Shown here: one piece after another, positions 1 to 38,480 of the stretch | Position numbering within the stretch: position 1 is the first letter of the stretch | Layout of the letters: each line of letters starts with the position of its first letter | DNA from: a virus | Strand: one strand, 5' to 3' | Length of the DNA: 38,480 bases | IMG/VR virus record: IMGVR_UViG_3300042146_000011 | Coordinates: 1-38,480 of that record | Notes under the pieces: model-generated | The model's database searches: none | What the model was told of the DNA's origin: nothing | The model's input: only the letters and a program-made list of their open reading frames with translations | Made by a program: the position numbers and the translations under genes

Positions 1-1311
1 GTACATGTCTTGGGCGTAGACAAATTTCATCTTCGCTTCAATTGCTGGCCACTCTGTATCGGTGATGATCTTAGTGAGGATCAAGTCGGTACGCAGAATG
101 TCGCGGAACATCATGTTGAAGCGCTTGCGCACTTTCGAAACGAACTTCGAGAACTTCAGTTCATCGCGGTTGATCTGAGTATCTTGGCTACCGAACGACA
201 TTTGCGAATCGTTGTCGAGACGTGAAGTCGGTACGTTCAAGGCCTTATAGAGACGCTTGAGGAAATACAGGATATCGTCGATCTCGCCCAGCGATTGGCC
301 ACCTGGCAGGGTCGACACTTCAGTACCTTTACCGCTTGAAGTACGTGGCAGCCAGTAGTCTTCCTGCATAGTTGTCAGGTGACGTTGGTCTTTGAAGTTA
401 CCTGCTTCCGGATCGTAGGTCATACGATTACGGAAAGAGTTCTTCAGGTTGTTCAGATATTGCTCAGCCTTGCTCTTCGGCAGGTTACCCACGTCGATAT
501 AGAACACACGACGTTCAGGCGCACGCGAGATACGGTAGATTACAAGCGCGTTCTCCATCATGCGAAGCTGGTTCGCGGGCTTGATAGCTTTGTGTAGCCA
601 ACTGATCGCGTAGCCCGTCTTAGGGTCTGTCAGGCCCGATGTGACGTATGTCAGCGACTCGGCGGACAGTTGCAATGCTTCTTTGTACTGACGGTTGTTG
701 GTACCCGACTGGCTCTTCGACGTTTCGCGCTCATCGGCCTTTTCGTCATAGAGGTAGTACTCTTCGACACCATCAATCGTTTTCAATTCTTGGTTGTACT
801 GGATGTTGCGAACCTTTGTTACAAACGCTGGGTTCAACTCAACGACGTTGATGATCCCACGCTTAAGGTTTTTGCTGTCAACAACTTTCTGATACGCAAG
901 ACGACCATCGACATAGAAATTATATGCACGCTGGTGAATGGTATCCCGAAGATTCATGAGGGTTGCAATCTTCTCATATGACGCGTGAATCTTTTCTTTG
1001 ATGTTTTCCGACAATTCAACTTCGGACAGGTCAAGCTCAACTGGATCTTCATCTTCACCGAACGTTACCATCTCGTTGATGATATCCTGAACGGCATAGT
1101 CGACTTCGTTGAAGTTCGCAGTTTCGCGGTATTTGTGCAGCAACTCAGCTTGCGAGTTAGCCGCCCAATCGAAGTTCATCAAGAATCCGTTCACAGGACT
1201 TTCGACGGTCAGGGCGCCATCAGAAAAATCAACAGCAACCTGGTTCGACAACGTCTGCTGTGGCAGCTCATCTGAAAGTTTCTGTTTGCGTAGAAAATCG
1301 AACATTCGCAT
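1..1311 (-). CDS. 20: Portal protein gp20 (3' end cut by window edge)
   Basis: The portal vertex dodecamer forms the DNA channel of the head and docks terminase and neck. I translated 437 codons from ATG at 1311 to the window edge with no stop; T4 gp20 is about 524 residues, so the C-terminus is missing. The central part carries the T4 portal signature: a block with APERRVFYIDVGNLP, then LPGGQSLGEIDDILYFLKRL and LNVPTSRLDN. The start at 1311 has AGGA 11 nt upstream; a second ATG at 1305 is less well spaced. It follows the tail-tube gene and has its own late promoter at 1370-1377 and a hairpin leader. Confidence 0.93.
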   Translation of the reverse strand, partial: MRMFDFLRKQKLSDELPQQTLSNQVAVDFSDGALTVESPVNGFLMNFDWAANSQAELLHKYRETANFNEVDYAVQDIINEMVTFGEDEDPVELDLSEVELSENIKEKIHASYEKIATLMNLRDTIHQRAYNFYVDGRLAYQKVVDSKNLKRGIINVVELNPAFVTKVRNIQYNQELKTIDGVEEYYLYDEKADERETSKSQSGTNNRQYKEALQLSAESLTYVTSGLTDPKTGYAISWLHKAIKPANQLRMMENALVIYRISRAPERRVFYIDVGNLPKSKAEQYLNNLKNSFRNRMTYDPEAGNFKDQRHLTTMQEDYWLPRTSSGKGTEVSTLPGGQSLGEIDDILYFLKRLYKALNVPTSRLDNDSQMSFGSQDTQINRDELKFSKFVSKVRKRFNMMFRDILRTDLILTKIITDTEWPAIEAKMKFVYAQDMY

Positions 1312-1334
1312 AAGTGATAAAGTCCTAACTATAG

Positions 1335-1370
1335 AGTTTGACTAGAGCGATACAACACTCTAGTCAAACT
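1335..1370. repeat. 13-bp perfect inverted repeat in the gp20 leader
   Basis: AGTTTGACTAGAG at 1335-1347 and its exact reverse complement CTCTAGTCAAACT at 1358-1370 flank a 10-nt loop. On the minus strand it lies immediately after the late -10 box and ends about 23 nt before the portal start codon. No U-tract follows, so a terminator is unlikely. A leader hairpin affecting stability or translation is one reading; a protein site is another. Confidence 0.7.
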
Positions 1371-1377
1371 ATTTAGT
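1370..1377 (-). promoter_or_regulatory. T4-type late promoter for gp20
   Basis: Minus-strand ACTAAATA, followed by G, matches the T4 late -10 consensus TATAAATA at six of eight positions. It lies 59 nt upstream of the portal start, in the gap after gp19. Confidence 0.6.
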
Positions 1378-1385
1378 TTACTTGG

Positions 1386-1910
1386 TTAGGAGTTGTTGCC
1401 GTTGCCGATGTCAGAGAAGGCAAAGGTCACGGAGAACAGTTCCAGTTGGTCGTTGCTGTCTTGAGCAACTTCGATTGGCGCTACAACACTCGGCCATGCC
1501 AGCATCAAGGTATACTCTTTGATCCGGTTGTCGTTGTTGTCCAGTTGATACACGGTCACAGTGGACATGTAGTCATCAGGAACAGTTGAACCAGTGTTCG
1601 AGTTATAGCCGTTGATGAAGTTGTGCCACCGCTCAAACGAGTTACGAATATCGAAGTCGGTATCGTTGACGAAAGTGACTTCCCATTCATCGTAAGTCCG
1701 ATCGCCTGCAAGCTTCAGAATACGACCACGAAACGGTTGTTCAATCACACCAAGCGTAGAGCCTGGCAGTTGGGTAGATGAACACAGGAATGCAGTCTTG
1801 CGGATTGCATCGTTAGTACCAGCGAACGCCGGGAAAGCCACAAGCACTTCAAACCGGTTAGCGCGTGCGCCACCGCCTTTCAGAGCGCTCTTGAACTTGG
1901 AAATTGACAT
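1386..1910 (-). CDS. 19: Tail tube protein gp19
   Basis: Major tail tube subunit, 174 residues (T4 gp19 has 163). It stacks as hexamers inside the sheath to form the DNA conduit. The N-terminus (KSALKGGGARANRFEVLVAF) is the usual T4-like tube start, in which a short helix leads into the first beta strand. The same pattern recurs in gp54 at 37426, its baseplate paralogue. The position between sheath (gp18) and portal (gp20) matches T4. The start at 1910 has GAGGT 8 nt upstream. A late promoter overlaps the end of gp18, and the leader holds an 8-bp hairpin. Confidence 0.93.
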   Translation of the reverse strand: MSISKFKSALKGGGARANRFEVLVAFPAFAGTNDAIRKTAFLCSSTQLPGSTLGVIEQPFRGRILKLAGDRTYDEWEVTFVNDTDFDIRNSFERWHNFINGYNSNTGSTVPDDYMSTVTVYQLDNNDNRIKEYTLMLAWPSVVAPIEVAQDSNDQLELFSVTFAFSDIGNGNNS

Positions 1911-1945
1911 ACTTACACACCTCGAGAATTCATCAAGAAACTAAG

Positions 1946-1973
1946 TGCTGTGGCAACTTTAATTACCACAGCA
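1946..1973. repeat. 8-bp inverted repeat in the gp19 leader
   Basis: TGCTGTGG (1946-1953) and CCACAGCA (1966-1973) are perfect complements around a 12-nt loop. On the minus strand the stem begins about 10 nt after the late -10 box, so it should sit close to the 5' end of gp19 mRNA, comparable to the gp20 leader. Confidence 0.5.
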
Positions 1974-1983
1974 ACAGTTCTGT

Positions 1984-1991
1984 TATTTATA
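1984..1991 (-). promoter_or_regulatory. T4-type late promoter for gp19
   Basis: Exact TATAAATA on the minus strand. The TAA inside it is also the stop codon of the sheath gene (1987-1989). It lies 73 nt upstream of the gp19 start. Confidence 0.75.
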
Positions 1992-3591
1992 CTGCGCCTT
2001 CGATTTCTTCGAACGCGACACCAGTGGCAACCGCGATGAAGTTCAGACGAATGACGTTGATCGAACGCGCTGGTTTCACGTAGATATCACCAACGAATTC
2101 GTTTGCATCAATCACTTGAGGCGTGTTGTTCGAGCTATCGCAAATTACTTTGCGGCTGTAGATACCACGACGTGCCTGAATGTCGCCCAGGTATTGATCA
2201 GTCGAGTTACGGAACAGCGCTTGAGTGATGAAGTCGTTCAGTTCGAACAGTTGGTAACGAGCAGAACGCGAGATTGCTTTCTTGATCACGATGAACAGAG
2301 TCCGAACGTTGATACGGCTGAAAGCAGATGGAGCGCGCAATGCAGTCTTGTCACCGAACAGAACAGTACCTTCGCCTTTGAAGGAGACGATGCTGTTGAT
2401 CGACATCGGATACAGAACGTCACGTTGAGTTTGGTTAGAACTCCAAGCAAGCTTGATAACGTTTTTCAACACGCCGCGGTTGAGACCTGCAGGGCTGAAC
2501 CAAGGTTCGTTCTGAACGAATACACGAGCATGCAGACCAGCAGCATCCGAGTCACAAGGGATCCAGATATTCTTGTCGTTATACTTGTCGTTGACCAGCT
2601 TCCAGTTGTCCACGTTGAACGCGTAGCTAGTAGGCTTGTTCAGAGTGGTACCGAAGTACTCGACCAGGTTATCAACGCGGTCAAGGGTGTTGTAGACAGC
2701 TTCCAGGGGCGGTGCGTTAAACGCGACAGCATCCAGACGACTATCCATAACATCGATTGCACGAACAACGCCTTCAATCGGGTTGAATGCAGTAAACACA
2801 CGCACGATTTCAACCAGGTCGTTGTTAGCGAACAGGTCCCAACCAGATACGAAGTCACCGTTAGCCGCAACGTTATCGTCAACACCACTTTTCAGGAGAG
2901 CTTCATACTTACCTGTAGTGAACACGACTTTAGCAACGTCACCCAACAGGATGTATTTCGACTGAGCCTTCAGAACTTCACCGAGCGATGCCGAAGTACC
3001 GTCGCTTTTCTTCTGACCAGTAGCCAGAGTCATCAGTTCATAACGTTCAAGAATAGTGCCAGCGTTACCAGAAATGGAACCGCTTACGTCAACCACGACC
3101 ACGTTGAAAGTGGTAGCGTCAGTAGGCGCGTATTCGAATTCGTTTTTGTATGCCCAAGCAGCGTAGCCAACAGAGTTCGCAATGGAGATCTTGACACCGT
3201 TTACCATGTCACCAGGGTAACGACCGATGAAGCTAATACCATCAAGCTCAATCGAATCATAGTGATCAGTGTTACGCACCAGCGGAGCGAGTACGGCGAT
3301 ATCAGTGTCGTCTGTGATAGCGTTCTTTGCAGCAGTACCAACAACACGTACGGTTGCCAGAGGCACGCTGTACAGCATATAGTTGGCTGCGGCATGGAAG
3401 AATGGGCTAGTTGCAGCATCAGGTTGACCGAAACGCTGTAGCAGTTCAGCTTCGTTGGTTGTGAGTTCTACGATTTCATCAACCGGGCCCCAACGGAACA
3501 TACCAACGTAGCCAGTTGCGTTCGAGGTAATGCTTTGGGTGTTGTAAGTAAGATCGATTTCCTTACTGTACACACCAGGAGAGTTCGCCAT
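1987..3591 (-). CDS. 18: Contractile tail sheath protein gp18
   Basis: Sheath subunit that contracts around the tube during injection; 534 residues against 659 in T4, so protruding domains are probably reduced. The N-terminus (MANSPGVYSKEIDLTYNTQS, then TGYVGMFRWGPVDE) and a TEAELLQRFGQP-like block are typical of the sheath family. The C-terminal part (IDANEFVGDIYVKPARSIN, then LNFIAVATGVAFEE) matches the conserved sheath lock region. SD GAGG lies 8 nt before ATG. It sits between terminase and tube genes, as in T4, and is read from a late promoter at 3631. Confidence 0.96.
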   Translation of the reverse strand: MANSPGVYSKEIDLTYNTQSITSNATGYVGMFRWGPVDEIVELTTNEAELLQRFGQPDAATSPFFHAAANYMLYSVPLATVRVVGTAAKNAITDDTDIAVLAPLVRNTDHYDSIELDGISFIGRYPGDMVNGVKISIANSVGYAAWAYKNEFEYAPTDATTFNVVVVDVSGSISGNAGTILERYELMTLATGQKKSDGTSASLGEVLKAQSKYILLGDVAKVVFTTGKYEALLKSGVDDNVAANGDFVSGWDLFANNDLVEIVRVFTAFNPIEGVVRAIDVMDSRLDAVAFNAPPLEAVYNTLDRVDNLVEYFGTTLNKPTSYAFNVDNWKLVNDKYNDKNIWIPCDSDAAGLHARVFVQNEPWFSPAGLNRGVLKNVIKLAWSSNQTQRDVLYPMSINSIVSFKGEGTVLFGDKTALRAPSAFSRINVRTLFIVIKKAISRSARYQLFELNDFITQALFRNSTDQYLGDIQARRGIYSRKVICDSSNNTPQVIDANEFVGDIYVKPARSINVIRLNFIAVATGVAFEEIEGAV

Positions 3592-3630
3592 ATGTAGTGC
3601 CTCTTATATGTTTAATGGGAATATAGAATC

Positions 3631-3638
3631 TATTTATC
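3631..3638 (-). promoter_or_regulatory. T4-type late promoter for gp18
   Basis: GATAAATA on the minus strand, followed by G, 39 nt before the sheath start, in the gap between gp17 and gp18. Confidence 0.65.
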
Positions 3639-3657
3639 GAACGTGGTTATCTAATAC

Positions 3658-5364
3658 CTAGAACACACCGAATGGTCGCGCCTCAGGAATGCCTGTGAAC
3701 TCTTCGAAACCGTTTGCAATGATGCCGAACGGTAACAGAGACTCCATCAAGTCTTCCTCAAGTATGCCGCGCACGTTTTTCCGTACGTCTTTGTCTGTCA
3801 AATCAATGAAGTACTGTTGCACGGTTGCCCATGCAAACAGCACACAGCACATCACAAGGTCATCATGTGCCCCTGAGTCGGCCTCATACGACTTACCTTT
3901 AGGGACGAATGTACCGAACTCATCAATCATTTCCTCATCGCTGAGTTCGAGTCGGCCAGTTTCAATCATCGTCTTGACACTTGAGCAGCCAATTGACTTG
4001 ACTTGCGTAGTGGTCCTAACGCCGATACGGGCATCGTTTTTGAAGCCGATTGTCTGCAAACTCTTTTCCGAGTAGCACATCAGCAAGTTTTCATACTCAA
4101 ATTCGTAATAGAGAATGTTGGCAACTTGTTCACCGATGTCGTTAATCTCAACTAGGACATAAGCACCGTTGTACTTGTCAGCAACCGTCTTGATCACTTG
4201 CGGATAGATCATCGGTGATATCGTGTTATTCTTGTAAGTCGCCACGACCTTATACGGTACCTGAGTGACATCAAACACCACAAATGCCGAGAAGTCACCA
4301 CCCACACCACGTGACGTGTCGACTGTGACGAAGTATTCGTGGCCGTTGATCGGATGCGCGTAGACCTTCAAGTCACCAAACGTGTCAATCGGCTTGTTGA
4401 TCACCAGTTGTGCAAGTGTGTCTGCACTCAGCAAGCTGTTCTGGCTACCACGGAAGATAATGCCGTGTTCTTGGTTAAATTGCTCGGCGGAGGTGTTAGC
4501 GATCTGTTCAGCTTTCCATGCAGCATCGCGACCTGGTACAAGATACCAAGGCACTTCCATACGCTTGAACTGGTTGATGCCGTTGACTGACTCTTGCCAC
4601 AACTTGTGAAACAGCCCACGCGCACCGTTAGGGGTCGACGTGATGATAATGCGCGACTCTTTACCCGATGAGATTACAGGGTAGGTTGATTCATAGAACT
4701 CCATGTCACGCGGAATGAACGCGCCTTCGTCGATGTACACCAACGAGATAGAACGACCACGAATAGAGCTAGACGTCGAAGCACCACAGAACAGCTCAGA
4801 GCGGTTGCCAAACTTCATCGAACCTTTGTTGTATGTCGTCACACCTTGCTTGAGGAAGTTCGGTAGACTTTCATACGACATCTGGATCCGTGACAGAATC
4901 TCCCGCGCTTGAGCAGCTTTGTTCGCCAGAATCGCAATCGTCTTCGACGGCGTAAAGGTCGCGAAGTGTAGCAAGTAGGTCGCAGTCGTCTGGGTTTTAC
5001 CCGTCTGCCGTGCCTGCATCGAGATAACAAATCGATGCTTCTGGTACAGTTCTAGCAACTCTTCTTGGAATTGATAGAGGTTGAACGGAATGATACCATC
5101 ATCGATGGAGATGATCTTGACGTACTTGCGCGCAAAGTACACAACATCCCGCATACACTTGATGTACTCAAGTTTCTGGAGATCCGAGTATTCGAATACA
5201 GGCGCGCCCGCTCTCAGGATGATCTGATTGTTTTTGTAGTAATGTTCCTTGTCGGCGAACACATCTGGCACATAAAGGCTGTAAGTGTTCTTACTCAAGA
5301 ACTTCTTAACGAGTGCAGTGTTATTCGTTATGAAGTCGACAAGATCAAATGGATAATCGGACAT
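3658..5364 (-). CDS. 17: Terminase large subunit gp17 (ATPase and nuclease)
   Basis: DNA packaging motor, 568 residues (T4: 610). The N-terminal ATPase shows Walker A QARQTGKT (117-124), Walker B LVYIDEG (208-214) and coupling motif TSTPNG (242-247). The C-terminal RNase-H-like nuclease shows FVTVDTSRG with D349, a second acid in GGDFSAF (D357) and a distal SGAHDDLV motif. It would bind the portal, cut concatemers and translocate DNA. SD AAGGA overlaps the gp16 stop region, and the two terminase genes are 11 nt apart, suggesting coupled translation. Confidence 0.97.
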   Translation of the reverse strand: MSDYPFDLVDFITNNTALVKKFLSKNTYSLYVPDVFADKEHYYKNNQIILRAGAPVFEYSDLQKLEYIKCMRDVVYFARKYVKIISIDDGIIPFNLYQFQEELLELYQKHRFVISMQARQTGKTQTTATYLLHFATFTPSKTIAILANKAAQAREILSRIQMSYESLPNFLKQGVTTYNKGSMKFGNRSELFCGASTSSSIRGRSISLVYIDEGAFIPRDMEFYESTYPVISSGKESRIIITSTPNGARGLFHKLWQESVNGINQFKRMEVPWYLVPGRDAAWKAEQIANTSAEQFNQEHGIIFRGSQNSLLSADTLAQLVINKPIDTFGDLKVYAHPINGHEYFVTVDTSRGVGGDFSAFVVFDVTQVPYKVVATYKNNTISPMIYPQVIKTVADKYNGAYVLVEINDIGEQVANILYYEFEYENLLMCYSEKSLQTIGFKNDARIGVRTTTQVKSIGCSSVKTMIETGRLELSDEEMIDEFGTFVPKGKSYEADSGAHDDLVMCCVLFAWATVQQYFIDLTDKDVRKNVRGILEEDLMESLLPFGIIANGFEEFTGIPEARPFGVF

Positions 5365-5375
5365 ATCCCTATTCC

Positions 5376-5861
5376 TTATAGTTCATCAAGCAGGGCATTG
5401 ATATCCTTAATGCCGTTTTCAGTCACGCCATTGTTGTTGACTTGGATATTCACTTGCTTGGCAATAGTTTGCTTGCCCCCTGATGAGGACAGCGGCTTTT
5501 GTAAATCAAGAAGGTCTTTGGTCATTCCCGAAATGTTGTTCATGATCGATGCAACGACTTCGAACGCTCGTGGATGCTCAGACTCACGCGCAACGATTGA
5601 AGCCCCTTCAAGGGCCACGATCCCACGATTAATCAGACCGTATAGAATCTTGCGACTGAACGTGTAGTCGTCGAGCAAGTCAGGTGGCAGGGCTTCTGAC
5701 GGTTCCATCTTCGTAGGGACGTCGTCGTACTCAACCACAGTAGGCAGGTTAGAGTGGCTTGTCTCATCGTCAAGCGCGTCGAGCGCTTTGGATACATCGT
5801 TTTCAGCACCGACGATTTGATTAAGCCGCTCCTCGAAACGGGTAGTCTGGCGATCATTCAT
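5376..5861 (-). CDS. 16: Terminase small subunit gp16
   Basis: Recognises DNA and regulates gp17; 161 residues from ATG at 5861 (T4 gp16: 164). The core LPPDLLDDYTFSRKILYGLI followed by a helical block with ESEHPRAFEVVASIMNNISG matches the coiled oligomerisation region of T4 gp16. An in-frame ATG at 5879 would add six residues and overlap gp15, but the 5861 start has GAGG 9 nt upstream and begins next to the gp15 stop codon, so I prefer it. Its position directly upstream of gp17 supports the call. Confidence 0.92.
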   Translation of the reverse strand: MNDRQTTRFEERLNQIVGAENDVSKALDALDDETSHSNLPTVVEYDDVPTKMEPSEALPPDLLDDYTFSRKILYGLINRGIVALEGASIVARESEHPRAFEVVASIMNNISGMTKDLLDLQKPLSSSGGKQTIAKQVNIQVNNNGVTENGIKDINALLDEL

Positions 5862-5862
5862 A

Positions 5863-6552
5863 TTATGGAACCTCAACATTCGTGAGCAACAACTCGGACG
5901 TATCCAAGTCGAAGATGTTTGTAATCACTTTGGTGATGATTTTGCTAGTCGCAGTCGGCATATAAAGCCAGCCGTCAAGTGCAAAGCTGAACGAAGTTTC
6001 AAGAAACTGTTCATCATCAAATGCGCCTTCGAACATGTCCTGAATCTGCGAATCAAGCAGGGCGATGTTAATTGCCGAAGTTACATTAAGATCCTTGTTG
6101 TCTTTAACGATCACATTCAGCGACGGGTTGAACATGACAAGGATCTGTTCAACGATCTGAAGCATGTCGTCAACAGTCTTGGTCTTTGCGTTCACTTCAT
6201 ACATGAACTTGTACGGCACGCGGTTGCGCTGGCTCGAAAGCTCGGTCACTTGCGTCCTGTCGGACTGTTCAACCAACTGGTTGTATTTGCTCAACATACG
6301 ATCAGGATCGCGCTGCCAAGAGACAAGCTTGAAACTCATTCTTGGTAGAATGTTCTGATACTTCAGCGACGTCTGAATGTCAGGGTTTTGCTTTAGTCGC
6401 GCATCATACTTCTGCTGGATTGCATAGGAGATCGGCACAAGGATTATTTTGCCATCAGCGCGTTCGATCTTGATTTCGTTGAACACAGCACCAAACACCC
6501 CAGTCAATAGGGTGATGGTCTTGTTATACTTAAAACTCTCTAATGAATGCAT
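5863..6552 (-). CDS. 15: Tail sheath stabiliser / tail completion protein gp15
   Basis: Caps the tail and joins it to the neck; 229 residues (T4 gp15: 272). Regions matching T4 gp15 are the N-terminal GVFGAVFNEIKIER block, an ILVPISYA strand, QNILPRMSFKLV and VDDMLQIVEQILVMFNPSLN. It starts 4 nt after the gp14 stop with GGTGA upstream and is followed by gp16, the T4 order. The C-terminus is shorter than in T4, lacking the acidic proline-rich tail. Confidence 0.92.
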   Translation of the reverse strand: MHSLESFKYNKTITLLTGVFGAVFNEIKIERADGKIILVPISYAIQQKYDARLKQNPDIQTSLKYQNILPRMSFKLVSWQRDPDRMLSKYNQLVEQSDRTQVTELSSQRNRVPYKFMYEVNAKTKTVDDMLQIVEQILVMFNPSLNVIVKDNKDLNVTSAINIALLDSQIQDMFEGAFDDEQFLETSFSFALDGWLYMPTATSKIITKVITNIFDLDTSELLLTNVEVP

Positions 6553-6556
6553 ATGA

Positions 6557-7183
6557 TCATTTCACCGCGAATGGGTCTGCTGGATCAAAAGTCGTCTCAG
6601 GTTGGAACGTGGCCTCAATGACTTCGTTTTTACCGAATGGCTCAGTTTCAGTCGCTTGGTCGAAGTTCATCACACCTGCAATGAATTCGTTGATGTCAAC
6701 ATCACCTGCGTCAATATCTTCATGGCTCAGTTCGAACAGTTCGGCACTAATCTCATAGACCAGTTGTGCGCCTTGTTGGAAGAACGGGCTTTCGTTTTCT
6801 ACGAACTTGATTTCGAAGATCGCGTTGGTGTAAGGCATGAACAGTAAATCGCCTTCACGTGGACGCGGGAGATCTGGGAACTCTTCAGTGAAGCGTGTTC
6901 GGTTAACAATGAACTTCGCCGTGTCTTTGATAGTCAGACCAAACTTGGTCATCATCTCACCCTGACCACCCCAGCCCTGTACGTTCTCCAGGTACATCTC
7001 AATCGACTTAGTGCCAGCGAATGACGATGTAGGATCTTCACCGTACAACGCGTTGTAATTGTGGTGCGTGCGCTCCATGTATCGAATATCGACACCGCGC
7101 GCCTGAATAGCTTCAATGATCAGGTCATCGGTCAACTGTTGTTCTTCAGTCGCCGTATAGTTCGTCATGTATGGGTTGAGCAT
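6557..7183 (-). CDS. 14: Neck protein gp14
   Basis: Head-tail connector protein, 208 residues (T4 gp14: 256; cyanophage forms are similarly short). The N-terminal MLNPYMTNYT, central YMERTHHNYNALYGED and QGEMMTKFGLTIKD match the T4-like neck family; in T4 gp13 and gp14 form the neck joining the filled head to the tail. SD AAGGG lies 7 nt before ATG. It is the first gene of the minus-strand unit 14-15-16-17, behind a late promoter at 7241 and a terminator at 7265-7286. The acidic C-terminus has several DID/DVD runs. Confidence 0.9.
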   Translation of the reverse strand: MLNPYMTNYTATEEQQLTDDLIIEAIQARGVDIRYMERTHHNYNALYGEDPTSSFAGTKSIEMYLENVQGWGGQGEMMTKFGLTIKDTAKFIVNRTRFTEEFPDLPRPREGDLLFMPYTNAIFEIKFVENESPFFQQGAQLVYEISAELFELSHEDIDAGDVDINEFIAGVMNFDQATETEPFGKNEVIEATFQPETTFDPADPFAVK

Positions 7184-7240
7184 CGCAATACCCTTAAAAG
7201 ATTCTGTCTATCGCGCCCAGTCGGGTGCATTGTATAAACC

Positions 7241-7248
7241 TATTTAGT
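7241..7248 (-). promoter_or_regulatory. T4-type late promoter for the 14-15-16-17 unit
   Basis: ACTAAATA followed by GG on the minus strand, 58 nt before the gp14 start and just after a terminator that ends the upstream unit. Confidence 0.6.
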
Positions 7249-7253
7249 GATAA

Positions 7254-7286
7254 CGGTAATAAAAAACCCGACTGAGTTGTCGGGTT
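7254..7286 (-). terminator. Intrinsic terminator after the gp13/membrane protein unit
   Basis: Minus-strand stem AACCCGAC/GTCGGGTT (7265-7286) with a 6-nt loop, followed by a run of T on the minus strand (complement of A's ending near 7261). It starts 9 nt after the stop of the small membrane protein gene. Confidence 0.85.
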
Positions 7287-7294
7287 CGTTATGC

Positions 7295-7594
7295 TTATCG
7301 CAGCTTGTCCTTATCGAACAAGTATGATGTACCGTAGTAGCTGAGTAACAGCGAGATCAACGCGCCCACAATCGTGACCACGATGCTATTGAACTCTGCC
7401 ATTGTCTTTGCGGTGTCAACTGAGATGAACAAGCCGACCAGTGCGTAATACACACCAAACAGGATCAGCGAAAGAAACGAACCAACAGCCATGCGGCGCC
7501 GAATGATCCATTTGAGCTTATCCTTGTCAGCTTCAAGCTGAGCCCGAGCGCGCTCAAGTTCATCATCTATGCCGTTGTTGTTTTCGTCTATCAT
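7295..7594 (-). CDS. Small two-helix membrane protein with calcium-loop-like N-terminus, holin candidate
   Basis: 99 residues, function not recognised with certainty. Residues 3-14 (DENNNGIDDELE) fit a DxNxNGxxDxxE calcium-binding loop. A charged helix (about 15-35) follows, then hydrophobic segments at roughly 37-57 and 67-90 and a basic end (DKDKLR). Two membrane spans, small size and late expression would suit a holin-like or virion membrane protein, but no lysis gene is adjacent; the endolysin is 28 kb away. SD AAGG lies just before ATG. It is the last gene of the unit that starts at 14062 and is followed by a strong terminator. Confidence 0.65.
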   Translation of the reverse strand: MIDENNNGIDDELERARAQLEADKDKLKWIIRRRMAVGSFLSLILFGVYYALVGLFISVDTAKTMAEFNSIVVTIVGALISLLLSYYGTSYLFDKDKLR

Positions 7595-7607
7595 CTCACC
7601 TTACCCT

Positions 7608-8357
7608 TTACCCCATCATGAAGTCGACGGGCTCCTCGTATGTACTGCGTAGTTCCTCATCAAGGTCATTGATTTCAGCGGTCGCCTCGTCGAAGATTTG
7701 TTGACCATTTACTGAAACACCACCAAGCATTTGGATTTCGCCGTGCTTTTTCATGTTCTGACCAAAGTTCTGTTTGATCAGCGCAGTCGCGTAACGCTTC
7801 AACCAAGTGTCATTCCATGCACTAGGATCATCATCAGGATTGATTTTCTTGTACACATGAAAGGTCAAGACTTCACCAACTTTAGACGACTCCATACCAC
7901 GATAGATGATCAGCTTCGCCTTGTGCTTCGTAAACTCGAAACGTTCAGTCGTGTTAATCATATCGTTGACTTCTTGGAGATTGGTCATCGACATGTAGTA
8001 GTTCAGCATATCCAACGGCTGAAACGGTGACATGTTCTGCATCATGTACTGGTAGCGATAACTGAACAGACTATCAGTACCATGTTCCTTATAGATGGTC
8101 GACATCGGTACAATCTGGTCAACAGTCATGATGTCCGACGGCAACGTGATGTAACCGTTTAGGATATCGTCTTCAACCAACGTGTAGCCGATCCAAGCTT
8201 TCTCAGAACCATCATAGTGCTTACCGTTCCAAGATTGAATTGCATCGTCGATGCGATCTTGGACTTGGGAGTCGGACACGTTGATGCGAATGACTGGCTT
8301 GCCCAGCTTGCGCAGGCAATATTCAGCAAACTCGGCACGGGAGGTGATGTCTGCCAT
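7608..8357 (-). CDS. 13: Neck protein gp13
   Basis: Head completion/neck protein of the T4-like type, 249 residues (T4: 309). The N-terminus (FAEYCLRKLGKPVIRINV) and the block VQDRIDDAIQSWNGKHYDG are characteristic of cyanophage-type gp13, as is the C-terminal ALIKQNFGQNMKKHGEIQM. I chose the ATG at 8357, which overlaps the preceding stop as TAATG, over an in-frame ATG five codons upstream. In T4 gene 13 adjoins gene 14; here a small membrane gene and a terminator separate them. Confidence 0.88.
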   Translation of the reverse strand: MADITSRAEFAEYCLRKLGKPVIRINVSDSQVQDRIDDAIQSWNGKHYDGSEKAWIGYTLVEDDILNGYITLPSDIMTVDQIVPMSTIYKEHGTDSLFSYRYQYMMQNMSPFQPLDMLNYYMSMTNLQEVNDMINTTERFEFTKHKAKLIIYRGMESSKVGEVLTFHVYKKINPDDDPSAWNDTWLKRYATALIKQNFGQNMKKHGEIQMLGGVSVNGQQIFDEATAEINDLDEELRSTYEEPVDFMMG

Positions 8358-8935
8358 TAGAGCACCACCCACAGTGCGCCACTTTCGACAGTCACAGTGA
8401 TACCAGGGCTAACCGTAGGATCAATCGACAGGGCGTTCTTGGCTGCTGGAACCGAAATGCTCAAGTCAATGTTTCTGTCAAACATGAGAACACCACTTGC
8501 TGAACCTGCTGTACCAGACGACATGCTGAACTGAGTCCGCAAGTCTGTGTAGGCTGTCAACTGAGTTGCGTTAGTCGTGAAGATTGCGATTGGCAACACG
8601 TTCTTTTCAGGCACCGCATCAGACGCATGCAGTTGAAATACAGGTGCAAAGTTGTCGATCTTGTAAATGACCAGAACGCGAGTCACACTAGGCGGCATCG
8701 TTACGACTGTGTTAGCCATAAACTCAACCACAGAACCGTTACGAACAGTACCACCGTAAACCGAGATGTCTAACCCAGAAGTATCAGCGCGGTTATATGT
8801 GAACGGGCCAGTGATAGCCAGTTCTGCAATATAATCGTCCAGATATTGGGCCGTGTCGGTGTGGGCCTGCACAAGTGCATTGATCTTTGTTTTCCACTCA
8901 GCGAACGTATCGCTGAATACCAATTCACTTACCAT
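8357..8935 (-). CDS. Putative virion structural (baseplate/fibre-like) protein
   Basis: 192 residues, not assigned to a known family. After a helical N-terminus (about 1-40) the sequence is beta-rich with many Thr, Val and Ser residues and small-residue linkers (SGTAGSASG at about 140), as in phage fibre and baseplate-decorating proteins. It lies in a tight chain: 11 nt overlap with the coiled-coil gene upstream and TAATG overlap with gp13 downstream. SD AGAGGA lies 8 nt before the start. Location between the DUF4815 protein and gp13 supports a virion role; the exact place is unknown. Confidence 0.7.
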   Translation of the reverse strand: MVSELVFSDTFAEWKTKINALVQAHTDTAQYLDDYIAELAITGPFTYNRADTSGLDISVYGGTVRNGSVVEFMANTVVTMPPSVTRVLVIYKIDNFAPVFQLHASDAVPEKNVLPIAIFTTNATQLTAYTDLRTQFSMSSGTAGSASGVLMFDRNIDLSISVPAAKNALSIDPTVSPGITVTVESGALWVVL

Positions 8936-9143
8936 TCTTCATTTCCTCTAGAAGCTGGTTGAGTAAGCCTTCAAGCCGTTCAACCTTCTTCTCTAAGTTG
9001 TCGATGTGCGCCTTCTCGTTGAGCTTGCGTGCTTGTAACTCACGCGCAGCGAGTAAGGCATCTCTGTCAGTATTTAGAACACCACCCGATTGCGCGTCCT
9101 TGCGCAATCCTGGTATGCCCTCTACGTGAAGTAGATCGTTCAT
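8925..9143 (-). CDS. Small coiled-coil protein conserved in T4-like phages
   Basis: 72 residues. The N-terminal part (LHVEGIPGLRKDAQSGGVLN, then TDRDALLAAR) followed by a C-terminal heptad helix (about 40-68, with LEKKVERLEGLLNQLLEE) recalls a small conserved protein seen in cyanophage-type T4 relatives, usually annotated hypothetical. Its start overlaps the stop of the giant DUF4815 gene (TAATG), and it overlaps the next gene by 11 nt, so translation is probably coupled. The coiled coil suggests oligomerisation, perhaps as a chaperone or structural clamp. Function is unknown. Confidence 0.75.
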   Translation of the reverse strand: MNDLLHVEGIPGLRKDAQSGGVLNTDRDALLAARELQARKLNEKAHIDNLEKKVERLEGLLNQLLEEMKNGK

Positions 9144-12100
9144 TAAGTCCCCAGCGCAAGTCCGCGCAGTCGTTTGGCCATTGGTACATTACACGACGAA
9201 TTCGATGTCATGACGATCTTGAACTGGTAGAAGCTGAACAGTGTCAGAGCGTCTTTGGCATACTGGAACTCGTTGAAAATCATCGGATCAGTCGAAGTTT
9301 TAGTCGACACTGCTGGCATTGCGGCCCAGACCTTATCATTCACTTCCTGTTCAGTGTTACCAGTGCGGTAGAACACTAGGAAGTTAGACCCTTGTGGCTG
9401 ATTCACGTCAACGAACAGCTTGAGAGCGTTCGCAGCGTTCGCCAGACCGATGACCTTAGTCAAGTATCGAGCGTAAGCGTTGCCGCCCGTAGCCGCTGTC
9501 TCAGTGACTGTAGTCGGGTTGTTGATACGGTTCACGATACCGATAATGCCTGCGCGGTTCATGTCGATAACAGGAGAGATGTTGTCGACGAAAGAAACCA
9601 AGCCTGCTGTTACAATACCTGCAGGAGCAGTTAGCAGAGAATCGTTAGCCGAGTTTGGAACAACGTGCGGTACAGCAAGCAAGTTGTTTGCGCCCGGTGT
9701 AATGTTTAGCGCAGCCGCTTGTTGGTACGGTGTTTCAGTACCGTCAGTTGACTGGCCAGTTGTACCACGATAAGTCCAAACAATCTCAGTCTGGTCGAAC
9801 GTCAAGTTTTCGATGATTGGTTGCAGTGCAGCCATCGCCATGCTCTTACCTGAAGTCACAACAGCGCCACCGAACGAACCACTTGTGGTAGCGTTGGTAG
9901 TGGTCTTGAAGGTCAAGTGATCCGGATCAATTACACTGAACACGGTTTGCTGAGCATTCAATTCACCGAGTGGGATACCAGGACCAACATCAACACCTTC
10001 AATTACGAACTTAGAACCAACGAACATACCATGGTTAGGTATTTCAAGGGTAATAGTGTTCGAAGCAGCAGTCGACTTCATCGGGTTAGCGACCAGAGTC
10101 ACACGATCCGGGTAGCCCATTTTCAAACCTGCGCTGAACACCGAATCAGTGCTGAACTTCGCAGTGTTGATCTTGAACTTCATGTCCGACAACTGATCTT
10201 CAGACCATGTGCTGTTGTTCTGTGATTTGAACAGAACACCAACCGCTGGCTGTTTCGAGATTGCAACGTTGCCAACCAACGACGGACGACCCATAGTGGC
10301 GATGAACGCGTTGTAGTTGTTGCTGTTCGACATCAGAACGAAGCAGTATTCGTTGCCATCTGCCAGGTACACAGGGCTTTCCATTACGAACTTGGTGCTT
10401 ACAGTACCGTTAGTCGACACATTCACTTGGCTTGGGTTCAGAGACTTGGTGCTATAAGGCACGATGTTCTTACCGGGTACGCCCGCTTCCATATCGCGAA
10501 TCTGAATCGACACTGGCATTACAGCATCTTTGGTCTTGAAGAACACTTCGATGCTAGTAACAAACACACCACCAGACTTCTCAACAAAGAACGACTGTGC
10601 CAATGGGTCCCATGGTTTAACAACCGAGCTAGACACTTGCGAGATGTTTGTGGTAGTCACAACAGTCTGTGACAGCAGGTTCAGAGTGCCTTTAGCGGTG
10701 TAACTTGCACCTGTGTACGACAGCGAAGTTTCGCGCACGTTGTTAGCATTGTCGATCAGGGTGAACTGCTTGGTACCGGTACGGAAGCGCAAAGCGGTCG
10801 TATTAGGGATCAAGAAAGTACCCGAGATGTTGCCCAAGCTGTTAACGTACATCGGTGCGCCGTAAGCTTGTACACCTTGTTTGCAGTGTGCGGTCACGTT
10901 GACATCGTCGAAGAACGCATACACACGGCTGAACGGCATCAGACCCTGAGCAGAAAACGCAACTTCGCGTGAACGCATGTACGGGATATCTGAAGTGCCA
11001 ACTTGGTTGGTGATAGTCGACGACGACGTGGTCACTACGTTCTGTGTTGTGGTCGTTGTAGACGAACCTACACGCGAGTGACGCCGAGCAGAATCGTTCG
11101 GGTTAGTTGTCGTCCAAGTGTTTGCACCGTTGTGCATGGTGTACACTACGGATGGTGCAGTACTTGACCAGTTACCCACAGTTTGGCTAACGTTGTTGCG
11201 GCCGATGATAGTGCTATCGTACCAAACGTCGCTGCTTGGGTTCAGGGTCAGTGTACCGTTCCAGCGGTAAACAGCATACGGGTTGATGTTCAGTGCATCA
11301 GACGCAAGCAACTGCGACAGGAACACGCGCTCGGTATACGGCAGAGTGATCAACGAACCAGTCTGAACAGCACCAGTCGAGTATGCAGGATCAAGTGTCA
11401 GACCGACGAAGTCAACGCCAATACCTGGGCTCATGATGCTGCTGTCGATGTTACAGTTGAACTCGGCTACAGTCGAGTTAGCCACAGAGTAATCAGAGAA
11501 TCCATCAGTCACAAAACCGTTTTTGAAGCGGTTCAGACCAGTAGACGGATCGGTGATCTGCATCGAGTTGGTTTCAGTTTCAAGCAACGACAGCGAGGTG
11601 TAGTATTCGATACTCGCAATCCGATCTTCCAACTTACCGATGTCACGCATAGTGTAACGACGGTTGTTGATGAACACAGACTGAATATCGGTAACAGACT
11701 TCGTGTAAGCAGGAACAATCAACTTGTACAAGGTCATTGTGTTATCTGGAGCGTTCGGCTCAGCGGGGTTAATCGCAGGAACACCTTTAATAACACCGAA
11801 AGTACCTTTCGAATCGACATACACTTTGTCCACACGTGGCAGGTACTGATCCAGATCGCAACGGAACAGTGTGTACGGTGCTGGCACTTCAACGAACGAA
11901 GCCCCTGTACCAGTGAACGCGGTCCCTGCATCATTGAAGCGAGGGCGGAAGTCGATCATGTCGGCCATGCTAGTGGCTGAGTTGTTTGCCGCGTCTACAG
12001 GGATGCTTGGGTAAGCCACAGTGCTGTAAGAGTCAACGTTGAAGTAATCACCTGCACCGTGCAAGTAGTATTCGAAGTCGATAACCAGGTCGTTAGTCGG

Positions 12101-14062
12101 CAGAGACTCACCAGCCAGAAGTTCGATGTTCGAGACACCGTAATATTCGGACGTGATGTTAGTGTTCAGCTTGTAACGCGAGGTCTTGTCGACACCGTTT
12201 TCAACAACCGAAACGATCTTGTAGACGTCAGCCTTATCGAGTTGAACCTTACGGTTTACCATCGAACCAGCAGTCTTGGTCACAGACGCAACAGTCTTGG
12301 TCTTGGTCTTCTGCACCGCTTGCTGTTTGATCACCTCAACGTTGATAGTGATTGGCAGTGAAGCAGCACCCGCACCCAACGCGATAGTCAGCGACGAACC
12401 AACAGGCACACCACCAAGAGTCGAGATAGTAGCAATCTCACGGGTTACAGCAGCACCAGCAGGCTTGTACGACGCCACACTGTTGACAGCGGTCGGCGCA
12501 GCAAAGCTTTCGTTAGTGCCAGCAGACAACACAACAGTACCAGACGAATCTGAAGTCGCAGTGTATTGACGAATGACCGAGAACGAAGTATCACTAACAC
12601 CACCTGGCGCAAGGGTCTTGACAACGTTCACAGGCAGAGTGTAAGTCAGGCCGTGGTTGACAGAGTTGACCAGTTCAGGAACAGTCAGCAGGTTAGCAGT
12701 GAACGCAACAGTACCAGCAGCATACACGGACTTGGCAGTCGCGATGAAGCTTGTGTCGTTAGTGCCAGCAGCCGAGCGCACGTTGAACAGATACACCAGC
12801 AACTGACCAGCAGTTGTGCCAAGCGCAGAGTAACGCACGCTAGCAGTACCAAGCACAGTACCAGGAGGAACTGCACCAGGAGTCACAGAGACACCTGAGT
12901 AGAAAGTGATTGTCTGGAATGAATTGCTCACTGGCAGAACGTTGTGCCCTGTAACAGCAATGTAATTGCCGACTGGTACAGTCAATGCAGTGTTGTTCAA
13001 GTGACCAGTAGCACGCGCCTTATCGACGTCGATATAGCGGGTTGCAAAGTTCTCGACTTCATAGCCACGAACGTATGCTTTACCAGGTTCAACACCCACA
13101 ACAAACTTGGCTTCATCGCCAACTGGGGCATCGAACAGACCACCGTTGCTGTTTGCATTGAGGTGTTCGCGCAGACGCAGGTTGAAAGCGGTTACAGTGT
13201 AATCACCCGATTCATCGTAAGTGCGGCGGGCCATAGTGTCAGCCAGAACGCTGTAAGTCGATGTAGTTGTTTTCTTGCGCTCAACGCCTTCTTCAAACTG
13301 ACCAAGTTCAATGAACGTCGAGCGGTCGAACACTTCGTTCAGACCATATACTTCGAGTGCAAGGACTTTCTTCAGTCGGTCAGCACCGATTGCGTTCTTG
13401 TTGCCGACGTCAACCAAAGTATCATCAGCAGTCCAGTCAACAGTAGATTCAGTCAGACGGAAGCCGACGACCGAAGATGGTTGGCTAGTGTACTTGCCAA
13501 GCACGATGCGTTGAGCGTCAGTGCGAATGAAGTCGCCGTTGAAGTAGAAGATGCCAGCGTTGATTGTGAATACTGAACCTTGACCAGTAGTAATCGCTGT
13601 CGCTTGGGCGAAGTCAGTTTCACCAGAGTAGGACAGGGTCAGGGTCTCGCCATCAGCAAAGCGCGATTCACCAGCAGTACCACTCGAATCGTACTTGAGG
13701 TAGAATGTGACTGGATCAGTCAGAGTATCAGGAACGTGCTGAACGACGGTCGCAATGACGCCCGTAGAGTCACCTTCGACAGTTACAGTATTCGATGATA
13801 GGATTTCGGAGATTTCAGCGTAATCGACGTTGGTGAGTGTGACATACTCATAGGCATAGTCGTAGTTGCTTTCACCATTCGCGACCATTGAGCCGTTTTC
13901 GAAGATGTGCGAACCGAACCGTTCGATTTGTTTTTGAAACATTGTCTGCAACTGATTCAGCTCACGGACTTGAACGCCAACGCGAGGCTTGAACAATACC
14001 TTGTGGTAGTTCTTAGTCTCATCGTAATCGTCGAAGTATGGAGCAAATGTTGTATTGACCAT
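9143..14062 (-). CDS. Giant DUF4815-type virion structural protein
   Basis: 1,639 residues, the largest gene here. The first 60 residues (FDDYDETKNYHKVLFKPRVG, then VQVRELNQLQTMFQKQIERF and SHIFENGSMV) match DUF4815 proteins found next to baseplate genes of many myoviruses. The rest is beta-rich and Thr/Ser/Val-rich, with a serine/threonine linker around residue 1025 (STTTTTQNVVTTSSSTI) that probably separates rod and distal parts. A baseplate-attached fibre or spike role is inferred. It has its own late promoter at 14099 just after a terminator. No strong SD is seen; AAGAGAA lies 12 nt upstream. Confidence 0.85.
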   Translation of the reverse strand: MVNTTFAPYFDDYDETKNYHKVLFKPRVGVQVRELNQLQTMFQKQIERFGSHIFENGSMVANGESNYDYAYEYVTLTNVDYAEISEILSSNTVTVEGDSTGVIATVVQHVPDTLTDPVTFYLKYDSSGTAGESRFADGETLTLSYSGETDFAQATAITTGQGSVFTINAGIFYFNGDFIRTDAQRIVLGKYTSQPSSVVGFRLTESTVDWTADDTLVDVGNKNAIGADRLKKVLALEVYGLNEVFDRSTFIELGQFEEGVERKKTTTSTYSVLADTMARRTYDESGDYTVTAFNLRLREHLNANSNGGLFDAPVGDEAKFVVGVEPGKAYVRGYEVENFATRYIDVDKARATGHLNNTALTVPVGNYIAVTGHNVLPVSNSFQTITFYSGVSVTPGAVPPGTVLGTASVRYSALGTTAGQLLVYLFNVRSAAGTNDTSFIATAKSVYAAGTVAFTANLLTVPELVNSVNHGLTYTLPVNVVKTLAPGGVSDTSFSVIRQYTATSDSSGTVVLSAGTNESFAAPTAVNSVASYKPAGAAVTREIATISTLGGVPVGSSLTIALGAGAASLPITINVEVIKQQAVQKTKTKTVASVTKTAGSMVNRKVQLDKADVYKIVSVVENGVDKTSRYKLNTNITSEYYGVSNIELLAGESLPTNDLVIDFEYYLHGAGDYFNVDSYSTVAYPSIPVDAANNSATSMADMIDFRPRFNDAGTAFTGTGASFVEVPAPYTLFRCDLDQYLPRVDKVYVDSKGTFGVIKGVPAINPAEPNAPDNTMTLYKLIVPAYTKSVTDIQSVFINNRRYTMRDIGKLEDRIASIEYYTSLSLLETETNSMQITDPSTGLNRFKNGFVTDGFSDYSVANSTVAEFNCNIDSSIMSPGIGVDFVGLTLDPAYSTGAVQTGSLITLPYTERVFLSQLLASDALNINPYAVYRWNGTLTLNPSSDVWYDSTIIGRNNVSQTVGNWSSTAPSVVYTMHNGANTWTTTNPNDSARRHSRVGSSTTTTTQNVVTTSSSTITNQVGTSDIPYMRSREVAFSAQGLMPFSRVYAFFDDVNVTAHCKQGVQAYGAPMYVNSLGNISGTFLIPNTTALRFRTGTKQFTLIDNANNVRETSLSYTGASYTAKGTLNLLSQTVVTTTNISQVSSSVVKPWDPLAQSFFVEKSGGVFVTSIEVFFKTKDAVMPVSIQIRDMEAGVPGKNIVPYSTKSLNPSQVNVSTNGTVSTKFVMESPVYLADGNEYCFVLMSNSNNYNAFIATMGRPSLVGNVAISKQPAVGVLFKSQNNSTWSEDQLSDMKFKINTAKFSTDSVFSAGLKMGYPDRVTLVANPMKSTAASNTITLEIPNHGMFVGSKFVIEGVDVGPGIPLGELNAQQTVFSVIDPDHLTFKTTTNATTSGSFGGAVVTSGKSMAMAALQPIIENLTFDQTEIVWTYRGTTGQSTDGTETPYQQAAALNITPGANNLLAVPHVVPNSANDSLLTAPAGIVTAGLVSFVDNISPVIDMNRAGIIGIVNRINNPTTVTETAATGGNAYARYLTKVIGLANAANALKLFVDVNQPQGSNFLVFYRTGNTEQEVNDKVWAAMPAVSTKTSTDPMIFNEFQYAKDALTLFSFYQFKIVMTSNSSCNVPMAKRLRGLALGT

Positions 14063-14098
14063 ATTATGTGTTCTCTTAAAGAAAGGCTCTATAGGTCT

Positions 14099-14106
14099 TA
14101 TTTATA
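14099..14106 (-). promoter_or_regulatory. T4-type late promoter for the DUF4815 unit
   Basis: Exact TATAAATA on the minus strand, 37 nt before the DUF4815 start and directly after a terminator hairpin. Confidence 0.78.
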
Positions 14107-14108
14107 CC

Positions 14109-14131
14109 AAAATGCGCCAAAGGATGGCGCA
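14109..14131 (-). terminator. Intrinsic terminator after gp8
   Basis: Minus-strand stem TGCGCCA/TGGCGCA (14113-14131) with a 5-nt loop followed by TTTT. It ends the gp8 unit; the next late promoter starts 3 nt after the T-run. Confidence 0.75.
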
Positions 14132-14153
14132 CTTGATATCAACTCACCACAAT

Positions 14154-15467
14154 TTAAAAACCGATGATGAAACGGACTTCCTCAGTTTGCGTATCGTTGC
14201 GCGCAATCACTTCACGGTTGGAGATGTACATGAACTCACCAGTACGGGTCACAACGTCGTCAGCCGAAGCAACAGTGCTAACGAGTACCAAGTTCGTGTT
14301 GTTTACAACTCGCTCAATTGCCGCTGTCACATCACCGCTAGTAATCGTCTCAGACTGAATGAATGCACCAACTACAGTGTCGATCCAAAGTGTCCGTTCA
14401 TTGTCGTCAACGAGACGAATAACCCCTGTTGCCCCTGTTGTGTCCCCTGTGACAATCTCGCCAGCTTTAAAGCCGTTAGTTGATGCAACTGTGATCTTAG
14501 AGCCTTGTTCGGTGCTCAACGGCTTGTACAGGAGCCCAGCTTGACGGAAGGTCGTAGTTGGGAACGCGCCACCTTCAGCACCATTCAAGGTCATTTTGAT
14601 CATCTTGTTCACGCCACCAAGTTCAAGCTTGGCATCTTTACCGTGACCACCAACTGGTGCAATGATCGCTACTGAAGTGCAGCCATTACCAGAACCAATG
14701 TTGGTCAGTGTGACGGTTGCGGTCGTGTAGTTCAGCCCTGGGTTCGTGATCAAGATGCGTGTGATTGCCCCTGAGATCGGGTGTACATCAGCTTGCGCAG
14801 TTGCACCTGTACCGTCACCAGTGATGACCACAGTAGGTGGAATAGCAGGGTTGTAGCTTGCGCCACTGGTCTTAACCACGATGTCATGGATACCACCGTC
14901 AATCGCGTTCTCCTGCACTTGCCATTGCGATGAACCATCGTTCGCAATAATCGTGTAGACAGGCATCCAGTCTTGCGTCAAGAAGCTGAACACGTCGGTC
15001 GAACGGATGGTGTACATGTACTTCCAGATGTAACCGTCGGGCGTTTTGAACTCGGTGATTTGCTGCGACGTAGGCTTGTTGACTGACGCAGCGCCATTGT
15101 TGTTCGACAGGCACTTGTAGACGTTGAACTCATCGGTCAACGCGTAATAGCGATATCTGGTGCCGTTACTCTTACGATCATCGATCATGTTCAAGGTATC
15201 ATCAAACGCATCATACACCGAGTTTGATGTCCAGTTGATGCGCTGAATCACCGACGTCATTGTGTCAGCAGTAACACGCTTAACGGCCAACATGTTTTTG
15301 TAGAGCTGAGTCAAGTCCTTTGTTGATTCGGTAGGAATATCAGGCAGTTCTTCGTCGGCCCATGAAGTGTCCTTACCGATGAACAGGTACGTTGGCTGTT
15401 CAGCGATTCGTTTGGCGAACGTCTCCGAATTCAAGATCCGGAGTGAGTTTGAAATAATACTTGACAT
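14154..15467 (-). CDS. 8: Baseplate wedge protein gp8
   Basis: Wedge subunit, 437 residues (T4 gp8: 334). The N-terminal region with YLFIGKDTSWADEELPDIPT, the DGYIWKYMYTI block near residue 145 and the C-terminus (GEFMYISNREVIARNDTQTE, then RFIIGF) align with T4 gp8. The extra length is a central insertion (about 185-290) with glycine-rich repeats (SGASYNPAIPPTVVITGDGT; NPGLNYTTATVTLTN), a motif common in decorated baseplate proteins. SD AGGA lies 6 nt before ATG, and a late promoter is at 15504. Confidence 0.9.
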   Translation of the reverse strand: MSSIISNSLRILNSETFAKRIAEQPTYLFIGKDTSWADEELPDIPTESTKDLTQLYKNMLAVKRVTADTMTSVIQRINWTSNSVYDAFDDTLNMIDDRKSNGTRYRYYALTDEFNVYKCLSNNNGAASVNKPTSQQITEFKTPDGYIWKYMYTIRSTDVFSFLTQDWMPVYTIIANDGSSQWQVQENAIDGGIHDIVVKTSGASYNPAIPPTVVITGDGTGATAQADVHPISGAITRILITNPGLNYTTATVTLTNIGSGNGCTSVAIIAPVGGHGKDAKLELGGVNKMIKMTLNGAEGGAFPTTTFRQAGLLYKPLSTEQGSKITVASTNGFKAGEIVTGDTTGATGVIRLVDDNERTLWIDTVVGAFIQSETITSGDVTAAIERVVNNTNLVLVSTVASADDVVTRTGEFMYISNREVIARNDTQTEEVRFIIGF

Positions 15468-15503
15468 GTTTATTCCTGATTAGGTGTCAGAGTGCAGTGA
15501 TAC

Positions 15504-15511
15504 TATTTACT
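15504..15511 (-). promoter_or_regulatory. T4-type late promoter for gp8
   Basis: AGTAAATA followed by G on the minus strand, 36 nt before the gp8 start. Two mismatches to TATAAATA. Confidence 0.55.
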
Positions 15512-15520
15512 ACACCAAGT

Positions 15521-16474
15521 TTAACGATTGAAATAGTACCCGCGACCGCGACAGTACACACCACCAGTTGAACCTGCAGCGTCAACCATATAATTGAACT
15601 GTAGGCTAGAGTTCACAAGTAGCTCAAGATCGACAAACTGTGCGGACCCAGGATTTGCCCCTACTGTGTATGACCAGTTAGACACACCGAGGGCACCAAT
15701 ATCGGAACTTGCAAGTCGACAAGCAGCACCAGTGTCATGATTGTTACCGATATGGAGTATGACAGTCGTTGCAGTCGCAGGAGCAAAAGTTGAACAATCG
15801 ATTGCAGTTGAAGTTGTTGCACGTCCGCCGAGGATCTTGTTGAAAGCGGTATTCGATGAAATGTCGATGTTATACAGCACCTTATCGCCCATCATCACGA
15901 AGTTATAACAATCACTTGTACCGCTAGCGAGAATTGAGCCAATGTATCGCCGTGTGTTGTCAGATGTCTTTTGTGATGACGGATAAAGGTAGACCTGCGG
16001 TGCTGTGCCAGTCAGTTCAACTTGCGTAGTACCAGCATTGTTGTAGAGGTAAAAGTGATAGAACGTTCCTGATACGAGACCCGACAAGTTTACCGTAACT
16101 TGGGTCGTTAGCGTAAGGACTCGATCATCAAATGGGACATAAGCCGACCCAACTCCTACCGTGACTACGCCAGCAGATGTTTTTCGAAGAACAAGCCCTT
16201 CGATTTGTGTCCGTGATGATTGACCAACGCCCGTACCACCCTGAGCAACACTAAGAGGCGTAGTAAGACCTGTCAGCGATGTGATGTCAGCGTTAGCACC
16301 GCTCTTTGCTGCAACCATCGAACTACGAAGGGCAGCAGCATCAACGCCTGCCAACATCGCCAAGCTGAACGGTGAAAACAGTTTGGTCTTGGTTGCGCCA
16401 TCGATGACGTCTGCTGAAGTGGCCTGTTTCGACCCATCAGCATTCATCAACGTTGTTACTTTAATTTGCGACAT
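15521..16474 (-). CDS. Tail fibre / adhesin protein
   Basis: 317 residues from ATG at 16474, chosen because GGGAGGT lies 5 nt upstream; an in-frame ATG 11 codons earlier has no such site. The N-terminus ([20 protein letters not shown]) and [15 protein letters not shown] are typical of phage fibre proteins; the second is the AQGGTG motif often seen before distal fibre domains. The C-terminal half is beta-rich, with small-residue loops and a tyrosine/arginine end ([10 protein letters not shown]). It probably binds the host surface. It overlaps the DUF4376 gene upstream by 14 nt. Confidence 0.8.
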
Positions 16475-16964
16475 ACGGTACCTCCCGGGCTGGCCAGCCC
16501 TCTTCAAGCATTGAGTCTGTGTAGGTGCCGTTCGTCAGCATGTAACCGAGAACACCCTCACGCGTGTAGCACGCTTGCACGTAGTCACCTACAGCATCAG
16601 CAACGTACAAAATAAGTTCTGCGGTCAGTGAAACGAAAGAACCGTCAAGGGTCTTCCAATCGACTGTGTAGTTAGGATCACGCGAAGCGCGAAATGCCGC
16701 TGCCGTCAATTTGTTCTGAGTGGTGCGATCCGTGTAGACAGGAATGCCACCTACAGTGATACCTGCCACTTCAGCATTGAACCGGCGATCAGCTATTGCT
16801 ATTCTACGTTTAGCTGCAATGACTTCAGCAGAGAATTCAGGCTGAGGCGTGTTACCTTTGGCTAGCCACACTTTATACGCCGCCCAGTCACTGTTGTGCA
16901 TGTCATTTGGTATGCTCGCACCATCAGCAATACGGATGACACCATTGCCATTAATCTTGTACAT
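16461..16964 (-). CDS. DUF4376 tail-fibre assembly-type protein
   Basis: 167 residues. The C-terminal two thirds hold the DUF4376 pattern: [40 protein letters not shown] and [14 protein letters not shown]. Such proteins sit beside fibre genes and are regarded as fibre assembly factors or small tip components. The N-terminus ([18 protein letters not shown]) resembles the leader of tail-fibre assembly proteins. Strong SD GAGGAGA lies 5 nt before ATG. It overlaps the following fibre gene by 14 nt, so the two are likely translationally coupled. Confidence 0.82.
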
Positions 16965-17001
16965 CGTTCTCTCCTCAGTGTGAGTAAACGTTAATATTCA
17001 G

Positions 17002-17463
17002 TTAGAACCAGCGACCGATAGCGACCAGGGAAATAGTTAAGGCCGCAGATGCAAATGAAGATGCACTGATAATCGTTAGCCCACCCGAACCTGTGGTTGT
17101 TGCCAGAGTACCAGCACCCCACATAACTGCCCCTATACCATACACCGAGGCGACGTTACAGATAGGTACAGCTATAAAAGTAGCGGCGAAAGCTTGCGAA
17201 GCAATGTTCGCATACCACAACGAGCCAAAAGCGTTGTTGACGTTATACGTCCCCGATACTACTCGCGTGCAGATCATGGTACCATCGGCGTATTTGATGT
17301 AATTGCCGTTGGCATTGGAACCTGATTCAACGATAGCCCCTGTGGGAATACCGGCAGATTGAGTTACAGCACCAACAGCCCCTGCGCCCATGGAAGTTGC
17401 ACCTGTACCGCCCTCGGCGATACCCAAAATGTTCTTTGCTTTCAAACGTGCTTTAGATGGCAT
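17002..17463 (-). CDS. Short tail-fibre tip protein
   Basis: 153 residues. It holds the fibre motif GIAEGGTGATS at about 14-24, then a distal module starting AVTQSAGIPTGAIVES with KYADGTMICTR and ending AIGRWF. The same module, in order, ends the neighbouring 352-residue gene (SQSGGVPTGAIIEY, RYADGTQVCTY, AWGRWF), so the two are paralogues at their tips. This protein lacks a long shaft, so it may be an accessory adhesin or a detached tip. SD AAGGAGT lies 5 nt before ATG. Confidence 0.78.
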   Translation of the reverse strand: MPSKARLKAKNILGIAEGGTGATSMGAGAVGAVTQSAGIPTGAIVESGSNANGNYIKYADGTMICTRVVSGTYNVNNAFGSLWYANIASQAFAATFIAVPICNVASVYGIGAVMWGAGTLATTTGSGGLTIISASSFASAALTISLVAIGRWF

Positions 17464-17507
17464 GTGTTACTCCTTAGTTTACCCCTTACGGGGCATTAAG
17501 TACGGGT

Positions 17508-18566
17508 TTAGAACCAGCGGCCCCAAGCGATACAGTCAATTTCAACAGTGGTTGACATAGACGCAAGACTAATAACATGCGACGGTACCCACGCCGTTAA
17601 TGTGCGAGTGCCCGCAATTAGTCCTGGAAACCCATACCAGCTGTCCATGCGTACTGTGTAGCTCAGTTTGGGTAGCTCGCCAACAAACGCCTTTAGGTAG
17701 TTAACGCCATTCACTAGAATGGCTGTATCCCGTGTGCGCCACATAGCCCCTACCGCAACGTCTAATGCATATACGGATGGTGACCGAAAGCGATAAGTGC
17801 ATACTTGTGTGCCATCGGCGTATCGAGTGCAGGTACTTCCTGCACCGTCAGTTGTATATTCAATAATCGCACCAGTTGGTACTCCACCCGACTGACTGAC
17901 TGTACCAAGGATATTAGTTTTAGCTACAAACTTGGCGTCGTCTTCCGCCTTTGTATACACGTTGGCCACGGCAAAGGTACCAAAAGCATAAATGCGCACC
18001 AATGCGCCAGCTTCAGCACCCGTTGCTAAGGTCAGAACACTTGAACTAGTGGCAGTATAATCAACAGTTTTTTGTAGTAACCCTTCGTTGTATGCAACTA
18101 GCGCACTGCCAGCGACATAGTTCAAAGTCAAACCATTGTTGTCTGCACCGCTAAAGACAGTCTGGTTATCAGTAGCAGTGTATTCGTATACTATCAATGT
18201 GTTGCTAGAAGCAGCAGACATAGTCGCAACGAATGATGACAAGTCGACCCATGCACCTGTGGCATCTTGCACCCTAACTTTAGTAGCGTGAGTGCCTACC
18301 TTGAAGATGTAGAAGATCTGGCCTGCACCAAGAATCGTGCCTGAGATGGTGACAGTGTTTGCCCCAGTCCAACTTGCAGTAACTTCGCTGAACGCACCGC
18401 CAGAACTCTTCGAGATTGCGCGAATTGCGTTTGATCGATCAAACTTTGTGGTAGTGAACACAGTCTGGCCAGCGGTGGCAGTGTACACCTCAAAGTCAGT
18501 TGCATGTTCGATGACTGGAATAGGAAGAAATGACCCAATCACGCTGTCTGTTTTGACTGTTGACAT
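17508..18566 (-). CDS. Tail fibre protein with shared tip module
   Basis: 352 residues, first gene of the minus-strand fibre cluster. Residues 27-60 and 127-150 hold two similar blocks (VYTATAGQTVFTTTKFDRSN and VYEYTATDNQTVFSGADNNG), the repeat common in phage fibres and appendages. The last 120 residues carry the tip module shared with the gene at 17002 (SQSGGVPTGAI, YADGTQVC, GRWF end). SD GAGGG lies 7 nt before ATG, and a late promoter is at 18599. Host recognition is the likely role; the receptor is unknown. Confidence 0.82.
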   Translation of the reverse strand: MSTVKTDSVIGSFLPIPVIEHATDFEVYTATAGQTVFTTTKFDRSNAIRAISKSSGGAFSEVTASWTGANTVTISGTILGAGQIFYIFKVGTHATKVRVQDATGAWVDLSSFVATMSAASSNTLIVYEYTATDNQTVFSGADNNGLTLNYVAGSALVAYNEGLLQKTVDYTATSSSVLTLATGAEAGALVRIYAFGTFAVANVYTKAEDDAKFVAKTNILGTVSQSGGVPTGAIIEYTTDGAGSTCTRYADGTQVCTYRFRSPSVYALDVAVGAMWRTRDTAILVNGVNYLKAFVGELPKLSYTVRMDSWYGFPGLIAGTRTLTAWVPSHVISLASMSTTVEIDCIAWGRWF

Positions 18567-18598
18567 TCATCAACCCTCTATAGTATGCTATTTTAGAC

Positions 18599-18606
18599 TA
18601 TTTATG
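18599..18606 (-). promoter_or_regulatory. T4-type late promoter for the tail-fibre cluster
   Basis: CATAAATA followed by G on the minus strand, 32 nt before the fibre gene start, at the edge of the divergent control region. Confidence 0.68.
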
Positions 18607-18782
18607 GGTATCAAACCCAGTTCAACCTTCAATAGAAATATTCTATTATAAAACTAATAATTCATAGAAAATTTATATTGTACTATCCTATAAAAACCAG
18701 TAAAATACGTCTCCAGACGTTGAACAAGCTGTTAATCGGTTTGAATGGATATTAAGGTTATAAAGTTTTATTTATATAATGA
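18607..18782. other. AT-rich divergent intergenic region
   Basis: This gap separates leftward late genes from rightward early genes. It is markedly AT-rich compared with the coding flanks. It holds a short inverted repeat ACGTCT-CC-AGACGT (18707-18720) and a weaker promoter-like pair TTGTAC-17-TAAAAT (18678-18706). I see no ORF with a credible ribosome site and no tRNA. A control or origin role is possible but not shown. Confidence 0.5.
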
Positions 18783-18811
18783 TTGACTCAAGACGTGCCA
18801 TACGCTATGAT
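18783..18811 (+). promoter_or_regulatory. Sigma70-like early promoter
   Basis: TTGACT, 17 bp, TATGAT. It points into the plus-strand early block, 45 nt before the first gene. Confidence 0.7.
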
Positions 18812-18855
18812 GTGGTATATCAGAAGTGAACCAAATGATTGAAGAGGAGGTTGTT

Positions 18856-19077
18856 ATGACAGTTGCAATGGCGTTAACGCTTGCTCTAACAGGCATCTGT
18901 TTCTGGATCAGCGTTGGTGGTATCGGTCTGAACCTGATTGGTCGACTGTTCTACTCACGCCTGAAGCCAAAGCGTGGCATCATGTACTGGCTGTTCTTCT
19001 TCATTATGCCGTTGGCAATGTTTTTATTCTTTGCACGCGCTTCTAAATTAGGTCTTGGCGATGGAGTCTGGTGGTGA
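18856..19077 (+). CDS. Small two-span membrane protein
   Basis: 73 residues from the ATG at 18856, which has GAGGAGG 5 nt upstream; an earlier in-frame start lacks this. Hydrophobic segments at about 4-28 and 42-62 are separated by a basic loop (YSRLKPKRG), so two membrane helices with the loop on the cytoplasmic side are likely. No family is recognised. It is the first gene of the early operon, and its end overlaps the kinase start by 4 nt. Early small membrane proteins of phages often act on the host envelope or on superinfection, but nothing here shows that directly. Confidence 0.7.
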   Translation: MTVAMALTLALTGICFWISVGGIGLNLIGRLFYSRLKPKRGIMYWLFFFIMPLAMFLFFARASKLGLGDGVWW

Positions 19078-19556
19078 TATTTATTTTACGTGGTCCTAAC
19101 TGTGTTGGTAAGGATCGATTCGCAGATGCACACTTTCAACCGAATTGCGTGCTGTCGACCGATGACTTCAGGTTACGGTTATTCGACGACACGAGTAAAC
19201 AGAACAACGCCAGTGCTATGGTCTATGAACTGATCAAAAACACGCTGGAGATGCGTCTGCGCTTCGGTTGCAATTACACTGTTATCAACTCATCGAACCT
19301 TAAGTTCCATGAGTGTGGTGACTACCTTGCGTTGGCGAAGAGGTTCAAGCGAACTGTGAAGTTCATCAGCTTTGATCCGCCCTCTGTTGACGTTCTGAGA
19401 GCGCGCTATGCAAAGCGTGACATTGATGAGCATGTCGACTTCGAAAAGCAGTGTACGCGCTACTACACGCTCATGCCGCGCTTCCAAGAAGCGGCTAAGT
19501 ACGATACTGGCGTGGAGTTCGTCCGTATCAACCAAGATTGGGAAATCGTCCAATGA
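19074..19556 (+). CDS. P-loop kinase, polynucleotide-kinase-like (AAA_33 type)
   Basis: 160 residues from GTG at 19074 (GGAG 7 nt upstream; a GTG one codon earlier is too close). The P-loop is GPNCVGKD at 7-14, with Asp where Ser/Thr is usual. The STDDFRLRLF block (28-37) and YTVINSSNLK strand match the AAA_33/5'-polynucleotide kinase pattern, where the Asp pair holds the substrate hydroxyl. A lid-like segment has RARYAKRDIDEH. The substrate could be nucleic acid 5' ends or a small molecule. Its stop overlaps the start of a PPP phosphatase (ATGA), the pairing seen as fused domains in bacterial Pnkp. Confidence 0.72.
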   Translation: MIFILRGPNCVGKDRFADAHFQPNCVLSTDDFRLRLFDDTSKQNNASAMVYELIKNTLEMRLRFGCNYTVINSSNLKFHECGDYLALAKRFKRTVKFISFDPPSVDVLRARYAKRDIDEHVDFEKQCTRYYTLMPRFQEAAKYDTGVEFVRINQDWEIVQ

Positions 19557-20311
19557 AATATAATCCTATCCAAGATCTGCTAATGAAGCATATCGTTGTC
19601 GCTGAGCCTCATTGCGAGTATTACGCGATTGGTGATGTTCACGGCTGTGCGGACGAATACAACGCTCTGGTCGACAAGTGTGAGCATGATGCCCGACTGT
19701 TAGGTAAGTATGCGCGCATCTTTCAACTTGGTGACATGATCGACCGAGGCCCACACTTTGCTGGCATGATCATCAATGATCCAGCCGACTACAAGGTAAT
19801 GGGTAATCACGAATACAACTTCGTCCTAGAGCATTACGGCTATAAGCCTTATTCGTCTCTGGCGCGCAACAAGAACCATGAACTACTGGCGCAGTTACCT
19901 AAGGATAAACAACAGTGGATTGTTGACCTGTTGATCGAACGCGAAACTTTCTACACAATCATTCTCGATGGTCACGCGTTTGTACTGAGCCATGCGCCTA
20001 TAAAAGATATCGAGAAGGGTATCGGTTTCATCTTCAGAGATGCTATCGGTAGCGTCCCTAACTATTGCATGCGCTCGACTGCTGTTGATATGGATAAACT
20101 AAGAGCGAATCACACCGACACCACGTTCGTACACGGACACCAGAAGTGGAACTATCATGACCTTGAAAAGCAAGTTGAAGAGCAGCGCGGTTTTGATGTT
20201 GCTTCGTATAACATCGATGCCGGTTGCGTATACGGAGGGGATCTTGTCGCTCTTCGGTTACGTGATAGTTGCGTACTTAAAGTAAAATCCAATATTAGTG
20301 TTGACAAGTAA
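19553..20311 (+). CDS. PPP-type metallophosphoesterase
   Basis: 252 residues from ATG at 19553, overlapping the kinase stop. The PPP signature is complete: GDVHG (27-31), GDMIDRGP (60-67), GNHE (84-87), a later LSHAP histidine and VHGH near 195. These bind two metal ions. Relatives include lambda phosphatase (NinI), ApaH and the phosphatase domain of bacterial Pnkp. Substrates could therefore be protein, dinucleotide or nucleic-acid 2',3' ends. Coupling to the kinase favours end repair, but a stand-alone regulatory phosphatase is possible. The sliding-clamp promoter begins inside its last codons. Confidence 0.85.
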   Translation: MKYNPIQDLLMKHIVVAEPHCEYYAIGDVHGCADEYNALVDKCEHDARLLGKYARIFQLGDMIDRGPHFAGMIINDPADYKVMGNHEYNFVLEHYGYKPYSSLARNKNHELLAQLPKDKQQWIVDLLIERETFYTIILDGHAFVLSHAPIKDIEKGIGFIFRDAIGSVPNYCMRSTAVDMDKLRANHTDTTFVHGHQKWNYHDLEKQVEEQRGFDVASYNIDAGCVYGGDLVALRLRDSCVLKVKSNISVDK

Positions 20312-20321
20312 TTGTCACACT
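20297..20321. repeat. Operator-like inverted repeat over the clamp promoter -35
   Basis: AGTG-T-TGACAA, spacer GTAA, TTGTCA-CACT: ten paired positions with one extra T on the left arm. It covers the TTGACA -35 box of the gene 45 promoter and the phosphatase stop codon. Confidence 0.5.
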
Positions 20322-20328
20322 GTAGAAT
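20301..20328 (+). promoter_or_regulatory. Sigma70-like early promoter for the clamp operon
   Basis: TTGACA, 16 bp, TAGAAT. It lies 48 nt before the gp45 start; the -35 box is inside the 3' end of the phosphatase gene. Confidence 0.75.
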
Positions 20329-20376
20329 GGCTAGCCTAAACACTGTGTAACTAAAAACCCTTGGAGTATGAAATAC

Positions 20377-21087
20377 ATGAGCAACACTAACGAAGTGCGT
20401 CTGAGCAAAGAAACTGTTGATATTCTGAAAGGGTTGTATGCAATCAACCAGACACTGAAGATCGTTGCAGGCAAGCAGGAAATTCGCAGCGTCAACGATA
20501 CAAAGACCATCGCGTTCCAAGCACCGATCGCTGAAGACTTCCCGCGTACCTTCTGCATCTATGATGTGCGTGAGTTCATCGGCGTCGTAGGCATCATTTC
20601 CAATCCTGTCCTGGACTTCAGCAACGACAAGTTTGTTCTGATCAAGTCTGAGGATGGTGGTCAAAAGCTGAAGTATGTGGATGGCGCTGAAAAGCTCATC
20701 AACTCCTACTTCGAAAAAGACTTCCAATTGCCAAGTGAAGACCTGGAAGTCAGCGTGACTGCGCAGCAACTGAAGGCTGTGATGAACGCGGCGAACGCGC
20801 TGAAACTGGAATACGTCGGCTTCAAGTCTGATGGTGCTAAAATTGTGCTGAGCGCATTCGACCGCAACAACGGTTCGGGTGATGACACCAACGGCTTCTC
20901 TATCGAAGTCGGCACTACTTCTGATACCTTCGATCTGTTCTACAAGACCGATGCCCTGGCTGTTCTGGATGGCGACTGCAAATTCGAAATCAGTTCGCGC
21001 AAAATCTCCAAAGTGACCAACGCCAACAAGACCTTCTGGATGGCTCTGGACGCTAGCAGCACTAGCACATTTGCGCCTAAGCCTTAA
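20377..21087 (+). CDS. 45: DNA polymerase sliding clamp gp45
   Basis: Trimeric processivity clamp, 236 residues (T4: 228), used by the replicase and, in T4, by late transcription as a mobile enhancer. The N-terminus (EVRLSKETVDILKGLYAINQ), the acidic strand FCIYDVREFIGVVGIIS and the C-terminal KTFWMALDASSTSTF match T4 gp45. I chose the ATG at 20377, 10 nt after GGAG; an ATG at 20368 is only 1 nt from it. It heads the 45-44-62-regA order typical of T4, although a stem-loop separates it from gp44. Confidence 0.95.
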   Translation: MSNTNEVRLSKETVDILKGLYAINQTLKIVAGKQEIRSVNDTKTIAFQAPIAEDFPRTFCIYDVREFIGVVGIISNPVLDFSNDKFVLIKSEDGGQKLKYVDGAEKLINSYFEKDFQLPSEDLEVSVTAQQLKAVMNAANALKLEYVGFKSDGAKIVLSAFDRNNGSGDDTNGFSIEVGTTSDTFDLFYKTDALAVLDGDCKFEISSRKISKVTNANKTFWMALDASSTSTFAPKP

Positions 21088-21103
21088 GGCATGTAGTATC
21101 TGG

Positions 21104-21132
21104 AGCGCATTCTTAAACGAATGCGCTTTGTT
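21104..21132 (+). terminator. Stem-loop after gp45, partial terminator
   Basis: AGCGCATTC (21104-21112), 6-nt loop, GAATGCGCT (21119-21127), then TTGTT. The short U-run suggests a leaky terminator or attenuator that could lower gp44/gp62 expression relative to the clamp. Confidence 0.6.
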
Positions 21133-21162
21133 ACCTGATCATTGTAATTGTGAGGTTGTAGA

Positions 21163-22113
21163 ATGTCAATTGATTGCAACATGAAAGAACCACTTTTTGT
21201 TGAGCGGTATCGTCCACAACGGATTGCTGATTGCATCCTGCCCAAGAAACTGAATACCCAGTTCATGGACATCATCAAAGGTGGTCGCATCCCTAACCTC
21301 CTGCTGTGTGGTACAGCTGGTACTGGTAAAACTACTGCGGCAAAAGCACTGTGTCAAGAACTTGGTGTTGACTGGATCATCATCAACGCATCGGAAGATA
21401 ACGGCATCGACACGATCCGCAACAAGATCAGAGACTTTGCATCCACTGTAAGCTTCTCTGACGCTGGTAAATGCGTGATTCTCGACGAAGCTGATGCACT
21501 GACAGCGGCAGCACAAAGCGCGTTGCGTGGCGGCTTAGAGAGCTATTCACAGACGTGTTCGTTCATCTTCACCTGTAACTACCCGAACCGCATCATCGAC
21601 CCGCTGCATTCGCGTACCGTGCGTGTTGACTTCGAGATCGCAAAAGCCGAGCAACCACTGATTCAGGCGAAGTTCTTTCAGCGCGTATGTGCTATTCTTG
21701 CGAATGAGAATATCAAGTACGATCAAACCGCAGTCGCGACCTTGATCCAGAAGTTCTTCCCTGACAACCGTCGCATCCTCGGCCAGTTGCAACAATATGG
21801 TCGCGGTGGTGAAATCGATGCAGGCATTCTGAATGATCTTCAGGAAGTCAGCATTGATGGATTGATCAAGTCGCTGAAGGCTAAGAAGTTCGCTGATGTG
21901 CGTCAATGGTGCGCAGAGAATGCAACCAACGACATCTCATCGTTGTACACTAAGCTGTACAAGACGTTGAAAGAACACATCGACCCACAATCGATTCCTG
22001 AAGCAGTTTTGATCCTTGAAGACTATCAACGGTACGATAGTGTCGTTGCCGATAAAGAGCTACATATCGCGGCAATGTGCGTTACGCTGATGAGCAGTGT
22101 GACATTCAAATGA
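21163..22113 (+). CDS. 44: Clamp loader large subunit gp44
   Basis: AAA+ ATPase, 316 residues (T4: 319), that opens and loads gp45 with gp62. The N-terminal LFVERYRPQRIADCILP is the family start. Walker A is GTAGTGKT (50-57), Walker B VILDEADAL (105-113), sensor-1 FTCNY (136-140) and the SRT arginine-finger region 150-152. SD GAGG lies 7 nt before ATG. The stop overlaps the gp62 start (ATGA), as expected for a complex of fixed ratio. Confidence 0.97.
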   Translation: MSIDCNMKEPLFVERYRPQRIADCILPKKLNTQFMDIIKGGRIPNLLLCGTAGTGKTTAAKALCQELGVDWIIINASEDNGIDTIRNKIRDFASTVSFSDAGKCVILDEADALTAAAQSALRGGLESYSQTCSFIFTCNYPNRIIDPLHSRTVRVDFEIAKAEQPLIQAKFFQRVCAILANENIKYDQTAVATLIQKFFPDNRRILGQLQQYGRGGEIDAGILNDLQEVSIDGLIKSLKAKKFADVRQWCAENATNDISSLYTKLYKTLKEHIDPQSIPEAVLILEDYQRYDSVVADKELHIAAMCVTLMSSVTFK

Positions 22114-22592
22114 TCGATCTGAACGGTCAGGCCGTAGAGGTTAAGGAAGAGGAGCAAGAGTACAAGCGGACTAAGGTCGCGTTGTTCGATTGGTTAACTG
22201 ATTTGAACTACGACAAGCAATACCTGTTCCGTGAAGAAACTGCACCTGACTTTACCCCGTTCATGATCAATCGGGGGATGTCGCAAAGCGTAGAAACAAT
22301 CATGTATGCCAATGAACTGAACAAGCATTGGCAGCTTACCAAAGAGCAGGTACATGACTTCTACTTCTACTTACTCAGCAAAAAGAAGCGTTTCAACAAG
22401 TGGGCTAAACAAAGCGGAGACGACAAGGAAAATATCGATTTAGTTGTTAAGCATTACGGCGTCAACCGTCTGCGGGCACTAGAGTATTTGAAGTTGTTAA
22501 CACCTGAAGATTTGCAGACAATTAAAGCATCATATGACGTTGGAGGTCGCAGTAATGATAAGTCCAGTGGACGTAATCGAAAAAATGGTTGA
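22110..22592 (+). CDS. 62: Clamp loader small subunit gp62
   Basis: 160 residues from ATG at 22110, which overlaps the gp44 stop (T4: 187). It pairs with gp44 to load the clamp. The match to T4 is modest but visible: an N-terminal VALFDWLTDLNYDKQYLF helix, a MINRGMSQ segment and the block FYFYLLSKKKRFNKWAKQSG, corresponding to the KRYGKWAK region of T4. Position between gp44 and regA agrees. Its C-terminal basic tail (SNDKSSGRNRKNG) is encoded over the regA ribosome site, so the two genes overlap by 38 nt. Confidence 0.88.
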   Translation: MIDLNGQAVEVKEEEQEYKRTKVALFDWLTDLNYDKQYLFREETAPDFTPFMINRGMSQSVETIMYANELNKHWQLTKEQVHDFYFYLLSKKKRFNKWAKQSGDDKENIDLVVKHYGVNRLRALEYLKLLTPEDLQTIKASYDVGGRSNDKSSGRNRKNG

Positions 22593-22980
22593 GGTTGAAC
22601 TACTCGATACGGAAAGTTTTCGGAAAGTCAAAGAAACATTGACCCGCATCGGTCTTGCGAGTCGCAGTGAAAAGGTGCTGACTCAGTCGGCACACATTCT
22701 ACACCGTCAAGGTCACTACTACATCTGCCACTTCAAAGAGCTGTTGGCGCTCGACGGTCTGCGTACCGACTTGAGTGAAAGTGACATTGAACGTCGCAAC
22801 CGCATCGTCCAGATGTTGGTTGAGTGGAACCTGATCAAGGTCGTTGACCCTGAGCGACTTGTCCCGATGGGTTCACCTAACGTGGTGAAGATCATCAAGT
22901 ACGCTGACAAAGAAGATTGGGAACTGCGTACCAAATACACAATCGGCATTTATCACAAAGAGAGTACTAAGCATGAGTGA
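22555..22980 (+). CDS. regA: Translational repressor RegA
   Basis: 141 residues from ATG at 22555 with GGAGGT 7 nt upstream (T4: 122). RegA binds early mRNA near start codons and blocks initiation. The conserved body is clear: FRKVKETLTRIGLASRSEKV, LTQSAHILHRQGHYYICHFK, ELLALDGL and DIERRNRIVQMLVEWNLI. The C-terminus is about 20 residues longer than in T4. It overlaps gp62, as part of the replication operon. In T4 gene 43 (DNA polymerase) comes next, but here a RyR-domain gene starts 8 nt inside the regA end. Confidence 0.95.
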   Translation: MISPVDVIEKMVEVELLDTESFRKVKETLTRIGLASRSEKVLTQSAHILHRQGHYYICHFKELLALDGLRTDLSESDIERRNRIVQMLVEWNLIKVVDPERLVPMGSPNVVKIIKYADKEDWELRTKYTIGIYHKESTKHE

Positions 22981-23461
22981 AGCAGCACAGCAACAAATGA
23001 CCCCTGAACAGGAACAGACCTTCGCGATGTATATCACTGTGGCACAAGTTGCGCACCAAGTGAATCGCGCTTACTGTCTGTCGATCGGTGACGATACTGT
23101 CGTGCCATGGGATCAAGCCCCTGATTGGCAAGTTCAGTCGGCAATCGATGGTGTTGCTTTCCATATCGCCAATCCTGATTGCACCCCTGAGCAGTCGCAC
23201 AAAAACTGGATGGCTCAAAAGACTCGTGATGGATGGGTTTACGGTAAAGAGAAGCGTCCTGAAGTCAAGATGCATCCGTGTATGGTGCCCTACGCTCAAC
23301 TGCCACAGGAACAGCGTTCGAAAGACTTCCTGTTCAAGGCAATCTGCGAAGAGTTCGCGGTGATCTTCGGTATGCGTGAACCTGTTGCTGAACCTGATGA
23401 AGGGGTTCTTGTTGAACCAGTAGTTGAACAGTCCGAGCCGTCGCGAATTATCTTGGCGTAA
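22973..23461 (+). CDS. RyR-domain protein
   Basis: 162 residues. The middle (about 48-125) holds the RyR repeat pattern: SAIDGVAFHIANPDCTPEQS, HKNWMAQKTRDGWVYGKEKR, then VKMHPCMVPYAQLPQEQRSK and a closing helix KDFLFKAICEEFAVI. RyR domains occur in ryanodine receptors and also in bacterial and phage proteins, where they are suspected to bind nucleotide-derived or other small ligands. The C-terminal tail is acidic and proline-containing. It overlaps regA by 8 nt, so it is translated with the replication genes. The role in infection is unknown. Confidence 0.82.
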   Translation: MSEAAQQQMTPEQEQTFAMYITVAQVAHQVNRAYCLSIGDDTVVPWDQAPDWQVQSAIDGVAFHIANPDCTPEQSHKNWMAQKTRDGWVYGKEKRPEVKMHPCMVPYAQLPQEQRSKDFLFKAICEEFAVIFGMREPVAEPDEGVLVEPVVEQSEPSRIILA

Positions 23462-23470
23462 CTTGTGGAT

Positions 23471-23496
23471 GGGCTCATACTCTGGGCCCTTCTAAT
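23471..23496 (+). terminator. Weak stem-loop after the RyR gene
   Basis: GGGCTC (23471-23476) can pair with GGGCCC (23484-23489) using one G-U pair, followed by TTCTAATAT. The stem is short and the U-run is broken, so it may only attenuate. Confidence 0.3.
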
Positions 23497-23519
23497 ATGA
23501 ATGTGAGAGGATTTAAGTC

Positions 23520-23753
23520 ATGCTTTCATCATGCTTTGAACGTCGTTTCGGCTGCCAGAATCAACTTGGTGATGAGTTGATCATGTCGGTGCAATACGGA
23601 AATTTGTTCTTGGGTACTGTGGTCAAGCATCACGGCTCTGGTGAACATGATGTGCAACTCAGCAAAGAGCAGGCGCTTGAACTAATCGAAGCGCTCACCG
23701 AAGTTGTTAATGAACGAATGATTGATGAAGTGGAAAATACCGAATGCAACTGA
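23520..23753 (+). CDS. Small protein of unknown function
   Basis: 77 residues; no family recognised. Start at 23520 with GAGAGGA 8 nt upstream. The N-terminal 22 residues contain two cysteines (SCFERRFGCQ); the middle looks beta-stranded (SVQYGNLFLGTVVKHH) and the C-terminal half is an amphipathic acidic helix (SKEQALELIEALTEVVNERM). An internal ATG at codon 22 (MSVQYGN) is an alternative start but has no clear SD. The 3' end overlaps the helicase start by 10 nt, so it may serve in translational coupling. Confidence 0.65.
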   Translation: MLSSCFERRFGCQNQLGDELIMSVQYGNLFLGTVVKHHGSGEHDVQLSKEQALELIEALTEVVNERMIDEVENTECN

Positions 23754-25030
23754 ATACGAAACAACAATTTGCCTTTAACCAGATCATGAATGGTGCAAAC
23801 ACGTTCATATCCGGGCCCGGTGGTGTTGGTAAATCTGTCCTGGTCGGCAAGATTCGTGACCTGTGTTCCGACAGCACGATCTTCCTCGCCCCTACAGGCA
23901 TTGCTGCACAGAACATCAAGGGCGCGACGATTCATAGCACGTTCCGTCTACGTCTCGGCTACTTGTCCCCACAACAACGCAACAACGTCAACGAGAAGGT
24001 CAAGGAACTGTTCAGCGACGACTCAATCACCCGTATCGTGATCGATGAAATCTCTATGGTGCGTGCTGACACGTTCATGGCGATTGACATGGCATTGCGT
24101 AAAGCAAAGCGTAAGAACAAGCCTTTCGGTGGTCTGCAAGTGATCGTCGTAGGTGACTTCTTTCAACTGTCGCCAGTACTCAACACTAAGTCGACTGAAG
24201 GTGAATACTTCCTGAAAGAGTTCGACAGCCCGTTTGCCTTCGACACTGATGCATGGCGTGAAGCAGGCTTCCAGACCATCGAACTTGATGAGGTCATGCG
24301 TCAATCTGATGCAGTGTTCATCAACGCACTCAACAGCATCCGTACCCGTGATGACAACTTCGAAGCAAGCCTCGAGTTCTTGAATGAACAAGGTATGAGC
24401 AAAGAAGAGATGGACGACGACACGCTGTTCCTGTGTTCAACCAACCGTGAAGCGGATACAGTCAACAAGCACAACTATGACGACATCATGGGTGAGGAAC
24501 GCCTCTATGTTGGTAAGAAGAAAGGGCCGTTCAAAGATCTGCCAGTACCTGAATGTCTGTCGCTGAAAGTCGGCTGCAAAGTACTGATCTGTGCAAACGC
24601 GCTTGATGGTTCGTACTACAATGGTCAGACAGGGCACGTTGAAAAGATGTTCAATGACAGCATCATGATTCAACTGGAAACAGGTGAACACATCACTGTC
24701 AAAGAGTTCAAGTGGACTGAGTACGAATACTTCAGCGGTGGCGAAGGTGGTGTAGGTATTAAGCCTGTTGCTGACTATCAACAGTACCCTTTGCGTCTTG
24801 GCTATGCATGTACTGTGCACAAATCCCAGGGTCTGAGCTTGTCACAAGCAGCGCTCTACACTGGCAACGGCTTCTTTGCACACGGACAGGGCTATGTCGC
24901 CTTCAGTCGTCTACGGACCCTTGCAGGGCTTTATGTGTTGAAGGAGATCGCACGCAAAGACATCATTGTTGACCGTCGTGTGACCGAGTTCTACGAAAAC
25001 AACAAGTTTGCCAACCTGATGAACATGTGA
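23744..25030 (+). CDS. PIF1-like SF1B DNA helicase
   Basis: 428 residues, close in size to T4 Dda (439) but closer in motifs to PIF1-type helicases. Walker A is GPGGVGKS (24-31), motif Ia LAPTGIAAQNI (48-58), Walker B RIVIDEISMV (97-106), motif III VVGDFFQLSPV (about 135-145), motif V YACTVHKSQGLSLSQA and motif VI YVAFSRLRTLAGLYV. A 5'-3' helicase for fork restart or recombination is expected. No strong SD is seen; the gene begins inside the preceding small gene, so coupling is likely. Confidence 0.92.
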   Translation: MQLNTKQQFAFNQIMNGANTFISGPGGVGKSVLVGKIRDLCSDSTIFLAPTGIAAQNIKGATIHSTFRLRLGYLSPQQRNNVNEKVKELFSDDSITRIVIDEISMVRADTFMAIDMALRKAKRKNKPFGGLQVIVVGDFFQLSPVLNTKSTEGEYFLKEFDSPFAFDTDAWREAGFQTIELDEVMRQSDAVFINALNSIRTRDDNFEASLEFLNEQGMSKEEMDDDTLFLCSTNREADTVNKHNYDDIMGEERLYVGKKKGPFKDLPVPECLSLKVGCKVLICANALDGSYYNGQTGHVEKMFNDSIMIQLETGEHITVKEFKWTEYEYFSGGEGGVGIKPVADYQQYPLRLGYACTVHKSQGLSLSQAALYTGNGFFAHGQGYVAFSRLRTLAGLYVLKEIARKDIIVDRRVTEFYENNKFANLMNM

Positions 25031-25040
25031 GGTAATTGAT

Positions 25041-25217
25041 ATGTGGAAGTGGCTTGCATATACCAGACGGTTTTCATACGTTGAGGTTGTGTTCTTTATT
25101 ATCTCCGCGAAAGCTATACGCGAAGATAATTGGGAAGCATGGGGTGTTATTGTAGTTGTTTGGTTAGTTGCAATGGTCTCAACTGACTTATACTTTGACA
25201 AAAAGAAAAAAGACTAA
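25041..25217 (+). CDS. 58-residue membrane protein
   Basis: ATG at 25041 with GAGGT 7 nt upstream, TAA at 25215-25217. The product begins MWKWLAYTRRFSYVEVVFFI, then a polar stretch REDNWEAW, then a strongly hydrophobic span (GVIVVVWLVAMVSTD, about 35-50) and a lysine-rich end (DKKKKD). One certain and one possible membrane segment; tryptophan-rich. It starts 10 nt after the helicase stop and is followed by a good terminator, so it closes this operon. Function unknown. Confidence 0.65.
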   Translation: MWKWLAYTRRFSYVEVVFFIISAKAIREDNWEAWGVIVVVWLVAMVSTDLYFDKKKKD

Positions 25218-25222
25218 CCAAC

Positions 25223-25249
25223 AAACACCGCTGTCAAAGGCGGTGTTTT
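25223..25249 (+). terminator. Intrinsic terminator after the helicase operon
   Basis: AAACACCGC (25223-25231), 8-nt loop, GCGGTGTTT (25240-25248), with a four-T run at 25246-25249. It starts 5 nt after the stop of the 58-residue gene. Confidence 0.85.
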
Positions 25250-25267
25250 ACCATATGAGGAATGAAT

Positions 25268-25693
25268 ATGATTGACCATTTTGATGGCGACTTCAAGTTT
25301 CTGAGCAACTTCTACCCCTCTGAGGTTGAACTTTCCAACATCATGTTTCCGACTGTTGAACATGCGTATCAAGCTGCTAAGACTGATGACTGGGACGAAC
25401 GCGCTAAGATGAGCTTGATACCTACAGCAGGTCAAGCAAAGCGCGCAGGTCAGAAGCTCAAACTGAAGCAAGACTGGCACTTACACAAGCGGCGCATCAT
25501 GGAAGACCTTCTAATTCAGAAGTTTAAACATCCTGAATTGCGCGCACTGTTGATGGCGACTGAAGGCCATGATCTGGTCGAGGGGAACTACTGGGGCGAT
25601 ACATACTGGGGAATCTACAATGGCAAGGGGCATAACTACTTAGGTAAGATCCTCATGTCAATCAGAAACGGTATCAGTATGGGAATACTCTAA
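25268..25693 (+). CDS. NADAR (YbiA-like) domain protein
   Basis: 141 residues from ATG at 25268; GAGG lies 7 nt upstream, whereas the in-frame ATG at 25262 is 1 nt from it. NADAR signatures: DFKFLSNFYPSEVEL (8-22), MFPTVEHAYQAAK (26-38, with the conserved Glu and Lys), TAGQAKRAGQKLK, and near the end LVEGNYWGDTYWGIYNGKGH. NADAR enzymes are N-glycosidases; members act on riboflavin intermediates or remove ADP-ribose from guanine in DNA. It follows a terminator, and no clear promoter was seen. The next gene overlaps by one base. Confidence 0.88.
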   Translation: MIDHFDGDFKFLSNFYPSEVELSNIMFPTVEHAYQAAKTDDWDERAKMSLIPTAGQAKRAGQKLKLKQDWHLHKRRIMEDLLIQKFKHPELRALLMATEGHDLVEGNYWGDTYWGIYNGKGHNYLGKILMSIRNGISMGIL

Positions 25694-25956
25694 TGCGTGA
25701 TCGAATTTTCTTCTTTGGTGGCAATACAGGCGAGGCACACAGTATCGCTGAACGGCTTGGCTTCAGGCGTGGTCAGTACGTTGTGGTAATCGGGTACAAC
25801 TGTACCAGCATTCGAGGTATGCGAGGTGAAACGATTTACGTGGTAGGTAATGCCGCCGCACGCGACGACTATACCCACGTAATCAATGAGGCGTTGATGA
25901 GGGCCTTCACCGTCGTTTACATTGACGATGAAGTCCTCGATCTGGTTGAGGGTTAG
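25693..25956 (+). CDS. Unknown 87-residue protein downstream of NADAR
   Basis: Starts at the stop of the NADAR gene (TAATG). The protein begins RIFFFGGNTGEAHSIAERLG, a beta strand, glycine loop and helix like a small Rossmann or P-loop-like start but without GK. It continues with hydrophobic strands (YVVVIGYN, ETIYVVGNA, AFTVVYIDDEVLDLV). No family is recognised. Its tight coupling to NADAR suggests a shared pathway. It converges on the minus-strand fibre gene and overlaps its 3' end by 4 nt with no terminator between them. Confidence 0.7.
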   Translation: MRDRIFFFGGNTGEAHSIAERLGFRRGQYVVVIGYNCTSIRGMRGETIYVVGNAAARDDYTHVINEALMRAFTVVYIDDEVLDLVEG

Positions 25957-27128
25957 AGTTCGGCGCTGAAGGTAATAATAGCTGAATACTGGACAACACC
26001 TGATGCAGTAGCAGACCCTGAGTGCCAGTAATTGATTGTATCCGCACTAACGCCACCGTTGGTAGTGTTAATGGTCGACACCCCACTTGCGACTACCGAA
26101 GGGGAGGCTCGCATTGGTACAGAGTGTTGTAACATTGTTCCATACCCGTTACCCGCATTTTGATAACATACCCAGTTCACTGATGTGGTATAGTAGTAAC
26201 GTCGGCATAACATCAACTCATGAGCCCGAATACGGCGTTCAAACGGTGTCACTGTACCAGCCTCAAACTGCAAATCGGTCAATGAGATGTAGTTGCCAGC
26301 AGTAGCGCCCCAGTTGGTGGATGATGGGACTGTTATGTAACTGCCTGTATTCCATACATTACTCGCTGGAGCTTGGTTGTTACCTGTGTTTATCGCACCA
26401 ATCCACACCTGCATGCCAATACCGCCTGTTTGTGGAATGACGGCGGCAAGAGGTACAGCGGGTACGTTGATAGATACTTTGACCGGAACACCAGAAACAG
26501 CGGCGAACGAGGTGTTGTAGCTTACTGACCCTGTACTATCTCGAACCGCTACACTGAAAGTGCCAGTCACGTTTGTTTTGAACAGAAACGATACTGCTAC
26601 AGGGCTACCGACTAGGTCGAAACAGTTATACCCTTCGATGTGTTGAACGATACCACTCCAAAAGTTTGTTGAAGTTGTATTGGCAATGGCCGTGTTTACC
26701 GTCTGAACTATTGCGAATCTGGTTATAGCACCGTCAAGAATAGTTCCTACAGATTGTGTGAATTGCCCGCCAGCAGAAGCTGAGTTTGCTGTATAGAAAC
26801 GGTCAGGGCCTGCATATCCACCTGTAGCTGTTCCGAACGCCGCTGCCGTCCTCTGAGCAATCGAGCAATCGCCATTGATAATCCGGTTACGCCCTGTCAC
26901 GCCTAATGCAGACCGTGCCCCATCAGCAGTCGTCGCCCCATGTCCACCCTGAGCGATAGTGATAGCGGTAGTCAGTGCGTTAAGCGCTGTGATATCGTTG
27001 TTTGCACCCTTGTTCGCTTTGTTTGTTTCAGCCGCTGTCATACGCGCAGGCAGGCCCGTCAGCGTAGCAGTGGGGACACTGGTGCTTTCGTCTAGTGTTG
27101 CAACTGTGTCTACTCGAATCTTTGACAT
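25953..27128 (-). CDS. Tail-fibre/adhesin-like protein inverted within the early region
   Basis: 391 residues. The N-terminus (MSKIRVDTVATLDESTSVPT) is like that of the fibre gene at 15521. AITIAQGGHGATTADGARSA at about 75 is the fibre AQGG motif. From about 97, GRNRIINGDCSIAQRTAA and GGYAGPDRFY open a beta-sandwich found at the ends of many prophage and phage fibres. SD AAAGG lies 9 nt before ATG and a consensus late promoter is at 27168. Early genes on the opposite strand flank it on both sides, so it looks like an inserted alternative receptor-binding protein. Confidence 0.82.
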   Translation of the reverse strand: MSKIRVDTVATLDESTSVPTATLTGLPARMTAAETNKANKGANNDITALNALTTAITIAQGGHGATTADGARSALGVTGRNRIINGDCSIAQRTAAAFGTATGGYAGPDRFYTANSASAGGQFTQSVGTILDGAITRFAIVQTVNTAIANTTSTNFWSGIVQHIEGYNCFDLVGSPVAVSFLFKTNVTGTFSVAVRDSTGSVSYNTSFAAVSGVPVKVSINVPAVPLAAVIPQTGGIGMQVWIGAINTGNNQAPASNVWNTGSYITVPSSTNWGATAGNYISLTDLQFEAGTVTPFERRIRAHELMLCRRYYYTTSVNWVCYQNAGNGYGTMLQHSVPMRASPSVVASGVSTINTTNGGVSADTINYWHSGSATASGVVQYSAIITFSAEL

Positions 27129-27167
27129 ACACGATAACCTTTGTGTGATGTGTGTTCTATATGAAGC

Positions 27168-27175
27168 TATTTATA
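27168..27175 (-). promoter_or_regulatory. T4-type late promoter for the inverted fibre gene
   Basis: Exact TATAAATA followed by G on the minus strand, 39 nt before the start codon. Confidence 0.78.
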
Positions 27176-27183
27176 AGCAACCA

Positions 27184-27211
27184 TTGCGTTCCAACGGAAT
27201 CTATGTATACT
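27184..27211 (+). promoter_or_regulatory. Candidate early promoter for DNA ligase
   Basis: TTGCGT, 16 bp, TATACT, 34 nt before the ligase start and back to back with the late promoter at 27168. The -35 match is moderate. Confidence 0.5.
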
Positions 27212-27245
27212 TGTCTTACTAAACCCTGAACTAGGATTATCCACA

Positions 27246-28556
27246 ATGTTAAAAGTACTGAACTCCCTCGAAGCGACAAGCAAGCGCACAGTGAAGGAGT
27301 CGATCCTTACCAATCTGTCGCATGACGAAGCCGAGCTGTTCAAAAAGATCGGGATCGCTACCTACAGCCCTGGCATCACATACAACATCGTCAAGTACCC
27401 GCGCCCGACCGTCTACACTGGGCTGAATACGCTTGAAGCCGCAATCGATGGCCTGAAGGTGTTGTCGTCGCGCAGTCTGACTGGTAAGAAGGCAATCGAG
27501 TATATGACACGTCTCGAAGGCTCTCTCAGCGCAGATGACGGTGAGGTCTTGTTCCGTATCGTCAAGAAAGACCTGCGTTGTGGTGTGACTGACTCAACGA
27601 TGAACAAGGTCTGGCCGGATCTGATCTACACCGCCCCGTATCAGCGTTGCTCTTCGTTCAGCAAGAAGAACCTGTCGAAGCTCAAGCTACCAGCATTCAG
27701 TCAGACCAAATCTGACGGTATGTATGTCGACATCATCGCAAACCCTACAACTGTGGTCTATCGTTCGCGTACATGTGAAGTCAAGCCGTTCAACAACCAA
27801 GAAACTGACGGTATGTTCATCCCTGGCTTCGTGTACATGGGTGAAGCTCTGTACCTGGATGAGAATGGTAAGATCATGTCGCGTAAAGACGGTAATGGTC
27901 GTCTGAACGCCGATGAAGTTGATACCAGCCGCATCGTCTTCGTGCTGTGGGATATCGTGCCACTTGCTGACTATGAAGCGCGCATCTGCAAGATCCCCTA
28001 CGCAACGCGCTTGAACACCCTGAAAACTGCAATCGCTGGCAAAGCTGATCATCTGCGTCTTGTCAGTACGAAAGTCGTCAACAGCGTGCAAGAGATCATC
28101 GACCACTTCAAAGAGGAAGTCGAGAAGGGTGAAGAAGGTACAGTCGTCAAGAACCAGTACGGTATATGGGCCGATCACACTTCACCCGACCAAGTCAAGT
28201 GTAAGATCGAATTCGAGTGTGACCTTGAGATCATCCGGCTTGAAGAAGGCACAGGTAAGAATGCTGGACGACTCGGCGCTGCCGTGTGTGCATCGGCTGA
28301 ACGTATGCTGATCACTGGCGTTGGTACGGGCTTCAGTGACAAAGACCGTGATGCACTGTGGAATGAGAGTACCGTTGGTATGATCATCACTGTTCGGGCC
28401 AACGATATTGTGAAAGATCGCAACAGCGAAACCTTCGCACTGTTCCTGCCACGCAACATTGAAGTCCGTACAGACAAAACCGTGGCAGATACATATGAAC
28501 GTATTGTTGAACAAATGAACGCATTCGTAGACACCCTAGAGGCCATTGGCAAATGA
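27246..28556 (+). CDS. 30: ATP-dependent DNA ligase gp30
   Basis: 436 residues (T4: 487). It seals nicks via a lysyl-AMP intermediate. The nucleotidyl-transfer motif is QTKSDGMY with Lys155, close to K159 of T4 ligase. Others visible are GEALYLDENG (motif III), EEGTVVKNQYG (motif IV) and VKCKIEFE (motif V). The N-terminal helical domain includes KKDLRCGVTDSTMNKVWPDL, found in T4-type ligases. SD AGGA lies 9 nt before ATG. The stop overlaps the next start (ATGA). Confidence 0.94.
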   Translation: MLKVLNSLEATSKRTVKESILTNLSHDEAELFKKIGIATYSPGITYNIVKYPRPTVYTGLNTLEAAIDGLKVLSSRSLTGKKAIEYMTRLEGSLSADDGEVLFRIVKKDLRCGVTDSTMNKVWPDLIYTAPYQRCSSFSKKNLSKLKLPAFSQTKSDGMYVDIIANPTTVVYRSRTCEVKPFNNQETDGMFIPGFVYMGEALYLDENGKIMSRKDGNGRLNADEVDTSRIVFVLWDIVPLADYEARICKIPYATRLNTLKTAIAGKADHLRLVSTKVVNSVQEIIDHFKEEVEKGEEGTVVKNQYGIWADHTSPDQVKCKIEFECDLEIIRLEEGTGKNAGRLGAAVCASAERMLITGVGTGFSDKDRDALWNESTVGMIITVRANDIVKDRNSETFALFLPRNIEVRTDKTVADTYERIVEQMNAFVDTLEAIGK

Positions 28557-28798
28557 GTGAAACATTAGGTAAGGTAGAACAATTCTTGGAAGAAAAGTCC
28601 AAATCGGACGTCAAGAAGGTCATCAAACGCTACAACATCATCAACATCCCGTTCGGTCTGATCTTCGGTATCCTGTGGGGTATGGGTGTGATTGTCGCAA
28701 AAGGCTTCTTGGCGACACTTGCTGCATTCTTCATTCCGTTCATCGGTCCTGCGATCAGCGTGATGTGGTTGCTGGAAAAGTTTGCAGGGGTTAGTTAA
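28553..28798 (+). CDS. Small two-span membrane protein
   Basis: 81 residues. A charged N-terminal helix (1-28, LGKVEQFLEEKSKSDVKKVI) precedes two hydrophobic segments, about 31-52 (NIPFGLIFGILWGMGVIVAK) and 53-75 (LATLAAFFIPFIGPAISVMW). It starts within the ligase stop codon and ends within the start of the zinc ribbon gene (TAATG), so all three are translationally linked. No family recognised; a membrane role early in infection is all that can be inferred. Confidence 0.72.
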   Translation: MSETLGKVEQFLEEKSKSDVKKVIKRYNIINIPFGLIFGILWGMGVIVAKGFLATLAAFFIPFIGPAISVMWLLEKFAGVS

Positions 28799-29064
28799 TG
28801 GCGCTGTATGACTATCATTGTAAGGCGTGCGAACATCGTTGGGAAGGCGTCTACTCGATTGCCAACCGCAAGAAGCCTGAATCTGAGCCGTGCCCTGAGT
28901 GCGGTGCAATGCAAGTGATGCAAGCAATCACCTCTGCATGTATCGGTTACACTTACAAGACGGCCAGTGTAAAGACCACTGACAGCTTCAATGATCGCAT
29001 GAAAGAGATCAAAAAGAAGTTGCCACCGAAGTACCAGGACAACCTCAGTAACATCATTCGGTAA
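28798..29064 (+). CDS. FmdB-like zinc ribbon protein
   Basis: 88 residues. The N-terminal 40 residues form a zinc ribbon: YDYHCKACEHRWEGVY gives the first CxxC (with CxxCxHxW spacing) and SEPCPECGAMQVM the second, the pattern of FmdB/CxxC_CxxC_SSSS regulatory proteins. The rest is a basic helical tail (DRMKEIKKKLPPKYQDNLSN). Such ribbons bind nucleic acid or RNA polymerase. It ends the ligase operon; its stop codon overlaps a late-promoter-like AATAAATA. Confidence 0.8.
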   Translation: MALYDYHCKACEHRWEGVYSIANRKKPESEPCPECGAMQVMQAITSACIGYTYKTASVKTTDSFNDRMKEIKKKLPPKYQDNLSNIIR

Positions 29065-29070
29065 TAAATA
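29063..29070 (+). promoter_or_regulatory. T4-type late promoter on the plus strand
   Basis: AATAAATA followed by GG, overlapping the TAA stop of the zinc ribbon gene. The only thing between it and the terminator 70 nt on is an 8-codon ORF. Confidence 0.5.
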
Positions 29071-29104
29071 GGTTTACACACTAAAACAAGATAAGGATCA
29101 TGTC

Positions 29105-29131
29105 ATGACTGACATCGGAATCGAAGAATAA
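29105..29131 (+). CDS. 8-codon micro-ORF in a short late unit (tentative)
   Basis: ATG at 29105, TAA at 29129-29131; product MTDIGIEE. AAGGA ends 7 nt before the ATG, a good spacing. It lies between the late promoter at 29063 and the terminator at 29142. It could be a true micropeptide, a leader peptide, the remnant of a deleted gene, or chance within a small RNA. Length alone gives no support for coding. Confidence 0.3.
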   Translation: MTDIGIEE

Positions 29132-29141
29132 GAAAACTTTA

Positions 29142-29175
29142 GGCTCTAGCTGAATTCTCGGCTAGGGCCTTTTTT
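29142..29175 (+). terminator. Strong intrinsic terminator
   Basis: GGCTCTAGC (29142-29150), 10-nt loop, GCTAGGGCC (29161-29169) with one G-U pair, then TTTTTT. It ends the ligase operon and the short late unit. Confidence 0.9.
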
Positions 29176-29237
29176 GTAGTCTAAGTAAATCAAAGAAGCC
29201 CAAAACTATCGCAGTTGGATAAAATAAGGTGTACGCC

Positions 29238-30026
29238 ATGTCAAGTAACGCACGCTTCAAACGCGAAACCCGTAAAGAACGTCGTGATTCAGAACGCGCA
29301 AGCAAGAACCCAGCGCCACAGCGTGGGAAACCTTCTGCAAACGACAGCACTACTACTGGTGAATCACTTGAGTATGAATATAAGCCTGCTGCTACAAAGA
29401 AACTCGAACCACTGACTGATGGTCAAGCAATTCACATCGCAGCCCTGCTGCATGACGACATTGTGATCTCCATCGGCTCGGCTGGTACTGGTAAGACTTA
29501 TCTGTCAGCGGCTGTTGCTGCTGAGCTGTATAAGAATGGGATGGTCAAGCGCATCATCATGTCCCGTCCACCAGTTGAGGTTGGACCGAAACTCGGTTAC
29601 TTGCCTGGTGATATTGACGACAAGTTCGCTCCTTACCTTGAACCATTCAAGGCTGGACTGATTGATCGTCTTGGCTCAAACAAGTTTAAATGTGACTACA
29701 AGTCGCGTATACTTGCCAAGCCACTCGCTTACATGCGTGGTGCGACTTTTGATGATGCGGTGATGTTGCTCGACGAAGCGCAGAACACTTCTGTTGCTGA
29801 GATGAAAATGTTCCTGACTCGTGCAGGTACTAATTCGAAGATCTTCATCAGCGGTGACGTCAATCAAACTGACCTGGGCTCTAAGGAAACTGGTCTGTCG
29901 TGGCTTGTGCGTCAAATCACGAAGCGCAACAAGGCTATTGAAATCGTTCGCTACACCCGAGAAGATTGCATCCGCTCTGGTTTGTGTGCTGACATGCTTG
30001 AACTCATCGAAAACGAGGTTGCATAA
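29238..30026 (+). CDS. phoH: PhoH-like ATPase
   Basis: 262 residues from ATG at 29238 with AAGG 9 nt upstream; an in-frame GTG three codons earlier is rejected. A basic low-complexity N-terminus (1-50) precedes the PhoH core: Walker A GSAGTGKT (80-87), RIIMSRPPVEVGPKLGYLPG, Walker B VMLLDEAQNTS, and ISGDVNQTDL. PhoH is an ATPase with likely RNA helicase or nuclease-coupled activity; it is common in marine phages, where its role is debated. It starts its own unit after a terminator. No promoter was recognised. Confidence 0.93.
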   Translation: MSSNARFKRETRKERRDSERASKNPAPQRGKPSANDSTTTGESLEYEYKPAATKKLEPLTDGQAIHIAALLHDDIVISIGSAGTGKTYLSAAVAAELYKNGMVKRIIMSRPPVEVGPKLGYLPGDIDDKFAPYLEPFKAGLIDRLGSNKFKCDYKSRILAKPLAYMRGATFDDAVMLLDEAQNTSVAEMKMFLTRAGTNSKIFISGDVNQTDLGSKETGLSWLVRQITKRNKAIEIVRYTREDCIRSGLCADMLELIENEVA

Positions 30027-30027
30027 T

Positions 30028-30054
30028 ATGCGTGAAGAATATGAAGGTCTCTGA
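30028..30054 (+). CDS. 8-codon micro-ORF after phoH (tentative)
   Basis: ATG at 30028, two bases after the phoH stop, TGA at 30052-30054; product MREEYEGL. GAGG lies 9 nt upstream. Another short frame (ATG 30041 to TAA 30073) overlaps it. Both lie before the terminator at 30082. Support is only position and the SD-like sequence. Confidence 0.2.
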   Translation: MREEYEGL

Positions 30055-30081
30055 CGAAAGGCCTGACATCTAACCACAACA

Positions 30082-30108
30082 AACCCTGAGCAATCAGGGT
30101 TTTTACTT
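30082..30108 (+). terminator. Intrinsic terminator after phoH
   Basis: AACCCTGA (30082-30089), GCAA loop, TCAGGGTT (30094-30101), then TTTACTTT. Confidence 0.82.
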
Positions 30109-30119
30109 TAAGGTACATT

Positions 30120-30887
30120 ATGCTGAATGATTGGAAGAAGTTCGAGTGGGTCAAACTACCACTTGAAGACCTCAAGACCGAAGAAGGTGAAACGCGTTAT
30201 TACATCATCGACGAAAACACCAAGTTCCCATCAATGACCTCGATTCTTGGTCTACTTGATGATGGTGGTATTGATGAGTGGCGTGAACGTGTAGGTGAAG
30301 AGGAAGCCGACAAGATCGTCAAAGATGCAGTCGCACGCGGTAACAACCTGCATGATCTGTCTGAACGCTACCTCATGAACACCCTTGAACGTAAAGACGT
30401 GCAAGGCCCTGGTTCACTGCTGTTCAATCGCTCACGCAAGAACCTCAACATGCTAGGCCCGATTATTGCTATCGAGGCGCCCCTGTACTCCCGTCAGAAG
30501 CGTTACGCGGGGCGAGTTGACTGCATAGCATTCGAAGGGCCTGACTTGTGCATCGTGGACCATAAGAACTCACGACGGGCGGTCAATCTGACGAAGAACT
30601 ATGCACAGAAGAAACTTGTCACATACATATTCCAACTCTTTGGTTATGCGACTGCCTTCAAAGAGATGTTCCCGAAGCTACCAGCACCCACTCATGGTGT
30701 CTTGTTGTTCGGTAACTTCACTGAGATGTCTTCGTCGCGTTTCAAGGTCAAGTTCAATGAGCAGCTTGCTTATGAGTTTGACCTATTGATTGCGGCCTAT
30801 TATGGTTATGTCGACATCAAGCAAAGCGTGTTCTTCGACAAGGACCGTCTACTACCATTCATCGAGAGTCTGTTGGTTAAGGCTTGA
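30120..30887 (+). CDS. MGME1-like PD-(D/E)XK exonuclease
   Basis: 255 residues. N-terminal KFPSMTSILGLLDD (35-48) is the start typical of phage MGME1/DEM-type nucleases. The active site is visible: a conserved Glu in IAIEAPLYS (119), GRVD (131-134) and IVDHKNS (145-151) with Asp147 and Lys149, then a QLFGYATAFKE helix with the motif IV glutamine. It likely degrades single-stranded or tailed DNA in recombination or host DNA breakdown. It follows a terminator; AAGG lies 7 nt before ATG. The next promoter's -35 covers its stop codon. Confidence 0.86.
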   Translation: MLNDWKKFEWVKLPLEDLKTEEGETRYYIIDENTKFPSMTSILGLLDDGGIDEWRERVGEEEADKIVKDAVARGNNLHDLSERYLMNTLERKDVQGPGSLLFNRSRKNLNMLGPIIAIEAPLYSRQKRYAGRVDCIAFEGPDLCIVDHKNSRRAVNLTKNYAQKKLVTYIFQLFGYATAFKEMFPKLPAPTHGVLLFGNFTEMSSSRFKVKFNEQLAYEFDLLIAAYYGYVDIKQSVFFDKDRLLPFIESLLVKA

Positions 30888-30912
30888 CATTCATCATGCA
30901 GTCATCTAGTCT
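30884..30912 (+). promoter_or_regulatory. Sigma70-like early promoter
   Basis: TTGACA, 17 bp, TAGTCT, 30 nt before the SleB-like gene. The TGA of the nuclease stop is inside TTGACA. The -10 is weak. Confidence 0.55.
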
Positions 30913-30941
30913 AGGTGGTTCAAGTGTAAAGAGAAACAATA

Positions 30942-31505
30942 ATGAGCACTCAATTGAAGGTGCTGGCTGTGTGGGCGTTACTGGTGTTTGGTGCTAACAT
31001 AGTACCATCGCAGAGTGAAGCATTATCCCTCACACCAAACACCGTCCCCGTTGAACTTAAAGTTGATCTGAAACAATCCAGTGTAACAAAGCCTGAAGTG
31101 TGTTATGCTAACGTCCAGTGTCGCAAGCTAGCTGAAGCTGTCTTCTTTGAAGGTCGCGGTGAGCCAGTAAAGGGCCAGTACGCAATAGCATACACGATCA
31201 TTAATCGGAGAGATTCAGGTAAATATGCCGATGATGTTCACGGCGTTGTCAATCAGAAACGTCGAGGTATTTGCCAGTTCAGCTACATGTGCCAAATCAA
31301 AGCTAAAGACCGTCGAACGGCCATCGGTAACGATGATCAATCGTGGCAGAAGGCGTTAGATGTGGCATACAACACCTACTTCTATGAAGCAGCCGACCCT
31401 ACAAAGGGTGGTGAGTTCTTTCATACGAAGAAAGTGAAACCGATCTGGCGACATCAGTTACAACCTGCTTTGGCATTGGGTAATCACATTTTCTATAGGA
31501 GTTGA
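30942..31505 (+). CDS. Secreted SleB/CwlJ-type cell-wall hydrolase
   Basis: 187 residues. An N-terminal signal segment (KVLAVWALLVFGANIVPSQS, ending near SEA at about 27) suggests export. From about 60 the Hydrolase_2 core appears: LAEAVFFEGRGEPVKGQYAI with the catalytic Glu, YTIINRRDSGKYADDVHGVV, CQFSYMC, and a closing GGEFFHTKKVKPIW. Family members cleave peptidoglycan glycan strands. It lies in the early operon, unlike the late GH19 endolysin at 35757, so it may act in entry, superinfection exclusion or wall remodelling. Four Cys could form disulphides outside the cytoplasm. Confidence 0.85.
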   Translation: MSTQLKVLAVWALLVFGANIVPSQSEALSLTPNTVPVELKVDLKQSSVTKPEVCYANVQCRKLAEAVFFEGRGEPVKGQYAIAYTIINRRDSGKYADDVHGVVNQKRRGICQFSYMCQIKAKDRRTAIGNDDQSWQKALDVAYNTYFYEAADPTKGGEFFHTKKVKPIWRHQLQPALALGNHIFYRS

Positions 31506-31507
31506 GT

Positions 31508-31729
31508 ATGAAGATTCGTATTACAGGGTTGAAAGATCCTAACCATGAGCAGCACCACAAAGATGTAACCTTCGGCCGTGTGTACGAAGTGTTTGAACGC
31601 CCGACTCGCAAAGTCTTCATTGACGATGCAGGCGACGACAACTACGGCGCATACTCCCCTCAAGGCATTTACACCTTCGAAGAGTGCGTTGAAGATGAAC
31701 AGCTTGCAATTGAAACCGAGGCGGCCTAA
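31508..31729 (+). CDS. Small protein of unknown function
   Basis: 73 residues from ATG at 31508, chosen for AGGAG 6 nt upstream. The sequence looks like a small beta barrel: KIRITGLKDPN, TFGRVYEVFERPTRKVFID and DAGDDNYGAYSP, then an acidic tail. The GRVYEV...FIDDAGDDN layout recurs in small phage proteins of SH3-like fold, but I cannot name a family. It starts 2 nt after the hydrolase stop and is followed at once by the next gene. Confidence 0.68.
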   Translation: MKIRITGLKDPNHEQHHKDVTFGRVYEVFERPTRKVFIDDAGDDNYGAYSPQGIYTFEECVEDEQLAIETEAA

Positions 31730-31730
31730 C

Positions 31731-31934
31731 ATGCTCGTTGCATTCAATGTAAAAGGTGACCCTGCGCACCACGCTATCGATGTTGACACAACCAACTTCC
31801 GCGAGGCAGTTGCGACTGTAAAGAACCACTATGCAGAAGGCCTTAAAACGCTTGACCGCTGTTTCGCTGTGATCGAATGCGGTAAGAAGCCCGCACCAGC
31901 TCCAGTCTTTGACTTTACGCCGAGATCGGCATAA
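31731..31934 (+). CDS. Small protein of unknown function
   Basis: 67 residues; ATG at 31731 one base after the previous stop, GAGG 9 nt upstream. The sequence has one strand (MLVAFNVKGDP), a helix (FREAVATVKNHYAEGLKTLD), another strand (CFAVIECG) and a proline-rich end (KKPAPAPVFDFTP). No family recognised. It is part of the run leading to gp33. Confidence 0.6.
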   Translation: MLVAFNVKGDPAHHAIDVDTTNFREAVATVKNHYAEGLKTLDRCFAVIECGKKPAPAPVFDFTPRSA

Positions 31935-31946
31935 CCGGAGCACCAA

Positions 31947-32171
31947 ATGTACAAAGACGCAAACGAGTTCAGCCTTTATATCGAAGGCTTGAAAGAGGAA
32001 AAGGCATTCGATACCTACACAGAAACAATCGTGTGGTTTTACACGAATGAAACTGACCATGAGATGCCTGAGATCGCGAAGATGCTCAACAGCAAAATCA
32101 TTGGTTGTATCGAGAACGAAGCGTCGGCAGCGGGCTTGCTGAAAGACACGCCAGGTGTGAGGTTGATGTAA
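31947..32171 (+). CDS. 33: Late transcription co-activator gp33 (short form)
   Basis: 74 residues (T4: 112). In T4, gp33 bridges RNA polymerase and the gp45 clamp to activate late promoters. The pattern matches the T4 C-terminal half: a helix with TETIVWFY, then MPEIAKMLNSKIIGCIENEA and a LLKDTPGVRLM end, equivalent to the IPSGIIEKIQSEA...LLRPS region of T4. Similarity is weak but synteny helps: genes 33, 59 and 32 are neighbours in T4, and here they occur in that order with two small genes between 33 and 59. GGAG lies 8 nt before ATG. Confidence 0.7.
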   Translation: MYKDANEFSLYIEGLKEEKAFDTYTETIVWFYTNETDHEMPEIAKMLNSKIIGCIENEASAAGLLKDTPGVRLM

Positions 32172-32173
32172 CC

Positions 32174-32527
32174 ATGTACGGATCAGTCGACGACTTTTAT
32201 CAAAAGGTTGTCGCGGTCGATTACGACGACACGATAAGCCATCATGACAGTGCCTGGTTGAAGATCCTCAAGGCGTTCGAGTTGACTGGCTATCGTGTCA
32301 TTATCGTTACCTACCGCCAACCTGATTGCTGCCCTGAAGACCTCGACTTCCTAGTTAAGGCTGGGTATAAGGTGTACTTCACTGGTCAACAGTCAAAGCG
32401 ACAGTTCATGTTGATGCGTGGGATCAAAGTTGACATCTGGGTTGACGATACACCAGAGTCGATCATCTTTGACTACAGCACCTATCACAGCAAGTTCGAT
32501 ATTGATGAGGAGTATATCGTGCAATGA
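32174..32527 (+). CDS. HAD-like phosphatase
   Basis: 117 residues from ATG at 32174, just after the gp33 stop (GAGG 11 nt upstream). HAD motifs: VVAVDYDDTIS with DxDxT at 16-20, VIIVTYR (motif II Thr), a Lys in SKRQFML (motif III), and IWVDDTPESI (motif IV DD). No cap domain is obvious, so a small phosphatase acting on nucleotides or nucleic-acid ends is plausible; T4 PseT uses a HAD phosphatase domain for 3' ends. Its stop overlaps the next start (ATGA). Confidence 0.8.
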   Translation: MYGSVDDFYQKVVAVDYDDTISHHDSAWLKILKAFELTGYRVIIVTYRQPDCCPEDLDFLVKAGYKVYFTGQQSKRQFMLMRGIKVDIWVDDTPESIIFDYSTYHSKFDIDEEYIVQ

Positions 32528-32781
32528 AAGAACATTGGTTGATGAGATCCTACGGCAAACGTCGTTGGACGATCAGTGGTCATGACTCAGTCGAAGAGGC
32601 TAAAGAGGCCGCTCGCAAATTCATTGCCTCTGGTCATATCTTTCCAGATGGAACTCGATTGTATGTTGAGTCAAACGTCCACATCGGGGTTGTCTACGGC
32701 AACACTATTCAAAACTACATGCCGGCCTATGATGTTAAAAAGGTAATCGCTGGTTATCCCAACCATGAGTTGCACCTATGA
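32524..32781 (+). CDS. Small protein of unknown function
   Basis: 85 residues. It begins MKEHWLMRSYGKRRWTISGH, basic and Trp-containing, then a helix (SVEEAKEAARKFIASG) and strands (TRLYVESNVHIGVVYG). The order suggests a small alpha/beta domain; no family recognised. It overlaps the HAD gene by 4 nt and gene 59 by 4 nt, so all are translated together. Confidence 0.65.
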   Translation: MKEHWLMRSYGKRRWTISGHDSVEEAKEAARKFIASGHIFPDGTRLYVESNVHIGVVYGNTIQNYMPAYDVKKVIAGYPNHELHL

Positions 32782-33386
32782 ATGGTCTTGAAGCGTACAA
32801 GACCTTTCTCGGTATGGGTCTGCACTTCCGTGGCAACCTCGATGGATGGAAATACAACTTCAGCGGTAAGTGTAAGCCTGAGACGTTTGCTACCAAGAAG
32901 CGTCTCGTGTACCAGTATGCGAAGATTGAGCGCGATCGTCCGACTAAGCTTGACCAGATCAAGTTTTTCTACCCTGCGTTCAAGTCTGGTTATGTGAAGC
33001 CTGATGCGATCGGTATGATGCATGGTTGTCACAGTCGGTTCGAGAAAGAGTTCGGCTTTGGTCTTGTTTCGCGACATAAGGCATGGATTGAAGGATTGAT
33101 GAAGGAGCATATCCTTCTCAGTTTCTTTGAACTCTTTGCCTGTAGCGAGATGCTACCTAAGTTCTATCAGTTGTACGCTGAGAAGCATATGACACACGAC
33201 CAAGCAGTTGTATTATGCCTCGTCGTTCCTGAGCTACTAAATACGGTAGTGTCTAATGAGCCGTTTGTATTTGAGGCATGGAAAGTTAAATTAGAGTTTG
33301 ACATGAAGTTCATGCAACTTTATATTAGCGGTCCACTTCTGAGACAGCTTAAAGACGCTACAGTAGAAGCATTCAAAAAACAGTAA
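32778..33386 (+). CDS. 59: Helicase loader gp59
   Basis: 202 residues (T4: 217). gp59 loads the gp41 helicase onto gp32-coated forks. The N-terminal region GLEAYKTFLGMGLHFRGN, then GWKYNFSGKCKPETFATKKR and LVYQYAKIE, has the layout of T4 gp59 (KYDVIKYN...). The C-terminal half is helical with many aromatic residues. Location directly before gp32 and after gp33 matches T4. A strong promoter lies inside its 3' end and should drive gp32. Confidence 0.85.
   Translation: MNGLEAYKTFLGMGLHFRGNLDGWKYNFSGKCKPETFATKKRLVYQYAKIERDRPTKLDQIKFFYPAFKSGYVKPDAIGMMHGCHSRFEKEFGFGLVSRHKAWIEGLMKEHILLSFFELFACSEMLPKFYQLYAEKHMTHDQAVVLCLVVPELLNTVVSNEPFVFEAWKVKLEFDMKFMQLYISGPLLRQLKDATVEAFKKQ
33298..33326 (+). promoter_or_regulatory. 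Sigma70-like promoter inside gene 59, driving gp32
   Basis: TTGACA, 17 bp, TATATT: only one mismatch to consensus in total. It lies 100 nt before the gp32 start, fully within the gp59 coding sequence. Confidence 0.68.
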
Positions 33387-33425
33387 CTAAATCAAGTAAC
33401 AAAACTTCTTAAAGGTGATTCAAAA

Positions 33426-34400
33426 ATGGTCGACTTCGCAAAACTTCGCAGTAACCGTGGTTCCACTCTGTCCAAACTGACCGAGAAGCTGGAAACTCTG
33501 AACAAGGGCTCTAGCACCCAGAAAGATGAGCGTCTGTACAAGCCCGGTTTCGACAAGAAAGAAGGCAAGGGCTACGCCGTCATTCGTTTCCTTCCTGCAA
33601 AAGAAGGTGAGCATTTTGTTCGTGTGTTCAGTCACGCATTCAAAGGCAAGGATGGCTGGTACATCGAGAACAGTCGTTCGACTATCGGTGAAGAAGATCC
33701 GGTCGGTATCGCTAACACCCTGTACTGGAAGAAAGGCGAGAACGAAGGCAACGAGTCGTTCAAAAACATCGCTCGGGCTCGCAAGCGCAACACCAAGTAC
33801 TTCGCCAACGTTTACGTGATCAAAGATACTGTGTCGACTGATTGGAATGGTAAGAACGCCATTTATGAGTTCGGCGGTCAAATCTTCAAGAAAATTGAAG
33901 CAGCGGCCAAGCCTGAGTTCGAAGATGATCAGCCGATGGATCCGTTCGATCTGTGGTCTGGTGCAGACTTCAAGATCAAGATCGTCGGTAAAGAGATTCC
34001 TGATCAGCGCAACGGCGGCAAGACTGTAGTTCCTAACTACGAAAACAGTGAGTTCGACCGCGTGTCCGAACTGTTTGAAGGTGACGACGCCAAGAAAGAA
34101 GAGCTGTTCGGTAAGACCTACGACCTGTCTGAGTTCCTGAAAGTCAAGACTTTCGAAGAACTGGCTGTTCGCTTCAAGAAAGTGACTGGCGAAGCGCACA
34201 ACAAACTGGAATCGGGTGACCCTGCTGAATCGGTTGCAGCGCGTCTGGAAAAGCAAGCTGACCTGGACACCAACGTTGACAACGGTGATGATGCAGCGGG
34301 CAAGTCAGTTGATGAAGCGCCTGAGCAAACCTCATCGTCTGATGCAGTAGAAGGCGAAAGCGTTCTGGACATGTTCAAGCGTATGGCCGAACAAGCCTAA
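33426..34400 (+). CDS. 32: Single-stranded DNA-binding protein gp32 (no cysteines)
   Basis: 324 residues (T4: 301). It coats ssDNA in replication and recombination. The N-terminal basic region (LRSNRGSTLSKL) serves cooperativity, the core includes KGYAVIRFLPAKEGEHFVRV and GWYIENSRSTIGEEDPVG (78-94), then YFANVYVIKDT and the acidic C-terminus ending LDMFKRMAEQA, which recruits partners. T4 gp32 holds zinc with one His and three Cys; here His70 remains but the Cys positions are Ser83, a gap and Gly94, and the protein has no Cys anywhere. SD AAAGGTGA lies 7 nt before ATG. A terminator follows. Confidence 0.94.
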   Translation: MVDFAKLRSNRGSTLSKLTEKLETLNKGSSTQKDERLYKPGFDKKEGKGYAVIRFLPAKEGEHFVRVFSHAFKGKDGWYIENSRSTIGEEDPVGIANTLYWKKGENEGNESFKNIARARKRNTKYFANVYVIKDTVSTDWNGKNAIYEFGGQIFKKIEAAAKPEFEDDQPMDPFDLWSGADFKIKIVGKEIPDQRNGGKTVVPNYENSEFDRVSELFEGDDAKKEELFGKTYDLSEFLKVKTFEELAVRFKKVTGEAHNKLESGDPAESVAARLEKQADLDTNVDNGDDAAGKSVDEAPEQTSSSDAVEGESVLDMFKRMAEQA

Positions 34401-34420
34401 GCAACATGTGAGTAGTTGAC

Positions 34421-34443
34421 AAGGACCCGAAAGGGTCCTTTTC
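34421..34443 (+). terminator. Intrinsic terminator after gp32
   Basis: AAGGACCC, GAAA tetraloop, GGGTCCTT (34421-34440), then TT. The GNRA loop gives a stable hairpin. Confidence 0.85.
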
Positions 34444-34461
34444 CATAAGTGAGGAATCAAT

Positions 34462-34980
34462 ATGATCAAACACCTTCTGAGTAGACATTACGACCCGTCG
34501 CGTTACGTGCACCAGCACATCGATCATGACCAACGTATTCTGACCGTGTTACTTCACAACCTGTCAGGTCAATACGTTGGCTTTCAACAGTACCGACCAG
34601 ACATCAAAGAGAAGCGCCATAACGATCCGCGTGAATCGCGCTACTTCACATACGCACCAAGAGATACAAGCGCCCTGTGGGGCCTTGAGAGCTACGACAG
34701 CAGCAAAGCAGATATCTACGTTGTTGAAGGGATCTTCAAAGCGGCGACACTGCATAGCGTGGGCCTGAATGCGCTTGCTGTCTTGACGGCGAACCCTGTG
34801 AAGATGCAGTCATTGCTTTGGCTGTTGAGTCATAGTCACAATGTCATTGCGATTGGTGACAACGATGCAGCAGGGGCGCAACTGGTCAAGCTCGTGGGTC
34901 GAGGTTTTCAGAGTGATGATCTTGACGAAATGCCACTGGAGGACGTTTACCAATTAATCCAAACAAAACGCTTGACATGA
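34462..34980 (+). CDS. Stand-alone TOPRIM-domain protein
   Basis: 172 residues. After an N-terminal beta region (ILTVLLHNLSGQYVGFQQYR; then RESRYFTYAPRDTSALWGLE) the TOPRIM fold shows YVVEGIFKAATLHSVG with Glu89, NALAVLTANP, and VIAIGDNDAAGAQ with the D133-N-D135 pair. The end (DLDEMPLEDVYQLI) resembles primase-type TOPRIM tails. No zinc finger or helicase domain is present, so it is not a full gp61-type primase. It could be a nicking enzyme or a primase partner. SD GAGG lies 7 nt upstream. It follows gp32's terminator. Confidence 0.84.
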   Translation: MIKHLLSRHYDPSRYVHQHIDHDQRILTVLLHNLSGQYVGFQQYRPDIKEKRHNDPRESRYFTYAPRDTSALWGLESYDSSKADIYVVEGIFKAATLHSVGLNALAVLTANPVKMQSLLWLLSHSHNVIAIGDNDAAGAQLVKLVGRGFQSDDLDEMPLEDVYQLIQTKRLT

Positions 34981-35000
34981 TGGTAGGTAACGTCCATAAT
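34972..35000 (+). promoter_or_regulatory. Sigma70-like early promoter, copy 1 of a duplicated cassette
   Basis: TTGACA, 17 bp, CATAAT, followed by CAACTCATCGAAGCAAACAA. The TOPRIM stop codon directly follows the -35 box. Confidence 0.75.
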
Positions 35001-35039
35001 CAACTCATCGAAGCAAACAACGTGAAGAAGGACGACATC

Positions 35040-35285
35040 ATGAACAAGCAAGCACTCAACGCAGCTCAACTCAAAAAGTTCATGGACGGCTACAACAAAA
35101 AGGTGGCTACCGTGACTGCTGGTGAAAGTGACAAAGGCGACTCTCCATTTCGTCGTGCTACTTGGTCATCGTTGGGTTACGAATACGCCCGCAGTGAGGT
35201 CGTTCGTCAACAGGTTGCAGGTCAGAATGTTGTTCTCAAAATGCTCGACGCAACTGAAGCACAAGCGGTCTGGTTGAAAGGTTGA
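35040..35285 (+). CDS. Small early protein of unknown function
   Basis: 81 residues from ATG at 35040, with AAGGA 7 nt upstream and the promoter 40 nt before. A longer in-frame reading from 34977 would start inside the promoter and is rejected. The sequence begins with a helix (LNAAQLKKFMDGYNKKVATV), then a polar loop and a helix (YARSEVVRQQVAGQNVVLKM). No family recognised. Size, promoter and position resemble early host-takeover genes of T4-like phages, but nothing shows the target. Its stop lies in the -35 of the next promoter. Confidence 0.68.
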   Translation: MNKQALNAAQLKKFMDGYNKKVATVTAGESDKGDSPFRRATWSSLGYEYARSEVVRQQVAGQNVVLKMLDATEAQAVWLKG

Positions 35286-35310
35286 CAAGGTAAGTGACCT
35301 GATCCATAAT
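35282..35310 (+). promoter_or_regulatory. Sigma70-like early promoter, copy 2 of a duplicated cassette
   Basis: TTGACA, 17 bp, CATAAT, followed by CAACACATCGAAACGAACAA. The leader closely matches that of copy 1 at 34972. Confidence 0.75.
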
Positions 35311-35345
35311 CAACACATCGAAACGAACAACGAGTAGTAGACATC

Positions 35346-35552
35346 ATGAACGCATTCATCAGCATCGTCCGTAACGTCGCAGCAAACGAACTGAAAAAGG
35401 GTATGACCGCCCAAGGTCGTGATGGTGTGATGCGCTCTGTGAAAGTGATCAAAGCTAGCCCTAAAGCTAACGGTGCAAACGCTTACGTTGTCAGTTTCGT
35501 CGGTGGTCGCGTTGATTCGTTTGACGCTTATGAACTTGTCAAAACCCAGTGA
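35346..35552 (+). CDS. Small early protein of unknown function
   Basis: 68 residues. ATG at 35346 shares the ACATCATGAAC context with the previous gene, but the SD is weak (AGTAG). The sequence is basic in its first half (ISIVRNVAANELKKGMTAQG) and then two strands (MRSVKVIKAS; AYVVSFVGGRVDSF). The layout suggests a small beta barrel that might bind nucleic acid. No family recognised. Confidence 0.62.
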   Translation: MNAFISIVRNVAANELKKGMTAQGRDGVMRSVKVIKASPKANGANAYVVSFVGGRVDSFDAYELVKTQ

Positions 35553-35565
35553 AGAAGGATACATC

Positions 35566-35718
35566 ATGGAACTCACATCTACCCAATGGCGTCAAGTGCG
35601 GTATCTGATGGACGATTACAACTTCACCAGTGAGCAAGCTATTAAGCTACTTGAAGACCATGATTGGGACTATGGTGTTGCTGATCGTGCAATGAAAAAT
35701 TTGCGCCCCGACATCTAA
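35566..35718 (+). CDS. 50-residue UBA-like helical protein
   Basis: ATG at 35566 with AAGGA 6 nt upstream and TAA at 35716-35718; an in-frame reading from further upstream is rejected. The sequence is three predicted helices: QWRQVRYLMDDYN, SEQAIKLLEDHD, YGVADRAMKNL. The pattern LLEDHDWDYGVADRAM resembles the UBA/TAP-C fold (CL-x-NNWD-x-x-x-A), also seen in the EF-Ts N-terminus. It is probably a small protein-binding domain. It is the last gene of this early run, before a two-way terminator. Confidence 0.62.
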   Translation: MELTSTQWRQVRYLMDDYNFTSEQAIKLLEDHDWDYGVADRAMKNLRPDI

Positions 35719-35732
35719 TCGACAACCAAAAC

Positions 35733-35758
35733 AAAGGGCCTTAATCGGCCCTTTTGTT
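35733..35758. terminator. Bidirectional terminator between early and lysis units
   Basis: AAAGGGCC (35733-35740), 6-nt loop, GGCCCTTT (35747-35754), then TGTT on the plus strand; on the minus strand the stem is followed by GTTTTGG. It separates converging plus and minus units; the minus gene stops at 35757. Confidence 0.82.
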
Positions 35759-36308
35759 ATTTCAGCACTTTCAATGCCTTGTTGTAGAACTCGACTCGTT
35801 CAGCGAGCCCGTTGACACCACCATTGATCCGTCTAGTGATTGTCTCGAACGCCGAGATATCAGCAAGATCATTCAACTTGCGTGAATTCCAGAACCATGC
35901 GGCAGACAACGCGGCATATTTTGGCTGTTCCAAAAGTTCAGGTGTCTTCAACAAACGATCATCACCAAACAACCCCTTGCTACACGCCAGATAGTTGTCA
36001 TGACCTGTGATCTGAATCAGACCACGACCACGATACTTCTGACCATCCCCATCAGCTTCAGGTGTATTACCTAAACGCGCAGCAAGCGTGCCTGTGTCGT
36101 ACTTCGCCAGATATGCGTTGTTACCGAGTTCTTTCAGCCAGACAAACTGGCCCGACTCATGACCTACCTGTGAAATGAATGCAGCAGTGCGCAAGCGCGT
36201 GTTGATCAGATACTTGTCCATTGCTTCATTCAGACCAGGCAGCATAGCGTCAGCCATCTTGCCAGACTTTGGTAGAATTGCAACAAGTTGTTCTTTGGTG
36301 ATAGGCAT
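35757..36308 (-). CDS. GH19-type endolysin
   Basis: 183 residues. A glycoside hydrolase 19 (chitinase-like) lysozyme that should cleave peptidoglycan at lysis. Conserved parts: RTAAFISQVGHESGQFVWLK with the catalytic Glu in HESG, KYRGRGLIQITGHDNYLACS, and near the end FETITRRINGGVNGLAERVE. There is no signal peptide, so it would need a holin. SD AAGGA lies 6 nt before ATG. It follows a DUF1353 gene by 2 nt; both are read from the late promoter at 37403. Confidence 0.93.
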   Translation of the reverse strand: MPITKEQLVAILPKSGKMADAMLPGLNEAMDKYLINTRLRTAAFISQVGHESGQFVWLKELGNNAYLAKYDTGTLAARLGNTPEADGDGQKYRGRGLIQITGHDNYLACSKGLFGDDRLLKTPELLEQPKYAALSAAWFWNSRKLNDLADISAFETITRRINGGVNGLAERVEFYNKALKVLK

Positions 36309-36310
36309 TG

Positions 36311-36679
36311 TTAATCCTTATAGCTTGAGGCACCACCGATACGAACGCCTGCCCAGAACAACGCGGCACGAAGCTTACCAACGCCTTCAACTCGCAGGGC
36401 ACGGTAGAACACAGCATCAGCGCGAGCGCGTGTGAGCTTACCGTTTCGATATAGGTAGTCGTGAACTGAACTTGCATAGTTACCGTATGTGGCAAACAAT
36501 GCGAACAGTGGGAAGAGTACGACGTTATTAAGACCACCGATACTGGCGTAGTCTGTAACGAAGTCTTTAGGTACAGTAATCATACCCTCAACATCGTCGT
36601 CATATACCAGGTCGGCAGTCAGTTGGTGTACAGTACGGTCAATTTCGATAGCGCGCAGTTGCGTGACAAACTTACTCAT
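36311..36679 (-). CDS. DUF1353 protein
   Basis: 122 residues from ATG at 36679; GGAG lies 9 nt upstream, whereas the ATG three codons earlier abuts it. The DUF1353 pattern is clear: VEGMITVPKDFVTDYASIGG, YASSVHDYLYRNGKLTRARA, DAVFYRALRVEGVGKLRAAL, FWAGVRIGG. It has a hydrophobic stretch (VVLFPLFALFATYG), possibly membrane-associated. Proteins of this family often lie beside lysis or structural genes in phages; function is unknown. It is directly upstream of the endolysin. Confidence 0.85.
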   Translation of the reverse strand: MSKFVTQLRAIEIDRTVHQLTADLVYDDDVEGMITVPKDFVTDYASIGGLNNVVLFPLFALFATYGNYASSVHDYLYRNGKLTRARADAVFYRALRVEGVGKLRAALFWAGVRIGGASSYKD

Positions 36680-36709
36680 ATCTTCCATCTCCTTTGGTAC
36701 AACATGGGT

Positions 36710-37357
36710 TTACTTCTTGAGCTTGTAAGCATCGGCATTTGAACCTTTCTGGAATCGTGCCAGTGGTAAGAACAAAGCCATCTCCCAAGACTGCGAAGGT
36801 ACTTCGACGAACACTGATTTGACGTGGTCCATACGGTATGAGTGGATGCAATGCTTGAACATGTCGACTTCACTTAGGTTCTTCAGCAGTTCCCATTCAA
36901 GAGCCAACTTTGTGTGCTTGCGATAACGACTCTCAGTGCGCAGCTTCAACAGGGCGGCAAACGCGATCATCCGCATCTTTGGCGAGAGATAGTGCATGTT
37001 CAGTCCAATGACAATCTCCATCCCGTCTTTCGCTTTGTACGAGCTTATAGGGAACATCATTGGGTAACGGTCCCAGATAGGCAGAGTCGCCTTGTGCTTG
37101 GCATCGTATTCAAAGAAGTACATACGACCAGGTGTCAGCTTCTTAGCCCACAAACTGCGATCTCGAAACATCGCGCCTGTACCGAGCTTGTTGTAAGACT
37201 TACCAACATAGTTACGGAACCAGTCAAGCGATGCGGCAATGTTACGCTTCATTGAATTCGGGTTATTACGGTAAAACGCTTTCTCAAGGTTTTTTAGGAT
37301 CTCAAGGTCCGTGCCTGTCGAATTCTTGACTGGTTCGTCTTTTGGTTGCGCGGCCAT
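36710..37357 (-). CDS. Conserved T4-like late protein, gp2-like DNA end protector candidate
   Basis: 215 residues. The middle carries a recognisable myovirus pattern: LTPGRMYFFEYDAKHKATLP, WDRYPMMFPIS, EIVIGLNMHYLSPKMRMIAF, then HTKLALEWELLKN and near the end WEMALFLPLARFQKGS. I recall this family from cyanophage-type T4 relatives, sometimes annotated as the gp2 DNA end protector, but I cannot confirm that. It is first in the minus unit with DUF1353 and the endolysin. SD AGGA lies 11 nt before ATG. Confidence 0.62.
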   Translation of the reverse strand: MAAQPKDEPVKNSTGTDLEILKNLEKAFYRNNPNSMKRNIAASLDWFRNYVGKSYNKLGTGAMFRDRSLWAKKLTPGRMYFFEYDAKHKATLPIWDRYPMMFPISSYKAKDGMEIVIGLNMHYLSPKMRMIAFAALLKLRTESRYRKHTKLALEWELLKNLSEVDMFKHCIHSYRMDHVKSVFVEVPSQSWEMALFLPLARFQKGSNADAYKLKK

Positions 37358-37373
37358 AAATTATGGAGTCCTA

Positions 37374-37381
37374 GCTAAATA
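37374..37381 (+). promoter_or_regulatory. Candidate late promoter for gp54
   Basis: GCTAAATA on the plus strand, 44 nt before the gp54 start. Two mismatches to TATAAATA. It faces the minus-strand late promoter at 37403. Confidence 0.5.
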
Positions 37382-37402
37382 ACAGATGTGTATATTCTCT
37401 AG

Positions 37403-37410
37403 TATTTATA
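37403..37410 (-). promoter_or_regulatory. T4-type late promoter for the lysis unit
   Basis: Exact TATAAATA on the minus strand, 46 nt before the gp2-like gene. Confidence 0.75.
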
Positions 37411-37425
37411 GGACAAAACCACGTT

Positions 37426-38391
37426 ATGGCTTCTTTCAAAGAACATACAGCGAACATCTTGCAAAATGGCCTGGCGCGTACTAACCGATTCCAGGTACTC
37501 ATTCCTACACCTATGATGCGCAATGATGCTATTGGTGATGAATCGAGTGATGAATTCGTAGGGCCTAAACCACCTGTCTCCAAACTCAAAGCGTTGTTTG
37601 GTGAAGCAGTCAAAGTGATTCGCATCTTCACCGGTGGCGGCTCTGCTGAATACACCCGTGGTCTTGATTTGATGTGTTCGCAAACTGAACTTCCTGGCAA
37701 GACGATCAACACGTCCGAGACCAAATATAACGGTGACGTGCACAAGATTGGTCAGTCGCTGATGTACGGCAACCAGCAGTTCACCTTTCATGTGTCGCAG
37801 GACATGTATGAAAAGACCATCATCGATCAGTGGATGAATATGGTCGTTGATCCTGAAACGCATGAAGTTAGTTATCTGACCGACTATGCGGTAACGATCA
37901 ACGTGTTCCAGCTTGATCAGAACGACAAGATTGTCCATGCAATCGCGCTGATTGACGCATTCCCAGTCATGATGAACCCACTGACATTGTCGAACAGTGA
38001 ACACAACAACGTTCACGAATTGATGGTTCAGTTTGCCTATCGTCGTTGGATTAACCTTGATCTCTCAGCGGACCCTGAGAACAGCATGGACAGCCTACTT
38101 GATACACCGCTCGGTCCGTACCTTGCGCCGATCTTGTCGAACCCTGTGGTGCAGCGTGGTCTTGAATATGTGAAGAATACAACCGGCCTCGATCTGCAAG
38201 GCGAAGCACTGAACATATATAAGCAGGTAGACGACATCGTCAAAAATACAACCGGTGAATCGATTAACAAATCTGTTGGTCTGATGAACTCAATCAAAGC
38301 CTCACTTGATGTCAACGATAAAATCACCCAAGCCGATGCAGGCAAGTTGTTCGATTTCGTTGAAGGTGCGGTGAAGAAATTCAAACCTTAA
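37426..38391 (+). CDS. 54: Baseplate tail-tube junction protein gp54
   Basis: 321 residues (T4 gp54: 320). It sits on the baseplate and starts tube polymerisation. The N-terminus (FKEHTANILQNGLARTNRFQ, then VLIPTPM) matches the tube protein gp19 at 1910, and a tube-like core follows: YGNQQFTFHVSQDMYEKTII, then DYAVTINVFQLDQNDKIVHA and MVQFAYRRW. The C-terminal 90 residues are helical, as in T4. It is the only virion gene on the plus strand here. An AGGA lies 12 nt before ATG. Confidence 0.87.
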   Translation: MASFKEHTANILQNGLARTNRFQVLIPTPMMRNDAIGDESSDEFVGPKPPVSKLKALFGEAVKVIRIFTGGGSAEYTRGLDLMCSQTELPGKTINTSETKYNGDVHKIGQSLMYGNQQFTFHVSQDMYEKTIIDQWMNMVVDPETHEVSYLTDYAVTINVFQLDQNDKIVHAIALIDAFPVMMNPLTLSNSEHNNVHELMVQFAYRRWINLDLSADPENSMDSLLDTPLGPYLAPILSNPVVQRGLEYVKNTTGLDLQGEALNIYKQVDDIVKNTTGESINKSVGLMNSIKASLDVNDKITQADAGKLFDFVEGAVKKFKP

Positions 38392-38410
38392 TTCTACCAC
38401 GGACGAACCC

Positions 38411-38459
38411 CGACGGAATTAAATCAGTAAAGGCAATCATTACCGATTTAATTCCGTCG
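38411..38459. repeat. Long imperfect palindrome after gp54
   Basis: CGACGGAATTAAATC (38411-38425) and its exact complement GATTTAATTCCGTCG (38445-38459), plus inner GTAA/TTAC, around a 9-nt loop with one A-C mismatch: 19 paired bases. It could be a terminator for gp54, although the following GTTTATCC is a poor U-tract. Confidence 0.75.
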
Positions 38460-38480
38460 TTTATCCAAATTTTCCCTTTA

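Follow-up and report, generated by a model that had tools for sequence, protein, structure and literature searches.

Dual-function small RNAs that contain a short ORF are known from Spot 42/SpfP and SR1/SR1P, and leader-peptide attenuators include the trp type and MgtL, the latter with an acidic leader. In T4-type phages, late promoters use gp55, gp33 and gp45 and carry the box TATAAATA. According to an excerpt of PMC1524935, late promoters were found exclusively upstream of genes orthologous to T4 late genes; the excerpt also describes phage morons as promoter-ORF-terminator inserts.

The locus analyzed here resembles each of these systems in part. It shares with T4-type late promoters the sequence of its box, the presence of similar boxes before structural genes of the phage group and a gp33 gene, but here the box is followed only by a micro-ORF and a terminator. 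Like the dual-function small RNAs it is a unit of ~100 nt with its own putative promoter, a short ORF and a terminator; however, its Rfam scores are 18.5 against a gathering threshold of 45 for SR1 and 17.1 against 80 for Spot 42, and no base-pairing target was seen. The short acidic ORF located closely 5′ of a terminator and a gene is reminiscent of leader-peptide attenuators, from which the unit differs by its separate predicted late promoter and by the absence of a predicted antiterminator fold. Finally, the unit is moron-like as an autonomous promoter-ORF-terminator cassette between genes, but its ORF has only 8 to 15 codons, its promoter appears to be a phage late promoter, and it is kept at one locus in several lineages.

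The window, i.e., the whole stretch of DNA that was analyzed, comprises 38,480 bases of a record classed as virus. The gene order on its + strand is ligase, small membrane protein, FmdB-type zinc ribbon, the unit, phoH, exonuclease, endolysin and gp33-type late coactivator. The features of the region are as follows.

28798..29064, + strand: FmdB-type zinc-ribbon gene, 88 aa (Pfam PF09723, E 8e-10; PHROG 385, E 8e-12)
29063..29070, + strand: putative T4-type late promoter box AATAAATA, predicted +1 at 29076
29076..29175, + strand: predicted short late transcript, from the box spacing (PMC1524935, excerpt) and the terminator
29092..29097, + strand: Shine-Dalgarno (SD) sequence TAAGGA, a 6-nt match, 7 nt 5′ of the ATG at 29105
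29105..29131, + strand: 8-codon micro-ORF MTDIGIEE, stop codon TAA at 29129-29131
29141..29176, + strand: intrinsic terminator, 13-bp stem at 29141-29170 (7 G-C), loop of 4, T6
29238..30026, + strand: phoH, conserved downstream gene (Pfam PF02562, E 4e-61)
30041..30073, + strand: second micro-ORF MKVSDERPDI with TAA, directly 5′ of the next terminator, without a late box
30081..30107, + strand: terminator 3′ of the second micro-ORF
31947..32171, + strand: gp33-type late-transcription coactivator (Pfam PF16805, E 3e-12)

The layout is that of the original prediction, which had described a late-type box overlapping the stop codon of the zinc-ribbon gene, a strong terminator 70 nt downstream and, between them, only an 8-codon ORF with a well-spaced AAGGA. 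The TAA of the FmdB-type gene (29062-29064) shares its last two bases with the box, the distance from the box end to the 13-pair stem is 70 nt, and AAGGA is found at 29093-29097. In T4 the box lies at −13 to −6 (PMC1524935, excerpt), so that transcription would start at 29076 and yield an RNA of about 99 to 100 nt, in line with the 95 to 100 nt initially proposed. There is also an ATG further 5′, at 29100; its frame has two codons (M-S-stop), and its stop codon overlaps the start codon of the 29105 micro-ORF as ATGA. Two other candidates were rejected. Sigma-70 promoter matches numbered 7, among them one on the + strand at 29073-29101, versus 7.3 expected by chance, and a read-through extension of FmdB would be out of frame in the window.

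The motif statistics of the box, its variants in other phages and the presence of gp33 in the window make late activity of the 29063-29070 box a well-founded prediction. The window contains 7 copies of WATAAATA, against an expectation of 1.1. TAAATA is the most frequent of its 15 letter arrangements in Pseudomonas phage pf16, and it ties with TATAAA for the top rank in the window. The start of an ORF of at least 60 aa is found 20 to 75 nt 3′ of TAAATA at 11 of 16 sites in the window and 26 of 31 in pf16, a share that tops those of all other arrangements; ATAAAT, which comes closest, overlaps the motif itself. Late boxes of the group, for which NNTAAATA is the form in pf16-like phages, are often 5′ of structural genes, and their two leading letters vary (TA, CA, GA, AC, GC). 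The same freedom exists in T4-like phages, including CTAAATA in Aeh1, according to an excerpt of PMC1524935. AATAAATA and the orthologous GCTAAATA, ACTAAATA and GATAAATA are 8-bp boxes related to TATAAATA, and an excerpt of the pf16 paper reports the perfect TATAAATA three times (PMC5587285). T4-type late machinery is represented by the gp33 homologue in the window and by an annotated late sigma factor in pf16. In the contigs of two more distant relatives, L121 and L122, an ORF start lies at the same distance from 5 of 25 and 4 of 15 TAAATA sites, respectively, and the motif is not enriched, so that the box is without independent validation in those two.

We searched for relatives in IMG/VR and a phage collection using FmdB, ligase and phoH. 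The box-to-terminator unit was found at this locus in four divergent lineages, namely the window clade, pf16, L121 and L122/L123. The window clade includes L002, L003, L004 and L006, plus L005 with L033, two contigs from one metagenome with 15 nt in common at their ends. All four lineages have the gene order ligase, membrane protein, FmdB and phoH, with the box between the last two, and FmdB identity to the window is 68% in pf16, 53% in L121 and 55% in L122. The box is AATAAATA in the window, GATAAATA in L005, GCTAAATA in pf16, ACTAAATA in L121 and GATAAATA in L122. Its position relative to the FmdB stop codon varies by lineage, showing that it is not forced by the FmdB codons. The stem begins 70, 78, 68 and 69 nt past the box end in the window, pf16, L121 and L122, respectively. 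The idea that related phages would have the same promoter, spacing and hairpin was thus borne out, with box-to-stem distances of 68 to 78 nt. The terminator is maintained by structure, since L006 alters both sides of one stem pair in a compensatory manner; pf16, L121 and L122 have hairpins of other sequence at the same place. At the sequence level, the box, its match to the late boxes of the group, the terminator, the ribosome site and the retention of the arrangement in four lineages are direct observations. Judged by this comparison, the finding is real and the arrangement conserved.

Other FmdB-phoH loci served as controls. Three (L008-L010, of which L008 was examined) have no box and a terminator about 20 nt past the FmdB stop codon, and twelve more have no box and a terminator some 30 to 45 nt past it, by eye. 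L066 has no box, and a scripted search gave no terminator there, while in L124, L125 and L127, three of five such loci inspected, there is no box and phoH follows FmdB immediately. As the control loci mostly keep the terminator without the box, the FmdB-phoH terminator is widespread, and only the pf16-like group, among the loci examined, has the box together with the extra 50 nt. Viral contigs searched with ligase, phoH and FmdB yielded no lineage past the four, and a search of genome contigs with the FmdB alignment yielded no relative. Two of seven pattern matches, L025 and L026, were out-of-frame chance hits and were dropped. No full or longer gene was found at this place among the relatives' loci examined. 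Since the unit is kept in four lineages and no relative has a full gene, the decayed gene that had been offered as the alternative is unsupported, and the recurrence of the unit at the same place in pf16 relatives makes a dead remnant unlikely.

The combination of elements is rare within these genomes. Only 1 of the 16 TAAATA sites of the window, that at 29063, has a terminator within 150 nt 3′ of the box. In the first 150 kb of pf16, this is the case only at the orthologous site 92022 and at 54318, where the hairpin begins 2 nt past the box. A micro-ORF with an SD sequence adjoins a terminator at only two places in the window (29105 and 30041, among 9 terminators found) and two in pf16 (92057 and 26050, among 47). 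The chance of TAAATA occurring within the 15-position stretch at the FmdB stop codon is 0.15 to 0.6% per genome, values that are not independent, given the relatedness of the four lineages. Taken by itself, the ORF is weak evidence, as one of at least 7 codons is present in 23.5% of shuffled window interiors, and in 2.6% with an SD match of at least 4 nt; across lineages, these proportions are 16 to 34% and 1 to 7%. There is no annotated gene in the corresponding stretch of pf16, a phage that can be grown on a laboratory host. Gene callers drop ORFs of 8 to 15 codons.

The micro-ORF encodes MTDIGIEE in the window, MTDIGCDE in L002-L004, MTDIGCEE in L006, MIDIGSQE in L033 and MKEMSIGSQEIGCDE in pf16. 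The pf16 peptide holds both pentapeptides, IGSQE, also found in L033, and IGCDE, also found in L002-L004. Three of three nucleotide changes in IGSQE between pf16 and L033 are silent (P 0.004), as are two of two in IGCDE plus the stop codon between pf16 and L004 (P 0.025); the segments for these codon tests were picked after the likeness had been seen, and the P values for silent changes are therefore optimistic. IGxxE, with the third and fourth letters as in the relatives, has no other occurrence in the window or pf16, and the micro-ORFs of both have a 6-nt SD match. Within the window clade, silent change is not preferred (P 0.27 to 1.0; 0.62 for window/L004 and 0.27 for L033/L004). Over 220 nt, L002 and L004 each show 3 differences from the window and L003 shows 4; three of the differences fall in two adjacent micro-ORF codons at 29120-29125. 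Both codons are replaced relative to L004, CD to IE, with three differences within 7 nt (chance P 0.002). L121 and L122 have unrelated 8-codon ORFs, MIRHLLEN and MSHFNGTN, whose SD matches are 3 and 0 nt long, respectively.

The second micro-ORF lies in the phoH-exonuclease gap (region 30028-30073 in the window, 92966-93030 in pf16, where the micro-ORF is at 92997). It reads MKVSDERPDI in the window and L002-L004, MNEEEWVDDERPDI in L006 and MHDERPDI, with AGGAG, in pf16. In DERPDI plus the stop codon, 5 of 5 nucleotide changes between the window and pf16 are silent (P 0.0001), and so are 6 of 6 between the window and L006 (no case in 40,000 trials). The module is lost in L033, which has only MHEEYEGF. 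In the window and L002-L004, the second micro-ORF is frame-broken from an upstream MREEYEG, a related form of which is read through in L006. No such micro-ORF was seen in the inspected stretch after phoH in G001 and G002, the contigs of L121 and L122. That this neighboring micropeptide has been kept through silent changes helps the peptide reading of the unit. Of the two roles first suggested, small RNA or micropeptide messenger, the codon evidence within the window-pf16 group favors the latter, and the terminator is the only RNA structure found; the peptide, however, is not conserved in L121 and L122.

Our best reading, to which we give slightly less than an even chance, is that the unit is a late micropeptide messenger, conserved as a self-contained late unit in pf16-like phages of the T4 type. 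Transcription would start from a gp55/gp33-dependent late promoter that overlaps the FmdB-type gene at its end, giving an RNA of about 100 nt that stops at its own terminator 5′ of phoH. The RNA would be translated into an acidic micropeptide of 8 to 15 residues, with a C-terminal IGxxE in the window-pf16 group, and the micropeptide may act in trans on some target. We infer late firing of the promoter, the RNA end at the terminator, and production and trans action of the peptide. If expressed, the unit would be one of the smallest autonomous genes in a T4-type phage and would show that micropeptide genes missed by ORF statistics can be found from a promoter, spacing and terminator that are conserved together. 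A search on late phage micropeptides found nothing in the paper collection used. A broader proposal, which we consider speculative and rather unlikely, is that pf16-like phages carry a set of acidic, terminator-adjoining micro-ORFs, with IGxxE in front of phoH under a dedicated late promoter and DERPDI in front of the exonuclease, and that small peptide modules are gained and lost. Their role would be that of dedicated late effector peptides, the smallest of any phage, or of ribosome-gated switches through which ongoing translation opens the terminator to the gene that follows.

A leader ORF with an attenuator before phoH is a possible third option that the original prediction did not name. 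Read-through of the RNA polymerase into phoH would then depend on a ribosome at the micro-ORF, and the acidic nascent peptide may tune the ribosome, as in MgtL. The gap between stop codon and stem is 3 to 9 nt in the window, pf16 and L121, within reach of a terminating ribosome, but short gaps of this kind are common at ordinary gene ends, and the gap reaches 25 nt in L122 and about 28 nt between the second micro-ORF of pf16 and its hairpin. phoH is located downstream in all four lineages, no promoter was recognized between the terminator and phoH, and the succession of micro-ORF and terminator is repeated in the phoH-exonuclease gap. However, a dedicated upstream late box would be superfluous for such a mechanism. 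Single-sequence folding predicted no antiterminator fold exclusive with the terminator, although gating by the ribosome only needs none. Altogether, we regard translation-gated attenuation of phoH as unlikely.

It also seems improbable that the RNA or the transcription event matters rather than the peptide, whether as an untranslated late small RNA or as leaky late read-through supplying phoH, exonuclease and endolysin. L121 and L122 keep box, spacing and terminator even though the interior sequence cannot be aligned across lineages, and the + strand of the window has no other TAAATA from 29063 to the endolysin start at 30942. Against an untranslated RNA, the interiors minus the terminator fold like shuffled sequences (z 0.12 in the window, −0.44 in L121, 0.72 in L122, −0.54 in pf16 and −1.29 in L033), and no structure other than the terminator was found in those five. 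Rfam gave no family at gathering, its three matches of 15.9 to 18.5 bits all being below threshold. No antisense target was found in the window, where the longest complement is 10 nt per strand and shuffles reach 9 to 15 nt. A candidate conserved hairpin at the start codon, AUGUCA-UGAC-UGACAU, was discarded, as its stability does not exceed that of shuffles and it was not seen in pf16. As for read-through, a promoter serving phoH would be expected 3′ of the terminator.

Least probable, and in our estimation very unlikely, is a late-like box that together with the terminator of the upstream operon happens to flank a meaningless or decaying micro-ORF: such ORFs do arise in shuffled interiors at the 16 to 34% given above, the neighboring micro-ORF is frame-broken in the window and L002-L004 relative to L006, and the FmdB-phoH terminator also exists without the box, but box, spacing and terminator are jointly retained in four lineages, changes at IGSQE, IGCDE and DERPDI follow a silent pattern, and no relative has a longer gene here.

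Additional observations concern the gene next to the unit and the late boxes elsewhere in these genomes. In L017-L021, which comprise Ackermannviridae and Vibrio phage Bakedbeans, a small gene is found directly 3′ of the FmdB-type gene; annotation makes it a gp33-type late coactivator in L018-L020, as do PHROG matches in L017 and L018. The FmdB-gp33 adjacency in L017-L020 suggests a link between FmdB and late transcription. The possibility that the unit replaces the gp33 gene found 3′ of FmdB in Ackermannviridae was ruled out, as the gp33 gene of the window sits elsewhere. An extended box form, TAAATAGGTTTA, is common to several late boxes (29063 and 7248 in the window, 92022 and 18653 in pf16, 22340 in G002). 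At 37374-37410 in the window, two late boxes on opposite strands point towards each other, their predicted start sites separated by about 10 nt or less; the arrangement is retained at 100316-100343 in pf16. At 1377 in the window and 68884 in pf16, both on the − strand, a late box has a hairpin directly behind it, within the leader of the gene that follows (portal in pf16); the stem sequence differs between the two and the fold seems retained by eye. The pf16 late boxes at 49576, 69466 and 102269 lie within inverted repeats, by eye, so that a hairpin over the start could form in early read-through RNA and not in late RNA, as is known for T4 gene e according to an excerpt of PMC3014915.

Follow-up and report, generated by a model that had tools for sequence, protein, structure and literature searches.

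Until now, zinc has been regarded as fundamental to the structure of gp32, the single-stranded-DNA-binding protein of T4-like phages. The virus sequence studied here (IMG/VR record IMGVR_UViG_3300042146_000011, 38,480 bases, hereafter the window) carries a gene 32 whose product lacks cysteine altogether, which raises the question of what holds the former zinc subdomain together and how exceptional such a protein is. The original prediction was of a metal-free OB fold in a family that otherwise keeps its zinc-binding cysteines.

The identity of the protein (Table 1) is as had been claimed. Its ORF starts with ATG, the 324-residue translation contains no Cys, and it matches Pfam family PF08804 (E = 7.7e-34; 118 bits against a curated cut-off of 26.8), PHROG 224 (E = 7e-84), and the PDB entries 8gme, 2a1k, and 1gpc (about 1e-22 to 1e-26). 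In T4-like phages, gene 32 usually lies next to the gp59 gene, and this order is intact in the window, where the gp59-type gene ends 39 nt before gene 32. T4-like sliding clamp, clamp loader, ligase, Dda-like helicase, terminase, sheath, and baseplate genes are also present, and the closest named phage by gp32 is Pseudomonas putida phage pf16, at 76% identity. The phage is T4-like and related to pf16, and the protein is its replicative gp32, which by analogy with T4 gp32 would bind single-stranded DNA cooperatively and recruit partner proteins. Phage pf16 itself is T4-related, with possible cyanophage origins (PMC5587285).

Table 1. Gene 32 of the window, its upstream neighbour, and the residues at the zinc-ligand positions
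Feature	Position	Strand	Basis
gp59-type helicase loader, upstream of gene 32	32778..33386	+	PHROG 269 (E = 8e-9)
Gene 32, cysteine-free single-stranded-DNA-binding protein, 324 aa	33426..34400	+	ORF; Pfam, PHROG, and PDB matches
N-terminal segment resembling the T4 B (self-association) domain; helices 4-9 and 13-26, weakly predicted	33426..33500	+	AF2; homology to T4
Segment equivalent to the T4 zinc subdomain (residues 70-101: beta hairpin, short helix, loop, helix), no Cys	33633..33728	+	Alignment; AF2/DSSP
His70 (T4 His64), in SHAF context; present in all zinc-less (261/261) and all zinc-type (69/69) sequences	33633..33635	+	Alignment
Ser83 (T4 Cys77); invariant in the zinc-less class; directly before predicted helix 84-87, N-cap position	33672..33674	+	Alignment; AF2
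Asp91 (T4 Cys87); invariant in the zinc-less class; N-cap position directly before predicted helix 92-107; the next residue, Pro92, is also invariant	33696..33698	+	Alignment; AF2
Gly94 (T4 Cys90); 251/261 zinc-less sequences have Ser or Gly here	33705..33707	+	Alignment
Acidic C-terminal tail resembling the T4 A domain; predicted helix 313-323 at its end	34224..34397	+	AF2; homology to T4

Several other features of the window were noted in passing. The end of the gp59-type gene, upstream of gene 32, contains a strong sigma-70-type match (TTGACA-17-TATATT, 11 of 12) at 33298-33326. The 172-residue protein encoded at 34462-34980 covers only positions 150-337 of the 435 in the phage DNA primase family PHROG 849, with a weak Toprim match, and this may be a split or truncated primase. 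There are also two distinct endolysin-like genes, at 30942-31505 (PHROG 938) and 35757-36308 (PHROG 181).

The zinc ligands of T4 gp32 are His64, Cys77, Cys87, and Cys90 (PMC3012046). In the alignment, their equivalents in the window protein are His70, Ser83, Asp91, and Gly94, so the His-Cys-Cys-Cys set is absent. The original prediction was right that all three Cys are missing and that Ser83 and Gly94 stand in for two of them; it had placed a gap at Cys87 and did not mention that the fourth ligand is retained, as His70. We assign Asp91 to the Cys87 position, with the two-residue gap relative to T4 preceding it, because a zinc-type loop from a Vibrio phage has the same length as that of the window protein (ENCPSTIDLPCPCCAAN in the window, ENSRSTIGEEDPVGIAN with Cys in the Vibrio phage).

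To place the protein among its relatives, we collected 334 distinct gp32 sequences from six IMG/VR scans and 20 named phages; a gp32 match is present in 2401 phage records. The zinc-type His-Cys-Cys-Cys set is found in 69 of the 334, while 261 keep the His but lack Cys at each of the remaining three positions, counts that do not represent population frequencies because the scans return the best-scoring loci per query. One further sequence, of the zinc-less kind, has an insert and could not be parsed. No mixed or partial ligand set occurs among the 334 beyond three distant outliers with a single Cys each, namely Vibrio D510 (HGCR), Campylobacter F358 (YSCQ), and Vibrio SRILMA (ISCQ). The view that related phages keep the zinc-binding Cys is thus contradicted, and a metal-free OB fold, still the best-supported reading, is no peculiarity of this phage. 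Total absence of Cys is common too, since 212 of 258 zinc-less proteins with a length of 250 aa or more have none. With its invariant His, Ser, and Asp-Pro and no ligand Cys, the window protein is, judged by its sequence, unexceptional within a large zinc-less class, to which all 22 distinct pf16-like sequences belong too. Verified named members are pf16, S-ShM2, P-SSM2, S-SKS1, ACG-2014f, S-PRM1, Stenotrophomonas Moby, Klebsiella FKP10, and Salmonella Mansal, and the class also includes Ackermannviridae phages; the zinc type was verified for T4, CF1, KpF2, Lazarus, PX29, TG1, V07, and D491s. These zinc-less sequences are already public and plainly annotated as gp32.

The zinc-less loop is constrained. 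His70, Ser83, Asp91, and Pro92 are each present in 261 of 261 sequences of the class; a pattern-based reading had given Asn91 in two sequences, and the alignment shows Asp91 in all. Only 13 core columns are fully invariant, these four among them, and seven of the 13 fall within residues 70-101. For zinc-less pairs at a core identity of 0.65-0.70 (0.67), loop identity is higher, at 0.80; for zinc-type pairs, the two are about equal. That the loop varies less than the core in the zinc-less class indicates that it is under selection, as a maintained alternative and not a decaying site. Covariation of Tyr79, Glu81, Asn82, Tyr96, and Pro84 with zinc state gave no significance, there being too few independent pairs.

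Structures were predicted with AF2 from family alignments, and secondary structure was assigned with DSSP. For the window protein, the model (mean pLDDT 84.5, about 95 in the core) has a single OB-fold core as in 1GPC and superposes on 2a1k and 1gpc with a target-normalised TM of 0.82-0.85 and an rmsd of 3.2-3.5 Å (3.5 Å to 1gpc), in agreement with the earlier claim that the rest of the fold is conserved. In its subdomain, strands 64-74 and 77-82 are followed by helices 84-87 and 92-107. A zinc-type relative, L417 (mean pLDDT 83.3; target-normalised TM 0.89-0.91 to the T4/RB69 core), was modelled with the same elements at 65-75, 78-83, 85-88, and 93-102. Its Cys84 lies directly before helix 85-88 and its Cys92 before helix 93-102, which are the pre-helix places of Ser83 and Asp91 in the window protein.

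Ser and Asp are favoured helix N-cap residues. In T4 gp32, the zinc held by His64, Cys77, Cys87, and Cys90 ties the beta hairpin, the one-turn helix, and the longer helix together. In the zinc-less class, which keeps the His and has Ser83, Asp91, and Ser/Gly94 in place of the Cys, the DSSP boundaries in the predicted models suggest that Ser83 and Asp91 most likely hold the two helices by N-capping, and the invariant His70 probably makes polar contacts in the former zinc pocket. We consider it probable that the window protein has a metal-free, T4-like fold held by helix N-capping and polar contacts around His70. Binding of single-stranded DNA and partner contacts would then be as in T4, by homology.

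It is also conceivable that His70, Asp91, and Ser83 form a non-cysteine site for zinc, manganese, magnesium, or calcium, at which water is an additional ligand, and that the subdomain is still stabilised by metal. The original prediction had held that conserved His, Asp, or Glu residues making an obvious alternative zinc site would refute a metal-free fold, and such residues are present in part: a weak non-Cys site is compatible with the sequence because two of the four ligand positions, His70 and Asp91, never vary within the zinc-less class, and the fold is retained. However, this provides just two side chains well suited as ligands, and a Ser; at the fourth position there is Ser or Gly, or in about ten sequences Ala, Arg, or Thr; the zinc-less loop has no further invariant His or Cys; and the Asp and Ser at the helix N-caps are explained without metal. 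We regard such a site as unlikely.

A somewhat less probable alternative is that the Cys were simply lost, hydrophobic packing being enough and the replacing residues having no special role. OB folds without metal are common, and the rest of the core is conserved, but the replacements are not free, as the invariance of the Ser, Asp, and His testifies, and conservation is higher in the loop than in the core. A sequencing or assembly error, which had been raised at the outset, or a decayed gp32 copy can be practically dismissed. We found nothing in support of either; a loop of the same kind occurs in six independent contigs at 89-100% protein identity and in pf16, and the ORF and the gene order are intact.

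An unrooted tree was built without the loop, the zinc label having been chosen before the tree was made. Zinc-type sequences are scattered on it, with 14 state changes (bootstrap range 13-15), at least six of which are forced by well-supported branches, and a single zinc-type clade is rejected (AU p = 1.8e-67). For example, L275 (WLIDTCLTTMNQKCPVCEH) and L095 (WYIENSLTTLGQKDPVSEY) have opposite zinc states, with 87% identity outside the loop and 72% inside. It is somewhat favoured by these data that gp32 in T4-like phages switches as a unit, many times, between two stabilising cores, one a His-Cys3 site that binds zinc and the other a His-Ser-Asp set without metal, with almost no partial sites surviving. 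If so, either a fitness valley has been crossed repeatedly or the loop has been exchanged by recombination. We compared nucleotide and synonymous identity of loop and core in zinc/zinc, zinc-less/zinc-less, and mixed pairs. Exchange of the loop as a recombination cassette was not borne out, and neither it nor stepwise or rapid joint substitution is shown, because synonymous sites are close to saturation and the zinc loops do not stand out as similar to one another. This repeated all-or-none switch, not the window protein itself, is the interesting part.

Long matches in L405 and other contigs, considered as interrupted gp32 genes or introns, proved to be tandem paralogues. Such pairs occur in contigs L386, L400, L405, L408, L409, L410, L412, and L414 (one contig of 159,556 bases), for example at 1183-2097 and 2157-2786 of L405. 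A full-length zinc-type gp32 is directly followed by a core-only paralogue of ~215-235 aa, which lacks both the N-terminal segment and the acidic C-terminal one and has a zinc-less loop with Tyr replacing the conserved His.

The zinc domain of T4 gp32 is cited as essential for translational (autogenous) repression of gene 32 (PMC535899), and zinc removal weakens DNA binding (PMC10862658). In the gene 32 leader of the window we found no stable structure (z = +1.4) and no apparent T4-like pseudoknot, which weakly suggests that self-regulation, if any, probably proceeds without such a pseudoknot. When leaders were compared by zinc state, TTAA occurred 1.0 versus 0.54 times per 70 nt at similar A+T, with no clear link.

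Most of the sampled relatives appear to dispense with zinc, using a strictly conserved alternative, and the role of zinc can be tested directly by loop swaps between close relatives of differing state such as L275 and L095. A search of open-access papers, with most subscription journals outside its reach, gave no description of a zinc-less gp32 class or of the repeated all-or-none switch.

Compared with known gp32s, the window protein is closest to that of pf16 (Chakrabartyvirus), which over its whole length shares the identity given above, the same His-Ser-Asp-Gly set, and the same loop length, but has one Cys, at residue 240, which is not a ligand position. The cyanophage gp32s (S-ShM2, P-SSM2, ACG-2014f, and S-PRM1) likewise have a loop free of Cys, in which His, Ser, and Asp-Pro are invariant, and the same domain layout, although they are only about 37-42% identical and mostly have Ser instead of Gly at position 94. 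The T4/RB69 proteins (1GPC, 2A1K, and 8GME) share PF08804, the predicted core fold, the His64 equivalent, and the N-terminal and acidic C-terminal segments, whereas T4 gp32 differs in its Cys ligands, its zinc, and a loop two residues longer. The gp32s of Vibrio phages V07 and D491s have the same loop length as the window protein but are of the zinc type, with Cys at the positions of Ser83, Asp91, and Gly94.
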